Shown piece by piece: positions 1 to 64,000 of a stretch of DNA of 64,000 bases. Made by a program: the position numbers and the translations under genes. The stretch is from Pedobacter sp. ASV28. Lineage in GTDB: Bacteria; Bacteroidota; Bacteroidia; Sphingobacteriales; Sphingobacteriaceae. Under the pieces are notes generated by a model. The model ran no database searches. It was not told the origin of the DNA and was given only the letters and a program-made list of their open reading frames with translations. Location: assembly GCF_016428855.1 (NCBI RefSeq), contig NZ_JAELTN010000009.1:1-64000 (forward strand). Reading direction: 5' to 3'. Positions within the stretch are counted from its first letter, which is position 1. Each line of letters starts with the position of its first letter.

Positions 1-1
1 A

Positions 2-1402
2 GGGGTGCATGGAGGAACACAACCCGAAGGACAACATAATTTGAGATTGAGGGCAGGAAGAAGTTCAGGTGCATTGTCAGGTATTGAAATCACTTGCAGT
101 TGCGGAGTGCACAAAACAATGGCAGGTGCATTCAATGAGAATTCACTAACCAAAATTGGAATTACTTGTTCCGGTGGCAGACCGTGGTTGGGTCAGGAAG
201 TAGAAAGAAATAATGCTTCTCATTGCGGAGAAAATTTAATTGTAGTTCAAAAGGGTGCATCCAATGTTTACTTCTCACAGGTTCGCAGTTCAATTTATTT
301 GCCTCAATGGGAAAAATCAGTTGACAGAAGATTAGTTGAAGTGCTGGAAAAGAATTGGGGATTTCTCACAACCGGAATGGAGAACGGAAATTTTCAAAGA
401 ATGAGATTTGAATTAGTTGCAGAAAGAAATTTTGCAGAGGAGAAAAAAGAACTCTACACAGAAAAGTTATTGGAAGCAGCAACAAAAAGAATTTCAGGTG
501 CTGACAATTCAACGGCTGATGATTCGGAGGAGAAATACCGCAAGATGGAATACGATGCAATACTTGCAGAAGCAGGGGGAGAAAACCAAGATTTCTTTGT
601 TACGAAAAATCAGGCGAATACTTATGATGATTTGGAAACAGGCGGAGCAATCTGCAATGAATTTACAAGTATTGGTTTGTTGCATAAGCTGAGAGAGACA
701 AGGGCATTCGTTGGTTTTTCAAGATGGCTTCCAGATGACGGAAAATCTTTAACAGAGAAAAAGAACTTCATCAAACTTGGACAAAAAATTGAATGGCTTC
801 CGGCAATCGTTGTGAGAGGAGAAGGAGTATTCTTCGAGTTTAACGATAAACGTTTGAAAGCATGGTCAGATAATGAAGAAGTGAAAAAGAGAACAAAATT
901 CTTATCCGACAATTACAACAGACCACGGGAAGCAAAGGGACATAAACGCAGAGAAATCAAACCTGAATTTGTTTTGATTCATACCTTTGCCCATTTGGTG
1001 ATTAACCAATTCAGTTACGAATGTGGTTACGGAAGCTCTGCATTGAGAGAAAGGATTTATTGTAATCTTGAATTTCCGGACGACACCATGAATGGAGTTC
1101 TGATTTATACCGCATCCGGTGATTCAGAAGGTTCATTAGGTGGACTTGTAAGACAAGGCAAACCAGGCAATCTTGAAACAATAGTTTACAATGCGATTGA
1201 AAATGCAAGGTGGTGTTCAAGCGACCCAATCTGTATTGACAGTCTTGGTCAGGGACCGAACTCATGCAATCTTGCAGCATGTCATAATTGTGCCTTGTTA
1301 CCCGAAACTTGTTGTGAAGAATCAAATATGTTGCTTGACAGAGCAATGTTGATAGGAGAATTAGATAATCCTTCAATTGGATATTTTAATTTTAAAAAAT
1401 AG
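2..1402 (+). CDS. DUF1998 protein, DrmB-like (DISARM), 5' end outside window
   Basis: The frame is open to the left edge, so the true start lies upstream; about 465 residues are visible. The C-terminal half matches the DUF1998 family: a HTFAHLVINQ helix, a G-Y-x-S-x-x-L-R-E-R-I-Y segment, and a terminal cysteine cluster (CNLAACHNC ... CC) ending in N-x-x-LDR. An upstream pair, CSCG and C-x14-C, looks like a zinc site. In DISARM, DrmB works with the DrmA helicase and a DNA methylase to block incoming phage DNA. The neighbouring convergent methyltransferase supports that reading, but drmA and drmC are not visible, so membership of a complete DISARM locus is inferred. Other DUF1998 roles (for example MrfB-like helicase partners) are less likely given the methylase. 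Confidence 0.75.
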   Translation, partial: GVHGGTQPEGQHNLRLRAGRSSGALSGIEITCSCGVHKTMAGAFNENSLTKIGITCSGGRPWLGQEVERNNASHCGENLIVVQKGASNVYFSQVRSSIYLPQWEKSVDRRLVEVLEKNWGFLTTGMENGNFQRMRFELVAERNFAEEKKELYTEKLLEAATKRISGADNSTADDSEEKYRKMEYDAILAEAGGENQDFFVTKNQANTYDDLETGGAICNEFTSIGLLHKLRETRAFVGFSRWLPDDGKSLTEKKNFIKLGQKIEWLPAIVVRGEGVFFEFNDKRLKAWSDNEEVKKRTKFLSDNYNRPREAKGHKRREIKPEFVLIHTFAHLVINQFSYECGYGSSALRERIYCNLEFPDDTMNGVLIYTASGDSEGSLGGLVRQGKPGNLETIVYNAIENARWCSSDPICIDSLGQGPNSCNLAACHNCALLPETCCEESNMLLDRAMLIGELDNPSIGYFNFKK

Positions 1403-2639
1403 TAGATAAATTATCTGCTATTTTTTTGCCCATTAAAGGCGGTACAGCATTACCAATTTGCTTAAAAGCAGCGGTACGATTTGCTCCTTCTTTTATACCT
1501 TCAAAGTAAAAATCGTCGGGGAAAGACTGTAAGCGAGCAGCTTCTCTAACGGATATAGACCTATTTTGCAATTCATCAGGATGGATATAATAATGTCCAT
1601 CCTTTGCAATGTGTGCCACTACGGTTTGTGATGCATCCAAGTCTGCAGCTACTACTTTAAACCTATCAAAAAATGAGGTTCTATTTTCATGGGTTTTTAA
1701 ATAATCGGGCAAATCATTGTAGTTTAGACGTTCTTTTTGATTATTCCACTTATCAACAGCAATACGATAAATTTCCTTATCCTGTAATCTATGCGGTCTA
1801 GCTATATGTTGAGTAAGCGTGGTAATGCCGTTACGAATATGTGCAGCCGCTAAATAATCATTTCTATCTTGAGTGTATTCAGAGAATTTATCTGCTCCCT
1901 CTCCAGCTTGTATGATAGGCAAGTCGGCAAATAAACTAGATACGTTTGAAGTTAAGCCACTTTCGTAATTATCTAAATCTGGTAGATTAGGTATAAAATC
2001 TTGTCGCCAGCCAATGATGATTAAACGCCTACGTTTCTGTAATACGCCGAAGTTTTCTGCTTTCACTGAGAAGATATGGATGTTGTAACCTTTTTTGTTA
2101 AAAAGCTTTTCCATATTCTGTAAGTACACCCCACCCCCAGCAGATTTTAGTCCTAATACGTTCTCGAATACAAACATTTTAGGTTGGTATTTTTCTAGAT
2201 AATTAGCGTATTGCACATAAAGAAAATTACGTGGGTCTTTCTTCATGTTATGCTCAGACCTTGCTCTTCCTACTAGTGAATAAGCTTGACAAGGCGGCCC
2301 GCCAACAACGAGGTCTACCTCTCTGTTACCATCTAGACTTCGATCTATTTGGTTAAATATTTCAGTATTGTTTTCATCGCCAATACCTAAATTGATTACG
2401 GAAGTTAGTACTTCTTCAGGTATTTTACTGTAAAGCTCGTTTCTTGGAATTTCACCTCTCAGGTAAGAGAGGTAAGTATCAAACTGATTATTCTCTTTGA
2501 GGTGGTAATAGGCTGCTCTAGTCCTTAGTGAATAGGAAGCAGCTTCATCAATCTCTACATGGGCAATAGGTGTATAACCTGCCCGTTTGAAACCTTCAGA
2601 AAGGCCTCCTGCACCAGCAAAGAGATCGATATAGTTCAC
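1392..2639 (-). CDS. DNA (cytosine-5-)-methyltransferase, DrmMII-like
   Basis: The 415-residue protein carries the ordered C5-methylase motifs: I (IDLFAGAGGLSEGF, residues 4-17, AdoMet binding), IV (GGPPCQ, catalytic Cys117), VI (ENV, 159-161), VIII (QKRRRLIIIGW), IX (SVREAARLQSFPDDF) and X (QIGNAVPP). It transfers methyl from AdoMet to cytosine C5 in duplex DNA. It converges on the DUF1998 gene and overlaps its end by 11 bases. Class 2 DISARM uses a C5 methylase (DrmMII) to mark self DNA, so the pair may be one system, although a C5 methylase could also belong to a type II restriction unit with the nearby HNH nuclease. The start at 2639 is supported because motif I begins immediately after it. 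The target sequence cannot be read from the protein. Confidence 0.9.
   Translation of the reverse strand: MNYIDLFAGAGGLSEGFKRAGYTPIAHVEIDEAASYSLRTRAAYYHLKENNQFDTYLSYLRGEIPRNELYSKIPEEVLTSVINLGIGDENNTEIFNQIDRSLDGNREVDLVVGGPPCQAYSLVGRARSEHNMKKDPRNFLYVQYANYLEKYQPKMFVFENVLGLKSAGGGVYLQNMEKLFNKKGYNIHIFSVKAENFGVLQKRRRLIIIGWRQDFIPNLPDLDNYESGLTSNVSSLFADLPIIQAGEGADKFSEYTQDRNDYLAAAHIRNGITTLTQHIARPHRLQDKEIYRIAVDKWNNQKERLNYNDLPDYLKTHENRTSFFDRFKVVAADLDASQTVVAHIAKDGHYYIHPDELQNRSISVREAARLQSFPDDFYFEGIKEGANRTAAFKQIGNAVPPLMGKKIADNLSTIF
1400..1427. terminator. bidirectional terminator between convergent defence genes
   Basis: TAGTAGATAA (1400-1409) pairs with TTATCTGCTA (1411-1420) with one mismatch. A run of seven T follows on the + strand and an A/T-rich tract on the other side. 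The hairpin begins at the stop codon of the DUF1998 gene and covers the 11-base overlap zone with the methyltransferase gene, so it can end both transcripts. Confidence 0.55.
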
Positions 2640-3011
2640 GATTAATATAGATAAAAACGTAAAGATACGAAGATTTATATAAATCGTTTCAAAAAGTGGG
2701 ACGAACGTAAGGTAATATTTGCAACTTCATTATGTGAACGTCATATTCAAATAACCTTGTATATGTTTTGCCATATGGATCCAGTGCTTTTCACTAAAAT
2801 GCCAACGCTCATTCTAAGTAAGTTAGAAATACCTTGTATCGAATATATCTTAACATATTTTGAAAAGGAAATTTCATCAATTTTAATAATACGGCTTAGA
2901 TTTGCTGTCTAAACAAAATATAAAGAATGCTTTTTCAGATTCCAGTGATCGATCAAATCAATGTTAAAAATAACTTTTGTTTCCGTAAGCTTTTCTTTTT
3001 GCAGTCATTAC
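2640..3011. other. intergenic stretch without a recognisable gene
   Basis: AT-rich sequence between the methyltransferase start and the HNH gene end. It must hold the methyltransferase promoter. No convincing ORF, repeat or strong hairpin was seen. Confidence 0.4.
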
Positions 3012-3962
3012 CTACCCCTTAAACACCTCTCCCCTATGCCAAGCCAAAGCTTCCTGCGCGGGGTAATGGTTTTGTTGTTGCGGTAATATGATGCGCTTCC
3101 CTTTTAATGCGTTGAGTGCATAAGGATGGGTTGTATCTTCAGTTACATGTTGGGATACTAAGATGCGGTAGTTTTCATCGATACTGAGCAGGCCACGGTC
3201 GAAAGCTCGATGCATGTTGGGGCAAAGGGCAATGCCGTTGGTACGGCTATCATTAAAACTTAGGGCAAAGGGAATGATATGGCAGGCATCAACGAAGTTA
3301 TAGTTAAAAGAATTGCTCAGCTTCATTCCCGTGAAACTACATTGATAATCATAGGCATTCGTTACCCAGCGCTGGAATAAACCATCACGTACAATAATTT
3401 CCTCGGTAGTATATACTCGTCGTTTGCCATATTTTGGTGCAGCATCATTCAAGATACTTTGGGTCTGTAATTGCAGATATTCTTTACCAACCTGTTTTGC
3501 AGCCCGAAAGAAAACTACTTGTTCTGGGAAGTAGGTGTCTAATAATACTTGTCGCAAAAACTCCCTACTTTGGGCATCTAGTAGAAGTAACCAAAGCTCA
3601 TTAGCTAAAGCACCAAATGCACATGCTTCAGCTAATTTACTTAAAGACTTAATGGGCTGGTTAATTTGGTAACCTGGCTTAGGGTGAAGCAGCCAAAAAG
3701 ATTTCCCGTCTACTCCATCGTTCTGCAAATAGTAAAATGGTTGGGTAAGGTCTTCAATGTTGGCTGTAGTAACCAACAACTGCCAGTTTTCTTTAAAGGT
3801 ACCTACCAATTGGGCATCTACCAATATACGGTTATCGGTTACGATGCCTTTTTCGATGAGCTCGATGAGGGTTAACAGCAAAATGGGCTTATGTGGTGCC
3901 GCACCGTATGGCGTGGATCCACGTTTAAGATGTGAAAAAGCTTTGGCGTATTTTTGGAGCAA
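3012..3962 (-). CDS. HNH endonuclease, putative restriction enzyme
   Basis: The 316-residue protein has two parts. Residues 1-150 resemble the N-terminal recognition region of COG3440-type predicted restriction endonucleases, including the PHKPILLLTLIELIE segment near residue 23; relatives of this region can bind modified (for example phosphorothioated) DNA, but that is not shown here. Residues about 207-260 form an HNH_2-type nuclease: CSFTG, DACHIIPF (His228), TNGIALCPNMHRAFD (Asn242, His251). It is expected to cleave DNA in a Mg-dependent way, perhaps recognising modified phage DNA. It sits 372 bases upstream of the methyltransferase on the same strand. Fragments of its 3' end recur three times in the next 5.5 kb, so this looks like the surviving member of a small array. 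Confidence 0.8.
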   Translation of the reverse strand: MLQKYAKAFSHLKRGSTPYGAAPHKPILLLTLIELIEKGIVTDNRILVDAQLVGTFKENWQLLVTTANIEDLTQPFYYLQNDGVDGKSFWLLHPKPGYQINQPIKSLSKLAEACAFGALANELWLLLLDAQSREFLRQVLLDTYFPEQVVFFRAAKQVGKEYLQLQTQSILNDAAPKYGKRRVYTTEEIIVRDGLFQRWVTNAYDYQCSFTGMKLSNSFNYNFVDACHIIPFALSFNDSRTNGIALCPNMHRAFDRGLLSIDENYRILVSQHVTEDTTHPYALNALKGKRIILPQQQNHYPAQEALAWHRGEVFKG

Positions 3963-4044
3963 ATTGATTAGTTTTTTAGATGCTTGGTGTTTAGTTTTTC
4001 GGGTTTGGTTAAGGCTAATTTAAAAGAAAGATTGAGAATATGGA

Positions 4045-4298
4045 AATGAGTTGTGGGTTGCGAGTTATTGGTTTGACGGGCTATTTCCCGACGTATCGGG
4101 ATCTCGCTTTGCAAGCTAGACATTCGGCCATTCGATTTTAACCAAGGGCGATCACCAGCTTTTGTTAAATAAACCCGATTGCAACGGCAGCTCCCGATGA
4201 AAAATCGGGACTATAGTGGAAAGCGGGGCTGCTGTAGCCACGGGGTAGCGGCTGTGATTTTCTAATTTTTAAATTATCTTATTTGTTTACCTATCTCT
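4045..4298. repeat. dispersed structured repeat, copy A
   Basis: This stretch is nearly identical to 8255-8503. It begins with a GTTGTG-rich segment, then CCCGACGTATCGGG (a short hairpin, 4087-4100), and ends in a core where ACGGCAGC pairs with GCTGCTGT around an inner CCCGAT/ATCGGG hairpin. In both copies the repeat runs directly into an HNH-tail fragment. Similar GC-rich hairpin repeats are common between genes in Sphingobacteriaceae and Flavobacteriaceae; whether they act as RNA or DNA is unknown. Confidence 0.8.
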
Positions 4299-4365
4299 TA
4301 AACACCTCACCCCTATGCTAAAGCCTCTTGCGCTGGGTAATGGTGTTGTTGCTGAGGTAATATTT
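4299..4365 (-). pseudogene. remnant 3' tail of an HNH endonuclease gene (copy 1)
   Basis: Read on the minus strand this encodes LPQQQHHYPAQEALA and then stops. It matches the C-terminus of the intact HNH protein (LPQQQNHYPAQEALAWHRGE), with a small deletion just after the last alanine. Nothing upstream of the tail resembles the nuclease domain, so only the end of a former gene copy survives. Confidence 0.7.
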
Positions 4366-4440
4366 TTATTCTAACACCATTAATATTCCAAATCCTTAAC
4401 CATGTAAAATTTAGCCTCTACACACTTCAACTTCTCCCCA

Positions 4441-4600
4441 TCATCGTAACTACGACAGCAAATACAGATAATGTCGGAGTAGGAACAAAAGCATAGCTTA
4501 AAGAAGCAGGGAAAGTAATTTAAGCAGACGAACTACGACAAATAATCACAGCAGAAAGAGGAATACCTATAATCGTAACTACGACAGCAAATGATGTATG
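4441..4600. repeat. direct repeat downstream of the large T9SS gene, copy X
   Basis: This contains ACTACGACA ... TGTCGGAGTAGGAA, then CATAGCTTAAAGAAGCAG and GAACTACGACAAATAAT. The same order of segments recurs at 7396-7600 on the other side of the gene at 4680-7250. Within each unit ACTCCGACA or ACTACGACA can pair with TGTCGGAGT, giving a 9-base stem. Confidence 0.7.
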
Positions 4601-4606
4601 ATCAGC

Positions 4607-4656
4607 AAATAGCAACTGTATATAAGGAAAGTTGACCTTATATATAGTTGCTATTT
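4607..4656 (-). terminator. 21-base-pair hairpin downstream of the T9SS beta-helix gene
   Basis: The left arm 4607-4627 and right arm 4636-4656 are complementary over 21 bases with a single mismatch, around an 8-base loop. The hairpin lies 24 bases past the stop codon of the gene ending at 4680. There is no clear U-tract, so it may be a stability element or a terminator of unusual length. Confidence 0.6.
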
Positions 4657-4679
4657 CTCTTTTAGGTATGGTGCAAAAA

Positions 4680-7250
4680 CTAAAATTTAATTATGGTTTT
4701 ACTGTCTTGTTCTTTTTGCCCTATAAGCGTTAAAACATAATAACCAGCGGTATAATTAGCTAAATTTAGCTTTAGGGAATGATCTGTGTTCTGCAACTGT
4801 TGCTCTATCAATTTTTTGCCATTAATATTGCTTAATATCGCTTTTTGATATTTACCTGCCTGAAAGCTGATATTGCTCCAATGATTAGTAGGGTTTGGAT
4901 AAACATTTACTATAGAGCTACCCATACCGAAAGTAAATGGCGCTACACCTATCTCTTTCTGTTTTCCATCATGATCTATCTGTACCAAACGGTAATAACT
5001 GTTACCAGCTAATGGATTGGTATCATAAAACACATAGTGTTGCTTTAAGTTACTATCTCCTCCTCCTTTTTGGGAACCGATAAACACAAATTCGCCTTCA
5101 TCTCCCTTTCTGTAAACATCAAACCTAAGGTTATTTTTCTCTTGTTGTGTCGTCCATTCCAATTTGGCACTTTGCCCTTGCGCCTTCACTTTAAAGCTTA
5201 AAAGTTCCACGGGCAATGCCGCTTGCCGATTAATGTTTATCGTGTAGTTTTTAATGGTAGTTCCGTCTTGTGCCGTTACCTTTACCGTAACGGTATTTTG
5301 GCCATCGCTTAAATTTATAGCATTGCTAGGCTGCGCACTTACTGCCGCCATGTCATTAATGGCAAGCGTGGCATTTAGCTCCTTTAGCACCGCGGTAAGC
5401 GTAACGGAAGTAACAGTGCTAGCTACCGCTATATTGTAGCTCAATGTATTGCTGTTAAACAGTGGATTTAATGTCCCCTCGCTAAGGTTTAAACTAGCAA
5501 GTAAGGCATTGGCAGAACGATGGCTACTTTCATAAGCGCCCAGATCTAAACCATTAAATTGTATACGTTGTGCACCTGCCAAATCTGAAGTTACCCCTGC
5601 AATAAAACTGGCATCGCCAGCATTAATAGCTGCGCTGCCTGCCTGTAGGTTAAAATTACCACTGGCTTGGTTAACAAACAAAGGATCTATATTCTGATTC
5701 AAATCTATCCCCTCTTTATAGCCCTGCGTAATGTTATTTTTTGCGACACTGGTACTGCCCTCTTCAGCTACATCTTTATATGTATCGGCAATATTGCCCC
5801 ATATAATGTTATTGTAAATGGAGGCCTTAGCATTGCCGCTATAATTATAGTTATAAATAGCACCACCACTACTGGCTTTATTGTTATAAAAAGTATTGTT
5901 AACTAAGCTTGCGTCCAATGTAGGGTTGGCTGTACCGTTATTAAACACTGCCCCGCCATAATTCGCTTCGTTGTTGTAAAACAAACAATTTAGCGCATTA
6001 AATGAGCTGGTAGTGGCATTATAAATGGCACCACCAGTAGCTAAAAATTCGGTTTTAAGCGCTGTTGAGCTCAAAAATGGATGTATTAGCAATGAAATAT
6101 TGGCACCCCAACTACTAGGATTATCATATCTGTACCATATGTTGCTGCTTGTTTTTTCCCAAGTAGCCGATGGATTGCTTTGACCACTGGCATTACTTAC
6201 AATGCTAAGTACGTCTTTAACCGAGGAAGTCCATTGCAAGTCGGTTAAATCTACACTAATAAATATTTTTTTTGAGGCTGGCAATTCTAGTGGAGTTTCA
6301 AAATCGATGTAGGTGTAAGTATTTGCCTGAACATCGTCCATAATGGTACGCATTGTTAAGTTTTTGCTACCTATTAGAGCTCCGGGTGTTCCACTGGTGC
6401 CGTTGTAAATTTTAACTGGCACCACTTTATTTGGATTACTGCTCTGTGCCCTACCAAAACCAATATAGATATAGTGTAAATACTTCTCCGTTCTAGCAGA
6501 AAGATCAAAATACATGGCTTTTTCTTTATCAACATATTTATTCACACCGTTTATCCACCCACTCACTTCGGCACTTGGATCCAAATAATAGTTAGTAATT
6601 GTCCAATTTGTGGGCATTGGATAGTTAGCACTATAAAGATTATCAAAACTAGCCTTGTTTTGATTAAATATGCTATTGCTCACACTGGTTTCTCCCTGAG
6701 CAATGTATATTGCACCTCCCACTACAGCTGTGTTGTTTTCAAATTTACATTTGTTTATTTGCGGGTTACCGCTGGCAATAGTAATAGCCCCGTAAGTGGA
6801 ATTACTTAGGTGTAATCCATCAAGAATAATGGAGGTAGTGTTAAGCGTTGGGTTAATATTAATTAGACAATTTTTCAGCGTAGTATTGGCAGTTATTCTT
6901 GTAGCATTGGTACTATGCATTAAGCTTTCGTTTCTAAAGATAACACTAGCTTCTGCACCTGCAAAACCCCCATATAGTTTCACTGCCTTGGTAATATTGA
7001 TACTGGCAGTTAACTTGTATTCTCCCGCAGCAATATAGATCTCATCGCCGGCATCGGCCACATCAATAGCAGCTTGTATATTACCCAAGGCATTATTCCA
7101 AGAGGTACCATTACCAGAAGCACCTGTCTTAACAAAACGTATGACCTGCGCATGAATAGATAGCGAAGAAAAAAGGATAAGTACCGGCAATAAAACACAT
7201 TTGTGATTTGTTCTAAAAAGAAAGAGGATTGAATTTAGATTTTTTCTCAT
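4680..7250 (-). CDS. T9SS-exported right-handed beta-helix surface protein
   Basis: The 856-residue protein has an N-terminal signal peptide ending near LSIHAQ. A parallel beta-helix region starts with the VKTGASGNGTSWNNA and QAAIDVADAGDEIYIAAGEY motifs typical of polysaccharide-lyase-like choice-of-anchor proteins and includes repeated N-N-x-A/S-GGAIY turns. Then come a cadherin-like beta-sandwich (about 580-680, SYNIAV ... DGTTIKNYTININ), the common LPVELLSF/YYRLVQIDHDG domain, and a type A T9SS sorting domain (VYPNP ... IIKF). It is expected at the cell surface or secreted, possibly binding or cleaving glycans; no catalytic residues can be assigned. Direct repeats flank the gene on both sides and a long hairpin follows it. 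It may be a mobile surface-protein cassette. Confidence 0.8.
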   Translation of the reverse strand: MRKNLNSILFLFRTNHKCVLLPVLILFSSLSIHAQVIRFVKTGASGNGTSWNNALGNIQAAIDVADAGDEIYIAAGEYKLTASINITKAVKLYGGFAGAEASVIFRNESLMHSTNATRITANTTLKNCLININPTLNTTSIILDGLHLSNSTYGAITIASGNPQINKCKFENNTAVVGGAIYIAQGETSVSNSIFNQNKASFDNLYSANYPMPTNWTITNYYLDPSAEVSGWINGVNKYVDKEKAMYFDLSARTEKYLHYIYIGFGRAQSSNPNKVVPVKIYNGTSGTPGALIGSKNLTMRTIMDDVQANTYTYIDFETPLELPASKKIFISVDLTDLQWTSSVKDVLSIVSNASGQSNPSATWEKTSSNIWYRYDNPSSWGANISLLIHPFLSSTALKTEFLATGGAIYNATTSSFNALNCLFYNNEANYGGAVFNNGTANPTLDASLVNNTFYNNKASSGGAIYNYNYSGNAKASIYNNIIWGNIADTYKDVAEEGSTSVAKNNITQGYKEGIDLNQNIDPLFVNQASGNFNLQAGSAAINAGDASFIAGVTSDLAGAQRIQFNGLDLGAYESSHRSANALLASLNLSEGTLNPLFNSNTLSYNIAVASTVTSVTLTAVLKELNATLAINDMAAVSAQPSNAINLSDGQNTVTVKVTAQDGTTIKNYTININRQAALPVELLSFKVKAQGQSAKLEWTTQQEKNNLRFDVYRKGDEGEFVFIGSQKGGGDSNLKQHYVFYDTNPLAGNSYYRLVQIDHDGKQKEIGVAPFTFGMGSSIVNVYPNPTNHWSNISFQAGKYQKAILSNINGKKLIEQQLQNTDHSLKLNLANYTAGYYVLTLIGQKEQDSKTIIKF

Positions 7251-7395
7251 ATAAAAGTTATTTTGATGGATTAACAGCGAATTTAGCTTTAAAAATGATT
7301 TATTCAGATAAAATAAACAAAAAAGCTCTACTACTATTAGCTATAAGATTCGGGAATTAGATAAACAACAACAATAGTAGTAGCGAAACGAATAA

Positions 7396-7605
7396 CATAA
7401 CCGCAACTCCGACAACAAGTACAAATGATGTCGGAGTAGGAATAAAAGTATAGCTTAAAGAAGTAGAAAAAGAAATTTTAGCGGAAGAACTACGACAAAT
7501 AATACAGCAACAATATCGTAATCACAACTACGACAATAGACACAAATGATGTCGAAGTAGAATAAAAACACAGCATAGAGAAGCAGAAGAACTGTAACAA
7601 GTTTT
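7396..7605. repeat. direct repeat upstream of the large T9SS gene, copy Y
   Basis: One full unit and a second partial unit of the repeat also seen at 4441-4600. ACTCCGACA (about 7404) and TGTCGGAGT (about 7427) form a perfect 9-base inverted pair. The second partial unit starts near 7520 (ACTACGACAATAGACACAAATG). The repeats bracket the gene at 4680-7250. Confidence 0.7.
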
Positions 7606-7609
7606 CATC

Positions 7610-7790
7610 AAGATTTAAACACCTCCACCCTATGCCAAGACAAAGCCTCTTGCGCTGGGTAATGTTTTTTTGTTGCGGTAGTAAATGGTTAATTGCTTGT
7701 TTGGTTTTTGGGAGGTTAGTTGTTTGGGACCGAAATGTTTATCCATTACGCTAATTTAAGGGAAAGATGGGAATATGGAAATGACAAACA
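7610..7790 (-). pseudogene. collapsed HNH gene copy: 3' tail joined to 5' flank
   Basis: On the minus strand, 7615-7685 encodes HYPAQEALSWHRVEVFK, matching the last residues of the intact HNH protein with one frameshift before it. The following bases, up to CTAATTTAAGGGAAAGATGGGAATATGGAAATGA (about 7759-7785), match the sequence just upstream of the intact gene's start (4014-4050). The body of the gene is missing, consistent with internal deletion of a former copy. Confidence 0.6.
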
Positions 7791-7800
7791 AATGCGCATT

Positions 7801-8220
7801 TTATGCTAATTTATTTAACGCCTTTAGTTTTCCTTCAATAGGGCCAAAATAAATATCATCGTCTATACTGTCACTTTTGGGTTGTGGGAAACGTTTAATT
7901 TTACCATTCTCATATAGCTCAAACCGCCCTTTATCTTTACCATCTAGGTTGATATGAAAGCACGATCCGTTCTTTGTGACAATCACATGGGCTAATTTCT
8001 CGTTAATCAACACATCGAAAATGATTTTTTCACCTTCATTAGGTGGTGAGCTAATGGTAATAGGGGTCTGCTTATTTGGGTCATTGCTGGTTTGCTGAGC
8101 TGTTTTTACGGAACCGGTATAAGCATCGTCACTTAAGGAATCATAACCTTGTGTACCTGTATTGTCTAACCCATCTTGAGGAGAAGGTTGGTTGGTAATT
8201 TTGTGAGTGGTATTGGTCAT
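7801..8220 (-). CDS. hypothetical protein, 139 residues
   Basis: No family was recognised. The first 60 residues are rich in Ser, Thr, Asn, Gln, Asp and Pro and look disordered. The second half (EKIIFDVLINEKLAHVIVTKNG ... LYENGKIKRFPQP) looks like a small beta-rich domain. There is no signal peptide or membrane segment, so it is probably cytoplasmic. It lies between a collapsed HNH copy and the second structured repeat, placing it as cargo in the defence mosaic. No function is assigned. Confidence 0.55.
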   Translation of the reverse strand: MTNTTHKITNQPSPQDGLDNTGTQGYDSLSDDAYTGSVKTAQQTSNDPNKQTPITISSPPNEGEKIIFDVLINEKLAHVIVTKNGSCFHINLDGKDKGRFELYENGKIKRFPQPKSDSIDDDIYFGPIEGKLKALNKLA

Positions 8221-8254
8221 CGTTTATGTATTAGCTATGAGTTTAACAAACGAG

Positions 8255-8503
8255 CTGGAAATATGTTTAGTTGTGAGTTGTGAGTTGCGGGTTTCCCGAC
8301 GTATCGGGATCTCGCTTTGCCAGCTAGACATTCCAGCCATTCGGTTTTAAGCAAGGGCAATCACCAGCTTTTGTTAAATAAACCCGATTGCAACGACAGC
8401 CCTCGATGAAAAATTGGGACTATAGTGGAAAGCGGGACTGCTGTTACCACGGGGTAGTGGCTGTAATTTTCTCATTTTTAAATTATCTTATTTGTTTACC
8501 TAT
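8255..8503. repeat. dispersed structured repeat, copy B
   Basis: Second copy of the element at 4045-4298, with scattered substitutions and the same inner hairpins (CCCGACGTATCGGG at 8295-8308; the ACGACAGC/GACTGCTGT core near 8390-8445). It lies upstream of the 139-residue gene, just as copy A lies upstream of the HNH gene. Confidence 0.8.
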
Positions 8504-8535
8504 CTCTTAACCACCTCACCCCCCTCTGGCGCAAG
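8500..8535 (-). pseudogene. very short HNH-tail remnant (copy 3)
   Basis: TATCTCTTAACCACCTCACCCC followed by CTGGCGCAAG keeps the junction between the structured repeat and the HNH tail seen at 4290-4335, then diverges. Only about 30 bases are recognisable. Confidence 0.4.
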
Positions 8536-8696
8536 CATTTGCTTGGGACTCATTCAAAAAAAACTCCTCCAATTAATTATTAAACACAAGCACCGCTACC
8601 GATAAAATGGGTACAGGTCCAGAGAGCAAGTGCAACAGCTCATTTTGTGCGCTCAAAGCCTGATCGAGCTGGAGCAAGCCAGGTTAAGCAGCCTTG

Positions 8697-8756
8697 ATTT
8701 TTTATCAATTTTTGAGTTAATTGACTTTTGCCTTGATACAAAAATTGATAAAAAAT
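8697..8756 (-). repeat. perfect 18-base inverted repeat
   Basis: 8697-8714 and 8739-8756 are exact reverse complements (ATTTTTTATCAATTTTTG and its complement) with a 24-base spacer. The element lies 53 bases past the stop codon of the gene at 8809-9369 and is probably its transcript-ending or stabilising hairpin. The surrounding 8526-8800 holds no convincing gene. Confidence 0.65.
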
Positions 8757-8808
8757 GGGTCCCGTTCATCACAATACCCATACCTATTAATATTGCTAAT
8801 TTAAAAAC

Positions 8809-9369
8809 TTACTTAAATGTAAGGGTAACTTTATGCGCTGCTGTTTTCTCTACATCTACTGTTGCGTCGATACCAATTCCCCATATTTCGAACTCTACAC
8901 CAGCAGAGCCAGTTTTTTTCAAGCTAAAAGATAGCGCTACAGAGAACTCTTTTTTAGATAAACCTGCAACCCCAGTGCTTGCCGCAGCCCATTGTTTTGA
9001 TGCGGAAACAACGGCATCTTTTAAATGCGTCTCAAATGAAGGAGATACCATCTCCTTTTGATCGCTTTTCTCATAACTAAAAGTTAAGGTAGTTGATTTT
9101 TCTATTTGCCATTTTTTAGAGGCTTTGGCAATGATCTTAAAGCCACCACCTCCAGCTTTATCATAAATGGTACTCAATGCAATCTCGGCAGATTGTAATT
9201 TAGGCTGCATACTACCATCAAGCTCTTCAGAAGCTCTTTCTAAACTATTGTTGATTAAGGAAACAATCCCTTTTAATTCGAAAGCTTCCACTTTATCTTC
9301 TTGTTTTTGGGCATGCGAAACTCCTAGCGACATTACCAATGTCAGTAGAAAAAATAAAATTCTTTTCAT
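8809..9369 (-). CDS. secreted protein with two tandem Trypco2-like domains
   Basis: A signal peptide (MKRILFFLLTLVMSLGVSHAQ) precedes about 165 residues that form two similar halves. Each half has an amphipathic helix (FELKGIVSLINNSLERASEE; ETHLKDAVVSASKQW), a strand with alternating residues (SAEIALSTIY; KEFSVALSFSLKKTGS), a glycine-rich turn followed by F-K/E-I, and a final T-L-T-F strand. This order matches the trypsin-co-occurring domain 2 (Trypco2), known from NTP-dependent conflict systems, where it is normally cytoplasmic. Export to the periplasm or surface would be unusual. No trypsin-like protease gene is visible nearby. The family call is by eye and needs a profile search. Confidence 0.55.
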   Translation of the reverse strand: MKRILFFLLTLVMSLGVSHAQKQEDKVEAFELKGIVSLINNSLERASEELDGSMQPKLQSAEIALSTIYDKAGGGGFKIIAKASKKWQIEKSTTLTFSYEKSDQKEMVSPSFETHLKDAVVSASKQWAAASTGVAGLSKKEFSVALSFSLKKTGSAGVEFEIWGIGIDATVDVEKTAAHKVTLTFK

Positions 9370-9432
9370 AATGCATAATTTTGTCTATTACCACATAAAA
9401 TTACTGATATTCAACAACTTAACAAATACCAA

Positions 9433-9694
9433 ATAATAGGTAATATACCAATAGAAACACGATTACCCATCCTTAGCCAAAACCTTAGTGCCGGGGCCGA
9501 GCCAAAGCCAGAATGTGCTTTTGCCTACTCAAAACAGGTGCACATTCAATAGAAATTAGCTGCTTTGCATGTGCTTTTAATTGCTCAACCCCAGTTCAAA
9601 ACGGTTATGCAGCTGCTGGAATTCATGAGCCAAGGCCTGGTGCCCACAGATCCAGCTTTAACCGGGCAAGAATGAAAAAACGGTATTTAGGCGA
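9433..9694. other. intergenic region, possible decayed coding sequence
   Basis: No intact gene is seen. A frame near 9606 reads MQLLEFMSQGLVPTDPALTG. It weakly resembles a frame near 8627 (MQQLILCAQSLIELEQARLS), suggesting two remnants of one lost gene family. The similarity is slight. Confidence 0.2.
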
Positions 9695-11389
9695 TCATTT
9701 CCGCTGCCTGTCTTTATTTTTTTCTGGAAGCGCTAAAAAATGGAGGATGGCCTGATTGAGCTGCGCTGGTTTTTCGAAAGGAACATAGTGAGTGGCATTA
9801 GGAATGATTTCGAGCTGGGCACCGCTAATCTGGCTTGCGATAAGCTGGGTATGTTCCGGCTTGATGACATCATCGCTACCGGCGATCACCAATACCGGAT
9901 TGCTGATCTGCTTCAATTGTGAGGCCTCTATATGAGGATGTTCGAGCATCAGCCTGATCAGTTTATGCTGCTGAGGAAGCGTATCTGCTTCGATCTGCTG
10001 TTTAAATGAGGCAATTAAACTGTCTTTAACACCCGAAGGGTTTAGGTTAGCCCCAATGGCCACTATTTTTTTAACCATTTCTGGATGAGCAAGATTAAAG
10101 CTGAGTGCGGTATTTCCACCATCGCTCCAGCCTACGATATTCACCTTCTTAAGGCCCAGTTTAGAAATGATCTTATACAAATCTGCTGCAAATCCATCAT
10201 AACTATAGGCACGGGTAGAAAGGTCGGTACTTCGCCCCTGCCCCCGTGTATCGATGGCGATGACCTTGAAATGTTTAGCCAAAAATGGGATCTGAAGATA
10301 GAAATCCGAAATGCTGCCATTATTGCCATGGAGCAACAGGAGCGGCTCGCCCTCCCCGTATTCTTCCGTGTAAATCTTAGCATCATCCAGGTCGATGAAT
10401 CTGCCGTTTTTGCGCTTCCCGTATCCGCTTTTTTGGGCAGCTTCCTTATGGTGATAATAATCAGCAAGCATGCTCACTTCGGAGGTTTCTTCTACCACCT
10501 TTTCAGCAGGCTTTTTAGCTTTTCCGACCTCCTTATTGTACTTTATTTCCAAGTTTGCAATAAAAGCCCCTGCATTGTTTTCCCAGTTTCCCTGACTTTG
10601 GTAGCGGAAAAGTAAATCTTTTGACAGGGTTTTCTTTGCGGAAATTCCGAATACAAAAGTATTTGTACTATCCGGCTGATGTTCTACCAATTGCAAGGTA
10701 AGGGCAATTTTGGCCATACCATTAAAACCAAGTTGATAGGGCGTAAGGTCGATATGTTGCCAGCCTTTGGCAGTAGTGCGATACGTGATATTTTCACGAA
10801 GCAAGCTGGTGTCTGGAAGGTTATTTCTTACGGCATATAGGTTTAGTTTCAAAGTAATGGAAGAGAATTTAGAACTGGGCATAATGTAGAAGTTATAGGC
10901 TTTTAAAAGGCTCTGCTCCTCAATCTCAAACACATTACCTTGCTCGATGCTGGGAACGTGCTGGTCGAACATCTTGGAAAAAGTAATCATGGGGCGGGAC
11001 CGTTGTCCAACTGTTTTCTCTTTAAGTTTAGTTCCCTTAATGACGACCTCGGCCATATCAAAAATCTTTTCTTCCAAGATGACCACGGTTCCCTCCTTTA
11101 GTTTATTGATTTCGCCAGGAGACATTTCCCTATCGACAAAGCCAATTGCACTAAAGACCAAATTGCGATCGGCCAAGCTGTCGGGGATGATCAACCTGAA
11201 GGCACCGCGTTCATCTGCTACGGTGGCGGCCTTGCTATTTTTAATACCGAGCGAACAATAGGCAATTGGGCGATGCTGCAAGTCCTTAACGGTACCTGTT
11301 AACACGCTTTGGGCGCTGGCGCTAAAAATAAACAATAAGAGCATGCCTGTAATGAACAGGCCTTTGGTGTGAACGGCAACATTTTTCAT
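9695..11389 (-). CDS. carboxypeptidase-regulatory-like domain fused to alpha/beta hydrolase
   Basis: The 564-residue exported protein starts at 11389 (MKNVAVHTKGLFITGMLLLF ... ASAQ signal peptide). A longer frame to 11674 is rejected because it overlaps the divergent lipoprotein gene. After the signal comes a carboxypeptidase-D-regulatory-like domain (GTVKDLQHRPIAYCSLGIKN ... VVILEE), then a beta-rich middle region, then an alpha/beta hydrolase (about 310-560) with LLLLHGNNG oxyanion loop, nucleophile elbow GWSDGG (Ser422), acid Asp506 or 507 and His534. It probably hydrolyses an ester or lactone outside the cytoplasm. The domain combination is uncommon: regulatory-like domains usually sit on TonB-dependent receptors. 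Confidence 0.8.
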   Translation of the reverse strand: MKNVAVHTKGLFITGMLLLFIFSASAQSVLTGTVKDLQHRPIAYCSLGIKNSKAATVADERGAFRLIIPDSLADRNLVFSAIGFVDREMSPGEINKLKEGTVVILEEKIFDMAEVVIKGTKLKEKTVGQRSRPMITFSKMFDQHVPSIEQGNVFEIEEQSLLKAYNFYIMPSSKFSSITLKLNLYAVRNNLPDTSLLRENITYRTTAKGWQHIDLTPYQLGFNGMAKIALTLQLVEHQPDSTNTFVFGISAKKTLSKDLLFRYQSQGNWENNAGAFIANLEIKYNKEVGKAKKPAEKVVEETSEVSMLADYYHHKEAAQKSGYGKRKNGRFIDLDDAKIYTEEYGEGEPLLLLHGNNGSISDFYLQIPFLAKHFKVIAIDTRGQGRSTDLSTRAYSYDGFAADLYKIISKLGLKKVNIVGWSDGGNTALSFNLAHPEMVKKIVAIGANLNPSGVKDSLIASFKQQIEADTLPQQHKLIRLMLEHPHIEASQLKQISNPVLVIAGSDDVIKPEHTQLIASQISGAQLEIIPNATHYVPFEKPAQLNQAILHFLALPEKNKDRQRK

Positions 11390-11549
11390 ATGAGGCAAGA
11401 CGCTGCGGTTTACAAAAGGGTTGCATGTTGATTTATTAAAAAATACAGGGAAAATCAAATTAATACGGGTTTTGGTTTTCTTGGATATTGACCAGGTCCG
11501 CTTACAATAATTGAGCATTTTTGTAGCTTTAATGTGATAAAACTTTGAT

Positions 11550-12107
11550 ATGAATGAAATTCGGCTGCTATATTCTCTAATATTGTTATCCATATGCGCA
11601 ATAGCAGCATGTAACACCCCCAACAAAAAGCGCCCAACGCTTTCGAAAAAAAACGCAATTGAATTTCGTGGCAACTACGTGGTTTGCGACACCTGCCTGA
11701 TGACAGTGCTTGTCCATCATGATGAATGTACAGACTGTAAGGACATTATTGTAGATAGTGGCACCGTCTATCTACCCCATGAAATACTTAAGAAAGCAGA
11801 AAATTTGGTTGTTGATGTAGACACCACGAACCTATTTAGTGTAGTTGCAAATCGGCTATCTGTGAGCGATTTACGTTTTGAGGATAGAGACTATTTCCGA
11901 AAACTATATACTGATACGGTTAACTATAGAGATTTATACAAGGCTTTTCGCTTAAAGGGCAAGATTGTGGATGTGGGTCGAAGAAAATCGAAATACGGCG
12001 TGATCGAAACTTCGCCTTCGCTGTTTTTTAGGGCATCACATGCTGTTGAAATTGATACGGCTTATTGGAGAAAAATTACGGAAGCCAATTACGCAGCTAT
12101 TCAATAG
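11550..12107 (+). CDS. hypothetical lipoprotein
   Basis: The 185-residue protein has an N-terminal membrane segment ending in a lipobox-like AIAAC (Cys21), so it is probably a lipid-anchored envelope protein. Two close cysteine pairs follow (VVCDTC at about residue 45; DECTDC at about 59), possibly binding a metal or forming disulfides. No known family was recognised. It is divergent from the hydrolase gene, with about 160 bases between them. Confidence 0.6.
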   Translation: MNEIRLLYSLILLSICAIAACNTPNKKRPTLSKKNAIEFRGNYVVCDTCLMTVLVHHDECTDCKDIIVDSGTVYLPHEILKKAENLVVDVDTTNLFSVVANRLSVSDLRFEDRDYFRKLYTDTVNYRDLYKAFRLKGKIVDVGRRKSKYGVIETSPSLFFRASHAVEIDTAYWRKITEANYAAIQ

Positions 12108-12307
12108 GTGATAAGTACTGGATGGACCTGTGCATTAAGCTTCCAAAACGGTTTTTTTTGCATTTTCAGAAGGTTTGGCATCACTGGAAATGAATATAGA
12201 TTGCCCGCAACTCGGAACAGGCAATTCCTGAAATCAGCGGGAATAAACAAACGGCTTTAGCTCCTTCGCTACGTTCAGGATAATAGCGTGTAGAGTAAAA
12301 ATACAAA

Positions 12308-12343
12308 AACCACAAGCCACCGAATAGTTGGCAACCTGTGGTT
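12308..12343 (-). terminator. terminator of the small secreted protein gene
   Basis: AACCACA (12308-12314) pairs with TGTGGTT (12337-12343), enclosing a further GCCA/TGGC pairing. On the minus strand the stem is followed by TTTTTG, giving an intrinsic terminator 29 bases past the stop at 12372. Confidence 0.6.
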
Positions 12344-12371
12344 AAAATTATGTTTCTCCGCTTTTATGTGT

Positions 12372-12701
12372 TTAATACCAGCAGTGTCCCTGAAAGGTAA
12401 GTAGGCTTCCGCCAGAAGTGATCTGTAAAGAAATATCTATCTGGTGATTGAAATCATGTGTTCCAGACCAACTGTAGGCCTGGCCACCTGTATGCTGACC
12501 AGCACTATCTGTTAAATACAGCTCGGTAATATTTCCGCTGCTATCGCCCCAAGCCTCAAAGCTTTGCCCACCTACGGTAAACACGCCAATATGGATAGAG
12601 GAGGTAGCCACTTTTAGAGGCTGCACTTTTAAAGCAGACTGGGCGGTAAAAGTTGAAAATGCCAGCATGAATGCGGCAAAGAGTAAGAGTTTAGCTTTCA
12701 T
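12372..12701 (-). CDS. small secreted protein, 109 residues
   Basis: A clear signal peptide (MKAKLLLFAAFMLAFSTFTAQS) precedes a mature domain of about 88 residues. The mature part is rich in Ser, Gly, Thr and aromatics (GGQSFEAWGDSSGNITELYL) with one cysteine near the C-terminus. No family was recognised. It probably acts in the periplasm or outside the cell. It has its own terminator. Confidence 0.55.
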   Translation of the reverse strand: MKAKLLLFAAFMLAFSTFTAQSALKVQPLKVATSSIHIGVFTVGGQSFEAWGDSSGNITELYLTDSAGQHTGGQAYSWSGTHDFNHQIDISLQITSGGSLLTFQGHCWY

Positions 12702-12772
12702 AGCTTAAAATTTAGATTTAATGAATTGATATTTAGTTATTTATAAAGATATAAATTTAGTTCAGACTTGCA

Positions 12773-12967
12773 AATTCCCTGAACGAAAAAGCAGCGGAAG
12801 CAAGTGGGGCTACGCATGAGCTCAGGGTTGTGGCCAATGCCGTTAAGTTAAGCCTTGGCTGGGCACCAACGCCGGAGTTCTCTCATGTTGGCGTTCTCGC
12901 CAACGTGTAAAAAATTCTTAATCTAAATTATAGTTGCGGCAGCGGGCGGGAACAGCTGAGGAGGATC
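12773..12967. repeat. direct repeat flanking a T9SS gene, copy 1
   Basis: About 195 bases nearly identical to 15875-16071 and in the same orientation. It contains a GTTGGCG-TTCT-CGCCAAC hairpin near its end and an imperfect CCCTGA(A/G)C ... GAGCTCAGG pairing near its start. It lies downstream of the T9SS gene at 13224-15509; the other copy is upstream. Confidence 0.8.
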
Positions 12968-13146
12968 TTAGGCAGGAGAAGAAAAGATTAAAAATTTAGC
13001 AACCTCTTTATTAAAAAAAGAATTAATGGATTGAAAACTGCTAAAAGGTTAATCACATAAAGTAAAGTTAAAAGTCATATAAGTTAATTAATATATCTCA
13101 AAACGAGTTGAGCATAAAGGCTATCAACCAAAACATTTTCCATAAT

Positions 13147-13201
13147 ACAGGATAAATTTTGTAAAGCTAGCCATCAACTATTTCTACAAAATTCATCCTG
13201 T
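13147..13201 (-). terminator. 17-base-pair hairpin downstream of T9SS gene
   Basis: 13147-13163 and 13185-13201 are complementary over 17 bases with one mismatch, with a 21-base loop. The hairpin ends 23 bases past the stop codon of the gene at 13224. Confidence 0.6.
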
Positions 13202-13223
13202 CTAATTTTGATAAGTAAATATT

Positions 13224-15509
13224 TTAAAGCTTAATCATTTTCTTTACCACTGTCATAGAGGAATTACTTAATCGGAGTAAATAATTATTTGGCTTTAAAT
13301 AAGAAATATCGATGATTGCCTCATCATCTTCTGAGCTTACAGACAGTGTTTTTAAAATCTTCCCATTCATATCTAATATTTCTATCCTGGTAAAAGGATC
13401 ATTAAATTTCACTTTAATAAAGTCTTGTGCAGGATTCGGGGAAATTAAAACCTGTGCTTTTTCTTTTAAATCGAAATTTAAGGATCTGGTCCCAAGGTCA
13501 TTTACTTTGCCATTATTATCAATTTGCATTAACTTATAATAACTCGCCCCATGAAATGGGTTACGATCATAAAAAGAATAATTATTGCTAATTGAAGTAG
13601 TCCCATTTCCTTTAATTGAACCAATAGTCAAAAACGTGATCCCATCAGTTGATTTTAAGATTTCGAACCGTTGATTATTATTTTCGGAAGCCGTAGACCA
13701 AACAATTTTAGCATAATTAGCATCTTTTTTGACGCTATAATTTATGAGGGTTATTGGCAAAACCTGTTCTGTATTAATACTATAATTACGAGAAGCTGAA
13801 TAGGGCCCGGGACTTGTTGAAGCATCGGTCGCGGTCACCGTAAAGGTCGAGATCCCACCTGCCGTTGGGGTGCCCGACAGCGTACCCGTATTTGAAAGGG
13901 TAAGTCCATCTGGCAATAACCCTGCCGTAACTTTGTAGGTGTATGGAGAGGTCCCTCCCGAAGCGGTGATCGTTTGGCTATAGAACGAGCCTACCGCCCC
14001 ATCTAGTAGCACAGCTGGAAATATCTCGATGGTTGGGGCTTCGTTTACCCTGGTGACGGTTAGGGTATAGGTTTTTGTGGTTATCTCATTTTCAGCCGTA
14101 ACCAAGATCTCTATCACGTTAGCTCCAACGTCCAGTGCCAAAGCACCGGATGAAGAACCGCTTGTTAGTGTAGTATAGGCATTTCCATTAACTCGAACTT
14201 TTATCGTTGCTCCAGCATGAGCCTTAGTTGGTGTAATTGTGGTAGACGTGGTTGCATAGGGAACACTAGCCGTATACACTGCTGTAGCGGGGTCAAATGT
14301 AGGTGATAACCCAGCTGCGGTTGTGCCAAGTGCCGATAGATCTGCATTGTTTGATGCAATAAGAATGGTTGCGGAAGGGGAACTTGCTCCGGCAATGTTC
14401 CCTGGAATATCCTGCGCAGTGCTTGCGGCTACCGAAATGCCTAATGTACCCCATCCACTAACGCCAGTTAATTTCGCCGTATAAGTTGAACCGCTTCCAG
14501 ATAATATTAAAGAGGTGTATGCGGCTGTACCCGTAGTATTGACAGTGATATCGCCCGAAGAAAGCGATGAATAACTAAAATTGGGATCTACGTAAGCTAT
14601 AGTAAAGGATGCATCAGCACCAGGGGCAGCTGTAACCGCTGTTGGGGTGATGTTGATTACGGGAGGTGTTTTGTCAAAAATCAAAACTGTACCGAAGTCC
14701 GTATTCGATTGTTGCCTTACATTTCCAGCAAGATCGGTTGCCGAATATGTCCATGGAATATTACCTTCGGTGTCACCTGTGACCAAGCTATAGGTAGCTG
14801 TCCAATTTTTATTTCCATTAGATGCCACGGCTGTTACAGGATGTCCAGCAATAGCAATTGTTATGGCTTGAAGAGCCTCATTAAAGCCCACAGAAAGTGT
14901 GATCATATTGCCAACCTTAGCGTATTGACTTGAATAACCATTGTTCGAAAAATAAGAACCAGAGACTAAAGTTGGGGCTAAATGATCAAAAGTGTATACC
15001 TCTCCTGTTGTATAGGCTGCACTCACATTGGGGGTTACTCCCGTTGTACCGGTAAAGTCAAGGCGTAGAGTGCCATTGCCCACAATTGAGTTAATCGGAA
15101 CCGTCCAAGTGGCACCAGAACCGGTTGGTGTACCTATAGAACCCGTAACACCCGAAGTAGTTAATGTAAAATCGCTTGCATCTACTCCTGAAACTGGTTC
15201 AGAGAAGGTAACGGTATAATTAACAGTCGTAGCGTTGGTTATTTGGGCCTCAACCCTATTGATAGCCATTACGGTTACCGTTGCAATATTACTTGTTAAG
15301 CTTCCATCACTAATCTTATGGGTAAACGAATCAGGGCTAACACCTTTAAAATCAATAGCAGCTTGTGAATGAGCAGCGGCATTACCCCAGCCAATTCCAT
15401 CGCCCGTTGCGGTAGCCTTAACATAAACACCCCCATTGGCCTCGGGCATTTTTGCCCAAAGGGCAATAGCTGTTAACCAAATCATGCAAGTAAGTAATAG
15501 TTTTTTCAT
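13224..15509 (-). CDS. multi-domain Ig-like T9SS surface protein, N-terminus rearranged
   Basis: The 761-residue protein has a signal peptide, then residues 27-53 (VYVKATATGDGIGWGN ... QAAID) matching the opening of a beta-helix domain. At residue 54 the sequence jumps to the end of a cadherin-like repeat (SFTHKISDGSLTSNIATVTV). Several Ig-like domains follow, then a cadherin-like beta-sandwich (NADLSALGTTAAGLSPTFDP), a putative-Ig He_PIG-type domain (LPDGLTLSNTGTLSGTP), the LPITLINYSVK/YYKLMQIDNNG domain and a T9SS type A sorting domain (SPNPAQDF ... MIKL). It is probably a surface adhesin. The abrupt switch at about position 15351 suggests an in-frame deletion that removed most of the beta-helix. 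Confidence 0.75.
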   Translation of the reverse strand: MKKLLLTCMIWLTAIALWAKMPEANGGVYVKATATGDGIGWGNAAAHSQAAIDFKGVSPDSFTHKISDGSLTSNIATVTVMAINRVEAQITNATTVNYTVTFSEPVSGVDASDFTLTTSGVTGSIGTPTGSGATWTVPINSIVGNGTLRLDFTGTTGVTPNVSAAYTTGEVYTFDHLAPTLVSGSYFSNNGYSSQYAKVGNMITLSVGFNEALQAITIAIAGHPVTAVASNGNKNWTATYSLVTGDTEGNIPWTYSATDLAGNVRQQSNTDFGTVLIFDKTPPVINITPTAVTAAPGADASFTIAYVDPNFSYSSLSSGDITVNTTGTAAYTSLILSGSGSTYTAKLTGVSGWGTLGISVAASTAQDIPGNIAGASSPSATILIASNNADLSALGTTAAGLSPTFDPATAVYTASVPYATTSTTITPTKAHAGATIKVRVNGNAYTTLTSGSSSGALALDVGANVIEILVTAENEITTKTYTLTVTRVNEAPTIEIFPAVLLDGAVGSFYSQTITASGGTSPYTYKVTAGLLPDGLTLSNTGTLSGTPTAGGISTFTVTATDASTSPGPYSASRNYSINTEQVLPITLINYSVKKDANYAKIVWSTASENNNQRFEILKSTDGITFLTIGSIKGNGTTSISNNYSFYDRNPFHGASYYKLMQIDNNGKVNDLGTRSLNFDLKEKAQVLISPNPAQDFIKVKFNDPFTRIEILDMNGKILKTLSVSSEDDEAIIDISYLKPNNYLLRLSNSSMTVVKKMIKL

Positions 15510-15816
15510 ATGGTTTTAAATTTGATGGATGCATTGTTCAAAATAACACCACACCAAAGCCATTGCGATAACTGCAAGGAGTAAGATGATAAGAGGTCAT
15601 TTGCGATGCTTATGCTGTTACACGGTTTAAAACTAATGATAAACGCATGTAAAACCAAAAGCTTAATGGAGGGAAAAAGCGGACAAGCAATTTTAGGTCA
15701 TCAGAAAACTGATTAAAGTAGTGATTTATAATCGATAAGCTACTTCTTGAAATGGAAACTTTTATTTTGAATAAGATCTATTTATGGAAAGAGATGGCAA
15801 TAATATTATTTTTTAT

Positions 15817-15870
15817 GACTGGATTTAAAATCCACTTTTAACCGGGTCGTGATTACAAATCCCAGTCAAC
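15817..15870. repeat. short dispersed palindromic repeat (GGATTTAAAATCC type)
   Basis: GACTGGATTTAAAATCC at one end and ATTACAAATCCCAGTC at the other can pair, with GGTCGTG in the spacer. Related copies lie at 23211-23260 and 27771-27820. These look like a small family of intergenic REP-like elements. Confidence 0.55.
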
Positions 15871-15874
15871 GGAG

Positions 15875-16071
15875 AAATTCCCTGAGCGAAAAATCAGCGG
15901 AAGCAAGTGGGGCTACGCATGAGCTCAGGATTGCGGTCACTGCCGTTAAGTTAAGCCTTGGCTGGGGCACCAACGCTGGAGTTCTCTCATGTTGGCGTTC
16001 TCGCCAACGTGTTAAAAATTCTTAATTTAATTATGGCTGCGGCAGCGGGCGGGAACAGTTCAGGAGGATCT
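15875..16071. repeat. direct repeat flanking a T9SS gene, copy 2
   Basis: Partner of 12773-12967, with about 20 substitutions or small indels over 195 bases. It keeps the GTTGGCG-TTCT-CGCCAAC hairpin and a better CCCTGAGC/GCTCAGG stem. It lies 366 bases upstream of the start of the T9SS gene. Confidence 0.8.
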
Positions 16072-16641
16072 CCCGGTCGATCCTCATTTTGAGGACTATG
16101 GCTGCCATATTACAAGGCCGATGATTTTGGCAATGCGGCGCTAGACCAACATTGCTTTCCGCCCTTGTAGCGGGAGATTACACACCAGAGCGGCGAGCGC
16201 TTATTTATAAAAAGATAGTACAAAACCAGCCCCTACGGCACTATGTTAATGCCGTTACGAAAAACCGTATTTGTTATTAGGGAAAAGATGCCTACCTTGG
16301 CAATTGCGATAAACCATAGTACGGCCATCTTACAACCTAAAAACTTATAAGGGCTGGTGCCAAGTTAAATAACCTCATGGAGACTCTGATGTGCGCTCTC
16401 TTCACAGCAGCTTCTTTTTTTTAACAGGTTATTTTCACTTGGAATGTTCTGGCATGCGCTAAGATGGTGAACGGATTACGTTCTTTATTAAGAGTTTTAG
16501 GAAATGGCCATACCCCGCCTCCTTGAGGCAATGGTACAGTACGGAGCTTAATTTTTTCGTTTCCATAACGATTGGTTTTTGGTTATGTAAAACAATGCAC
16601 CCGTAAAAGCGAAGGGAAACCTGTTGGCAGGAAACCAATAA
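16072..16641. other. intergenic region without a recognisable gene
   Basis: No intact gene was recognised. TCCTCA and TGAGGA pair near 16081-16095. A minus-strand frame near 16459-16665 does not resemble a known protein and overlaps the structured element that follows. Confidence 0.3.
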
Positions 16642-16731
16642 GGCGTACCTCTCCACTTTTGCCATGGTTCCGCCAGAACCTTCTTTTTACCACAAGGATA
16701 AAAAGCTACCCAAAAGTTTACGAGGTACGCC
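16642..16731. other. nested multi-hairpin element
   Basis: The outer stem GGCGTACCTC (16642-16651) pairs with GAGGTACGCC (16722-16731). It continues as ACTTTTG (16655-16661) with CAAAAGT (16711-16717). Inside are two hairpins: GGTTC/GAACC (16666-16680) and CTTTTTA/TAAAAAG (16683-16705). The branched fold is too regular for chance and could be a structured RNA or a DNA recombination or transposition element. Confidence 0.5.
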
Positions 16732-16782
16732 CTACTGGATTATACAAAAGTATAAGAATTCCAGTATATAGGCGAACTCTCG

Positions 16783-16823
16783 GTTAACTCGTGGTAAAAT
16801 CTGGCGGATTTTGGACGAGTAAC
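16783..16823. other. hairpin upstream of HTH regulator
   Basis: GTT-A-ACTCGT (16783-16792) pairs with ACGAGT-AAC (16815-16823) with one bulge, enclosing AAAATC/GATTTT (16796-16812). A separate hairpin precedes it (ACTGG at 16734, CCAGT at 16761, with TATAC/GTATA inside). Confidence 0.45.
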
Positions 16824-16863
16824 ATCGTCAAGCAAGGCTAGGCCCTACTCTATTTGTCGCTAT

Positions 16864-16890
16864 AATTAACTATAACAAATATAGTTAATT
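16864..16890 (+). promoter_or_regulatory. 11-base palindrome, probable operator of the HTH gene
   Basis: AATTAACTATA (16864-16874) and TATAGTTAATT (16880-16890) are perfect inverted repeats around ACAAA. The site is 38 bases before the start codon. Two further half-palindromes (GATTTTAAAAATC and GACTTTAAAAATC) follow at 16891-16925. The arrangement suits autoregulation by the HTH protein. Confidence 0.5.
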
Positions 16891-16928
16891 GATTTTAAAA
16901 ATCAAAATAATGACTTTAAAAATCATAA

Positions 16929-17135
16929 ATGAAAGATTTTAATAGGATTAAGGTGGTGCTGGCGGAAAAGAAAAAATCGAATAAGGCACTTGCCGAACAG
17001 CTGGGAAAAAGGGAGGAAACCGTGTCCAGATGGTGCAATAACAAGCAGCAGCCCTCTATTGAGGAGCTCTATAAGATTTCCGTTTTTTTGGAGGTAGACA
17101 TCAGGGAGCTGTTAAACAGCAGCAAGCAGGCCTAA
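16929..17135 (+). CDS. small HTH (XRE/Cro-CI type) regulator
   Basis: The 68-residue protein is essentially one helix-turn-helix domain: NKALAEQLGKREETVSRWCN (scaffold and recognition helices) followed by QQPSIEELYKISVFLEVDIRELL, the usual helices 4-5. Single-domain regulators of this type often control restriction-modification genes, prophage or plasmid genes. A perfect 11-base palindrome lies just upstream, and the preceding 300 bases are packed with hairpins. The gene stands alone; the next gene is 188 bases downstream and is not clearly linked. Confidence 0.85.
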   Translation: MKDFNRIKVVLAEKKKSNKALAEQLGKREETVSRWCNNKQQPSIEELYKISVFLEVDIRELLNSSKQA

Positions 17136-17323
17136 CTAAGGGAAGTTCTGTTAAACGAAGTGAAAAAAATATCGTTTTGCTTTTAAAGCTATTTTCGCCC
17201 CAATGGCCAAGCGAGGCCTAGTGCTAAAAAGAAATGTTGGCCAGCTATTGGTTAGCTAGTTTTTAGTTTGCCAATTAGAGTACTAAGCACCAAACAATTG
17301 CCCTTTTCAGGGGTTTATGTGAT

Positions 17324-17770
17324 ATGGCCACAAAGCATCCCATACCGCAAGCCGTACCCACCAGCAAATTGCAGAACGGTACCAGGATCGTACTTGGACT
17401 TTTTATGGTACTGGCGGGCATTGGCCACCTAAGCTTTCAAAGGCAGACATTTCGTGCACAGGTGCCCAATTGGGTACCAATTGGCAAGGATACCACCGTA
17501 TTGCTTTCTGGCGTAGCCGAAATTGCCTTAGGCTTGGCATTGTTGCTATTGAAAAAGCAGCGCTCAAAGGCCGGTATTGCCCTCGCCCTGTTTTACGTAG
17601 CGGTATTTCCCGGCAATATTGCACAGTACCTCAACCACCGCGACGCCTTTGGCCTGAACACCGACGGGACACGATTGGCCAGGCTCTTTTTCCAGCCCGT
17701 CTTAATTGTATGGGCCTTATGGTGCACAGGGGCAATCCATTATTTCAAGCAAAAGAAGAGGATGGATTAG
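17324..17770 (+). CDS. DoxX-family membrane protein
   Basis: The 148-residue protein has four hydrophobic segments (about residues 19-40, 57-77, 83-100, 122-140) with the DoxX-like LGLFMVLAGIGHL opening and GVAEIALGLALLL helix. DoxX/DoxD-like proteins are small inner-membrane proteins sometimes linked to thiosulfate or redox stress; no specific role can be read here. A short single-helix protein follows. Confidence 0.75.
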   Translation: MATKHPIPQAVPTSKLQNGTRIVLGLFMVLAGIGHLSFQRQTFRAQVPNWVPIGKDTTVLLSGVAEIALGLALLLLKKQRSKAGIALALFYVAVFPGNIAQYLNHRDAFGLNTDGTRLARLFFQPVLIVWALWCTGAIHYFKQKKRMD

Positions 17771-17907
17771 TGGCTTGGTTTTTCCGTTAATTGGTGGGTT
17801 ACTTGGGCGGCAAAGGCCTATAAGGTGGCCAACACAGAACAAAGCCATATGCCCCAAACGTTTTGATGTTAAAAATGTTTATACCCTATACACTAAATAA
17901 AAAAGAG

Positions 17908-18081
17908 ATGGGATTTATTAAAAACGCCTTAATTGGCATTGCAGTTTACCAGGTTATAAAATACCTCACCAAACAAGATGAATTTGGCAGAACAAAAATT
18001 GAGGAACTAAAAGATCGGGTGCCAGAATGGATAGAAAAAGCAAAAAAAATGAAAGAGGATATTCAAAAAGGCGTGGTTTAA
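17908..18081 (+). CDS. small membrane-associated protein, 57 residues
   Basis: MGFIKNALIGIAVYQVIKYL gives one short hydrophobic helix, followed by a charged amphipathic tail (IEELKDRVPEWIEKAKKMKED) that may form a coiled coil. An upstream in-frame start at 17863 would add 15 residues without similarity and is less likely. It resembles YtxH-like envelope-stress proteins in layout only. It lies 137 bases after the DoxX gene and could share its transcript. Confidence 0.55.
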   Translation: MGFIKNALIGIAVYQVIKYLTKQDEFGRTKIEELKDRVPEWIEKAKKMKEDIQKGVV

Positions 18082-18262
18082 GGTTCAACTTGCGAAGTTG
18101 AAGGAGTGTGATAAAGGACCAAGCATAAGTAAGCATATAACCAATCTATTATTCGACGGAGTGCTATAGTTACTTTCAAGGGAGATTTCACAACGTAATA
18201 CGCTAGACTCGGTTTAGACTAATTTATAATCACTTTAATAAAAATATTCAGGCCTTCTTAGT

Positions 18263-18270
18263 TATCTTTG
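18263..18270 (+). promoter_or_regulatory. Bacteroidota -7 promoter box
   Basis: TATCTTTG matches TAnnTTTG and lies 23 bases before the start codon at 18294. No good -33 box (TTTG) is visible at the right distance, so the call is tentative. Confidence 0.4.
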
Positions 18271-18293
18271 AAAAATCAAAAAATACAAAAATT

Positions 18294-19607
18294 ATGCGGA
18301 AGATTAACGTTTCTCTATTGTTCAAATGCACCTTGGGCTTGGTATTTTTGCTAGGCAGCCCAAAAACAAAAGCCCAACTCGCCGCTGGCGACATTCTCTT
18401 TACCGGCTTCGATTCTCAACCGGGAGTATCGACCACAGGACCACGATTTGATCGGGTATCTTTCGTTGCATTGAAAACAATTCCCGTAAATACGGTGATC
18501 TATTTTACCGACAGGGGTTACAAGGCTAACACTTGGTATCCTGCCAACGCCAACACCGAAGGGACGGTGAAACTTACCGTAACCACCAAAATCAGCGCAG
18601 GAAAAGAAGTATCGCTGATCTTAACGCCAGAGAACAATAGCACCAATTATTATGCGGCTACGCTAGACGGTGCGAGCATCGGTACTTTGGTACAGCAAAC
18701 TTCTCGATTATCATTATCCAATAGCGGAGACCAACTTTTTGCCTTCCAAGGTGGAAGTGGCGATCCAGGTGGCAATGGTGCTGTGCTCATCGCCGGCCTA
18801 CACTGGAACGCCAGCCAAACAGGAAGTTCCGGAAATTATACCATGCTAACTACAGACGCAGGCTGGGACAATCTAGGCAGCTTAGTACTTGGCCCAAACA
18901 ACTCTGATTTGCCACCCACTTTGGTGGCTGGACAAAGTGCCTTTTGGTTAGGCTCCCTTGTTATGGATCCCAGTGGGTACAATTATAATGTGGAGTCTGC
19001 AGCATTTAATGGTGCCGACAAACCCTACACTACAGCCAGTCAGATCCGCACTGCATTGCTGAAAAGAAGCAACTGGGTAAGGTATGCCTTTGGCACGACC
19101 AACACCGAGGTAACCGTACCTACCAACCACTTTACCACAGTACTGCCCGTTACGCTCACCCAATTTACCGCAAACCTTAATAAGTTAGGAATCTTAAAAG
19201 TGGACTGGAAAACTGCCCAAGAAAAAAACAATAGCCATTTCATCGTAGAAAGTTCTAGAGATGGCAAATTTTGGAGATACCTGATTCGCAAAGACGCCCT
19301 GCCCAACAGCACTGCTGGCGCCACCTACCAAGTGGAAATTAATATGAGTACACTCGGCTTGGCAGGCTTTACGCTCTTAGGCTTGTTACTGTTGCCTTTC
19401 TCCAAAAAACGCTACCGCTGGTTTGCCTTCCTGGCAGTGTTGGCTGTACTTGCCACCTCTTGTGCAAAAAATAACGAGGCCAACCAGATCGACCTCCAAG
19501 CCGATCAACAGTCGGGCGATGGCAATGTTTTATACTTAAGGCTGGCACAGGTAGATAAAGATGGTACTACCACTTACAGTCAAACTATATTCGTAAAAGC
19601 ACAGTAA
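18294..19607 (+). CDS. secreted protein with an embedded two-helix cysteine cassette
   Basis: The 437-residue protein has a signal peptide ending KTKAQ, then a beta-rich domain (LAAGDILFTGFDS ... VIYFTDRGYK) seen in other exported proteins. At residue 284 it enters the LPVTLTQFTANL/FIVESSRDGKFW domain that normally precedes T9SS signals. Instead of continuing, residues 351-390 form two hydrophobic helices (GLAGFTLLGLLLLPF; FAFLAVLAVLATSC) split by KKRYR and ending in a lipobox-like Cys390. After a polar linker the missing half of the domain resumes (YLRLAQVDKDGTTTYSQ, from 414), and the protein ends without a T9SS domain. The same cassette occurs in the convergent neighbour at 19887. It may be a membrane-anchoring or sorting tag. 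Confidence 0.75.
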   Translation: MRKINVSLLFKCTLGLVFLLGSPKTKAQLAAGDILFTGFDSQPGVSTTGPRFDRVSFVALKTIPVNTVIYFTDRGYKANTWYPANANTEGTVKLTVTTKISAGKEVSLILTPENNSTNYYAATLDGASIGTLVQQTSRLSLSNSGDQLFAFQGGSGDPGGNGAVLIAGLHWNASQTGSSGNYTMLTTDAGWDNLGSLVLGPNNSDLPPTLVAGQSAFWLGSLVMDPSGYNYNVESAAFNGADKPYTTASQIRTALLKRSNWVRYAFGTTNTEVTVPTNHFTTVLPVTLTQFTANLNKLGILKVDWKTAQEKNNSHFIVESSRDGKFWRYLIRKDALPNSTAGATYQVEINMSTLGLAGFTLLGLLLLPFSKKRYRWFAFLAVLAVLATSCAKNNEANQIDLQADQQSGDGNVLYLRLAQVDKDGTTTYSQTIFVKAQ

Positions 19608-19839
19608 GGTTTCTTAACTATAATTTATTAAACAGGGCAAATGGCAAGGGCTAATAACTGCCAGCAATGATGCTGCGTACTTTGGTTTGGACCGAGCACA
19701 TTACAGCAATGCCTAAACTATAGTGATAGACTGGCAATGGGTGGAGGTTACTCATACTAACCAGGAGGAAGCCACTCCCCACATGCCAAGCATAACCAGC
19801 AGCAGACCAACAGAAAGCCGCTACAGATACCACAAAAAA

Positions 19840-19861
19840 GCCCATGGCCATAACCATGGGC
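19840..19861 (-). terminator. intrinsic terminator for the convergent minus-strand gene
   Basis: GCCCATGG (19840-19847) and CCATGGGC (19854-19861) form a perfect 8-base stem. On the minus strand it is followed by six T. It lies 26 bases past the stop at 19887. The rest of 19608-19839 shows no gene. Confidence 0.75.
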
Positions 19862-19886
19862 AGCGTATTAGAGTATATAAAACCTA

Positions 19887-20942
19887 TTATTTCTTAAGGG
19901 CCACCACCATTTGGCTATAGCTGGTACTTCCATTTCTGTCTATTTGGGCCACACGAACATAGACCGGCTTAGTGGCAGAGACTACCCTTTCCAATCCTGC
20001 CGCCCCGTCTTTTTCCTTGGCGCAGGAAACCACCACCGAAACCATCAATACCAACATGCCCAGCCTTAGCAGTCTATTCCTGGTAGTGGGCAACAGCAAC
20101 AGTCCCAAAAGCCCAAAACCGGCCAGGGCCATACCGTCCCACTTGGTAGCGAAACTGTAGGCTAAAAGCCCCAAAGAACGTCCACCCTCTGCCTTAGAAA
20201 CAACGATGCCCAAATCCTGCCAATCTGTTCCATTCGCAGAAGCTTGTACCACAAAACGTTCATTATTGGTCTCGCTATGGGTGGTCCAGTCTACCTGTAG
20301 GCGGCCAGCACCAACAGTCGCATCAACCTCTCCAAAGCTTACCGGTAAGGCACCTGCCGAAACATTGGCAATGGTCATGTTTTTAAAGCCCAATATCTCT
20401 GGAAAATCAGCCACTGCAATATAGGATAATTCAATTCTGGCCACCCCGTTATAACCGGCCACGGGCCAAGGTGTGGTAAAAGGAATGTCCTTCAGCTTTC
20501 CGATTGCCCCCGCACCTATCTGTATGCTAGAGGAGATCTGGTGGCTGGCGATCTGTGCGCCGCTCTCATTGCGCAAGGTGATTACAAACTTGGAGTATGT
20601 CCATTTCTGATAATAGCTACCCGCAAAGCTATATAGGTCCATATCCTTTAGCGTAAAGCGCTTACATACACTGCCGCCCTCGGCCTTGATCACCGGATCA
20701 ACCTGCAAACCCTTACCGCCATCCCTTAACGCGTAGTATATACTGTTGTCACGGGAATCCAATGAGTAGGCATTGCTGACGGCAAATTTGTCTCCCTGTT
20801 TCTTAAACCCCACACCCCCACTATTGTCTGCACCCAGGTTACCAAAATGATAGGTCCCATCGGCCGTGCCGTTTTGTGCATGAGCCAGCTGAATAACAAA
20901 CATTAGGGCAAACAGCCCCATTAAGCGTAGATTTTTTTTCAT
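19887..20942 (-). CDS. secreted protein with the same embedded two-helix cysteine cassette
   Basis: The 351-residue protein has a signal peptide (MKKNLRLMGLFALMF ... AHAQ) and a beta-rich first domain of unknown family. The LPVSFGEVDATV/FVVQASANGTDW half-domain follows. Residues 271-307 are the cassette: MALAGFGLLGLLLLP, TTRNRLLR, LGMLVLMVSVVVSC (Cys307). The second half of the split domain returns at 327 (VYVRVAQIDRNGSTSYSQ) and ends the protein. The cassette is clearly homologous to residues 351-390 of the convergent gene, while the first domains differ, so the cassette behaves as a module. The start is divergent from a TetR regulator, with a palindrome between the promoters. Confidence 0.75.
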   Translation of the reverse strand: MKKNLRLMGLFALMFVIQLAHAQNGTADGTYHFGNLGADNSGGVGFKKQGDKFAVSNAYSLDSRDNSIYYALRDGGKGLQVDPVIKAEGGSVCKRFTLKDMDLYSFAGSYYQKWTYSKFVITLRNESGAQIASHQISSSIQIGAGAIGKLKDIPFTTPWPVAGYNGVARIELSYIAVADFPEILGFKNMTIANVSAGALPVSFGEVDATVGAGRLQVDWTTHSETNNERFVVQASANGTDWQDLGIVVSKAEGGRSLGLLAYSFATKWDGMALAGFGLLGLLLLPTTRNRLLRLGMLVLMVSVVVSCAKEKDGAAGLERVVSATKPVYVRVAQIDRNGSTSYSQMVVALKK

Positions 20943-21002
20943 TTGGTTATTTCTAAAAAATGGTTTATATCATAAATATTGCCCCAACCACCAATTATTT
21001 TC

Positions 21003-21053
21003 CAAATATATATAATGTCACTAAATAGTGACAATAAAAATAAACTATTTTTG
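21003..21053. promoter_or_regulatory. divergent promoters with TetR-type operator
   Basis: TGTCACTA-AA-TAGTGACA (21016-21033) is a palindrome with 8-base arms. On the minus side TATATTTG (complement of 21003-21010) is a -7 box, and TATTG near 21032-21036 could be its -33, so the palindrome fills the spacer. On the plus side TATTTTTG (21046-21053) is a -7 box 30 bases before the TetR gene. Binding would block both genes. Confidence 0.6.
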
Positions 21054-21082
21054 AACGGCTTTTAAAACCATTTAAAGTTCTT

Positions 21083-21721
21083 ATGGAAGAAGAAAAACCA
21101 AACACCGACAGCAATAGGGAAAAAAGTAGGGAAAAAAGCAAGCAACAGCTGCTGGATGCCGTGGGCAAGCTGCTGCGTACCAAGGGTTATGCCGCGCTGA
21201 AGGTAAATGATATTGCCGCCACGGCAGGACTTGACAAGAAGCTCATCTATCGCTATTTCGGCAGCACCGACCAGTTGCTAGATGATTATGTGCTTTCCCA
21301 AGATTTTTGGAGCAATATTAAGGGCGACAAAGTTCCGCATGTCATTACCGATGGGGGGCAAGGCTTTGTCAAGGACATGTTGCACGAGCAGTTCGATACC
21401 GTTTTTAACAACAAGGAACTTCAAAAAGTATTGCTCTGGCGCCTTTCTCAGCAGCGCAGCTCCCTGAAAAGGCTTGCCGACGAGCAGGAATTGACTGGCG
21501 AACAGCTCTTCGAAAGCATTATACATCCACATTTTCAGGAAAAGACAGCCACTTTCAGGGCCATCTCGGCCATCCTGGTCTCCGGCCTCTATTACCTCAA
21601 TATGACCACCGCCCACAATGGTAGTATCTTCTGCGGACTGGATATGGCGAGCACCGAAGGGCGGAACGAGATCAAGAAAGCACTGAGCTTCCTTATTGAC
21701 CAGACCTATGAAAATTTATAG
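21083..21721 (+). CDS. TetR/AcrR-family transcriptional regulator
   Basis: The 212-residue protein has an N-terminal TetR DNA-binding domain (about residues 18-62: QQLLDAVGKLLRTKGYAALK, then DIAATAGLDKKLIYRYFGS), with an Asp/Lys-rich leader before it. The C-terminal ligand-binding domain is all-helical and not assignable to an inducer. It is divergent from the cassette-bearing secreted protein gene, with a palindromic operator in the 140-base gap, so it probably represses that gene and itself. Confidence 0.9.
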   Translation: MEEEKPNTDSNREKSREKSKQQLLDAVGKLLRTKGYAALKVNDIAATAGLDKKLIYRYFGSTDQLLDDYVLSQDFWSNIKGDKVPHVITDGGQGFVKDMLHEQFDTVFNNKELQKVLLWRLSQQRSSLKRLADEQELTGEQLFESIIHPHFQEKTATFRAISAILVSGLYYLNMTTAHNGSIFCGLDMASTEGRNEIKKALSFLIDQTYENL

Positions 21722-21958
21722 CGCTGACTTAAAAAATTATAGAGGCCAATAGGCATCTGAAACCACATCAGCTTATCGAAAAATCCGCCTGAGCTACACG
21801 TGGGCAACATGAGCATTCCCTTATTCTGGGTTTGCCATCCCGACTTGATCAACGGCTGCCCTATGCCTAATAGGGTATAGATTATTCCCTCATTTAAATC
21901 GGGTTTTAACTGGATGGTGGTTAAGCAGAATAAAGCTTTCCTGAAACAAAGATGGACA

Positions 21959-23149
21959 CTATCTTTTAACAACCTTTATACTTTGATAATGCCCCTTTCC
22001 TTCAACGCTGAGCAGATAGATTCCGCTGGGATATTTTCCCAGATCCATATCCTTGCTGCTTTCGGTTTCGTATATGTTAAGCTGTTGTAAGACTTTGCCG
22101 CTTAAATCCCTCATCTGGAGCATGCTAAACCTCCCTGCTGCAAAGTTTATAGAGAGTTGCTTAGCAGTTGGGTTGGGATAGGCTTTCACTTCCAGTAACG
22201 ACAGGTTAAAACTTAGGGATTTTAGCCCCAACTCGGCAATGCTGCCATCATGGTCTACCTGCAACAATTGGTAGTAGTTAACACCGTTCACGGGTGATCT
22301 ATCGTAAAGGGAATAGTTATTGGGCCCGCCCGAAGTACCGGCACCGGACTGCTCTCCTATTTGTACAGTTTTTCCATTTCCATTACTACGATAGATGATA
22401 AACTTAGCATTGTTATGCTCGCTGGCCGTCTGCCATTGTAGCAAGGCATTATTTCCGATGGCCTTTACCGTGAAGGCAGTTAGCGAAACCGGTAGTGTGC
22501 CTATAATATTTATCGAATAGTCTTCGGTCTCTCCGTATTCTTGTGTACTATCACACGACTCTGCCCAAGTAGCAACTTCTGCTCCCACAGCAGCTACCCT
22601 AACCCTCATGCGTTTAATTCCGCTTACACCATTGCGGATAGGGATATTGGCCGATACCGTGCTGCCAGAACCTGTGCCCACAAAAGTAAATTCATCATTT
22701 TCGAAAATGCCATTGTCATTATAGTCGATCCATACGCTTACAGATTCACTGGACCATCCATTTCCCACACTTACCGCAATTGGATAGGACTGCCCAGCAG
22801 TTACCGAAGCGGCAGCCAAGGAAGTATAATCATTATACCCATCATTACCACAAGTAGAGGTATTGTCTATACCGGCGAACACTACCTTTAGAATATTATC
22901 CCGATCTGTACAATTGAGCACAGGTGTACAATATGCAGGAGGGGCCAGTGTGGCGATACCACTTTGGAACATCATAATGCCCATTGGGGCTGTATGAGTA
23001 AAATGATCAGATCTACTATGGTCTTTCGGCAATGGATAGACGGATTGAGCTTGGCCAAACCCATATTCTGCCAGAGGTACCAATGCAGTTTGGCAAAACA
23101 TTAAACTGGTACCTAGCATGGCAAATAGAGAAGTAAAAGTGTTAATCAT
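21959..23149 (-). CDS. GEVED-domain T9SS secreted protein
   Basis: The 396-residue protein starts with a hydrophobic segment (INTFTSLFAMLGTSLMFCQ) acting as signal peptide. A GEVED domain (about 95-215) carries its hallmark SVWIDYNDNGIFENDEF and QEYGETEDYSINI. Then follow the LPVSLTAFTVK/YYQLLQVDHDG domain and a T9SS type A sorting signal (AYPNPTAKQLSINF ... IKVVKR). GEVED proteins are often extracellular enzymes or adhesins, but no catalytic domain is present, so this one is probably a structural or binding surface protein. It converges on the TetR gene. Confidence 0.8.
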   Translation of the reverse strand: MINTFTSLFAMLGTSLMFCQTALVPLAEYGFGQAQSVYPLPKDHSRSDHFTHTAPMGIMMFQSGIATLAPPAYCTPVLNCTDRDNILKVVFAGIDNTSTCGNDGYNDYTSLAAASVTAGQSYPIAVSVGNGWSSESVSVWIDYNDNGIFENDEFTFVGTGSGSTVSANIPIRNGVSGIKRMRVRVAAVGAEVATWAESCDSTQEYGETEDYSINIIGTLPVSLTAFTVKAIGNNALLQWQTASEHNNAKFIIYRSNGNGKTVQIGEQSGAGTSGGPNNYSLYDRSPVNGVNYYQLLQVDHDGSIAELGLKSLSFNLSLLEVKAYPNPTAKQLSINFAAGRFSMLQMRDLSGKVLQQLNIYETESSKDMDLGKYPSGIYLLSVEGKGHYQSIKVVKR

Positions 23150-23210
23150 AAAAGCGCTTATTAGTTACTAAAAGATAAAAATAGTGTTTTTTTATGGGTA
23201 TTTCCCAATT

Positions 23211-23260
23211 CTAGGATTTAAAATCCAGCTTTAAACCCCGTCGTGACCACAAGCCTCGAG
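23211..23260. repeat. short dispersed palindromic repeat (GGATTTAAAATCC type)
   Basis: CTAGGATTTAAAATCCAGCTTTAAACCCCGTCGTGA resembles 15817-15870. It lies between the GEVED gene and the gene at 23283. Confidence 0.45.
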
Positions 23261-23282
23261 CAACAAAACACGCACAGACATA

Positions 23283-24101
23283 CTATTTAAACCAGGTCCC
23301 CATCAATTTAACAACGCGTTTGAAGAAAGAGGTTTTTTCAGGGGCCGATAGGGCTACACCTGCTACCCTGCCTGAAAAAGATGTAGCATTGGTGCCCATT
23401 GATATCGACTGTTTTTGTGCAGTAGGCGAAACGACCACAACTTCTCCCATCAGAAATTTTTCTGGAGCTAAGCTGATGGTTATGTTTTGGGCCGATTGGC
23501 CTAAAGTTACCTCTACTTGTTGATCTTCATACCCCAGGCCATTGATGAACAACTTCACTTTTTGTTTGGCAGCACCTTTTACCATGAGTTCAAACGTACC
23601 ACTATTGTTCGTGCTGGTCTTCAAATTCAAGCTTGGTAGGTTTACTATTGCACCATAAATTGGCGAAAGGTTTTCTTTTGCCCTCACCAATCCCTTTATG
23701 ATAAAGGTATCTTCAACGTGATTTGAATTCGACTGCAGCTTGCTATTGGCAGCCGGCGCCTGATATACCGTTGGCTTATCTGCGGCTTGCTGTGCCGAAC
23801 CTTTACAGGCCACAAGCAGGGCAATAAACGATGCCGCTGCTATTTTAAGACTAAACCTATGGTTAGGCACAAGGGGTACCGTTTCCTGATTAAGCTGATA
23901 AAACTGGACCTGATCCATACGACCGCAAACTTTCCCGGGCGCAGCTTGGAAATAATTCTTTAGCTCTGATATACTCATGCCGGCAAAATCAACTACTTCT
24001 GCACTGCAATGGTTACAAAACCTCCCCTGGTCGGTTTTACTCATTTTATGCCATTTTTGGCTACAGGGATTTGGAATATCGAGTTTAAGTTTTTTGCTCA
24101 T
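23283..24101 (-). CDS. membrane protein with N-terminal Cys motif and carboxypeptidase-regulatory-like domain
   Basis: The 272-residue protein begins with a Bacteroidota-typical Cys motif (PNPCSQKWHKMS ... GRFCNHCSAEVVDF, about residues 11-39), probably metal-binding and cytoplasmic. One membrane segment follows (SLKIAAASFIALLVAC, about 84-99). A carboxypeptidase-D-regulatory-like domain comes next (IIKGLVRAKENLSPIYGAIV ... ITISLAP, about 133-210), probably outside the inner membrane. The last part has GEVVVVSPT. Proteins of this layout are often of unknown function. The gene has its own upstream region of about 260 bases. Confidence 0.65.
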   Translation of the reverse strand: MSKKLKLDIPNPCSQKWHKMSKTDQGRFCNHCSAEVVDFAGMSISELKNYFQAAPGKVCGRMDQVQFYQLNQETVPLVPNHRFSLKIAAASFIALLVACKGSAQQAADKPTVYQAPAANSKLQSNSNHVEDTFIIKGLVRAKENLSPIYGAIVNLPSLNLKTSTNNSGTFELMVKGAAKQKVKLFINGLGYEDQQVEVTLGQSAQNITISLAPEKFLMGEVVVVSPTAQKQSISMGTNATSFSGRVAGVALSAPEKTSFFKRVVKLMGTWFK

Positions 24102-24359
24102 GGACTATCATTTTATAGAAGACGCCCTTAGCTTCTATTTTCCATAAAACATGATCTATTTATTTTTATCCCCAATGCAGGTAACCCAATATATTTTTTC
24201 GAATGTTATAGGTAAGTGACCCGATCCACAATAGCAACGGTGATACATTAAATCTCTTGACTGTCGGCGACATATCATCCGAATAGGGCAACCTAAGGGC
24301 AGCGCGTTTAGGACGATACTATCAAGGCACATCATGCCAATTTCGTGACAACAGATGCC

Positions 24360-27290
24360 TTAGGAAATTAAATGAAGTAAATTTTCTCTGCTGAGCGATT
24401 TAAAGATAGAGGTTTCGGTTTTGATGAGGCCTTTGGCCAAATCTCTCTTGGTTTCCTGCATGTGCATGATTTTTTCCTCTACTGTATCGGGGCAGATGAG
24501 CCTCACGGCCATTACATTTTTATGCTGCCCAATGCGATAGGTCCTGTCTATGGCCTGATTTTCTACTGCGGGATTCCACCAGGGGTCAATCAGGTATACA
24601 TAATCGGCCTGGGTAAGGTTAAGGCCTAGGCCACCTGCCTTTAGGCTGATGAGGAATACCCTTACTTCTGGGTCTTGCTGAAACGAGTTGACCTCGGTCA
24701 AGCGATCTTTTGTCTGGCCACTTAGGTAGGCAAATTTAAGGTTTCGTGTTTCCAGTTCTACCCTGATCAGGTTGAGCATGCCCACAAATTGTGAGAACAC
24801 CAGAATTTTATGGTAGGGCGCCTTACTTTCAAGCTGTTCCATCAATACCTCCATCTTTGCAGAAGCATTACCATAATACTTTTCCTGGCCCAATAGTGCC
24901 GGAGAATTACAGATCTGTCGCAATTTGGTAATGCCCTGCAGCACGTGCATACTGCTCTTGGTGAGTTCATCTTCCGATTTCCCCATTAGGTAATCCCTAA
25001 TTTCGTTACGGCAGCTCTCATATATTTCGCGCTGCCTAGCGCCCATTTCACAGTAGATGACCATCTCTGTTTTATCGGGCAGTTCTTTGGCCACCTGTTC
25101 TTTGGTGCGCCGCAGCACAAAAGGATGAATTCGTTGGTGTAGTTCGGCCGCACGTTTTGCGTCCTTAAACTGATCTATTGGCACCGAATACAGCTGTTTG
25201 AACTGCTCCCTGCTACCCAGTAGCCCGGGGCAGGCAAAAGAAAGCTGCCCATATAGATCGAAGGTGTTATTTTCGATCGGTGTACCCGTCATTACGATCT
25301 TATTGCGTGATTGCAACAGCTTCACTGCCTTATAGCGTTGTGAATCCGGGTTTTTGATGACTTGCGATTCATCCAGAAAAATATAATTGAAGCGGTAACC
25401 TTTTAACCATTTGATATCGGCCAGTAGCGTTCCATAGGAAGTAAGCACGACCTCATATGGATCAAAATTGGCCAAATGCCTTACCCTTGTAGCTCCATAA
25501 ATGGTGGTCAATTTCAGGTTAGGGGCAAACTTTTTGATTTCTTGCTGCCAATTGAATACCAAGGAGGCGGGTACCACCACCAAGTTGGTATTCTGCACCG
25601 CTTTTTCGCGCTGCGAGAGCACAAAAGCTAAAATCTGTATGGTTTTTCCCAGTCCCATATCGTCGGCCAAACAGCCTCCAAAATTAAAGGTATCCAAAAA
25701 GTTTAACCAGTTTAAGCCTTCTTGCTGGTAGCCTCTTAGGCTGGCCTGCAATCCTGCCGGGGGAGGTATTTTTTCAATATTTTTAAAGGTAGCCAACTTA
25801 GTGCGGTAAAGCGCCAGCCGCTCCTTTGTTTCCAGATCAAGAAAAGCTTCTTCATACAGTTCCTCTATTGCCGTATAATTAATATTTGGGGTACGCAGCG
25901 AATGTTCATCGATCATTTCCCCAGCGCTAAAGTAGCCTTCAAACTTTTTCAACCACTCCTTGGGCAGGATACCTATTGTACCATCATCTAAGGGCACGAA
26001 CTTATGCTTGTTCCTAATGGATTTGTGCAAGTGCTTGAGCGAAACCGTTTGTTGGTTAAACTTTACCTTGATGGTGGTTTCAAACCAATCTATACCACTA
26101 ATGACATGGATGGAAATATCGGCTTTATAGGCATTCAGCTGATTGCCCTTGAGCTCATTAAAACCCAAGATGACAATGCCCTTGCTCCGCCAAGCTTCAA
26201 AGGCCTCCAAAAACCATTCGGGCTCCAAGAAGTGCTTTCGGTGCAAATAAAAACAATCGGCATGACGCTGCTCGGAAAACTCGGCTACCTGATCGGCAAA
26301 GTAGGGATGCATCTTGGCAATAGTGGTAATAAATTGCAGCTCCCTTTCCTGGTCTCGCGCCAGTGTAAATAGTTGTCCACGCTTATCCTTGGTTTGGATT
26401 TGCTTTTGCGAAATCACCGGAATTTCGAGGGCACCATATCGCATTACAGGGGTAAGCAGCACAAAATCTGCTGATTCGGATAAATAAATGAGCTGCTCGT
26501 TTTCCAGGTCAAAGCCCTGCTCAATAATTTGACTTTTAGTAGCCGGCTTGAGGTAAGAATAATTGACCTTTACCTTTTCTTCTAATGATGACAAGATCTG
26601 CGTTTGGAAGTCTTCATATGCCGACCGTGTTAGGACCAAATTGTTATGATGCTGCTTAAAAAAGTCGATTAAGGTTAAAAAGTAAGGATGGTGCACCAGG
26701 TATAGCTGTTGTTTAACCTGAATAAAATAACGGTAACATAGTGTTATGGTTTCCAGGTCATAAGCTTTTCCATTCAAATGCAGCCTTGCCGACAGGGCAA
26801 AGGTATCGCCCCTTTCATCTACAGCAAGTTCTACCGCTGGCTGTAGCAGGGAAATCTTGGTTTTTACTACCGAATTGGCATTTATGGTAGTGGAGATTTT
26901 CTCGTCGTGCCTATAAACCTCCAACCCTAACGGATTATGCACAATCGCTTTTAGCGCCTCAAGGTCGGCTGTTGAACTGGCTTCGTTATAGTGGTTCCTA
27001 AACTTGCTTACCCCAGTGAAAAATTTGAGCACCGCCTGTTGCTCGCTTTTCCATACATAGTCTAGGGGATCTAACAGCTGAAAAGGATTTTTGAGCTTGT
27101 TCTGCCTACTGCGTTCGGCACTGATCAGTTCAACAACCAAATGCCGATAATGGCGATGGCGACTAAAAACAAGTGCAAGCTGCGGATAAGAAGGGTTTAC
27201 CGGCAAATGAGACAGCTTGTTGGCCTGTACAATGGGCACAAGTACCTCATAGTTGAGCTGATCAATAGGTTCGTCATCGCTTTCCTTCAT
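24360..27290 (-). CDS. SNF2-family DNA helicase/ATPase
   Basis: The 976-residue protein has a long N-terminal region of unclear fold, then the SNF2 ATPase core: Walker A DDMGLGKT (about 540), DESQ box (about 638), TGTPIENN, and the C-terminal helicase half with LKAGGLGLNLTQADYVYLID and WWNPAVENQAIDRTYRIGQ (about 900). Such proteins use ATP to move along duplex DNA and remodel DNA-bound complexes, including stalled RNA polymerase. It is not DrmD-like in context, lying 20 kb from the DUF1998 gene, and looks like the conserved chromosomal SNF2 protein of Bacteroidota. It is alone in its transcription unit, with a short gap to the SelW-like gene. Confidence 0.9.
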   Translation of the reverse strand: MKESDDEPIDQLNYEVLVPIVQANKLSHLPVNPSYPQLALVFSRHRHYRHLVVELISAERSRQNKLKNPFQLLDPLDYVWKSEQQAVLKFFTGVSKFRNHYNEASSTADLEALKAIVHNPLGLEVYRHDEKISTTINANSVVKTKISLLQPAVELAVDERGDTFALSARLHLNGKAYDLETITLCYRYFIQVKQQLYLVHHPYFLTLIDFFKQHHNNLVLTRSAYEDFQTQILSSLEEKVKVNYSYLKPATKSQIIEQGFDLENEQLIYLSESADFVLLTPVMRYGALEIPVISQKQIQTKDKRGQLFTLARDQERELQFITTIAKMHPYFADQVAEFSEQRHADCFYLHRKHFLEPEWFLEAFEAWRSKGIVILGFNELKGNQLNAYKADISIHVISGIDWFETTIKVKFNQQTVSLKHLHKSIRNKHKFVPLDDGTIGILPKEWLKKFEGYFSAGEMIDEHSLRTPNINYTAIEELYEEAFLDLETKERLALYRTKLATFKNIEKIPPPAGLQASLRGYQQEGLNWLNFLDTFNFGGCLADDMGLGKTIQILAFVLSQREKAVQNTNLVVVPASLVFNWQQEIKKFAPNLKLTTIYGATRVRHLANFDPYEVVLTSYGTLLADIKWLKGYRFNYIFLDESQVIKNPDSQRYKAVKLLQSRNKIVMTGTPIENNTFDLYGQLSFACPGLLGSREQFKQLYSVPIDQFKDAKRAAELHQRIHPFVLRRTKEQVAKELPDKTEMVIYCEMGARQREIYESCRNEIRDYLMGKSEDELTKSSMHVLQGITKLRQICNSPALLGQEKYYGNASAKMEVLMEQLESKAPYHKILVFSQFVGMLNLIRVELETRNLKFAYLSGQTKDRLTEVNSFQQDPEVRVFLISLKAGGLGLNLTQADYVYLIDPWWNPAVENQAIDRTYRIGQHKNVMAVRLICPDTVEEKIMHMQETKRDLAKGLIKTETSIFKSLSRENLLHLIS

Positions 27291-27425
27291 GGCAGAATTT
27301 TATAAGGGCTTAAAGATAAACCAAATTAGGCAAGATCACGAAGGGAGAAGATCAATATCTAAAGTATCCTTGGTCTAGGTTGAAATGGATGGTGATTATA
27401 AATCTCGACTAAAGGTGCTGCCCAT

Positions 27426-27707
27426 TTATTTGACATCGGAATGGCCGAGGGGCATAGCTGGATTCACCACATCACGCACCAACCGTTTAAGCTCCTTAAT
27501 TTCGGGAAAACGTCCGGCTGTTTTTCGATCAAAGATCAGCTCCCCCTCCACAGAGATCAAAAAGGTGCCACCAGTTTCACTGGGCTTTAGCATTACACCG
27601 TTTAGCTCATCTGTAAAAGTGGTCAGAAGTTCCTGTGCGAAATAAGCAGAGCGCAGCATCCAGCCACATTTAGGGCAATATTCTATGGTGACAGAGGGTT
27701 TCATCAT
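27426..27707 (-). CDS. SelT/SelW/SelH (Rdx) family thioredoxin-like protein
   Basis: The 93-residue protein has the family redox motif CPKC at residues 11-14 (Cys in place of selenocysteine), after a short strand (SVTIEY). GGTFLISVEGELIFDRK and GRFPEIKELKRLVRDVV complete the fold. The family is thought to take part in thiol redox chemistry, though bacterial roles are poorly known. It reads toward the SNF2 gene. Confidence 0.85.
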   Translation of the reverse strand: MMKPSVTIEYCPKCGWMLRSAYFAQELLTTFTDELNGVMLKPSETGGTFLISVEGELIFDRKTAGRFPEIKELKRLVRDVVNPAMPLGHSDVK

Positions 27708-27770
27708 GGCTGGGCAAGATAGGCAAAATTTGCAATTAGTCTAGATTCGAAATCCATACCTGATGAAATA

Positions 27771-27820
27771 CAGATTTAAAATCTGCTTCAATTAGGTTTC
27801 GATTATAAATCCCACCCAAT
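27771..27820. repeat. short dispersed palindromic repeat (GGATTTAAAATCC type)
   Basis: CAGATTTAAAATCTG (perfect palindrome) followed by TTTCGATTATAAATCCCACCC resembles 15817-15870 and 23211-23260. Confidence 0.45.
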
Positions 27821-27927
27821 GGCAGTATTTCTCTGATCCCAAAAATGCAACGATTAAATGCTCCGCATAAACTTAAAATTACCACATCAAAAACCCTTCT
27901 TATCTGCTTTTTATGGGAAGTAAAGGC

Positions 27928-27935
27928 TATATTTG
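27928..27935 (+). promoter_or_regulatory. Bacteroidota -7 promoter box
   Basis: TATATTTG matches TAnnTTTG exactly and lies 28 bases before the HAD phosphatase start. Confidence 0.4.
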
Positions 27936-27963
27936 TTGAATAACATCATAAAACTCAAGAAAT

Positions 27964-28752
27964 ATGAAACAGGGCCTGTTGATAGACATGGATGGCGTAA
28001 TTTACAGTGGCGAAGAACTAATATTTGGTGCCGACAAATTTATTAAGCATCTATTAAAGGAAGGTATTCCATTTGCCTTTATGACCAACAACAGTCAACG
28101 TACAGCGCTCGAAGTGGTACGCAAGCTGAAGGCACTTGGCATAGAAGTAAAACAAAGCCATGTATATACCAGTGCCATGGCTACTGGCAAATTCCTTTCC
28201 GACCAAAGCCCAAATGGTACGGCCTATGTATTGGGAGAAGGCGGTCTGATCAGTAGTCTACATGCCCACGGCATTACCTTGGTGAATACAGACCCCGAAT
28301 TTGTAGTGCTGGGCGAGGGCAGAAATTTCACATTGGAAATGGTGCAAAGGGCGGTAGATATGATTTTGGCAGGAGCCAAGTTCATTACCACCAATAGGGA
28401 CCCTTCTCCAAAAAAACCAGGTTGGAACAACCTTGGCATTGCAGCCACTACGGCAATGATCGAAGAAGCCACTGGCAGAAAGGCATTTGTAACAGGAAAA
28501 CCAAGTCCGGTGATGATGAGGTCGGCACGTAAGTTTCTGGGCCTGGAAACCAGTGAGACAACCATCATTGGCGACACGATGGAGACCGATATACAAGGTG
28601 GGGTACAAATGGGCTACAAAACCATACTGGTTCTGTCGGGCATATCAAGCAAAGATACCCTAGGTCATTATGCCTTTAAGCCCGATATGATTGCAAGTTC
28701 TGTAGATGAGATCAAATTTCCGCTAAGCTGGTGGGAGCACAAGGCCTCATAA
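27964..28752 (+). CDS. HAD-IIA phosphatase (NagD-like)
   Basis: The 262-residue protein carries HAD motifs: DMDGVIYSG (nucleophile Asp8, proton donor Asp10), motif II FMTNNS, the GKPSP lysine (about 179), and GDTMETDI (about 199-206). The C2-type cap between motif II and III and the overall length fit the NagD/AraL branch, which dephosphorylates nucleotides and sugar phosphates, often as metabolite repair. The substrate is not deducible. A terminator follows immediately. Confidence 0.85.
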   Translation: MKQGLLIDMDGVIYSGEELIFGADKFIKHLLKEGIPFAFMTNNSQRTALEVVRKLKALGIEVKQSHVYTSAMATGKFLSDQSPNGTAYVLGEGGLISSLHAHGITLVNTDPEFVVLGEGRNFTLEMVQRAVDMILAGAKFITTNRDPSPKKPGWNNLGIAATTAMIEEATGRKAFVTGKPSPVMMRSARKFLGLETSETTIIGDTMETDIQGGVQMGYKTILVLSGISSKDTLGHYAFKPDMIASSVDEIKFPLSWWEHKAS

Positions 28753-28784
28753 AAAAGTTTGTAGGCTGGCCAACGCCTTAATAG

Positions 28785-28817
28785 AAAAACCAGCGAAAGA
28801 AAAGCTTGCTGGTTTTT
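28785..28817 (+). terminator. intrinsic terminator after the HAD phosphatase
   Basis: AAAAACCAGC (28785-28794) and GCTGGTTTTT (28808-28817) are perfect complements, with the T-run inside the right arm. Confidence 0.75.
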
Positions 28818-28930
28818 CATGACCATCCTTTTCTTGATGGGCCATTCTTAATGAAAGCTATTCCATTTCACAAAAAATGAAAAGGTCAAGGCAACAGCTA
28901 CCCAACATTTTTCATACCTTTGCCCATCAT

Positions 28931-29851
28931 ATGCAGGGCTTAGTCATTAAATCTACTGGAAGTTGGTATCAGGTATTTGCTGAAGATGGCGAAACCTACC
29001 AATGTCGCATCAAAGGTAAATTTAGGATGAAGGGCATACAAACCACCAATCCTATTGCCGTTGGCGACCAGGTAGACTTCGAGTTAGAGCCTAATGCCAA
29101 TACGGGCGTTATAGACAGGCTACATCAACGTAAAAACTATATCATCCGCAAATCGATCAACCTGAGCAAACAGGCACAGGTTATTGCGGCCAATCTGGAC
29201 CAGGCTTTTCTGATCGTTACCTTAGCCTCACCCCGCACATCGTTGGGCTTTATAGACCGTTTTTTGGTCACTTCCGAGGCCTACGGCATCCCAACCTCTC
29301 TGATATTCAACAAACTGGACCTCTTCAGTGAGCATGGCTTGGAGATCCTAGCTGAATACAAGGCGATCTATGAACAGATCGGCTACCCATGTCATGAGGT
29401 TTCTGCCTTAAAGGGCACCAATATAGCGCAGCTTAAAAATTTGCTGAAAGACAAGGTCACTTTATTTTCCGGCCATTCGGGCGTGGGAAAATCAAGCCTG
29501 ATCAATGCCCTGCTGCCCGGCTTTGAGCTTAAAACCGGAGAAGTAAGCGAATCGAGCGACAAGGGGCAACATACCACTACCTTCGCGGAAATGTATAACC
29601 TGCCCTTTGGAGGTTATTTAATTGATACGCCAGGTATTCGGGAGTTGGGCATTGTAGACATTGAAAAAGAGGAACTGAGCCATTTTTTTGTAGAGATGCG
29701 CGATCGCCTGAACCAGTGTAGGTTTAACAATTGCAGACACGTTAACGAGCCCGGCTGTGCAGTGATCAAAGCCGTTGAAAATGGCGAGATTGGGCTTAGC
29801 CGCTATGAAAGCTACCTGAGCATCTATCACGGGCATGATACCAGGGCCTAA
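28931..29851 (+). CDS. rsgA: ribosome small-subunit biogenesis GTPase RsgA
   Basis: The 306-residue protein starts at 28931 (MQGLVIKSTGSWYQV), the usual RsgA start; an upstream frame from 28877 adds 18 unrelated residues. It has an OB-fold (1-65), the circularly permuted GTPase domain with NKLD (G4) before GHSGVGKSS (G1) and DTPG (G3), and a C-terminal zinc motif (CRFNNCRHVNEPGC). RsgA releases late assembly factors from the 30S subunit and checks its maturation. The gene follows the HAD phosphatase terminator and is transcribed separately. Confidence 0.95.
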   Translation: MQGLVIKSTGSWYQVFAEDGETYQCRIKGKFRMKGIQTTNPIAVGDQVDFELEPNANTGVIDRLHQRKNYIIRKSINLSKQAQVIAANLDQAFLIVTLASPRTSLGFIDRFLVTSEAYGIPTSLIFNKLDLFSEHGLEILAEYKAIYEQIGYPCHEVSALKGTNIAQLKNLLKDKVTLFSGHSGVGKSSLINALLPGFELKTGEVSESSDKGQHTTTFAEMYNLPFGGYLIDTPGIRELGIVDIEKEELSHFFVEMRDRLNQCRFNNCRHVNEPGCAVIKAVENGEIGLSRYESYLSIYHGHDTRA

Positions 29852-29891
29852 TTGGGACCCGAACAAAGTTCAAGGAAAAAACAAGCCAACG

Positions 29892-30830
29892 CTAGTTGAA
29901 CTTATTTGCTTCCAGCCAATTCTTTAACCTTTCGAACCAATCGTCCTTGGTGGTCTTATTATATAAGCCAAAACCATGTCCTCCCGCCTGGTAGACATGC
30001 ATTTCTACAGGCACACCATTCTTCACCAAGGCCTCATTGTACATAATGCTGTTTTTTACGGGCACCGTTGTATCATTATTGGCATGTACCAAAAAGGCAG
30101 GAGGGGTTTGTGCCGTTACCTGTCTTTCAGCAGAAAAATATTTCCTTTGCTCTGGTGTAGGGTTTTCGCCCAACAACCTGTTGACCGATCCTGAATGAGT
30201 ATATTGGCCAAAACTGATTACCGGATAGATGAGAATAGAAAAATCGGGCCTTAAGCTGATGTTCTCCTGATTTTGCACCTTCATATCTGCATAATGTACA
30301 CTTAAGCTAGCGGCCAAATGCCCTCCAGCAGAAAAGCCAACAATTCCTATTTTATTGGTCTGTATATTCCAATTGGCTGCATTTTTCCGAACCAAATACA
30401 TCGCCTGTAAAACATCTTGCAAAGGCCCCGTGGTTTTATCCTGCATCACCAAATCGCTCGGCAGACGATACTTCAGCACAAATGCGGTAATGCCCAGTTC
30501 ATTGAACCTTTTGGCAACATTATAGCCCTCTTTGTCAATGGCAAGGATGGCATAACCACCTCCCGGGCAAATGATCACTGCCGCTCCGGTTGGATTTTTT
30601 GCGGGATAAACAATAAGCTCAGGCTTGGTCACCTTGCTCAACCTTGCGCCCCCATCTTTGTTAGGCACATTTTCTTCTACATAATCTGATGGGGTTGGCC
30701 TCGCTCCCGGCACAGCGCCTCCATATAAAGAAATCACTTCTTGTGCATTTACCGTTGTCATAGCTAGTAAAAGGAAAGTCAGCAGACCGAAGGCCCGAAA
30801 ACCAAAAGATATATCGAAGTATTTAGTCAT
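29892..30830 (-). CDS. exported alpha/beta hydrolase (acetyl-xylan-esterase/BD-FAE-like)
   Basis: The 312-residue protein has a signal peptide ending VNAQ. It has the esterase fold with VIICPGGGY (oxyanion hole), GFSAGG (Ser nucleophile, about residue 166), the DTTVPV loop (Asp about 256) and GGHGFG (His about 287). This set matches the COG0657 lipase/esterase branch seen as acetylated-polysaccharide esterases in Bacteroidota. It probably deacetylates plant or microbial glycans in the periplasm. It converges on rsgA, 40 bases away. Confidence 0.85.
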   Translation of the reverse strand: MTKYFDISFGFRAFGLLTFLLLAMTTVNAQEVISLYGGAVPGARPTPSDYVEENVPNKDGGARLSKVTKPELIVYPAKNPTGAAVIICPGGGYAILAIDKEGYNVAKRFNELGITAFVLKYRLPSDLVMQDKTTGPLQDVLQAMYLVRKNAANWNIQTNKIGIVGFSAGGHLAASLSVHYADMKVQNQENISLRPDFSILIYPVISFGQYTHSGSVNRLLGENPTPEQRKYFSAERQVTAQTPPAFLVHANNDTTVPVKNSIMYNEALVKNGVPVEMHVYQAGGHGFGLYNKTTKDDWFERLKNWLEANKFN

Positions 30831-31061
30831 TAGTTATGATATTTTATTCAAGCACTAAATTTAACCATAAAAGTAACAAATTAGAAAACAAAAGCAGTTG
30901 GCCGTTTTCAGCTAGTGATGCCCTAGCCTACCTCGAGCGCAACCCTTATTTATCCAAAAAAGAACCACCTATATCAGACAGCAAAAAGCTTTTTTGTAGG
31001 CAGCCTTCAACAAGATTATACCGACCTAAGCACTTTCCAACAATTTAAACGACTCGCCTTT

Positions 31062-32136
31062 TTAAAACTCCATCAAATAAGCTTTGAGGAATTCATTAAT
31101 ATCTCCGTTCAATACTGCATCTGGATTGGAAGTTTGATAATTGGTACGATGATCTTTCACCCGCCTATCGTCCAACACGTAACTTCTGATCTGCGAACCC
31201 CACTCTATTTTTTTCTTATTGCCTTCTATGGCAGCCGTTGCCTCCATCCGTTTACGCATTTCAATTTCGTACAATTGCGATTTCAGCAAGCGAATAGCAT
31301 TTTCCTTATTTTGCAACTGTGACCTTGACTCTTGATTTTTAATGATAATGCCCGATGGCTTATGGTATAAACGTACCGCAGTTTCTACCTTGTTTACGTT
31401 CTGTCCGCCCGCACCACCAGATCGGAAGGTTTCAAATTCGATGTCGGCAGGATTTACCTCGATTTCTATGGTATCGTCTACCAACGGATAAACATATACC
31501 GAGGCAAAAGAAGTATGGCGACGGGCATTGGAATCAAACGGAGAAATGCGCACCAAACGGTGTACCCCATTCTCGCCCTTTAGGTAACCATAGGCAAACT
31601 CGCCACTGATCTCTAAAGTAACGGTCTTTACCCCTGCCACATCTCCTTCCTGATAATCTTGTTCGGCTACTTTATAACCATTTTTCTCTGCCCACATAAT
31701 GTACATGCGCATCAGCATACTGGCCCAATCACAGCTTTCTGTGCCGCCTGCACCCGCCGTAATCTGTAGCACCGCATTCAGTTGGTCTTCCTTGCTGTTG
31801 AGCATATTTTTCAGTTCCAGATCTTCTACCGCCTTTAGGGCCAATTGATACTGTTGCTCCACCTCTTCTTCACTCGCATCGCCACTTTGCTGAAATTCAT
31901 AGAGCACGGCTGTATCTTCAAAAGCTATATTGGCCTTGGCAAAACCTTCTGTCCATTTCTTTTTGGTGCTAATTTCGGCCAAGATCTGTTCGGCACGTTT
32001 GGGATTATCCCAAAAATTAGGATCCAGCGTTATCTTTTCCTCTTCGCCAATCTGGTATAAAAGCTCATCAACGTCAAAGATACCCCCTCAGAGAAGTTAA
32101 TCTATCTCTTAAATCCTGTAACTGTTCTTTAGTCAT
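31062..32136 (-). CDS. prfB: peptide chain release factor 2, programmed +1 frameshift
   Basis: The gene begins at 32136; the first 20 codons reach an in-frame TGA at 32076-32074. Reading then continues in the +1 frame (GAC at 32075-32073) to the stop at 31062, giving 357 residues. RF2 hallmarks are present: the tripeptide SPF ([11 protein letters not shown]) for UGA/UAA recognition and the GGQ motif ([11 protein letters not shown]) for peptide release. The frameshift site is the classical CTT-TGA-C preceded by AGGGGG. Low RF2 slows termination at TGA and favours shifting, so the gene regulates its own product. An annotation starting at 31982 would miss the first 52 residues. Confidence 0.95.
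32073..32088 (-). promoter_or_regulatory. prfB recoding site
   Basis: Minus-strand AGGGGGTATCTTTGAC: an internal Shine-Dalgarno-like AGGGGG three bases before the slippery CTT codon, then TGA and C. This is the conserved RF2 frameshift signal. Confidence 0.95.
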
Positions 32137-32330
32137 AAAGGCAAATATAGGAAAGTTGCTTATTAATTAAATTATTAGAAGACTGGAAAGTGTAAAGGTT
32201 TTCTATGGCAAGTTTTAGCCCTAATTTCCTAAATGGGAAATATAAAGTTGATTTTGTTTTGGAAAGCAATTACAATAGTTCTTATGTGCCTACAGCCCCT
32301 TATATGCTACCGTCTTTTTTGTGCCATTAG

Positions 32331-32412
32331 GTCGTCATTGCGAACGCAGAGAGAAATCTCAAAGTTAAATGCATCCAACAAGCAGATTGCTCCTCATTCC
32401 TCGTCGAAATAA
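32331..32412. repeat. REP-like intergenic element
   Basis: GTCGTCATTGCGAACGCAGAGAGAAATCTC ... GCAGATTGCTCCTCATTCCTCGTCGA resembles the imperfect palindromes built on CGTCATTGCGA and GATTGCTTCG that are scattered through Sphingobacteriaceae genomes. It is partly degraded. The rest of 32137-32530 holds nothing recognisable beyond the prfB upstream region. Confidence 0.45.
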
Positions 32413-32530
32413 TACAATAAAAAAGTACTTCCGCTGCTACCGGGTTTAGTTTACGAAAGACAGCTCTCCAACACTGCATTCGAAATGGCTAAAGTTCTTC
32501 TTTAACCGATATTATCACCGAGTAATTTCC

Positions 32531-33838
32531 CTACTTCTTCTTCATTCCCATATAATCCAAAGTCAAATTACACAATGCTTTTACCCCCAAATCGAAGCTG
32601 CTTTCATCAATAAAGAAATCTGGAGTATGATGTGAAGCCGCCTTCAATGGATCTTGTCCTTTTGGTAAGGCGCCCAAGAAAAAGAACAGACCAGGTACCT
32701 TTTCCTGATAAAAAGAAAAATCCTCCGCACCAGTTACCGGTGGTTTTAGTTTTACATTTGCTGCTCCAGCCGTATATTGCAAAGAAGGCAACATTTTTTC
32801 TGTCAGCTCCAGATCGTTAAAGGTAACGGGATAATGTGCACTATATGGGATTTTAACTTCGGCTTTTGCCCCCGCAGCCTCTGCCGTTTTAGTGACAATG
32901 GTCTTGATGCGCTCAATAAACAGGGCCTCATCTTCTTTAGTGAAATTGCGTACCGTACCCAACATTTCTACCTTTTCGGGGATGATATTAGACCTTACTC
33001 CCCCATGGATACTACCAATGGTGACCACTCCGGGGTTTTCTGTTACATTTAAGTTTCGGCTAACAATGGTCTGCAGGCTGTTCACTATCTGTGCTGCCAC
33101 CACAATAGGGTCTACACTGCTCCAAGGATAGGCACCATGCGCCTGTTTGCCGGTAATGGTAATCTTCATATCGTTAACCGCTGCCATGGTTCCCCCTGGC
33201 CTATAGGTAAGTTGGCCAACAGGGGTCTGGGAATTAATGTGCAGACCAAAAATAACATCCACCTTCGGATTTTCCAATACCCCTTCCTTCACCATTAGTT
33301 CGGCCCCACCTTCTTCACCTACAGGTGCGCCTTCTTCTGCGGGCTGGAAAATAAACTTTACCGTTCCGGCCAGGTTCTTCTGCATTCCGGCCAGTACCTC
33401 GGCCACGCCCATTAGGATAGCCACGTGCGAATCATGACCACAAGCATGCATAACTCCTACCTGCTGACCATTATAGGTTGTTTTAACCTTCGATGCAAAG
33501 GGTACGTCTACCCGTTCTGTTACGGGAAGGGCATCCATATCGGCCCTCAATGCAATTACAGGACCTGGCTTGCCCCCTTTCAGCAGGCCTACCACCCCAG
33601 TTTTGGCCACTCCCGTATTTACTTCAATGCCTAAAGCCTGCAAATGCTTGGCGATGATCTCTGCAGTGCGTTTCTCTTGGTTGCCCAACTCTGGATGCTC
33701 ATGAAAATCCCTACGCCACGCTATCACTTTCGACGAAATGGCATCTGCACGTTTAGCGGCTTCGGTCTTTTGAACCAACGTTTGGGCGAATAGACCTAAC
33801 GGCACAATTAAAAGCCCAGAAAGCAATAGTTTTTTCAT
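32531..33838 (-). CDS. exported M20-family amidohydrolase
   Basis: The 435-residue protein has a signal peptide (MKKLLLSGLLIVPLGLFAQ) and the M20D amidohydrolase pattern: HACGHDSHV (metal ligands, about 131-139), EEGAPVGEEGG with catalytic glutamates, GKQAHGAYPW in the dimerisation domain, and HHTPDF near the C-terminus. Enzymes of this type cleave N-acyl amino acids, hippurate or similar amides using two divalent metals. This copy would act in the periplasm; the window also has a cytoplasmic relative at 47117. Confidence 0.9.
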   Translation of the reverse strand: MKKLLLSGLLIVPLGLFAQTLVQKTEAAKRADAISSKVIAWRRDFHEHPELGNQEKRTAEIIAKHLQALGIEVNTGVAKTGVVGLLKGGKPGPVIALRADMDALPVTERVDVPFASKVKTTYNGQQVGVMHACGHDSHVAILMGVAEVLAGMQKNLAGTVKFIFQPAEEGAPVGEEGGAELMVKEGVLENPKVDVIFGLHINSQTPVGQLTYRPGGTMAAVNDMKITITGKQAHGAYPWSSVDPIVVAAQIVNSLQTIVSRNLNVTENPGVVTIGSIHGGVRSNIIPEKVEMLGTVRNFTKEDEALFIERIKTIVTKTAEAAGAKAEVKIPYSAHYPVTFNDLELTEKMLPSLQYTAGAANVKLKPPVTGAEDFSFYQEKVPGLFFFLGALPKGQDPLKAASHHTPDFFIDESSFDLGVKALCNLTLDYMGMKKK

Positions 33839-33915
33839 GATGGTTTAGCTTAATTTAAGCCAATATAATGAAAAATAAAATCTAAGCTCAATGCCTCGCC
33901 CGCATTTCTTAAAAA

Positions 33916-34596
33916 CTACCTGTTAATATGTAAAAGCAGTTCCTTTTTATACGATTTGCCAATTGGAATCAGGGTCTGATTGCTCAAAATCAAATGATCA
34001 TGGCTAAGCCTTACCACCTGCATTTTATTGATCAGGTAAGAGCGGTGCGCCTGAATAAACACCTCCGGATTTAGCCTCTCTAAGATCCCTTTTAAGGTAT
34101 GGTAAATGATATGTACCTTTTGCTCGGTAACGATCTTTACATAATCTTTACAGCCTTCTACATAAAGAATATCCTGTTGTTTAAGGTTGAGCATCCCGTC
34201 TTTATCTTTAATCACCAGGGTATTGGTTATTCCCTCTGTAGCTACGGTGGCCTTTTCTATTTTGGCCACAGCTTTTAAAAATCGTTCGTAAGAAAAAGGC
34301 TTTAACAGGTAATCTACGGCATTGAGCTCAAAGCCTTCAAAAGCATATTGCTTATAGGCAGTGGTAAATATGGTTTTAGGCGCATTGGGCAGCGCCTTTA
34401 AAAAGTTTACCCCATTTACTAAAGGCATTTCAATATCCAAGAACAAGAGATCGATTTTGTTTTTGCCCAGGTATTCATAGGCTTCAACCGCATTTCTAAA
34501 TTTAGCAACCAAGCTAAAACCTGGAGTCTCTTCAATATAATGCGCCAACACCTGATGTGCTAAAGGTTCATCGTCTAATATTACGCAACTGATCAT
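33916..34596 (-). CDS. LytTR-family response regulator
   Basis: The 226-residue protein has a receiver domain with acidic pair Asp8-Asp9, phospho-acceptor Asp54 (LLFLDIEMP), Thr78 and Lys98. A LytTR DNA-binding domain follows (about 120-220: DILYVEGCKDYVKIV ... EVFIQAHRSYLINKMQV). It overlaps the kinase gene by four bases (ATGA), so the pair is translated together. LytTR regulators bind direct-repeat sites; the target genes are unknown, with the divergent erythromycin-esterase-like gene and the M20 gene as neighbours. Confidence 0.95.
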   Translation of the reverse strand: MISCVILDDEPLAHQVLAHYIEETPGFSLVAKFRNAVEAYEYLGKNKIDLLFLDIEMPLVNGVNFLKALPNAPKTIFTTAYKQYAFEGFELNAVDYLLKPFSYERFLKAVAKIEKATVATEGITNTLVIKDKDGMLNLKQQDILYVEGCKDYVKIVTEQKVHIIYHTLKGILERLNPEVFIQAHRSYLINKMQVVRLSHDHLILSNQTLIPIGKSYKKELLLHINR

Positions 34597-35651
34597 GGTT
34601 TTATGCTTAATTCTGCCACAAAGATAGGACCTTCGGTAGTCAATAAAAGTTGATGACGACCCGGATAATACAGTTCCAATCTTTTTTTGATATTGTTCAG
34701 GCCTATTCCTCCTCGTTTAGCTTGGGTTTGTAAAGGATTGGCAGGTAAGGTTTCATTTTCAATCCTAAAAACCAAAGTACCCTCCTTAAACGATAGTTCG
34801 GCCAAAACACCTGCCTCATTTTCCAATTTATGTTTCCCATGTTTGAAACTGTTTTCTACCAAGGGCAAGAATAATAAGGGTGGGATTTTTAGCGGAGGAA
34901 TATCTTCAGCAACTTTCAATACTATATTAGCCTGCGGAAATTTTTTCTGTTCCAATTCAAAATACCCTTCCAAAAAGACCATTTCGTCTTGTAAAGCCAC
35001 TTCCTCTTGGTCACAATCGTATAAAATATACTGCATCATTTGCGACAACAATAGAATAAACCTTGGGGTTTCCTTTGACCCTGTAAGGCTCATGCCATAT
35101 AAACTGTTCAAGGTATTGAATAAAAAATGGGGTTGCAGTTGTGTCTTTAACAGGTTGAGCTGCAAATGAAGGTGGTCGGTTTCTATTCTATGGCGCTGGA
35201 CTTCATTTTGATAGGAAAACCTTGAAAATGCAACACATAAAAAAGCAATTGCATCGGTTAGGATCATATTCCAATCCATAAAAAAGCCTATATAACCCGT
35301 AGTAAAAAAACGATGGCTGGGCATCCCTGTGGTAAACTCGGCAAATATCCACGATACGGCCATGTGGTTAAGGGTGGTGAGGAATACAAAGTAAATCAGG
35401 CTCAACACTAACACCCAAAGATATTTTTTAAGGTATAGTAAACGGGGTACAGCCCATTTATAATAAGGAACGAGGTAAAGTGTAGAACAGATGGCATACA
35501 AACAAATTTCAGGATAAGGGAAATCATTATTGGGGATATGGGGAAGCCCCGAATGATCTATATAATAGGAATATTTATAGATGCAAACGTAAAATAGCCA
35601 GATGAGCAGCTCAAATACAACTGGAAAAGTAAGGGTCGATTTTTTTAACAC
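34593..35651 (-). CDS. LytS/YehU-type sensor histidine kinase
   Basis: The 352-residue membrane protein has about four hydrophobic segments in its first 160 residues. The His_kinase domain begins at QLQPHFLFNTLNSLYGMS (phospho-acceptor His about 176), and a HATPase region with PLVENSFKHG (N-box) and GGIGLNNIKKRLELYY follows. It lacks a recognisable extracytoplasmic sensor domain, so the signal is probably sensed in the membrane. It phosphorylates the LytTR regulator encoded downstream with a four-base overlap. Confidence 0.92.
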   Translation of the reverse strand: MLKKSTLTFPVVFELLIWLFYVCIYKYSYYIDHSGLPHIPNNDFPYPEICLYAICSTLYLVPYYKWAVPRLLYLKKYLWVLVLSLIYFVFLTTLNHMAVSWIFAEFTTGMPSHRFFTTGYIGFFMDWNMILTDAIAFLCVAFSRFSYQNEVQRHRIETDHLHLQLNLLKTQLQPHFLFNTLNSLYGMSLTGSKETPRFILLLSQMMQYILYDCDQEEVALQDEMVFLEGYFELEQKKFPQANIVLKVAEDIPPLKIPPLLFLPLVENSFKHGKHKLENEAGVLAELSFKEGTLVFRIENETLPANPLQTQAKRGGIGLNNIKKRLELYYPGRHQLLLTTEGPIFVAELSIKP

Positions 35652-35822
35652 ATTTCAAAACTCGGAAAATTATTGGTTTTTATACCATCCGGTTCGACGA
35701 ACATCACATTTTGCCCGACTAAAATAAAGCCACTTTAATTGATGGCGCCTAAAGCTTTACTTGTCGAATAAATAGGTCATCTGCAGGCAACTCTTCCTTC
35801 ATTTGTGAAAGAAAAAGAACAT

Positions 35823-37127
35823 ATGAAATTAAATATGCACCTGAATATAGTGATCGTAATGATGGCGATCCTATGCCACACTAGCCCCATAGCGGCACAA
35901 CAAAAAGCAAGCACAACCAACGACACCACCTTGAGTGCAAAAGAGATCAAAGCCGTTTCGTTGAAAGATTATAAAAGCTTTAAGGCCAGTATTGGTCCCC
36001 TGATCAAAGAAATGAGTACCAAAAGGATTGTAGGCTTGGGTGAAGGTACCCATGGTACGGCCGAGTTTTACAAAGTACGTTATTGGATCAGTAGAATATT
36101 GATCGAAGAAAAAGGGTTTGATTATATCGCCTTTGAAAATGACCTGAGTGACGTATGGACATTAAATCAACAAGTAAGTGAAACCAAAGACTTAGGCCAA
36201 TTAATGAAAAGCCATTTGATGAGCATCTGGCAGAATGAAGAAACCAAAGAAATGCTAAACTGGGTAAAAGAATACAATGCCACACACCAGCACAAAATAA
36301 CCCTTAGCGGGTTAGATTTCCCCTTGCTAAAACCAGATGTTGAAATGTTGATTTCAGTATTAACCAAAGGGCAAGACCTGACATTGATGCCTGCGGTAAA
36401 AAGTCTATACCAAGCAGCCAGCCTACAAGATGAAGCCTGGATCGGCATGAATGATAAAAGCTACAAGACTGATTGGAAATTATTGCGTTCGGGAAGTAAA
36501 AGTGGTTATATCACTGCCGATTCGATAGAAAAACAAATGGCTAACCTCCAACTTTCCCCTATTTTAAAGGGTGAATTTCAACAGGCACTCACGAATTTAA
36601 AACAAGGCTTTGCCCCTTTTTATGGTGGTACGGCCGAAGGAGACCGCGATAGTTTAATGGCCAACAATGCCGCCATGATCTTAAAGGACAGCAATGGCAA
36701 AATGATTATCTGGGCACATAATGCACATGTGGGCAAAACAAAAATCTATGCCGGAGCCGTAGGTGGTACCGGAAGCTATTTGCTCAAGCTGTTTCCTAAC
36801 AATTACTTTGTTCTGGGTACGGGTACGGCCAATGGTACCTTTGCCGCTACAATTGATGTTAGACCTACCAATAGTAACCCAATGAAGGCTTACCCCTTGG
36901 CAAAACCCATTGTGGGTTCTTGGGATGAAATGTTGGCCAACAAAGATATACCTAGCTTTTATTTCAGCCCTTCAAAAACAAAGCTGGCCGGTTTGGCCAA
37001 GCCTTTACGCTTGATCGGCTTTGGGATAAAAAGTGATGCATCAACCTACGACACCCTCAACTTAGCAAAGATGTTTGATGCTTTTCTGTTCATCAAAGAT
37101 ACCCATGCACCTATACCATTAAAATAA
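35823..37127 (+). CDS. exported erythromycin-esterase-family protein
   Basis: The start at 35823 gives 434 residues with a signal peptide (MHLNIVIVMMAILC ... AAQQ); a GTG at 35805 adds six residues. The Ere-family pattern is present: GLGEGTHGTAEF (catalytic Glu and His), FDYIAFENDLSDVW, WAHNAHVGKT and LGTGTANGTF. Characterised Ere enzymes hydrolyse the macrolide lactone, but many exported Bacteroidota members are not resistance proteins, so no resistance is inferred. It is divergent from the LytTR system, which might control it. A terminator follows. Confidence 0.8.
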   Translation: MKLNMHLNIVIVMMAILCHTSPIAAQQKASTTNDTTLSAKEIKAVSLKDYKSFKASIGPLIKEMSTKRIVGLGEGTHGTAEFYKVRYWISRILIEEKGFDYIAFENDLSDVWTLNQQVSETKDLGQLMKSHLMSIWQNEETKEMLNWVKEYNATHQHKITLSGLDFPLLKPDVEMLISVLTKGQDLTLMPAVKSLYQAASLQDEAWIGMNDKSYKTDWKLLRSGSKSGYITADSIEKQMANLQLSPILKGEFQQALTNLKQGFAPFYGGTAEGDRDSLMANNAAMILKDSNGKMIIWAHNAHVGKTKIYAGAVGGTGSYLLKLFPNNYFVLGTGTANGTFAATIDVRPTNSNPMKAYPLAKPIVGSWDEMLANKDIPSFYFSPSKTKLAGLAKPLRLIGFGIKSDASTYDTLNLAKMFDAFLFIKDTHAPIPLK

Positions 37128-37146
37128 ACCTTCAGACTCCGCACAG

Positions 37147-37177
37147 GCCCATGCCCTAGAGGTATGGGCTTTTTTTA
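37147..37177 (+). terminator. intrinsic terminator
   Basis: GCCCATGCC (37147-37155) pairs with GGTATGGGC (37161-37169) with one wobble pair, followed by eight T. It ends the Ere-family transcript before pgi. Confidence 0.8.
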
Positions 37178-37224
37178 AGATGAAAAGCATTCCTTTCCAT
37201 GCTGTTTTTTAACAGAAATTATAA

Positions 37225-38973
<1,749 letters not shown>

Positions 38974-39052
38974 AACCTTTATGGATTTTTAATGTTTTCG
39001 TCATCATAGAATTAATTCAATTTAAAATGACTGAATTTAAAAAATAGATTTT

Positions 39053-39583
39053 ATGAGCACTTTAAAAACCATCTTTATGGGCGCATGGCTATGCCTTGCG
39101 CTACAGGCCAACGCACAAACAGATAAAGCCACAACGGCCAAAATTGTGGAGGCCAAGAATTATACCTTTGTAGCAACAAGTGCTACCCCAATGAATGCGC
39201 AGGACATTAGTAGGGTGATGAGCAAAATGCCAGGTGCCATGCAGGGTGGTACCATTAACCTGAATGAAACTTATTATCAATTAAAGGTAACGGCAGATAG
39301 TATCGTTTCTTTCCTACCCTATTATGGAAGGGCATTTAATGCCTCCATGAACCAAACAGAAGGTGGGGTAAAATTCAACTCCAAGAAATTTGAATACAAA
39401 ACAACAAAAGGTAAAAAAAGTGGATGGAATATAACGGTAAATACCAAAGATACCAATGAGGGTTATCGGTTTTCCTTAAGTATCAGTGAAAGTGGCTATG
39501 CCACTCTATCGCTAAATAGCAACAATAAGCAGTCTATTACTTATAATGGCTATCTGATGGAAAATAAAGATGAAACTAAATAA
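39053..39583 (+). CDS. DUF4251 secreted protein
   Basis: The 176-residue protein has a signal peptide (LKTIFMGAWLCLALQANAQ). The mature part matches the DUF4251 pattern: VEAKNYTFVATSATPM, a strand-rich middle with VSFLPYYGRAFNA, and a C-terminal GYRFSLSISESGYATLSLNS. The function is unknown; the family is common and specific to Bacteroidota. It is 79 bases after pgi and may be separately expressed. Confidence 0.8.
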   Translation: MSTLKTIFMGAWLCLALQANAQTDKATTAKIVEAKNYTFVATSATPMNAQDISRVMSKMPGAMQGGTINLNETYYQLKVTADSIVSFLPYYGRAFNASMNQTEGGVKFNSKKFEYKTTKGKKSGWNITVNTKDTNEGYRFSLSISESGYATLSLNSNNKQSITYNGYLMENKDETK

Positions 39584-39655
39584 TGGCTTTTCATTAGGCT
39601 AAAATTACCCGAGTTGAGCTATAAGTTGCGCTTGGCAAAATGGCATTGATCGCAT

Positions 39656-40741
39656 TTAATTTGGCTGAAGCTTGATCTCAAAGAGCTTTGGCCATTTTTT
39701 TCCCGTAACCCATAGTCGTTTGCTAGTGGGATCGTAGGCAATACCATTGAGCACATTGTTGCCCTCCTCAAAACTATCCTTAAAATATTTTTTGGGCACC
39801 AATGCAGAAAGATCAATCTCCGCTTCTACCGCACCTGTTTTAGGATTGATGACCACAATTCTATTGGTGGTATATACATTGGCGTAAATCTTACCTTCAA
39901 CATATTCGAGTTCGTTAAGGCTTTGCACTGGGCCAGTATGGTCATAAACTTCAATATAGCCTTCTTCCTTATAGGTTTCGGCATTCATTTGCCAAATTCG
40001 GTTAGAGCCATCACTTCGCAATAGCTGTTTTCCATCGTAGGTAAGCCCCCATCCTTCCCTGCTATTTTGATAGGGGAAGCTTCCTATTTCCTTTAATGTA
40101 GCGGCATCGTAGATCAATCCTACATTTTCTTGCCAAGTCAGCACAATAATCTTATGGCCAACTTTTACAGAGCCCTCTCCGAAATACTCCGGCTTCAACT
40201 TTGTGCTTTCCAAGGCCTTTCCCGACCTTAAATCTACCCACTTCAGTTCAGATTGGCCTTTTCTTCCGGTACTCTCCAACAAATTTCCATTTACATAACT
40301 TAATCCCTGGGTATAAGAAGAGGTATCATGTGGAAAAGTGTTCACCAAGGTATATTTAAGCTTTGCGGGCTTTTTATCGGTTTTAATGACAATATTACTG
40401 GTAATGGTATCCTTCTTATTGGCCGGTCTTTCTATAATTGCCGTTAGCATTCTATAGCCCAAGGGCAAACTGCCGGTATTCAACCATACCGAATCATGAG
40501 TTGATTTCTTGGCAAACTCATTACCATCAATAAGATAAGTTATCGAATTGACTTCGGTTTTTGCAGGAATATCAAGTTCGATCTTTATGCGCTGCCCACT
40601 ACTAAAGCTTTCTCCCTGATAGGGCTTTTTAAATGTGATATAGGAGTTGACCACGCTTTGGTTGCAGGCAAGCTGTAAGAAGCAAAGCCATAAAAAAAAC
40701 GGGACCCAGATTTTATAGGTATGGCCAAAATGCATCTTCAA
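39656..40741 (-). CDS. glutaminyl-peptide cyclotransferase, lipoprotein
   Basis: The 361-residue protein has a signal ending in the lipobox LQLACNQ. A short N-terminal beta domain precedes a five-bladed beta-propeller of the plant/bacterial glutamine cyclotransferase family (Glu_cyclase_2): FPHDTSSYTQGLSY, EGWGLTYDGKQLLRSDGS, LNELEYVEGKIYANVY and LNGIAYDPTSKRLWVTGK. It converts N-terminal Gln to pyroglutamate in exported proteins; in Bacteroidota this modifies many secreted proteins. It overlaps the yraN gene by 29 bases on the same strand. Confidence 0.9.
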   Translation of the reverse strand: MKMHFGHTYKIWVPFFLWLCFLQLACNQSVVNSYITFKKPYQGESFSSGQRIKIELDIPAKTEVNSITYLIDGNEFAKKSTHDSVWLNTGSLPLGYRMLTAIIERPANKKDTITSNIVIKTDKKPAKLKYTLVNTFPHDTSSYTQGLSYVNGNLLESTGRKGQSELKWVDLRSGKALESTKLKPEYFGEGSVKVGHKIIVLTWQENVGLIYDAATLKEIGSFPYQNSREGWGLTYDGKQLLRSDGSNRIWQMNAETYKEEGYIEVYDHTGPVQSLNELEYVEGKIYANVYTTNRIVVINPKTGAVEAEIDLSALVPKKYFKDSFEEGNNVLNGIAYDPTSKRLWVTGKKWPKLFEIKLQPN

Positions 40742-41078
40742 TGTGATTGAGGTTATAGTGTTTATCTTTTGTTAAAAGTACCGATATGATATCAAATCTA
40801 ATTTCCCCCTTATGAGACCTCATTTCGATATAAGCCTGTGCTGCCAGCTCTAATTGCTTTTGTTTGGCCGGACCTACAAAATCTTCGGGCTGACCAAATG
40901 TTACCGAGCTACGGGTTTTAACTTCTATAAAGATAATGGTATTTCCATAAAGTGCAATGATATCTACTTCTGCCTTGCCTGTTACCCAATTCTCTTCCAA
41001 GATTTCATATCCCTTCTGTTCCAGATAGGTTATAGCTGCTTTCTCTCCGGCTTTGCCTATATCATTATGGAGCGCCAT
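40713..41078 (-). CDS. YraN family protein (UPF0102)
   Basis: The 121-residue protein has the Holliday-junction-resolvase/restriction-endonuclease-like fold of UPF0102: AGEKAAITYLEQKGYEILE, EVDIIALYGNTIIFIEVKTR (the Asp ... Glu-x-Lys nuclease-like core, about 38-56), and a C-terminal DIISVLL strand. The biological role is not established. The overlap with the cyclotransferase gene suggests one transcript. Confidence 0.9.
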   Translation of the reverse strand: MALHNDIGKAGEKAAITYLEQKGYEILEENWVTGKAEVDIIALYGNTIIFIEVKTRSSVTFGQPEDFVGPAKQKQLELAAQAYIEMRSHKGEIRFDIISVLLTKDKHYNLNHIEDAFWPYL

Positions 41079-41194
41079 CTTATTAAAGTTAAAAGTAAAA
41101 ATTCACGAATCAGAAAACTCACATCTTATCTTAAATGCTATAGGTCTTGATACTTAGTGCCCATATCTTCATACTTAATAATCCTATCTGCAGG

Positions 41195-43168
41195 CTACTT
41201 CACAATGACCGAACCCAAAAACTTGGATATATCTCTTTCTACATTTTTGATATGCGCGTATTTGCTCATGAGAATCTCCTGGTTGGCAATGTCTTTTTCC
41301 TCCTTGATCTCATTCAGTAAATTTGTCAGCATTTGATCTACCTTACGTTTTTTCAAATGATAAAGCCCACCTAACACCGTAGCCTTCAAATTGACTGTTT
41401 CGTCCCTTACGTAGATCTGGTGTTTATTGTACCAATTTTCACTTAGGGAATAAGGTGAGGTAGAAAGGGTAATGGCCAGGTCGGCAATCTGCCTATCTTC
41501 ACTTTTGAGGAATTGGTTAATGGTAGGCAATTGTCCATTTTCAAGTTCAGCACGGTAATGATCAATAATTCTTCTGCACAACTCATTCTCAAAGGTTACA
41601 TCGCTCAGATTCTGCACAATAAAAGAACCAATGTACATATTGTCCGTACCTTCCCAAGTGGCCAGCTCGTGCCCAAAAGTAAGTAATAAACGCACAATTT
41701 CCTGTTCCTGCAAAGCATCGGTATTTACCTGAGCAGAAGTATCCATATTTAGGCTACCATCACCAGTATTCGCAAAATCTTCTGCAAACAGATCATCGGG
41801 TGGCATATCTGGATGCCCAAAGCTTGAAGTGGATGAACGAGATGGGGCACTTGCCTTTTTCAGTTTGGCCGCTTTCATGGTATTCAGCTCATTGAGCAGA
41901 ATTCTTTCTTCTATGGCCAAGAGATGACTGCACTCCCTAATGAAAACCGAAGCTTTGATATTATCGGGTATTTTAGCAATGCTTTCCACAATATCCCTAA
42001 TGATTCCAGCCCGCTTAATAGGATCATTTCCTGCTTCCGCCAACAACACATTAGCCTTGTATAGGATAAAATCCTGTCTTTTTTCTTCAATATAGGTCTT
42101 GAAGGCCCCAGCACCTACCTTGTGCATATAGGAATCCGGATCGTCGCCATCTGGAAAAGAAACCACTTTTACATTGAGTCCCTCTTCCAAGATCATGTCC
42201 AGTCCACGTAGCGATGCCTTAATTCCCGCAGCATCTCCATCATAGAGAATGGTTACATTTTGGGTAAATCGACCAATCAAGCGAATCTGTTCAATAGTTA
42301 ATGATGTACCCGACGAGGCCACAACATTTTCAACATAGGCCTGATGTACAGAAAGCACATCGGCATAACCTTCTACCAGATAGCAGTTATCCAGATCGCG
42401 AATAGCCTTTTTGGCGTGGTACAAACCATACAGTACATTTGACTTATGGTAAATATCACTTTCTGGGGAGTTTACATATTTTGGAACATTTTTATCTGTT
42501 TTTAGGGTACGTCCTCCAAAACCTATCACCCTTCCTGTAAAATTGTGTATGGGAAACATTACCCTTCCCCTAAACCGATCATACAGCTTACCTTTATCAT
42601 TTCTGATGGCCAGTCCTGTTTTCTCTAGATATTCCTCAGCATGCTGATTCTTGATGGCCGCCTGGGTAAGGGAATCCCAAACATCGGGCGAATAGCCCAG
42701 GTTAAATTTTTTGATGATGTCTTCCCGAAATCCACGCTCCTTGAAATAGCTCAGGCCAATAGCCCTTCCATCATCACTGTTCCAAAGTTGTTCTTCAAAG
42801 AAATTGGCCGCGAATTGAGAAACGATGTATAAACTTTCCCTGGCATTTTGGGCTTCAGTTTGTTCTTTGGTCTCTACCGTTTCTTCAACCTCGATATTAT
42901 ACTTATTGGCCAAAAACTTTAACGCTTCCGGATACGAGTATTTTTCGTGGTCCATAATGAAGCGGACCGAATCTCCAGCCTTACCACAACCAAAGCACTT
43001 ATAAATGCCCTTACTTACCGATACGTGGAAAGATGGGGTTTTTTCCCCATGAAAAGGACAGTTCCCAATTAAACTTGTCCCTCTTTTCTTGAGGTGTACA
43101 AAATCGCCAACCACTTCCTCTATACGTGCGGTCTCCTTAATCTTCTCTATCGTTTCGTGATTGATCAT
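41195..43168 (-). CDS. dnaG: DNA primase
   Basis: The 657-residue enzyme starts at 43168 (MINHETIEKIKETARIEEVV); a 14-residue extension to 43210 is unlikely. The zinc domain has CPFHGEKTPSFHVS ... YKCFGCG. The catalytic core has EGYADVLSVHQAYVENVVAS and the Toprim LYDGDAAG. The C-terminal third (about 450-657) is the DnaB-interacting region. It makes RNA primers for replication. Confidence 0.97.
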   Translation of the reverse strand: MINHETIEKIKETARIEEVVGDFVHLKKRGTSLIGNCPFHGEKTPSFHVSVSKGIYKCFGCGKAGDSVRFIMDHEKYSYPEALKFLANKYNIEVEETVETKEQTEAQNARESLYIVSQFAANFFEEQLWNSDDGRAIGLSYFKERGFREDIIKKFNLGYSPDVWDSLTQAAIKNQHAEEYLEKTGLAIRNDKGKLYDRFRGRVMFPIHNFTGRVIGFGGRTLKTDKNVPKYVNSPESDIYHKSNVLYGLYHAKKAIRDLDNCYLVEGYADVLSVHQAYVENVVASSGTSLTIEQIRLIGRFTQNVTILYDGDAAGIKASLRGLDMILEEGLNVKVVSFPDGDDPDSYMHKVGAGAFKTYIEEKRQDFILYKANVLLAEAGNDPIKRAGIIRDIVESIAKIPDNIKASVFIRECSHLLAIEERILLNELNTMKAAKLKKASAPSRSSTSSFGHPDMPPDDLFAEDFANTGDGSLNMDTSAQVNTDALQEQEIVRLLLTFGHELATWEGTDNMYIGSFIVQNLSDVTFENELCRRIIDHYRAELENGQLPTINQFLKSEDRQIADLAITLSTSPYSLSENWYNKHQIYVRDETVNLKATVLGGLYHLKKRKVDQMLTNLLNEIKEEKDIANQEILMSKYAHIKNVERDISKFLGSVIVK

Positions 43169-43245
43169 TTGTATCGAATACTTTTGGTGATGGGCTAAAG
43201 GGTTATGCATTCAGTTCCATAACCTATAACACCAAATTCACCACA

Positions 43246-43902
43246 TTATTTTATAAAAGTCAGCATCTGTTCTGCTACCAACTGATTACCTACATTATTT
43301 AAGTGTACGCGATCTGTAGTGAGCACACCTTTTTCAACGTTTTCATTATTATTTTTTTCTTCATAGTCTTGAAAGGCTTTTCTAAGATCACAAAGTGGCA
43401 GGTTGTTCTTAACTGCCAGCGCCCTAATTCCTGAGGCATAATGATCCAGTTCGGCATCCAACTCATTGGTACCACCTTTTTTTTCTCCAATAACCGATGG
43501 GGTACACAATACGATTTTGCTCCCATTGGCTTGTATCTTATTAATCAAAGCCTGATAAAACTTCAGATATTTATCATAATCAGTACCTGTCCTGCCACTT
43601 TGCTTATGCCATACATCATTAATACCTACATAAATAAAAACCAGATCTGGTTTTTTGACCAACACGTCATCTTCTAGCCTGAGGTAAAGGTCATAGACCT
43701 TATTTCCTCCAATACCTGCCCCCAACAATTCAAATTTTGTGGTATCGAGCTGCTTTTTAAGCAGGTTAATGTATCCGTTACTTTTAACACCTTGTTGTGT
43801 AATCGAATCTCCAAAGAATAATACACGTTTAGGTTTTGGTTTCATGGCAAATAGGGTTAGTCCGATCAAGGCTAAAAATGCTAGTTTTATGGTTGATTTC
43901 AT
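43246..43902 (-). CDS. exported SGNH/GDSL hydrolase
   Basis: The 218-residue protein has an N-terminal hydrophobic signal and then block I FFGDSITQQG (catalytic Ser), block II Gly in GAGIGGNK, block III GINDVW (Asn), and block V DRVHLNNVG (Asp-His). It probably deacylates or deesterifies glycans or lipids in the envelope. It lies 77 bases from the dnaG start on the same strand and may be co-transcribed with it. Confidence 0.88.
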   Translation of the reverse strand: MKSTIKLAFLALIGLTLFAMKPKPKRVLFFGDSITQQGVKSNGYINLLKKQLDTTKFELLGAGIGGNKVYDLYLRLEDDVLVKKPDLVFIYVGINDVWHKQSGRTGTDYDKYLKFYQALINKIQANGSKIVLCTPSVIGEKKGGTNELDAELDHYASGIRALAVKNNLPLCDLRKAFQDYEEKNNNENVEKGVLTTDRVHLNNVGNQLVAEQMLTFIK

Positions 43903-43976
43903 GCTTATGTTTTAAACCTTTAAAGGTAATTGTTTAGCCGCTAATATTAACATAGCTGAATAATTTTCTATCTTTA

Positions 43977-44495
43977 ATGAAATTTAAAATCAACATGAAA
44001 TCACAAGCTAGATTCTCTCTCATTACGGTCCTGTTGCTCTTCACGACCTGCATGGTCTTTGCCCAAAGAAAAAAAGCGCCCTATAATGCGATTATCTACA
44101 CACAAAATAAGGGTAAAATTCAGGGCAAACTTACCGCTATTAATGACACTGCATTAGTAATTGCCGACAAAAGAGACCTAGTCAATTATATCCCTTTTGA
44201 CCAGGTCACAAAAATAAAGATTTACAAATATCGTAGTGACATAGGTTACAGTATTATTACGGGCGCATTGGTAATCGGTAACATTGCAGCTGCCCAATCA
44301 CTTAGCGATGGCAATGCTGCACTGATTATGGGTACTGCCGGAACCGTTGGCATTGTGGCGTTAAGCATGTTATTGCATAATGCCATTCATGGCCCAATCC
44401 TAAAAATCAAAGCTAGCGAAGAGAAAATCGACTATAACAATGTAAGTAAGAAAATAAGCCCCTATGTAGTTAACGATGCAGCCTTAAAGCCCTAA
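43977..44495 (+). CDS. hypothetical exported membrane protein
   Basis: The 172-residue protein (an internal start at 43995 is possible) has a signal-like segment ending VFAQ. A beta-rich stretch follows (NAIIYTQNKGKIQGKLTAIND), resembling an SH3-like/Lsm-like fold seen in small Bacteroidota proteins, and then two hydrophobic helices (SIITGALVIGNIAAAQ; AALIMGTAGTVGIVALSMLL). The function is unknown. It overlaps the convergent serine hydrolase gene by four bases. Confidence 0.6.
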   Translation: MKFKINMKSQARFSLITVLLLFTTCMVFAQRKKAPYNAIIYTQNKGKIQGKLTAINDTALVIADKRDLVNYIPFDQVTKIKIYKYRSDIGYSIITGALVIGNIAAAQSLSDGNAALIMGTAGTVGIVALSMLLHNAIHGPILKIKASEEKIDYNNVSKKISPYVVNDAALKP

Positions 44496-46057
44496 TTATC
44501 TTTTAGCTTAAAATCCAGATCCTGAAAATCGAAGCTAAAGTCGGTCAAGGGCGAAATGGCTTCGATAGTAAATCCATTTGCCTTGCCATTATGATCAAGG
44601 GAGAAATTTACAAATGCATCGGCATCTAAACTTCTATCCTGCCATTTTACAATAAAGGTATTTCCTTTATAATAGGTCATTTCACCTTTTAGCTTGGGCG
44701 AGTTCTTTGCTTCAAAGTAGAGTTTTCCATTTTTATTGCGGACAACTACTTCTCCAAACCAGGAATCGCTATAGGTAGCCATATAATTTTTAATATCTGG
44801 TTTTAGTGTGTTCGATTGCTGGCCAGCGGCAATAGCTGCCCATACTTTGGCCACTGTTTCATCCGCCTGCTTTTCGCGGGCCAATCTGTTATCGTTAAGC
44901 GTCTTTATTCTATCTTGCCCTTTAACGCCCAGATAGCCATCTTTTATGCTATTGGAAATGGCGTTGAATGCCGCTCCAGATTGCTGATTGGTCAATACGA
45001 TAATCCCCAATTTTAGCTCGGGAATAATGTTTACCTGGGTAACAATACCCGATAGTCCTCCGGTATGGGCAGCCTGGAACTTGCCATAAACCGAACTGAG
45101 CACCCAACCTAAGCCATAGCTGGTAAAACTAGCAGGATTACCATTGTTGATCATGGTCTGCGGTGTCCATAATTCTTTGGCCACTGCTGCACTGAACAAA
45201 GTTTTTTCCAGGTTATCGCCATATTTACCTCCATTGATCATGGTGTTTATCCATTTACTCATATCCGTTACATTCGCATAAACCCCACCCGCCGGATTGG
45301 CAATTTCACCGAAGCTTAAGCCCACTGGAAGTAACTTCCCTTCGTAGGGTGCATGGCCATCTATTATATTCGATCTATCTTTTAGGCGGTACCAAGAGGC
45401 CGCAGTTTTATTCATGCCCAACGGTTTGAAAATCCTGCTTTCCAGAAATTCATCATAAGCTACACCCGAAACCCGGGTTATGACTTCTCCAGCAACAATA
45501 TACAATAGGTTATCATAATCATATTTGCTACGGAAAGAAGAGACTGGCTTCAGATAACGCAGGTTATGTATCAATTGAGTTTTGGTAACGGTCGATGAAT
45601 CTGGCCAGATCATCAAATCGCCCGCTCCTAAACCCAAACCACTACGATGGGTGAGCAAGTCCCTAATGGTAAACTCGCTGGTGACATAGGGATCGTACAG
45701 TTTAAACTCGGGAATAATATCCGTCACTTTGGTATCCCAAGTGATTTTCTTTTCATCGATCAACATCCCCAATAAAGCCGCCGTCATGGCCTTGGTGTTA
45801 GAGGCTATCCCAAAAAGTGTATTTTCATCTACTTTTAAATTATTTTTTATGGAGCGAACGCCATAACCCTTTGCATGGACGACTTTACCATCTTTAAGCA
45901 CTGCCACCGCTATTCCTGGCACATTGAATGTGGTCAAGGTTTTCTCTACTACACTATCTATCTGCTTTGAATTCAAAACTTGTGCCTGCACAGAAAAAAG
46001 GCTAACCGACAAAACCGAGCAAAAGAACAGGGTTTTATTAAAGAATGATAATTTCAT
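44492..46057 (-). CDS. exported serine hydrolase, beta-lactamase/transpeptidase fold
   Basis: The 521-residue protein has a signal peptide ending VQAQ. A class C beta-lactamase-like domain carries SNTK (Ser-x-x-Lys, about residues 87-90), the YDYDN Tyr motif and HTGGLSG. Residues after about 410 form a DUF3471-like domain. Members are usually D-aminopeptidases, esterases or penicillin-binding-like enzymes of Bacteroidota rather than resistance enzymes; the substrate is not known. Confidence 0.87.
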   Translation of the reverse strand: MKLSFFNKTLFFCSVLSVSLFSVQAQVLNSKQIDSVVEKTLTTFNVPGIAVAVLKDGKVVHAKGYGVRSIKNNLKVDENTLFGIASNTKAMTAALLGMLIDEKKITWDTKVTDIIPEFKLYDPYVTSEFTIRDLLTHRSGLGLGAGDLMIWPDSSTVTKTQLIHNLRYLKPVSSFRSKYDYDNLLYIVAGEVITRVSGVAYDEFLESRIFKPLGMNKTAASWYRLKDRSNIIDGHAPYEGKLLPVGLSFGEIANPAGGVYANVTDMSKWINTMINGGKYGDNLEKTLFSAAVAKELWTPQTMINNGNPASFTSYGLGWVLSSVYGKFQAAHTGGLSGIVTQVNIIPELKLGIIVLTNQQSGAAFNAISNSIKDGYLGVKGQDRIKTLNDNRLAREKQADETVAKVWAAIAAGQQSNTLKPDIKNYMATYSDSWFGEVVVRNKNGKLYFEAKNSPKLKGEMTYYKGNTFIVKWQDRSLDADAFVNFSLDHNGKANGFTIEAISPLTDFSFDFQDLDFKLKDN

Positions 46058-46112
46058 AAAAATGGATTAATACAACGAAGTTAATAATCTTTTTATGAAT
46101 GTTGATGGCATT

Positions 46113-47063
46113 TTACTGGCCCTTGCCCAGACGATAATCTTTATGCAACACCAGAAAACTGGCCCTTTCCTCTTTTTTAAAAGGATAATCCCAATTACCT
46201 TGATAGGTGATTTTTGTCGGCAACTTCACTTCATTGAAATAGCTCATTTCAATATTCATCTGTACATCAAAATCAAAAAGCAGGTTGCTGTATTTCATAT
46301 CTACATACCGTCCCAGGATTTCAAAATTCCGTTTATCAAAAATAGTGACCAGTTCCTTAATCATCAGGCCGTCTTTTGTCCATTTGCTCAGGTCTGGCTT
46401 CACTGTCACCTTAAACCAATAAACAGGTATAGAATCTAGGTATATGCCACTATGAAAACTATAATCATAATATTGACGCATATTGGCTGTAAATATCTGG
46501 GTTTTATTACCGATAAAAGGTACGCCCTTTATTGGCCTCCCCGGATTAAAAATCAATGTTTTTAGTTTATCCTTATAACTTTCATTGCTGCCTTTTCCCT
46601 TGGCATCTGCAACTGGTGCTTGGGGTACAAAATCGGTATTATAGGCATTCATAAAGATGTAATCGAACATCTCTACGGTATAAAGCTGGTATTTTCCGTT
46701 CTTCTTATAAACTTTCCCATTATCTTCTTTGACGAGGTATTCCATTTTATATGGCCCGTCGTTATTATGCTTTATCTTACGATAGATCTTTCCATCTACC
46801 TCATTTTTTTTATCGTAGGTAAACACCCTGTTTTCGGCAATGAAAGTATATTTCTTCATATTGCGAAAAGCCTGATAAAAACTGGTATCATTAATTATGG
46901 CGTCGATAAATGTTTCTATATTTAATCGTTTGGCCTTAATATTCACGACAGAATCGAGCTGAATGGTCTTCACCGTATCGGGATTAAAACGCGGTATCTG
47001 CTGAGCCTTTACGTCAACAAGAAACAACAGGAACGATATAATAAAACAAAGTTTCTTCATCAT
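46113..47063 (-). CDS. hypothetical exported protein, 316 residues
   Basis: It has a signal peptide (KLCFIISFLLFLVDVKAQ). The mature protein is rich in aromatics and charged residues, with strand-like repeats such as FTYDKKNEVDGKIYRKI, LVTIFDKRNFEILGRYVDMKY and VQMNIEMSYFNEVKLPTKIT. The last segments resemble the outer-membrane-lipoprotein-sorting-like folds of LolA-type proteins, but I do not recognise a family. It lies between the serine hydrolase and the cytoplasmic M20 gene, all on the minus strand with gaps of about 55 bases, so these could share expression. Confidence 0.6.
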   Translation of the reverse strand: MMKKLCFIISFLLFLVDVKAQQIPRFNPDTVKTIQLDSVVNIKAKRLNIETFIDAIINDTSFYQAFRNMKKYTFIAENRVFTYDKKNEVDGKIYRKIKHNNDGPYKMEYLVKEDNGKVYKKNGKYQLYTVEMFDYIFMNAYNTDFVPQAPVADAKGKGSNESYKDKLKTLIFNPGRPIKGVPFIGNKTQIFTANMRQYYDYSFHSGIYLDSIPVYWFKVTVKPDLSKWTKDGLMIKELVTIFDKRNFEILGRYVDMKYSNLLFDFDVQMNIEMSYFNEVKLPTKITYQGNWDYPFKKEERASFLVLHKDYRLGKGQ

Positions 47064-47116
47064 AAAAGAGTTGTAAGTTATATGTCAACTACCAACCAAA
47101 CAAACTAATCAACCAA

Positions 47117-48298
47117 TTAATTCCCCAACTGTTTTAATGCAATGTAGGCCATTAACCCCGTTGAGGTTTTCAATGCATCTTCATCTATATCAAAATTTGG
47201 TGTATGCACAGAATATGTAGTGCCTTTAGCGGCATTACCCGTACCTAAACGATAGAAGCAAGCATTTGTTACCTGTGAATAATAGGCGAAATCTTCTGCA
47301 GCCATCCATATATCAAGGTCAATTACATTTTCGGCACCCAAATAATCTTCTGCACATGCCCTTGCCTCATTGGTCAGCTTCTCTTCATTAATCAGGAATG
47401 GATATCCCCTATGAATATCAAAATGACAGCTTCCGCCCATACTTTCTGCAATGCCTTCGGCCATTTTCTTCATCAATCGATGTGCTTCGTTGCGCCACTC
47501 TTCATTCAATGTTCTGAAGGTACCTTCCAATTTTACTTCATTAGGAATAATATTGGTAGCACCATGGGCATTTACCTTTCCGAAAGAGAGTACAGAAGGT
47601 AAACGTGGGTCGGCATTCCTGCTGACAATCTGTTGCAGTGCCACAATAATATGTGCCGTGATCAGTACAGGATCTATGTTTTGATGGGGCTGTGCGCCAT
47701 GTCCACCCTTGCCTGTTACCGTAACATAAAGCTCATCGGTTGAAGCCATATAAATTCCCGAACGAAAGCCTACCTTTCCTGTCTCTATCAACGGCATTAC
47801 ATGTTGCCCCACAATAGACTGAGGCTTAGGGTTTTCCAGAACACCTTCTTTGATCATGATACTGGCTCCTCCCGGCAGCAACTCTTCTGCCGGTTGAAAA
47901 ACCAACTTTATGGTACCTGCAAATTCTGCTTTCAATTGATTGAGGATATAAGCTGTACCCAAAAGAGATGAACTGTGCACATCATGCCCACAGGCGTGCA
48001 TTACCCCTAGATTTTTCGATTTATATGGTTTGTTGTTGGCTTCGGTAATTGGCAAGGCATCCATATCGGCCCTCAATGCAATTACCTTGTCTGAAGGGAT
48101 ACTTCCCTGAATTAATCCAACTACACCTGTATTGGCCATTTCCGTATAGGGAATACCCCAAGAGCTTAGTTTGTCTTTAATGTATTTTGAGGTTTCGAAT
48201 TCTTTAAAAGAAAGCTCCGGATTGGCATGTATATGTTGACGAAAGCCTACCACTTCGTTAAAAATATGAGCAGATAGTTCTTGTATTTTTTCTTTCAT
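47117..48298 (-). CDS. cytoplasmic M20-family amidohydrolase
   Basis: The 393-residue enzyme has no signal peptide. M20D metal motifs are clear: MHACGHDVH (about 100-108), QPAEELLPGG (catalytic Glu about 135), GKGGHGAQPH in the lid domain and HTPNFDID near the C-terminus. It probably hydrolyses N-acyl amino acids, hippurate-like amides or indole conjugates. It is a paralogue of the exported enzyme at 32531. Confidence 0.9.
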   Translation of the reverse strand: MKEKIQELSAHIFNEVVGFRQHIHANPELSFKEFETSKYIKDKLSSWGIPYTEMANTGVVGLIQGSIPSDKVIALRADMDALPITEANNKPYKSKNLGVMHACGHDVHSSSLLGTAYILNQLKAEFAGTIKLVFQPAEELLPGGASIMIKEGVLENPKPQSIVGQHVMPLIETGKVGFRSGIYMASTDELYVTVTGKGGHGAQPHQNIDPVLITAHIIVALQQIVSRNADPRLPSVLSFGKVNAHGATNIIPNEVKLEGTFRTLNEEWRNEAHRLMKKMAEGIAESMGGSCHFDIHRGYPFLINEEKLTNEARACAEDYLGAENVIDLDIWMAAEDFAYYSQVTNACFYRLGTGNAAKGTTYSVHTPNFDIDEDALKTSTGLMAYIALKQLGN

Positions 48299-48372
48299 GA
48301 TGTTGATGGTTGGTTAACTGTTAATCGTTATATTCAACAATGATTAAACGATTAAGCAATTTTACGATTAAG

Positions 48373-48801
48373 CTATTGTTCTAAAATTGGCGCATTTATC
48401 TTCTCTCTAAAAATAAACAAGGTTGGATAAGTTGCCTTAAGTTCGTTCAAAAATTTTTGAGCTTCCAATCGGGTGCGATAGTCGCCTACACGCACATAAT
48501 AATTTGGCTCCTTATAGGTGATATAGGTATTCAGCTTGGGATAGTCGGCCTTAAACCTGGCTTGTTCGGCAAAGGCCTCCCGCCGGTCGGCACCATAATA
48601 GATCTGTACACGAAAGCCCATTTCCGATACAATGGCCGTACCCGTTGGATTTGTGGTGGTAGGTCTGCTTTTATTAAGTTCAATGCGTTTGGCAATTAAA
48701 CTATCTATCAAGGGGTCCTTTATCACCATAACTTCTCCCTTTGTTTGGGCAAACACTTGGTAACTAAAAAAAACAAGAAGTATGGATAAAAACCTATTCA
48801 T
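48373..48801 (-). CDS. exported SPOR-domain protein
   Basis: The 142-residue protein has a signal peptide ending VFAQ, a short linker, then a SPOR domain (about 62-138): GFRVQIYYGADRREAFAEQA, YITYKEPNYYVRVGDYRTRLEAQKFL, and a final LFIFREKI strand. SPOR domains bind denuded septal peptidoglycan, so this protein probably localises to division sites in the periplasm. Confidence 0.9.
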   Translation of the reverse strand: MNRFLSILLVFFSYQVFAQTKGEVMVIKDPLIDSLIAKRIELNKSRPTTTNPTGTAIVSEMGFRVQIYYGADRREAFAEQARFKADYPKLNTYITYKEPNYYVRVGDYRTRLEAQKFLNELKATYPTLFIFREKINAPILEQ

Positions 48802-48840
48802 GTATTAAATTAAGATTGTCTCTTTACTTATAATAAAAAG

Positions 48841-48877
48841 AAAGAAAAATGCCGAACTTCCTGCAAAATTCGGCATT
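48841..48877 (-). terminator. strong minus-strand terminator upstream of the SPOR gene
   Basis: AATGCCGAA (48848-48856) and TTCGGCATT (48869-48877) form a perfect 9-base stem. On the minus strand it is followed by TTTTCTTTCTTTTT, a classic intrinsic terminator. No protein gene lies upstream of it on this strand. Confidence 0.75.
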
Positions 48878-48884
48878 CTATATT

Positions 48885-49156
48885 GGTATTGCAAATCTGT
48901 TGTGCTTTACGCAAGCCACCATATCATCACAGACACATAAAAGTAGCCTACTTCCTATGCATAAATGGCCTCTATATTTTTTAAAAACTTTGTAAACCTC
49001 CTTTGTACACTCCAAAGGCCATCTATTTGCCGTAAAAAGAATATGGTTTTAACTTTACCTAAAGAGAAAGTTCAAAATCTTTTTTACATTTATCATGTAA
49101 AAAACCATGAATTAATGGTAAAATGATCAACTACATCACATCTATCTTCCAAAAAC
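48885..49156 (-). other. intergenic region, possible small RNA ending at the terminator
   Basis: A second hairpin, CCTTTG (49000-49005) with CAAAGG (49013-49018), and the orphan terminator at 48841-48877 would fit a minus-strand transcript of 100-200 bases. No known RNA family (6S, SRP, tmRNA, RNase P) was recognised. Confidence 0.25.
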
Positions 49157-51037
49157 ATGTTAAACCTAACTTTCAATTTGCACCATACTGGTCGCACATT
49201 CTTTTTTAAAAAAAACTACTTCGGGATTATGGTCTTTTTTTGGGCAGTGTTATTTGCGCAACATACTTTATTGGCGCAAAACAGTGTATACCACCTCATA
49301 GACTATGGCGTAAAACCAAATACCGGCAAAAGCAGTTGCCGCGCTTTTGCCGAGGCATTGGCCAAGATCAAGGCCCAAAAATCTAGAGGAAATGCCCAAA
49401 CCATAACCTTTGCTCCTGGCAGGTACGATTTTTTCCCAGAAGATGCTATAGTAAAGGAGTATTACGTTTCAAACCATGACCAAACCAATCCCAAAAGCAT
49501 TGGCCTTTTGATAAAGGACTTCTCTAAACTAAATATAGAAGGCAATGGGGCTGAATTTATATTTCATGGCAGAATGCTACCAATAGTACTGGAAGATGTT
49601 CAAGACCTTACGGTTAAAAACATACAAGTTGACTTTGAAACCCCACAAATCTGTCAGGTAGAAATTTTAAAGAATGATACACTGACCGGAACGATTACCT
49701 ATCAAACCGCTCCATGGGTAAAATATGAAATCCGCAAAGGTATTTTCTTTCATAAAGGAGAGGGTTGGGAGATAAGTCCTTCAAGTGGTATAGCCTTTGA
49801 AAAGACCACCAAACATTTAGTTTTTAATAGTGGCGATATTAGGATAGGCACAAAAGAGGTTACCGAACTAAGGCCGGGCATTATTGAAGCAAAAAATTGG
49901 AGAAACAAAAAGCTTATTCCGGGAACAGTAGTAGCCATGCGTTCTTGGGAAAGACCTAATCCAGGTATTTTTGTATATCATGCCAAAAACCTTGTACTAA
50001 AAAATGTAAATGTACATTACAGCGAAGGTATGGGGCTTTTGGTACAGGTTTCGGAGAATATCAAATTAGATCAATTTAAAGTAAGTTTAAGGGGGAAAGA
50101 CGACCCTCGTTATTTTACCACTCAGGCCGACGCCACACATTTTTCAGGCTGCAAGGGCAAAATCACATCCATAAATGGCCTATATGAGGGCATGATGGAT
50201 GATGCGATCAATATCCATGGCACATACCTCAAGATCATCAAAAGAAAAAACGATTTTACTTTTGTTGCCAAGTACATGCATGGCCAATCTTTTGGATTTG
50301 AATGGGGTCGAGTGGGCGATAAGGTAAAATTTATAGCTGCAGAGACCATGGAAAATATTGGTCACGAAAACACCATTGTGGAAATTAAAGCAGTAGATAA
50401 ACCCAGCTATAACGGTGCAAAAGAGTTTGAGATTAAGCTGAAAAAACCTGTTGACAAAGCCATTAATGAAGCAGCTGCCTTTGGTATTGAAAATATGACC
50501 TGGACACCGGAAGTGCTATTTGCAAACAATACCATCCGCAACAACAGGGCCCGTGGAGCACTGTTTAGCACCCCGCGTAGAACAATTATAGAAAATAACC
50601 TTTTTGACCATACCTCTGGTTCGGCAATTGTACTATGTGGTGATTCTAACGGATGGTTCGAGACTGGTGCCTGCACTTCGGTAATGATCAGAAACAACCG
50701 CTTTATAAATTCATTGACGAGCTTATTTCAGTTTACCAATGCCATTATTTCTATTTACCCCGAAATACCTAATTTAAAAAAACAAACAAAGTATTTCCAC
50801 AGCGGCATAACCATTAAAGACAATTATTTTGAAACGTTCGATCATCCAATCCTATATGCAAAATCGGTAGACGGTTTAAGCTTTACAGGCAACACGATAA
50901 AACACAATCAAGATTATCCAGCATTCCATCCTAACAAAAACCCATTTTACCTACAAAAGGTAAGGAAGTTCCATATTTCGGGCAATCATTACGATGTCAA
51001 ATTCGACAATACAAAAGACATAAAAGTAAACGACTAA
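49157..51037 (+). CDS. exported GH110 alpha-1,3-galactosidase
   Basis: The 626-residue protein has a signal peptide ending LLAQN; an internal start at 49229 would also keep a signal. It is a parallel beta-helix enzyme. The GH110 signature ADATHFSGCKGKI (about 317-329) and GLYEGMMDDAINIHGTYLKI (about 336-355, with the acidic pair DD) are present, followed by ENNLFDHTSGSAIVLCGDSNGW. GH110 enzymes cleave terminal alpha-1,3-linked galactose from glycans such as blood-group B or linear B structures; both A and B subtypes exist and are not distinguished here. It acts in the periplasm or outside the cell. Confidence 0.88.
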   Translation: MLNLTFNLHHTGRTFFFKKNYFGIMVFFWAVLFAQHTLLAQNSVYHLIDYGVKPNTGKSSCRAFAEALAKIKAQKSRGNAQTITFAPGRYDFFPEDAIVKEYYVSNHDQTNPKSIGLLIKDFSKLNIEGNGAEFIFHGRMLPIVLEDVQDLTVKNIQVDFETPQICQVEILKNDTLTGTITYQTAPWVKYEIRKGIFFHKGEGWEISPSSGIAFEKTTKHLVFNSGDIRIGTKEVTELRPGIIEAKNWRNKKLIPGTVVAMRSWERPNPGIFVYHAKNLVLKNVNVHYSEGMGLLVQVSENIKLDQFKVSLRGKDDPRYFTTQADATHFSGCKGKITSINGLYEGMMDDAINIHGTYLKIIKRKNDFTFVAKYMHGQSFGFEWGRVGDKVKFIAAETMENIGHENTIVEIKAVDKPSYNGAKEFEIKLKKPVDKAINEAAAFGIENMTWTPEVLFANNTIRNNRARGALFSTPRRTIIENNLFDHTSGSAIVLCGDSNGWFETGACTSVMIRNNRFINSLTSLFQFTNAIISIYPEIPNLKKQTKYFHSGITIKDNYFETFDHPILYAKSVDGLSFTGNTIKHNQDYPAFHPNKNPFYLQKVRKFHISGNHYDVKFDNTKDIKVND

Positions 51038-51244
51038 AGTAATTATTGAACGATTGAACGTAGCTGGTTTGTATCATGTAAAGCCCTAGCCCCTCTTAAA
51101 TCGGTTCTAAATCGATATTGGCCTACGGCCTGCCATACCTTAAAGATGAACGAGGGACTTAGGGGGTCAACACTCATAAAACAATCAGCATTTCTATCCG
51201 CAACTTAGGTTAACTACTAAAAGTTCATCCATTTTAGGCATAAA

Positions 51245-51273
51245 AAAGGCTTCAGCAAATTGCTGAAGCCTTT
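51245..51273 (-). terminator. intrinsic terminator of secA
   Basis: AAAGGCTTCAGC (51245-51256) and GCTGAAGCCTTT (51262-51273) form a 12-base stem with a 5-base loop. On the minus strand it ends in a run of T. The loop-proximal pairing lies 8 bases past the stop at 51281. Confidence 0.85.
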
Positions 51274-51280
51274 CTAAATT

Positions 51281-54200
51281 TTAGGCATTTGCACCGTGGC
51301 AGTTCTTATATTTTTTGCCACTACCGCAAGGGCAAGGCTCATTACGACCAATGGTTACCTCTTTTCTAATCGGTTGAGGAGGAACAATTTCCCTGGTATC
51401 ATCCATAGGTACACCAGCGCTTGTAGCCTGCCCATATTCCGGTTTCGAAGTACGAATATTTGCCGTAGGTGCCTTAGGTGCAACCGCTTCTCTTACCTGC
51501 TCTGGTTCTTGCTGGATGGGGATACCTCCTTTAAACAAGAAGCTTACCACTTCCTTGTTTACCACGCTTAGCATACCCTTAAATAAATTAAAAGCTTCCA
51601 TCTTATAGATAATTAATGGGTCTTTCTGCTCGTAAACCGCGTTTTGAACGGATTGTTTCAAATCGTCCATCTCACGCAAGTGCTCTTTCCAGCTATCGTC
51701 TATCAAGGCCAATATAATCGTTTTCTCAAAGGCCTTGGTCACTTCCCTGCCATTGTTCTCTATTGCCTTTTTCAAAGCTACAGGTACTTGAATGTGGCGC
51801 ATTCCATCGGTAAATGGCACTACGATCTGCTCAATTACATCTCCCCTATCTGCATATACCTGTTTGAGCACAGGTAAGGCCTGATTGACAATACCCTCAG
51901 ATTTACGGGTGTAAAATGCAGTCACTTCTTCAAACAGCTCATCGGTTAAATCATGGATTTTCTTGCTGTTGAAATCTTGCTCACTGATTTCCGTATCGAC
52001 CGAGAAATTCTTGATCACTTCCAATTTAAAACCTTCATAATTGGAGCTTTCCTTATATTCAGTTACCACATCTTCCGCCACATCGAAAATCATGTTGTTC
52101 ATGTCTACATCCAAACGATCACCGAATAAGGCATTACGACGCTTGGAATAGATCACCGTGCGTTGTGAGTTCATTACATCATCATACTCCAATAAACGCT
52201 TACGCACGCCGAAGTTATTTTCTTCTACTTTTTTCTGTGCCCTTTCAATAGAGTTGGTGATCATGGAATGCTGAATAACTTCGCCTTCTTCGATACCCAT
52301 TTTTACCATGATATTAGAGATACGTTCTGATCCGAACAAACGCATCAGGTTATCTTCTAATGATACGAAGAACTGTGAGGTTCCCGGATCACCCTGGCGA
52401 CCTGCACGGCCACGTAACTGTCTGTCTACACGACGAGACTCATGGCGCTCTGTACCGATAATGGCCAAACCTCCGGCATCTTTAACACCTGCACCTAATT
52501 TAATATCGGTACCACGTCCAGCCATATTGGTCGCAATGGTTACCGTACCTGCCTGACCAGCTTCTGCCACAATATCGGCTTCTTTCTGGTGCATTTTGGC
52601 ATTCAGCACATTATGCTTAATCCCACGAAGTTTCAACATCCGGCTTAACAGCTCCGAAATCTCTACGGAAGTAGTCCCTACCAATACCGGACGTCCAGCT
52701 TCTGTTAATTTTACGATTTCTTCTGCTACTGCATTATATTTTTCCCTTACCGTACGATACACATAATCTTGTTCGTCTTTTCTAGACATGACCCTGTTAG
52801 TGGGAATTTCTACCACATCAAGTTTGTAGATAGACCAAAATTCGCCCGCTTCGGTAGTGGCCGTACCCGTCATACCACAAAGTTTATGGTACATACGGAA
52901 ATAGTTTTGCAAGGTAATGGTGGCATAAGTTTGTGAAGCATCTTCTACCTTCACATTCTCTTTGGCCTCAATGGCCTGGTGCAGGCCATCTGAATAACGA
53001 CGACCATCCATGATACGCCCAGTCTGCTCATCTACAATTTTAATCTTACCCTCGTCAATAATGTATTCTACATCTTTTTCAAACAAGGTGTAGGCTTTTA
53101 ACAATTGGTTGATGGAATGGATGCGTTCGGCCTTTACAGAATAGTCGCGCATCAAGTTATCTTTTCTCGCTATCTTATCTTCACTACTTAGGGTAGATTT
53201 CTCAATTTCGGCAATTTCCGTACCTACATCTGGCAACACAAAGAAGCTAGGATCTTCTCCAGATTGCGTAATCAACTCAATACCTTTTTCGGTCAGTTCT
53301 ACCTGATTATTTTTCTCATCGATATAGAAAAACAATTCGGCATCAACCTTGGGCATATTTTTAGATTGATCTGCCATGTAGAAGTTCTCCGTTTTAAGCA
53401 AGGTTTGCTTATTGCTCCCTTCACTCAAGAACTTGATCAGCGCCTTATTTTTTGGCAAACCTCTGTGTGCACGTAATAGGGCCATTCCTCCATCGCCTTC
53501 TTCCGTACCCGCGTTACCGCTATTGATGAGGTTTTTAGCTTGATTTAATGCCTGCGTAACATAGGCTTTTTGTGCATTCACCAAACGTTCGATACGTGGT
53601 TTTAATTCATGGAATTCATGCTGGTCGCCAAATGGGACCGGTCCAGAAATGATCAATGGCGTACGTGCATCATCAATCAAAACCGAATCCACCTCATCTA
53701 CCATGGCAAAGTGCAGTTTACGCTGCACCAATTGATCAGGTGTTTGCGACATGTTGTCACGCAGATAGTCAAAGCCGAACTCATTGTTGGTACCATAGGT
53801 AATATCGGCCAAATAAGCATCTCTGCGTTCTTGTGAGTTAGGTTGATGCTTATCAATGCAGTCTACACTTAAGCCATGAAATTCAAACAATGGTCCATTC
53901 CATTCCGAGTCACGACGGGCAAGATAGTCGTTAACGGTTACTACGTGTACACCTTGGCCTGCAAGTGCGTTGAGGTAGGCAGGTAAGGTACTTACCAAAG
54001 TCTTACCCTCACCTGTAGCCATTTCTGCTATTTTACCGCTGTGCAACACCATACCGCCAATCAACTGCACGTCATAGTGAACCATATTCCATACCACCTC
54101 ACTACCTGCAGCTTCCCAACGATTTGCCCACAATGCCTTATCTCCAACAATCTTAACATTGCTTTTTCTAGCAGCTATTTCCCTGTCGAATGGCGTAGCC

Positions 54201-54589
54201 GTTACCTCTAGGAATTCATTTTCACTTAAACGGCGAGAAGTTTCTTTAACAACGGCAAAAGCCTCAGGCAAAAGCTTCTGCAAAACCTTCTCAAGCTCTA
54301 CATTACGTTCTTTTCCTAAAGCATCAACCTCATCATAAAGACTGGTTTTCTCCTGCAATGACAAGGTCTCATTCTCGGCCTGTGCTTTTAGATCAGCAAT
54401 TTTTGCATCTATGTCAGCCAATGCCGAAGTAATCGTTTCTTTAAATTGTGTGGTTTTATTTCTAAGCTCATCATTATTTAATGAAGCCAGCTTACCATAT
54501 TCTTCATTAATTTGAACAACTATGGGCTGGAGCGCCTTTATATCTCTTTCTGATTTGCTTCCAAATATCTTGGCTAAAAATCCTAACAT
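51281..54589 (-). CDS. secA: preprotein translocase ATPase SecA
   Basis: The 1102-residue protein has the SecA architecture: NBD1 with [16 protein letters not shown] (Walker A), the [12 protein letters not shown] box, and the [16 protein letters not shown] region. NBD2 has [13 protein letters not shown] and [12 protein letters not shown]. Helical scaffold and wing domains follow, and a C-terminal zinc SEC-C motif ([14 protein letters not shown]) ends the protein. It is longer than E. coli SecA (901), a known feature of Bacteroidota SecA, which carries internal inserts; an extra insertion lies around residues 320-440. It drives export through SecYEG, including the many signal-peptide proteins in this window. 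Confidence 0.98.
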
Positions 54590-54732
54590 GTTTTATGGGT
54601 ATATTTTATAATAAAAAAATAATCAACTTACAACAACCAAGCCATTGCTCAAAGCTAAGTCAACTTGGCAGTTATATCTTGGGCATCACAAGGCCCTATT
54701 GTGTCAAAGGGAAGACACCTGTGCGAAAAAAT

Positions 54733-55038
54733 TTAGGGGCTGTTGTTTTTTGCGTTTTGCCTAATACTCAAATAAGCTACGATATGGTTACAAACGCTGT
54801 AAGTGGGCACTTGTTCTTTGGCTGCCGTGCCAATTAAAGCCAATTCTCCATACGATAAAAAAAAATGGTGTTTTTCATCATCTGGGTGCTGCACCCCCAG
54901 CACTATATTTTCGGCACCGAGCTGCTGTCTTTTACAATAGCCCTCCGTTAACAATCTCAAACCGTCCATCCGTTGCTCTGCTTTGGCGAGATGGGCAAGA
55001 CTGAAAAAAACTAGAGATATGGTGACAATGTGCCTCAT
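54733..55038 (-). CDS. small exported protein, 101 residues
   Basis: It has a signal peptide (MRHIVTISLVFFSLAHLAKAE) and a compact mature part with two Cys (GYCKRQQLGAENIV; SVCNHIVAYLSI). No family was recognised. The hydrophobic leader and the codon pattern support a real gene, but it is short and faces secA with little spacing. Confidence 0.45.
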   Translation of the reverse strand: MRHIVTISLVFFSLAHLAKAEQRMDGLRLLTEGYCKRQQLGAENIVLGVQHPDDEKHHFFLSYGELALIGTAAKEQVPTYSVCNHIVAYLSIRQNAKNNSP

Positions 55039-55248
55039 TATGGCGGCAAATCTAATTTTAATCTTTTACATATCGAAATTTGAATGGAGTTAAATCGCTA
55101 TTTACCAAACCATATCTTCCCTTTAACCAATCCGCACTGTAAGAATTTATCGATACAACACTATCATCTACCGACACAACAACCTCAATTTACTGCTATC
55201 CAAACATCTTTGACACAGAATTTAGCAAATCTACTTTCAACGAAGATC

Positions 55249-55974
55249 ATGGAAAGAAAAAACTTTTTGAGAAGCCTACTCATTGGAGCGGCCTCTACTC
55301 CTGCTATTCTTAATGCCTGCAAAAAATCCAGTGTAATAGACGACAGTGTAGGCGTAACCACTACCCCAACTGGCGGATCTTCTACCAGCTCCTGTGTTGT
55401 GGCACCCACCGAAACGGAAGGACCATTTCCTACCAAATCACCAGCCTCATATGTTCGCAGCGATATTACTGATGGCAGAAGTGGTTATAAACTTACGGCC
55501 AAAATAGTGATAGGAAACAGTAACAATGGTTGTGCCGCACTTGCTGGCGCCATTGTAGACATATGGCATTGTGACGCCGAGGGCAATTATTCAGAATATG
55601 GGAATACAAGTATGCAATCTACCAATTATCAGTCTGTACATTTTTTAAGGGGCAGACAAACTACCGATTCTAACGGGCTGGTTACTTTCACCTCCATTTT
55701 CCCTGGCTGGTATTCGGGTAGGGCCACCCATATACATGTACATGTCTATAATGCTGCGGGTACTTCTCTAAAAGTTACCCAGATTGCCTTCCCCGAAGGC
55801 TCTGGTTCAGCGGTTGCTTTAGTGAACGGCTATAGCAAGGGGATGTCTGGTTACACCTATAATAAAAACGACAACGTCTTCAGTGATGATACGACCGGTA
55901 TCCAGATTGCCACTGTTTCCGGCAGTACGTCTGCAGGCTTTGTACTGAATATCCAACTTAGCGTACCCGCCTAG
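55249..55974 (+). CDS. intradiol ring-cleavage dioxygenase-like protein
   Basis: The start at 55249 gives 241 residues (the frame to 55084 is longer but adds unrelated sequence). The N-terminus has a signal with possible lipid Cys25 (RKNFLRSLLIGAASTPAILNAC). The core matches intradiol dioxygenases: TETEGPFPTKS, GAIVDIWHCDAEGNYSEYG (Tyr ligand), FPGWYSGRATHIHVHV (Tyr, His, His ligands to Fe(III)). Secreted members of this family in Bacteroidota are poorly characterised; they may act on catechol-like or lignin-derived substrates in the envelope. It heads a four-gene run with a pirin-like gene at the end. Confidence 0.85.
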   Translation: MERKNFLRSLLIGAASTPAILNACKKSSVIDDSVGVTTTPTGGSSTSSCVVAPTETEGPFPTKSPASYVRSDITDGRSGYKLTAKIVIGNSNNGCAALAGAIVDIWHCDAEGNYSEYGNTSMQSTNYQSVHFLRGRQTTDSNGLVTFTSIFPGWYSGRATHIHVHVYNAAGTSLKVTQIAFPEGSGSAVALVNGYSKGMSGYTYNKNDNVFSDDTTGIQIATVSGSTSAGFVLNIQLSVPA

Positions 55975-55984
55975 GTTTAGCCAT

Positions 55985-56239
55985 ATGAAAAAGCTCCTTA
56001 TTTCTGTTGTAGGTATTTTTCTATTGGCCATTCTTTCCATAGGCAGCTATAGATCTGAACAGCGCATGGCAATACAGGCAGACCCAAAACCAACAAGCAC
56101 AAATGCATTTGGCAAGTTTATAAAAGAGATTTATTTACCCTTTTCCGCTTTGATGTCGCTCCTATTCCTATTGATCGTAGTGCTCATCATCAAAAAAGAG
56201 AAAAATGACAGCAAAAAAAATCATCACCTTGCGTTATAG
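55985..56239 (+). CDS. small membrane protein, 84 residues
   Basis: It has an N-terminal hydrophobic segment (LLISVVGIFLLAILSIG) and a second one (PFSALMSLLFLLIVVLII), with a basic tail, giving two membrane helices. No family was recognised. It starts 10 bases after the dioxygenase stop and overlaps the next gene by 35 bases in another frame, so it is part of the operon. Confidence 0.6.
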   Translation: MKKLLISVVGIFLLAILSIGSYRSEQRMAIQADPKPTSTNAFGKFIKEIYLPFSALMSLLFLLIVVLIIKKEKNDSKKNHHLAL

Positions 56240-56714
56240 AAAAATAATTGGCATCAACAACAACAATGCTTGGGACAAGCTAGTGTTTACAGATTCTTAC
56301 AAAGAGTTTAAAATGCAGTCTCAACTCTATAACCAAGAAAAAAAATATCATACCTTCGGTGAGCTTATTCATTTTTCTCCTGGCGCAGAAAAGCTACATT
56401 TCTTAGTAGGCGGAGCCATCACCAATTACCTGAAGCAGCTGGGCGAGGTCATTCCCGACATTACGAACAATTTAGGGCTACATTTTTTAAAATTCAAGCA
56501 TTTTAGATTCGAACTGATCAACTCTGACTTGCAAGACATAGAAAAGCATCTGGTGGCTCTCAATTTTTATAGTGAAGACCTCTATTTTCTGGAACAAATT
56601 GGGCCATATCTGCTTACTTCGAAAGTTGATGCCGCTCCTCTTAAAGAGGGGGAAGAAGAATTCACAGATCTCTTCATCATACCTCCGTACCTAACCATAC
56701 ATTCCATAAAATGA
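56205..56714 (+). CDS. hypothetical protein of the pirin operon, 169 residues
   Basis: A cytoplasmic protein without signal. It is rich in aromatic residues (YHTFGELIHFSPGAEKLHFLVGGAITNYLKQ, FELINSDLQDIEKHLVALNF); no family was recognised. The start at 56205 lies inside the end of the membrane protein gene. It overlaps the pirin-like gene by four bases (ATGA), so translation is probably coupled. Confidence 0.6.
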   Translation: MTAKKIITLRYRKIIGINNNNAWDKLVFTDSYKEFKMQSQLYNQEKKYHTFGELIHFSPGAEKLHFLVGGAITNYLKQLGEVIPDITNNLGLHFLKFKHFRFELINSDLQDIEKHLVALNFYSEDLYFLEQIGPYLLTSKVDAAPLKEGEEEFTDLFIIPPYLTIHSIK

Positions 56715-57400
56715 TGAAAACAATTTCACAGGGCAAGATATTTTTATCGGACCAAAGAGGAGTGGTCGAAAACAAGAATTTAAGGAGATATTGTTCCTTC
56801 AACTTCGAAGCATTCAACAATCCTGCTAAAGAAGCAGTGGGCAGCCTATATGCCCTGCATGACGACCTTTTGGCACCGAATGCCTCCTTGGGCTTCTACA
56901 CACAGGAAAAGGGCTACATTATTGTTCTTCCAATTACAGGAACGGTCAATTACTTTGACGAGAAAGAGAACGAAACCGACATAGAGGTTGGGGAATGCCT
57001 AATGGTCTTTGCTGAGAAGAATTCATTTATAAAGTTAAAAAACCCATATTATGATGACCTGATCAGCTATCTGTTTATTGGGATTAAAGATGGGGAAACA
57101 CAGCCATTTTCACCTCATTTTTTCAATGTAGATCTGTCTGAGGTTAACCAATTGAAGCCTGTAAACCACAATACCTTTCCCTTCCAACTAAACTTAGGGC
57201 ATTTCCATGCTCGAGGAGAATGTAAATATGCGCTTAACCAACAAAGTTTATCTTATCTTTTTGTACTTTCGGGGGCATTCGAAGTAGAAGGCCGCCTATT
57301 ACATGAAAGAGACGGTATTGCCTTGTGGGATACAGCGGAAATAGAAATTGAAGCCCTAAGCCACAATGCCGTTATCCTAATGATAGCCCTGGCTATATAA
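56711..57400 (+). CDS. pirin-like bicupin protein
   Basis: The 229-residue protein has two cupin halves. The first contains the segment NPAKEAVGSLYALHDDLLAP and the EKGYIIVLPITGTVNYFDE barrel. The second contains NLGHFHARGECKYAL and YLFVLSGAFEVEGRLLHERDGIALWDTAEIEIEALSHNAVILM. This ordering is that of the pirin family (or its YhhW-like quercetin dioxygenase branch), but the usual HPH metal motif is not visible in the first half, so metal binding is uncertain. It ends the operon that starts with the intradiol dioxygenase. Confidence 0.7.
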   Translation: MMKTISQGKIFLSDQRGVVENKNLRRYCSFNFEAFNNPAKEAVGSLYALHDDLLAPNASLGFYTQEKGYIIVLPITGTVNYFDEKENETDIEVGECLMVFAEKNSFIKLKNPYYDDLISYLFIGIKDGETQPFSPHFFNVDLSEVNQLKPVNHNTFPFQLNLGHFHARGECKYALNQQSLSYLFVLSGAFEVEGRLLHERDGIALWDTAEIEIEALSHNAVILMIALAI

Positions 57401-57435
57401 GGTTATTACCACTACGCCTAATTTTACATTTTATA

Positions 57436-57464
57436 TTGCTTATAAGCATAAAGCAATATCTTTG
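57436..57464 (+). promoter_or_regulatory. purD promoter
   Basis: TTG (57436-57438) and TATCTTTG (57457-57464) match the Bacteroidota -33/-7 pair with 18 bases between. The -7 box ends 4 bases before the purD ATG, which implies a leaderless or nearly leaderless transcript. Confidence 0.45.
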
Positions 57465-57468
57465 TTAA

Positions 57469-58740
57469 ATGAATATCTTATTAATCGGTTCTGGCGGAAG
57501 AGAAAGTGCTTTTGCCTGGAAACTCAGCCAATCAGCACATTGCTCAAATCTTTTTATCGCTCCGGGAAATGCAGGTACCGCTAGCTACGGCAAAAATGTA
57601 AACATCAGTCCAAATGATTTTGAGGCGTTAAAGGCTTTTGCCCTAAAAGAAGAAATTGAGCTTTTGGTAGTTGGCCCTGAGGAACCCTTGGTATTAGGCA
57701 TTCACGATTTTTTTGTCAATGACGAGCAACTTTCCCACATCCCTGTTATTGGCCCCAAAAAAGAGGGCGCTATTTTGGAAGGCAGTAAAGATTTTTCTAA
57801 GCAGTTTATGGAGCGTCACCACATTCCTACCGCCAAATCCAGATCGTTTACCAACCAAACCCTACAGGAAGGACTATCCTATCTTGCCGGGCACACTTTG
57901 CCTATTGTGCTCAAGGCAGACGGGCTGGCCGCAGGCAAAGGCGTACTCATTATAGACAACCACCAAGAAGCGCAGGACGAACTGAAACTTATGCTCGATG
58001 GCAAATTCGGGAATGCCGGCTCTACGGTAGTGGTCGAAGAGTTTTTAACAGGTATCGAACTTTCAGTGTTTGTGCTCACAGACGGAAGTAATTATGTCAT
58101 CCTACCAGAAGCAAAAGATTACAAACGTATTGGACAAGGCGATAGCGGACTAAACACCGGGGGCATGGGATCGGTTTCTCCGGTACCATTCGCAAATCCG
58201 AGTTTTTTAGATAAGATTGAAAAAAACATTATCAAACCTACCATAGATGGTTTAACAAAAGATAAAATTGATTACACAGGCTTTATCTTCTTTGGCCTGA
58301 TCAAGGTTGGCGAAGAACCTTATGTTATTGAATACAACTGTCGGATGGGCGACCCAGAAACCGAGAGTGTCATCCCTAGAATTGAAAATGATCTTGTGGA
58401 ACTTTTCATAGCAAGCGCCCATAAAAAACTGGACAGTTACCAGCTTAAAATAAATCCCAAAAATGCAGCCACAGTAGTTATTGTGGCCGGTGGTTACCCA
58501 GGCGAATACGAAAAGGGGAAAGCGATTTCAGGATTGGATAATGTTAGGAATTCCTATGTTTTCCACGCAGGCACCACTTTGGAGGGCGGTGTTGTGAAGA
58601 GCAATGGAGGTCGTGTTTTAGCCATTACCAGCCTTAAAAGCAATCAATTTGAAGCCTTACAGTGTGCCACTGCAGACGCAGCAAGGATATATTTTGATGG
58701 TAAATATTTCAGGGAAGACATAGGCTTCGATTTAATATAG
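57469..58740 (+). CDS. purD: phosphoribosylamine-glycine ligase
   Basis: The 423-residue enzyme has GARS domains in order: the N-terminal ILLIGSGGRESAFAWKL Rossmann-like part, the ATP-grasp core (VLKADGLAAGKGVLI; VVVEEFLTGIELSVF; GDSGLNTGGMGSVSPV), the metal-binding NCRMGDPETESVI, and the C-terminal GARS-C (GGYPGEYEKGKAISGL). It makes glycinamide ribonucleotide in purine synthesis. No other purine gene is adjacent. Confidence 0.97.
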   Translation: MNILLIGSGGRESAFAWKLSQSAHCSNLFIAPGNAGTASYGKNVNISPNDFEALKAFALKEEIELLVVGPEEPLVLGIHDFFVNDEQLSHIPVIGPKKEGAILEGSKDFSKQFMERHHIPTAKSRSFTNQTLQEGLSYLAGHTLPIVLKADGLAAGKGVLIIDNHQEAQDELKLMLDGKFGNAGSTVVVEEFLTGIELSVFVLTDGSNYVILPEAKDYKRIGQGDSGLNTGGMGSVSPVPFANPSFLDKIEKNIIKPTIDGLTKDKIDYTGFIFFGLIKVGEEPYVIEYNCRMGDPETESVIPRIENDLVELFIASAHKKLDSYQLKINPKNAATVVIVAGGYPGEYEKGKAISGLDNVRNSYVFHAGTTLEGGVVKSNGGRVLAITSLKSNQFEALQCATADAARIYFDGKYFREDIGFDLI

Positions 58741-58815
58741 CCCCGCTATGAGGTAGTTTTTTCTCAATTATCAACATTTATTTGTAAACTTGTATTTACA
58801 AGTGCAATTATCAAC

Positions 58816-58857
58816 ATCCCGATTAGGTCACTTGCAGTAACTTTATCGGGATTTTTT
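58816..58857 (+). terminator. terminator after purD
   Basis: ATCCCGAT (58816-58823) pairs with ATCGGGAT (58845-58852), followed by TTTTT. An upstream palindrome ACTTGTA-TT-TACAAGT (58788-58803) adds a second hairpin. Confidence 0.7.
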
Positions 58858-58920
58858 ATGGCAAAAATGTCTTTATAAGCAATTGGCATGCTTTTTACAA
58901 GAAGTAAATAAACTTATAAC

Positions 58921-59667
58921 TTGAGCAATAACCTACATATCTTAAAACTTCGTATTCTTTTACTTGCCGGAGGGATATTGGTCCCCTTTTTTTCTTTTTG
59001 CCAGCAAGAAGAAACAACAAACAGGGTAAGTATTGTAGTGAGCGTAAAGGAACTAACACCAACAAAAGAAATCATCCAACTGCCTGCCAATAATACCCCC
59101 ATCCTGATCAGCAAGGCCAACGTACCCCATTATAAACGACAGGCAAAACCAACCAAGCCTACAGTTAAACCCATTAAGGAACGCAACCTCATCAAAGAGA
59201 TTGTAGCCCCTTCCCATAGCGAAATAGCGGCAAAGGCAAACAAAGAACCTAATCGCCCAAAAACGGATAAACCTGTATTGCCTGCCCCTATTAAGGCAGA
59301 AAAAAAACAAATAGCAATAAATAAACCCCAGGCACCAACCCACACAGTTCCTTCTCAACCTAGCGAGGACCTTGCCACAGCAAAACCCAACATTCGCCCA
59401 CAGGAAACAAAACAAGAAAAAAGGCCCAGCCAGGTTCAAGAAAAAACAGAAGTCCACACTGAGGTTCCTTCTTCCATAAAAGCCGAAAATGAAAGGAAGG
59501 AAAAGTCACAAACTATCGATGTAGAGCGACAGAACTCCATCAGCTATATATGGATTGGCGCCTTTTTAATTCTTGCAGGCATTGTTTTAGGTTTATTATT
59601 TGGAAGGCCTGCTTTTTTGGTCTCTTTTGTAGGCATTATTTTTATTGCCTTGGGCTTAGCTATTTAA
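58921..59667 (+). CDS. Pro/Lys-rich membrane-anchored protein with TTG start
   Basis: The 248-residue protein has no other Met than its TTG start and no ATG before the in-frame TAA at 58909. A hydrophobic leader (LKLRILLLAGGILVPFFSFC) is followed by about 150 residues rich in Pro, Lys, Thr and Glu with low complexity (KPTKPTVKPIKERN), as in periplasm-spanning linkers. Two C-terminal membrane segments (ISYIWIGAFLILAGIVLGLL; AFLVSFVGIIFIALGLAI) end it. The layout suggests a protein anchored in the inner membrane with an extended periplasmic stalk. The family is unknown. Confidence 0.65.
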   Translation: MSNNLHILKLRILLLAGGILVPFFSFCQQEETTNRVSIVVSVKELTPTKEIIQLPANNTPILISKANVPHYKRQAKPTKPTVKPIKERNLIKEIVAPSHSEIAAKANKEPNRPKTDKPVLPAPIKAEKKQIAINKPQAPTHTVPSQPSEDLATAKPNIRPQETKQEKRPSQVQEKTEVHTEVPSSIKAENERKEKSQTIDVERQNSISYIWIGAFLILAGIVLGLLFGRPAFLVSFVGIIFIALGLAI

Positions 59668-59870
59668 CAACTTTCGTTGTTGGTCTATTGTTTTTTTATT
59701 GCGCCCAAGATCACCACGCAATTTCCTGAAAAAGAACCAAAACCACCGAATGTGCCAGTCTTAGAGCCGAACGCGGGACTTAGCAGGCTAATGTCGAAAA
59801 ACGATGACCATTTCTTATCTCGAAACCAGATTAAATATTCACCATAAAGCACCAACTAAGTATTTAAAAA

Positions 59871-59900
59871 AAGGCGTCCTGCTTTTTAGCAGGACGCCTT
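59871..59900 (-). terminator. bidirectional terminator downstream of the TlpA-like gene
   Basis: AAGGCGTCCTGCT (59871-59883) and AGCAGGACGCCTT (59888-59900) form a perfect 13-base stem with a TTTT loop, flanked by T- and A-runs. It lies 21 bases past the stop at 59922. Confidence 0.85.
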
Positions 59901-59921
59901 TTAAATCTAATGACGCATCAT

Positions 59922-61079
59922 TTATTTGGACTTACTGCCCAAAAGCTCTGTTAGTTTTTTATGTAGCGCATCTCCTCTTAAATCCTTAGCCACAATCTTA
60001 CCGTTCGGATCGATCAGGAAATTTGCAGGTATGCTTCTAATTCCCCAAGCCTTAGAGACTTCATTACTCCAACCCTGCATATCTGAAACATGCGCCCAAG
60101 TCAACTTATCATCTTCTATAGCTTTCAACCAATCTTCTTTTGTTGTTTTAGTGGTGCCTCCATCTAAAGAAACGCCCAGAATGGTAAAGTTCTTATCTTT
60201 AAACTTCGCATAAGCTTCTACCACGTTAGGGTTTTCGTTTCTACATGGACCACACCAAGAAGCCCAAAAGTCAACCAACACATACTTACCTTTAAAATCA
60301 GATAGTTTTATCGGTTTGCCATTAGGATCATTTTGTGCAAAATCCATTGCCGTTACCCCTATTGCCGTTTTTTTAGTCGCCTCAATGGTAACAGGTATAG
60401 CTAAGCCCATTTTTGAGGCCTTTAGATCGGCAGACAATGTAGCATACAGTTTTTCCACTTCACCAATTACTTTATCATTGCTGGCCAGAGTATTAAGCTG
60501 TACCAAGCTGACGTATGAATTAGGATTATTTTTCACAAAACTCAAATAAATTGGTGTTTTCTGATCTCTAATTACATTGAATTTTCCAATAAGAACATCC
60601 ATAAGCGCTTTATCTTCTTTTTGTTCTTTTGTATAAGCTGCATATTCGTCATTCAATGCTTTCTCTTTATCTGTCAACGGTTTCAATAACGCATTTAATT
60701 TTGCATTATCGATATTAACAGGAGTTCCACCATTTATAGACGATTTTAAGGAATCTACACTATTTACCGTGATATTTCCAGGTTCTACATATAATGAGCT
60801 ATAATCCATAAAACGGGTATTGGCCCCTTTTTTATATGGATTTACGTTTCTAAACAGATTACCCATTACCGGGGTAGTGGCCTGAAGCTTCCCTTTAAAT
60901 TCAAAGGCTCCATTATTTACAAGGGTAGAATCTGTAATCCGTTGCCCGTTATCCATGTATACCAAATACACTTTATCTCCAGTGGCCAATGTCTTGGTAT
61001 TGCCCTTTAAGGTAAAGTCAGATTGTGCCAATAATCCAAGCGGGGCTATCAGCATGGCAGAAAGAATTAATCTTTTCAT
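59922..61079 (-). CDS. TlpA-type thioredoxin with N-terminal DUF4369
   Basis: The 385-residue exported protein has a signal peptide ending LLAQ. A DUF4369 domain (about 20-120: FTLKGNTKTLATGDKVYLVY ... AFEFKGKLQ) and a helical linker (about 130-230) precede the thioredoxin domain. The redox site is WASWCGPC (about residue 275-282), with the cis-Pro loop SIPANFLIDPNGKIV. Such proteins keep periplasmic cysteines reduced, for example during cytochrome c maturation. Neighbours give no further hint of the partner. Confidence 0.9.
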   Translation of the reverse strand: MKRLILSAMLIAPLGLLAQSDFTLKGNTKTLATGDKVYLVYMDNGQRITDSTLVNNGAFEFKGKLQATTPVMGNLFRNVNPYKKGANTRFMDYSSLYVEPGNITVNSVDSLKSSINGGTPVNIDNAKLNALLKPLTDKEKALNDEYAAYTKEQKEDKALMDVLIGKFNVIRDQKTPIYLSFVKNNPNSYVSLVQLNTLASNDKVIGEVEKLYATLSADLKASKMGLAIPVTIEATKKTAIGVTAMDFAQNDPNGKPIKLSDFKGKYVLVDFWASWCGPCRNENPNVVEAYAKFKDKNFTILGVSLDGGTTKTTKEDWLKAIEDDKLTWAHVSDMQGWSNEVSKAWGIRSIPANFLIDPNGKIVAKDLRGDALHKKLTELLGSKSK

Positions 61080-61217
61080 GAGTTTATAATTTTTTTAGTG
61101 GTGAAAGCCTTCATGACGTCTTAAGACTACAGAGTTTTAATCATCATAATCGCTTAATTTTTTAGTGAAATAAGTTGTCAATCAAATATACGAATATGAA
61201 CACTATTATTGTAACTA

Positions 61218-62399
61218 TCAAGTTAGTTTTTGATAAGTGCGCCACCAAAGGTCGGGCATCTCTCCTTTTACAGCGGTATTATAATCTTCATAGCGACATG
61301 GCACCAAATGATAGCGCTCATTTTTAGAGCCATTGGCCGGGTAAGGAACCTGCATCCACCATCGGTCAGACTTTTTACTCTTCACAAAGTTAACCTCTGT
61401 AGCTTCTCCTTTTACACTTGCCCTATAAATGATGTATTGAGATTTGGGCATAAGCGGAAAGTCTTTCTTACGGCTATAAAACCCATCCACAAAATACCAA
61501 ACCATCTGCGACAACAACATAGCGGTTTGTCCATTATTATCGAATGCCGGATTGAATTCATAAAATCCTATGGAGGTTAGCTTATCGCTCATTCCGGCAT
61601 ATCGCGAAATCCTACAGGCATCTTCGCCATAAAAACCATTTGGCACTACGTTCATATTGGCACAGGCGTCGCTCCACCTGATGGCCCCCATATCAAAACT
61701 GATCATATTTGCATTACGTATGATGGGTTCTGATATTGATAGATCCCCTACAAACTCACCCAAACGGTGCACATCAAAGTAAAGTTTATCCATTACCCTC
61801 AAACTATCCTGGCTCACAAAATAAGTTTGATAGCCAATGTTGCTGTAGTTAAACAGGTAATTGGGCTGGTGTAGAAATATTTTGCTCAGGAAGGTTTGTG
61901 AAGTAGTGGCCACCCCTTCGTGGTCATCTTCGTCCAAATCAAACTTAGAATCTACCACCACAAGGTCAACCTTTTGTTCTAAACTTTCATACCCCATATA
62001 CTGGGCATAGGTAATGTCTTGTCCTCCACCGATAATAATGGGCACAATATTCAGTTTTACCAGTTCGGCAACCGCGGTTTTAACGGCAAAATAAGTATCA
62101 GAAACTTCCTGCCCCGCAATAATATTGCCCAGATCGATGATTTTAGCTGCAAACGGCCCCTCGTTCAACAAATAAAACTGTTCCCTAAAATAGTCGGGTG
62201 CCAATGAACAACCATTATTATCTATAGCTCCCCTATCATCCTTTACCCCAATAATGGCAATATCATACTTTCCTTCTTCCAATTCCGGGAAAGTCTCAGT
62301 AAAAAAATCTACCTTCATCCCCAATTGACTGGTATAGAAACCTTTTTTTGGCGTAAATTTTTCAGGATCTATTGGCGAAAAAAAATCTGACAAAGTCAT
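61218..62399 (-). CDS. arginase-fold protein lacking the usual metal ligands
   Basis: The 393-residue protein aligns with formimidoylglutamase/agmatinase-type ureohydrolases: AIIGVKDDRGA, the PIIIGGGQDITYAQY loop, VVVDSKFDLDED and ISFDMGAIRWSDA. In active enzymes these positions read GGDHS, DAHxD and SxDxDxxDP; here the two His ligands are Gln and Lys, and the Asp pair is DMGA. A binuclear Mn site therefore looks lost, so the protein is probably not a classical ureohydrolase. Similar proteins are conserved in Bacteroidota and are often annotated formimidoylglutamase. A structural or regulatory role is possible. It is divergent from the SDR gene. Confidence 0.75.
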   Translation of the reverse strand: MTLSDFFSPIDPEKFTPKKGFYTSQLGMKVDFFTETFPELEEGKYDIAIIGVKDDRGAIDNNGCSLAPDYFREQFYLLNEGPFAAKIIDLGNIIAGQEVSDTYFAVKTAVAELVKLNIVPIIIGGGQDITYAQYMGYESLEQKVDLVVVDSKFDLDEDDHEGVATTSQTFLSKIFLHQPNYLFNYSNIGYQTYFVSQDSLRVMDKLYFDVHRLGEFVGDLSISEPIIRNANMISFDMGAIRWSDACANMNVVPNGFYGEDACRISRYAGMSDKLTSIGFYEFNPAFDNNGQTAMLLSQMVWYFVDGFYSRKKDFPLMPKSQYIIYRASVKGEATEVNFVKSKKSDRWWMQVPYPANGSKNERYHLVPCRYEDYNTAVKGEMPDLWWRTYQKLT

Positions 62400-62474
62400 A
62401 AAGCTATTTAAATGTTTGACCTCAAATATCTATTTTTGAGCGCACATTTTAACATACATCTTTAAAAAAATGAA

Positions 62475-63437
62475 ATGATACTGGTTACAGGCGCTACAGG
62501 ATTTTTAGGAGCAGAGTTAGTAAGGCAGCTTACGGACCAGAACATACAGGTCAGGGCTATTAAAAGAAGTACCTCTAAAATTCCCGACATTTTACAAGGC
62601 AAAACATTGATCGATTGGCACATTGCCGACATTAACGAACCAGAAAGTTTGGCCGAAGCCTTTGAAAACATTACCCAAGTTTACCATTGCGCCGCCTTTA
62701 TCTCATTCGATCCAAAAGACAAGAAAAAATTATTAAAAATAAATATTGAGGGCACGGCGAATATCGTAGACCTCTGCCTGGAGCATGCCGTACGTTTGCT
62801 CCACGTAAGTTCTGTAGCTGCCTTGGGCAATGCAAAAAACAATGCCCTGATTACCGAGAAAGACTTCTGGGAATACGACTCCAAAGTGCACTCCTATGCC
62901 ATATCCAAATATGAAGGCGAAATGGAAGTATGGCGCGGCATTGCCGAAGGCCTGGATGCCGTTATTGTAAATCCTTCGGTTATTATCGGCAAAAATGCTG
63001 GATATACAGGCAGTGGCGCTATTTTCAAACTGGTAAAAGACGGACTTAAATTCTACACGAACGGAGCCACTGGCATTGTAGATGTTGAGGATGTGGCCAA
63101 ATGCATGATTTTATTAATGGATAGCGGCATTAGCGCAGAACGATACACCATAAGCGCCGAAAATCTTAACTACAAGGACTTATTTTCCCAGATTGCCAAC
63201 GGCTTTAACCTCAAGCCCCCCTCCAATCAGGCCAGGCCCTGGATGCTGGGCATAGCATGGCGCTTGGCCAAAATCGCTTCTCTCTTTACTGGGAAAGCGC
63301 CTGCCCTTACCAAAGATGCAGCAAGAAGCAGTTTTAACCTTAGCTACTATAGCAACATTAAGGTGACCAACACCTTAAACTTTAAATTCAAACCTTTAAC
63401 ACAGAGCATTCTTGATGTTTGCAATGCACTCAAATAA
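62475..63437 (+). CDS. NAD(P)-dependent epimerase/dehydratase (extended SDR)
   Basis: The 320-residue protein has the extended-SDR core: VTGATGFLGAELVRQL (dinucleotide loop, 4-19), HCAAFISFDP, and HVSSVAALG. The active site is Ser about 117 and YAISK (Tyr about 142, Lys146), then VIVNPSVIIG. It resembles the dihydroflavonol-4-reductase/3-beta-HSD branch. The substrate is unknown. The next gene begins 7 bases after its stop. Confidence 0.88.
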   Translation: MILVTGATGFLGAELVRQLTDQNIQVRAIKRSTSKIPDILQGKTLIDWHIADINEPESLAEAFENITQVYHCAAFISFDPKDKKKLLKINIEGTANIVDLCLEHAVRLLHVSSVAALGNAKNNALITEKDFWEYDSKVHSYAISKYEGEMEVWRGIAEGLDAVIVNPSVIIGKNAGYTGSGAIFKLVKDGLKFYTNGATGIVDVEDVAKCMILLMDSGISAERYTISAENLNYKDLFSQIANGFNLKPPSNQARPWMLGIAWRLAKIASLFTGKAPALTKDAARSSFNLSYYSNIKVTNTLNFKFKPLTQSILDVCNALK

Positions 63438-63443
63438 CCCTAA

Positions 63444-64000
63444 ATGAAACAGCATAACTTTTATATCATTGATTTCGATAGCACCTTTACCCAAGTAGAA
63501 GCCCTGGACGAACTGGCAAGAATATCCTTAAGCAAACATCCAAACAGAGAGGCTATCTATCAAAAAATCGAAGATTACACCAACTTGGCAATGGAAGGCA
63601 AATTATCCTTTTCCGAAAGTTTAGCGCAAAGGGTAAAGTTATTGGAAGCCAATGAAGAACACTTAAAAAAGCTGATCAAGCACCTAAAAAAGAAAGTGTC
63701 TAAATCCTTTTCACGCAACGCTGCTTTTTTTAAGGCCCATGCCGACGAAGTACTTATCGTTTCAGGTGGCTTTAAGGAGTTCATTACACCAGTGGTTAGC
63801 CAGTACCATATCAAAAAGGAAAATATCTATGCCAACACTTTTGTAACAACTGGAGATGGCAAGATTATAGACTATGACCATTCCAATCCTTTAAGTGAAG
63901 AAGGAGGAAAGGTAAAACTAATGCAACAACTCAACCTACAGGGTGATTTATATGGCATTGGCGATGGCTATTCCGACTTTCAGCTTCGCGAAAGCGGGCT
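63444..64000 (+). CDS. HAD-IB phosphatase, phosphoserine-phosphatase-like, 3' end outside window
   Basis: 185 residues are visible before the window edge. Motif I is DFDSTFT (Asp10, Asp12), a helical cap follows, motif II is SGGF (about 111-114), and motif IV is GDGYSDF (about 173-179), as in SerB. In several Bacteroidota this N-terminal phosphatase is fused to a D-3-phosphoglycerate dehydrogenase domain, which would lie beyond the edge and cannot be seen. It probably acts in serine biosynthesis. Confidence 0.8.
   Translation, partial: MKQHNFYIIDFDSTFTQVEALDELARISLSKHPNREAIYQKIEDYTNLAMEGKLSFSESLAQRVKLLEANEEHLKKLIKHLKKKVSKSFSRNAAFFKAHADEVLIVSGGFKEFITPVVSQYHIKKENIYANTFVTTGDGKIIDYDHSNPLSEEGGKVKLMQQLNLQGDLYGIGDGYSDFQLRESG

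What the first reader, a model, noticed from the sequence alone, without database searches (positions are those of the whole stretch)
18294..20942. Two-helix, cysteine-ended cassette embedded inside a split domain of two neighbouring secreted proteins
Both convergent genes contain the first half of the LPV...ESSxDGxxW domain, then a hydrophobic hairpin (GLAGFxLLGLLLLP / basic turn / hydrophobic helix ending SCAK), then the second half of the same domain (Y-x-R-x-AQ-D-x-x-G-x-x-x-YSQ), and no T9SS signal. In the window's four ordinary T9SS proteins the two halves are contiguous. The cassette mimics C-terminal sorting tags (hydrophobic helix plus basic cluster) but adds a lipobox-like Cys and is internal. 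First domains differ between the two proteins, so the cassette behaves as an independent module. I infer a new envelope-anchoring or sorting system.
Basis: partly seen in the sequence, partly recalled or inferred. Interest (0 to 1): 0.8.

Follow-up and report, generated by a model that had tools for sequence, protein, structure and literature searches.

The report
Split-domain lipid anchor of secreted proteins
Some secreted proteins of Pedobacter- and Niabella-type bacteria appear to end in a domain cut in two by a built-in lipoprotein signal, so that a small lipid-bearing piece could clip back onto the rest of the protein and hold it in the cell envelope.

Summary
Both proteins end in one FN3-like domain interrupted, between its fifth and sixth predicted strands, by helix – basic turn – helix – Cys. 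I collected 75 such one-gene tails (66 non-redundant). Residue −1 of the Cys is S/A/G in 65/66; +3 is Lys in 63/66. SusD-locus lipoproteins of four carrier genomes share C-x-K (31/34); lipoproteins at large rarely do (5/35). The second helix is best read as an internal lipoprotein (SPII) signal. AlphaFold models pack both halves into one FN3-like fold. Five genomes hold a natural two-gene version: gene 1 ends after the first half-domain; gene 2 is a 51–64-residue lipoprotein carrying the second half. Four Niabella-group genomes, with 9–18 distinct tails read in each, show no T9SS sorting tails and no SprA translocon. Inferred: LspA cuts before the Cys, and the lipopeptide stays docked by strand complementation as an envelope, probably surface, anchor. 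No cleavage or lipidation was tested. NCBIfam NF058595 ('lipo-invert putative C-terminal anchoring domain') hits the hairpin, never over its cut-off, so a similar idea is already named.

The parts
18294..19607 (+). Cassette protein 1 (437 aa)
18294..18377 (+). N-terminal SPI-type signal peptide, residues 1-28 (read by eye)
   Evidence: no signal-peptide predictor was run
19143..19340 (+). First half of the FN3-like domain (LPV...ESSRDGKFW...ATYQVEI)
   Evidence: fold
19353..19400 (+). Hydrophobic helix 1 (LGLAGFTLLGLLLLPF), residues 354-369
19401..19418 (+). Basic turn (SKKRYR), residues 370-375
19419..19463 (+). Helix 2 and lipobox-like end (WFAFLAVLAVLATS-Cys390); Cys codon 19461-19463
19464..19604 (+). 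Post-Cys linker and second half of the domain (AKNNE...YLRLAQVDKDGTTTYSQTIFVKAQ)
19887..20942 (-). Cassette protein 2 (351 aa)
20874..20942 (-). N-terminal SPI-type signal peptide, residues 1-23 (read by eye)
   Evidence: no predictor was run
20148..20348 (-). First half of the FN3-like domain, residues 199-265
20088..20132 (-). Hydrophobic helix 1 (MALAGFGLLGLLLLP), residues 271-285
20064..20087 (-). Basic turn (TTRNRLLR), residues 286-293
20022..20063 (-). Helix 2 and lipobox-like end (LGMLVLMVSVVVS-Cys307); Cys codon 20022-20024
19890..20021 (-). Post-Cys linker and second half of the domain (AKEKD...YVRVAQIDRNGSTSYSQMVV)

Best explanation
The tail is a split-domain lipid anchor. (1) Inferred: the precursor enters the periplasm through its N-terminal signal peptide. 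(2) Inferred from the charge pattern: helix 1 runs back into the inner membrane, the basic turn stays in the cytoplasm, and helix 2 comes out again, so helix 2 with its Cys has the topology of a lipoprotein signal peptide. (3) Inferred from the lipobox: Lgt lipidates the Cys and LspA cuts before it, giving a lipopeptide of about 32-48 residues that carries the last strands of an FN3-like domain. (4) Supported by models and by natural two-gene versions: this peptide docks onto the other half of the domain and so holds the cargo without a covalent link. (5) Inferred from Lys at +3, as in SusD loci: the lipopeptide follows the surface-lipoprotein route to the outer membrane. This last step needs a second, unidentified cut or release at helix 1; the two-gene form would not need it. 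In the Niabella group, where T9SS tails and translocon were not found, this appears to stand in for the T9SS sorting tail.
For: Alignment of 29 tails: only W, C, D and G columns invariant; Cys in 29 of 29. 66 non-redundant one-gene members: -1 S/A/G 65/66, +3 Lys 63/66 and Arg 2/66; the 18 residues spanning the turn hold 3 or more K/R in 70 and no D/E in 69 of 72 members counted. 69 of the 72 members with enough frame upstream match the first-half profile at E<=0.01. 14 further loci read by eye: 13 fit, L236 does not. Controls: 10 internal hydrophobic stretches ending in Cys in own DNA, 1 with S/A/G at -1 and 0 with K/R at +3; 35 N-terminal lipoproteins, Lys at +3 in 5; SusD loci, 31 of 34 candidates. 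Two-gene versions in 5 genomes (G443, G701, G541, G676, G601): gene 1 matches the first-half profile at E 4e-9 to 3e-7 and stops there, with no hydrophobic helix after it; gene 2, 3-100 nt downstream on the same strand, has its own lipoprotein-like signal, S/A at -1 and Lys at +3 in 5 of 5, and matches the second-half profile at E 7e-10 to 0.004. Two AlphaFold models, of tails from different genera, give block means of pLDDT above 80 in both halves and below 65 in hairpin and linker; VIA alignments to named FN3 domains span both halves (3mpc_A Z 9.6, rmsd 2.5, 89 aligned; 2ic2_A Z 9.4, rmsd 2.7, 94 aligned). Niabella-group genomes: no SprA and no PF18962 match in 4 of 4, with 13-18 second-half matches each.
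Against: No lipidation, cleavage or localisation has been measured. After an LspA cut, helix 1 plus helix 2 would still hold the N-terminal part in the inner membrane; no enzyme for a second cut was found, so surface delivery of the one-gene form is a gap. The acidic pair of the Capnocytophaga LES (K-D/E-D/E) is mostly incomplete: D/E at +4 in 13 of 66 and at +5 in 24 of 66, although 60 of 66 have at least one D/E in +2..+9. Cys was required by my member filter and the search profiles carry weight at Cys and Lys, so conservation is overstated to some degree; the control of internal Cys is small (10). G676 and G601 gene 2 match the second half only weakly (E 0.0025 and 0.0038 in a database of 2,135 sequences). 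L236 breaks the lipobox. The AlphaFold alignments were shallow (14 rows) and single-chain, so docking of a cleaved peptide was not modelled. Foldseek gave no PDB match at E<=0.001; the FN3 assignment rests on Z 9-10.
Confidence: 0.62

Rival explanations
1. Lipidated but uncut, or simply a two-helix inner-membrane anchor: the hairpin holds the protein in the inner membrane and the Cys is lipidated in place or has another role.
For: The hairpin alone suffices for an inner-membrane anchor; no second cut site or enzyme was identified; NF058595 is described only as a putative C-terminal anchoring domain.
Against: A plain anchor needs neither S/A/G at -1 nor Lys at +3 (65/66 and 63/66). Two-gene versions keep the Cys, the lipobox and Lys +3 but have no helix 1.
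Confidence: 0.2
2. A sorting tag like PEP-CTERM, GlyGly-CTERM or midcut-by-XrtH: helix 1 plus basic cluster is recognised by a dedicated intramembrane sortase that cuts mid-protein and attaches something to the N-terminal part.
For: Helix 1 of the Pedobacter type (LAGFGLLGLLLLPxxRNR) looks like such tails (recalled resemblance). Weak hits to sorting-tag models: LPXTG_anchor in 8 of 30 members (best E 0.0032) and single hits to MYXO-CTERM, PEP-CTERM, GVDTG and LAVTG models; single hits to LPXTG_anchor and midcut-by-XrtH among 29.
Against: Helix 1 is poorly conserved in the Niabella type; no exosortase match in 4 of 7 carriers; the strongest constraint is at the Cys of helix 2 and after it.
Confidence: 0.1
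3. The cassette is a relic of a T9SS cargo gene fused to, or interrupted by, a lipoprotein gene, without present function.
For: One decayed copy exists (G247:C6), and some copies have short or broken frames (7 of 75 members have frames under 150 aa, one of them cut only by the locus end; L189 has a stop; L236 lost the lipobox).
Against: 75 collected members, divergent in the helices, keep the same positions, and 69 of 72 scanned keep the first half upstream in frame.
Confidence: 0.05

Closest known systems
NCBIfam NF058595 invert_tail (lipo-invert putative C-terminal anchoring domain)
   Same: In the window proteins, profile positions 26-73 of 113 fall on helix 1, turn, helix 2 and Cys, and 40 positions follow, as here. 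It also rings weakly on ordinary N-terminal lipoprotein signals, so it seems to describe a lipoprotein-type signal near a C-terminus.
   Different: All matches lie below its 37-bit cut-off: 17 of 29 and 17 of 30 members at E<=1, best 1.4e-4; 0 of 148 and 0 of 395 Bacteroidota genomes over cut-off. I saw none of its true members and no paper naming it. The split FN3 domain and two-gene form are not in its name.
Bacteroidota surface lipoproteins with a lipoprotein export signal (PMC5080379; passages read)
   Same: Lipobox Cys with Lys at +3 (paper: K conserved mainly at +3, optimum C-X-K-(D/E)2-X), as at SusD loci here.
   Different: There the signal is at the N-terminus of the whole protein; here it is internal, and the acidic pair is often incomplete.
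MYXO-CTERM / myxosortase (PMC11980579; passages read)
   Same: C-terminal region with an invariant Cys predicted to be lipidated, one membrane helix and a basic cluster, giving a surface-anchored protein.
   Different: Order reversed: MYXO-CTERM is Cys-helix-Arg at the very end, and the cut keeps the Cys on the N-terminal product; here basic-helix-Cys, so the lipid would sit on the C-terminal piece.
T9SS type A cargo proteins (PF18962/TIGR04183)
   Same: The same domain precedes the T9SS tail in three ordinary cargo proteins of the window.
   Different: No T9SS tail; the domain is interrupted; in four Niabella-group genomes neither tails nor SprA were found.
Split beta-sandwich tethers, e.g. 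the GAIN domain of adhesion GPCRs and donor-strand systems (recalled, no call)
   Same: A cut or incomplete domain is held together by strand complementation.
   Different: Eukaryotic autoproteolysis or pilus assembly, not an internal lipoprotein signal.

Membership tests
NCBIfam NF058595 invert_tail | whole-protein score over the curated cut-off of 37 bits | tested here: not met
   14.3 and 14.7 bits for the window proteins; best E 1.4e-4 of 29 and 0.0026 of 30 members; 0 of 148 and 0 of 395 genomes over cut-off
Lipoprotein (SPII) signal | basic n-region, hydrophobic stretch, small residue at -1, Cys at +1 | tested here: met
   65/66 with S/A/G at -1; 3 or more K/R in the 18 residues spanning the turn in 70/72; hydrophobic stretch and Cys were filter conditions
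Lipoprotein (SPII) signal | signal at the protein N-terminus | tested here: not met
   internal in one-gene members; N-terminal in gene 2 of 5 two-gene pairs
Lipoprotein (SPII) signal | Cys lipidated by Lgt and cut by LspA | not testable with these tools
   needs labelling, globomycin or mass spectrometry
Lipoprotein export signal (surface lipoproteins) | C-x-K followed by two acidic residues | tested here: inconclusive
   Lys +3 in 63/66, but D/E at +4 in 13/66 and at +5 in 24/66
T9SS type A cargo | C-terminal sorting domain PF18962/TIGR04183 | tested here: not met
   no match at E<=1 in either window protein
MYXO-CTERM | Cys motif, then helix, then Arg cluster at the C-terminus | tested here: not met
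   order is basic-helix-Cys followed by 31-47 residues; one weak model hit among 30 members, E 0.093
PEP-CTERM / midcut-by-XrtH | exosortase in the same genome | tested here: not met
   no PF09721 match at E<=0.01 in G000, G282, G153, G412 (4 of 7 carriers); G247 and G213 have one over cut-off, G272 one below it
Fibronectin type III fold | FN3 beta-sandwich formed by both halves | tested here: met
   prediction only; 3mpc_A (Fn3-like, 96 residues) Z 9.6 with 89 aligned; Foldseek best E 0.0026, none <=0.001

The most novel reading that the evidence does not exclude
A previously undescribed envelope-display system: proteins held by a separately lipidated peptide of about 32-48 residues (internal signal or two-gene) that completes their own FN3 fold, and which has replaced the T9SS sorting tail in the Niabella group, where the T9SS translocon is missing.
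Probability: 0.45. Interest if true: 0.9.

Novelty: new variant of a known kind. Interest (0 to 1): 0.76.

Why it matters
If right, it shows a way to lipid-anchor a protein at its C-terminal domain in Gram-negative bacteria using only the general lipoprotein machinery: an internal lipoprotein signal splits one domain, and strand complementation holds the pieces. It would explain how a lineage without T9SS could display T9SS-type cargo, would change how such proteins are annotated, and suggests a natural split-FN3 pair that could be used for surface display. The two-gene versions make the central claim directly testable.

Tried and rejected
Exosortase partner: PF09721 has no match in 4 of 7 carriers and is over cut-off in 4 of 9 non-carriers; rejected as the general partner. 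A known-family label: Pfam gives weak matches to the tail, among them DUF4131 on the hairpin and F5_F8 type C, in 17 and 18 of 29 members with best E 0.0015 or 0.0003; not used. NF058595 over cut-off: two phylum searches (148 and 395 genomes, overlapping) found none. I opened 12 of the 30 sub-cut-off loci of those two calls: 9 were ordinary N-terminal lipoprotein signals and 3 gave nothing readable in the frame that I took. Further own-genome copies: three weak places were fetched and read; none is a cassette; other weak places were not re-read. A correlation with many T9SS tails in the own family (17-66 in 6 carriers against 2-7 in 9 non-carriers) was seen, but the non-carriers were taken in list order, so it is not used as evidence. 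Profile search with A5 failed. A regular expression for the first half was too strict (21 of 75, a script that then stopped with an error) and was replaced by the profile (69 of 72). Literature searches for NF058595/lipo-invert, exosortase/midcut, internal lipobox/split lipoprotein, Niabella with T9SS, Niabella with gliding/SprA, JDVT-CTERM, T9SS plus lipoprotein plus FN3, and internal signal with LspA listed no title or abstract start describing this, among the rows shown; apart from passages of PMC5080379 and PMC11980579 I saw listings only. The library lacks most subscription papers.
Full report
WHAT IS THERE. Two convergent genes, 18294-19607 (+) and 19887-20942 (−), encode proteins of 437 and 351 residues. 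Their N-terminal parts are not alike; BLASTP aligns significantly only the last ~155 residues (34%, 4e-11). In both, the tail reads: first half of the domain that precedes T9SS tails (LPV...E.NN..F.V..S..G..W...Y), hydrophobic helix 1, basic turn, hydrophobic helix 2 ending S-Cys-A-K, then the second half (Y-x-R-x-A-Q-x-D-x-x-G-x-T-x-Y-S-Q). In the three ordinary T9SS proteins that I found in the window the halves are contiguous. Neither cassette protein has a reported T9SS tail.

HOW COMMON. The own genome has four copies with E between 7.8e-101 and 1.2e-19. Their front parts, compared with one another by BLASTP, give one weak match (P0001 against L008, E 0.003 over 66 residues) and otherwise nothing better than E 1; one is an NHL propeller. 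A profile of these four finds matches at E<=0.001 in 16 of 151 genomes of the same family and 15 of 395 of the phylum; of these, six and two genomes have matches better than 1e-10, with G000 in both sets. Most genomes sampled therefore lack it. Fifteen loci with organism names come from Pedobacter, Nubsella, Niabella, one record labelled Flavobacteriaceae and one labelled Flammeovirgaceae; the last (L126) is an ordinary T9SS protein, and L123/L124 are broken in the frame that I read. A search of 294 genomes of a second family with a profile of helix 2 plus second half (A6) gave 202 genomes at E<=5e-4, but many of the listed matches are contiguous T9SS domains matched only over the last ~30 positions. 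The strong matches concentrate in one genus, g114, with 13, 18, 15 and 18 matches in G412, G643, G711 and G799 (21 candidates scored per genome). From fetched loci I read at least 11, 18, 9 and 17 distinct lipobox-bearing tails in these, some with short frames. G799 has a contig of the same length as the Niabella aurantiaca record of L120, so I call g114 the Niabella group.

WHAT IS CONSERVED. In 29 aligned tails only four columns are invariant: a Trp, the Cys, and Asp and Gly of the second half. The helices themselves diverge strongly. A script collected 75 one-gene members, 66 after removing those 60% or more identical around the Cys. Residue −1 is S/A/G in 65 of 66; +3 is Lys in 63, Arg in 2 and Asp in 1; the 18 residues spanning the turn hold three or more K/R in 70 of 72 and no D/E in 69 of 72. 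The script required a Cys after a hydrophobic stretch, so the Cys itself is not an independent count there. The first half is found upstream in the same frame in 69 of the 72 long enough to scan; 7 of the 75 have frames under 150 residues, one of them (the L101 minus-strand copy) only because the locus ends there. Fourteen further fetched loci that the script missed were read by eye: 13 fit and L236 does not; one of the 13 (L189) has a stop in its second half. Controls: 10 internal hydrophobic stretches ending in Cys from own DNA have S/A/G at −1 once and K/R at +3 never (a small control). Of 35 N-terminal lipoproteins, 5 have Lys and 2 Arg at +3. At 30 SusD loci from four genomes (29 gave candidates, some from neighbouring genes) the lipobox candidates have Lys at +3 in 31 of 34. 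So the internal Cys lies in a lipobox and is followed by the C-x-K signature of surface lipoproteins of the same organisms. For Capnocytophaga, K at +3 with two acidic residues is the published lipoprotein export signal (PMC5080379, passages); the acidic pair is only partly kept here.

THE NATURAL EXPERIMENT. In five genomes of two genera the module exists as two adjacent genes on one strand. G443, G701 and G541 (genus g119): a 333-336-residue protein with a signal-peptide-like start that stops right after the first half-domain, then 26, 27 and 3 nt later a 57-64-residue lipoprotein with its own N-terminal signal, Cys and second half. G676 and G601 (genus g257): a different 335-residue protein, then 64 and 100 nt later a 51-52-residue lipoprotein. 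First-half profile E-values for gene 1 are 4e-9 to 3e-7; second-half values for gene 2 are 7e-10 to 1.5e-8 in three and 0.0025-0.0038 in two. All five gene 2 products have S/A at −1 and Lys at +3; from the Cys on they are 36-44 residues long. Gene 1 lacks helix 1. These products are what an LspA cut of the one-gene form would give, apart from the helices. Both halves are kept as separate chains, and a mature lipoprotein of 36-44 residues has little else to do than complete its partner (inference). Signal peptides were read by eye.

FOLD. AlphaFold2 on the window tail (A9, 14 rows) gives mean pLDDT 76.6, pTM 0.62, with block means of 86-96 in the first half and 82-95 in the second-half strands, 39-60 in the hairpin and linker. 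A Niabella tail (A10) gives 80.1, pTM 0.66, with the same layout and two clear helices. Foldseek has no PDB match at or below 1e-3 but lists many FN3 domains; VIA-align, a second look at the same chains, gives 3mpc_A (Fn3-like protein) Z 9.6, rmsd 2.5, 89 aligned, and 2ic2_A (FNIII of Ihog) Z 9.4, rmsd 2.7, 94 aligned, both spanning the two halves; its top row is the pectate lyase 3b8y_A, Z 10.6, rmsd 2.2, 85 aligned. The hairpin lies between the fifth and sixth predicted strands, the E-F loop in FN3 terms.

T9SS CONTEXT. PF18962 tails: 66, 35, 53, 38, 17 and 37 in six carriers of the own family, 22-38 in seven genomes of the second family that carry two-gene or single one-gene versions, and 0 in all four Niabella-group genomes. 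SprA (TIGR04189): matched in 13 of 17 genomes, unmatched exactly in those four, which are 99-100% complete. So the Niabella group appears to lack T9SS and uses the cassette on proteins with T9SS-type domains. I did not test other T9SS components.

MECHANISM. Shown by sequence or model: lipobox-like Cys, basic turn, C-x-K, one FN3-like fold from two halves, two-gene versions. Inferred: Lgt and LspA action, docking after the cut, outer-membrane surface destination. Open: how the one-gene N-terminal part leaves helix 1. An exosortase is not the general answer. If no second cut occurs, the complex would stay at the inner membrane.

RELATION TO KNOWN THINGS. NCBIfam NF058595, 'lipo-invert putative C-terminal anchoring domain', hits 17 of 29 and 17 of 30 members at E<=1 but never over its cut-off; in the window proteins the match runs from helix 1 to the Cys. 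No genome of 148 or of 395 passes its cut-off. It also rings on normal lipoprotein signals. So curators have named a similar idea; I could not see its members, and found no paper using the name. I therefore rate this a new variant of a known, uncharacterised kind. MYXO-CTERM has the reverse order (PMC11980579, passages).

Noticed in passing
23283-24101 (-): A 272-residue protein with a Cys-containing, cytosolic-looking N-terminus, then a hydrophobic stretch ending LVAC-KG and a CarbopepD_reg_2 domain: another internal lipobox-like site, without Lys at +3.
   Followed up: no
G247:C6:32749-32989 (L150): A decayed cassette gene broken into short frames.
   Followed up: partly
G412:C1:1153756-1156078 (L217, L220): Two cassette genes near each other whose tails read identically over the last 115 residues.
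   Followed up: no
G412, G643, G711, G799: Niabella-group genomes show no SprA and no T9SS tails; loss of T9SS in this genus seems worth its own study.
   Followed up: partly
1395-3962 (-): A C-5 cytosine DNA methylase beside an HNH endonuclease, a possible restriction-modification pair.
   Followed up: no
8812-9369 (-): Protein with a Trypco2 (trypsin-co-occurring) domain, of the kind found near defence genes (the link to defence is recalled).
   Followed up: no
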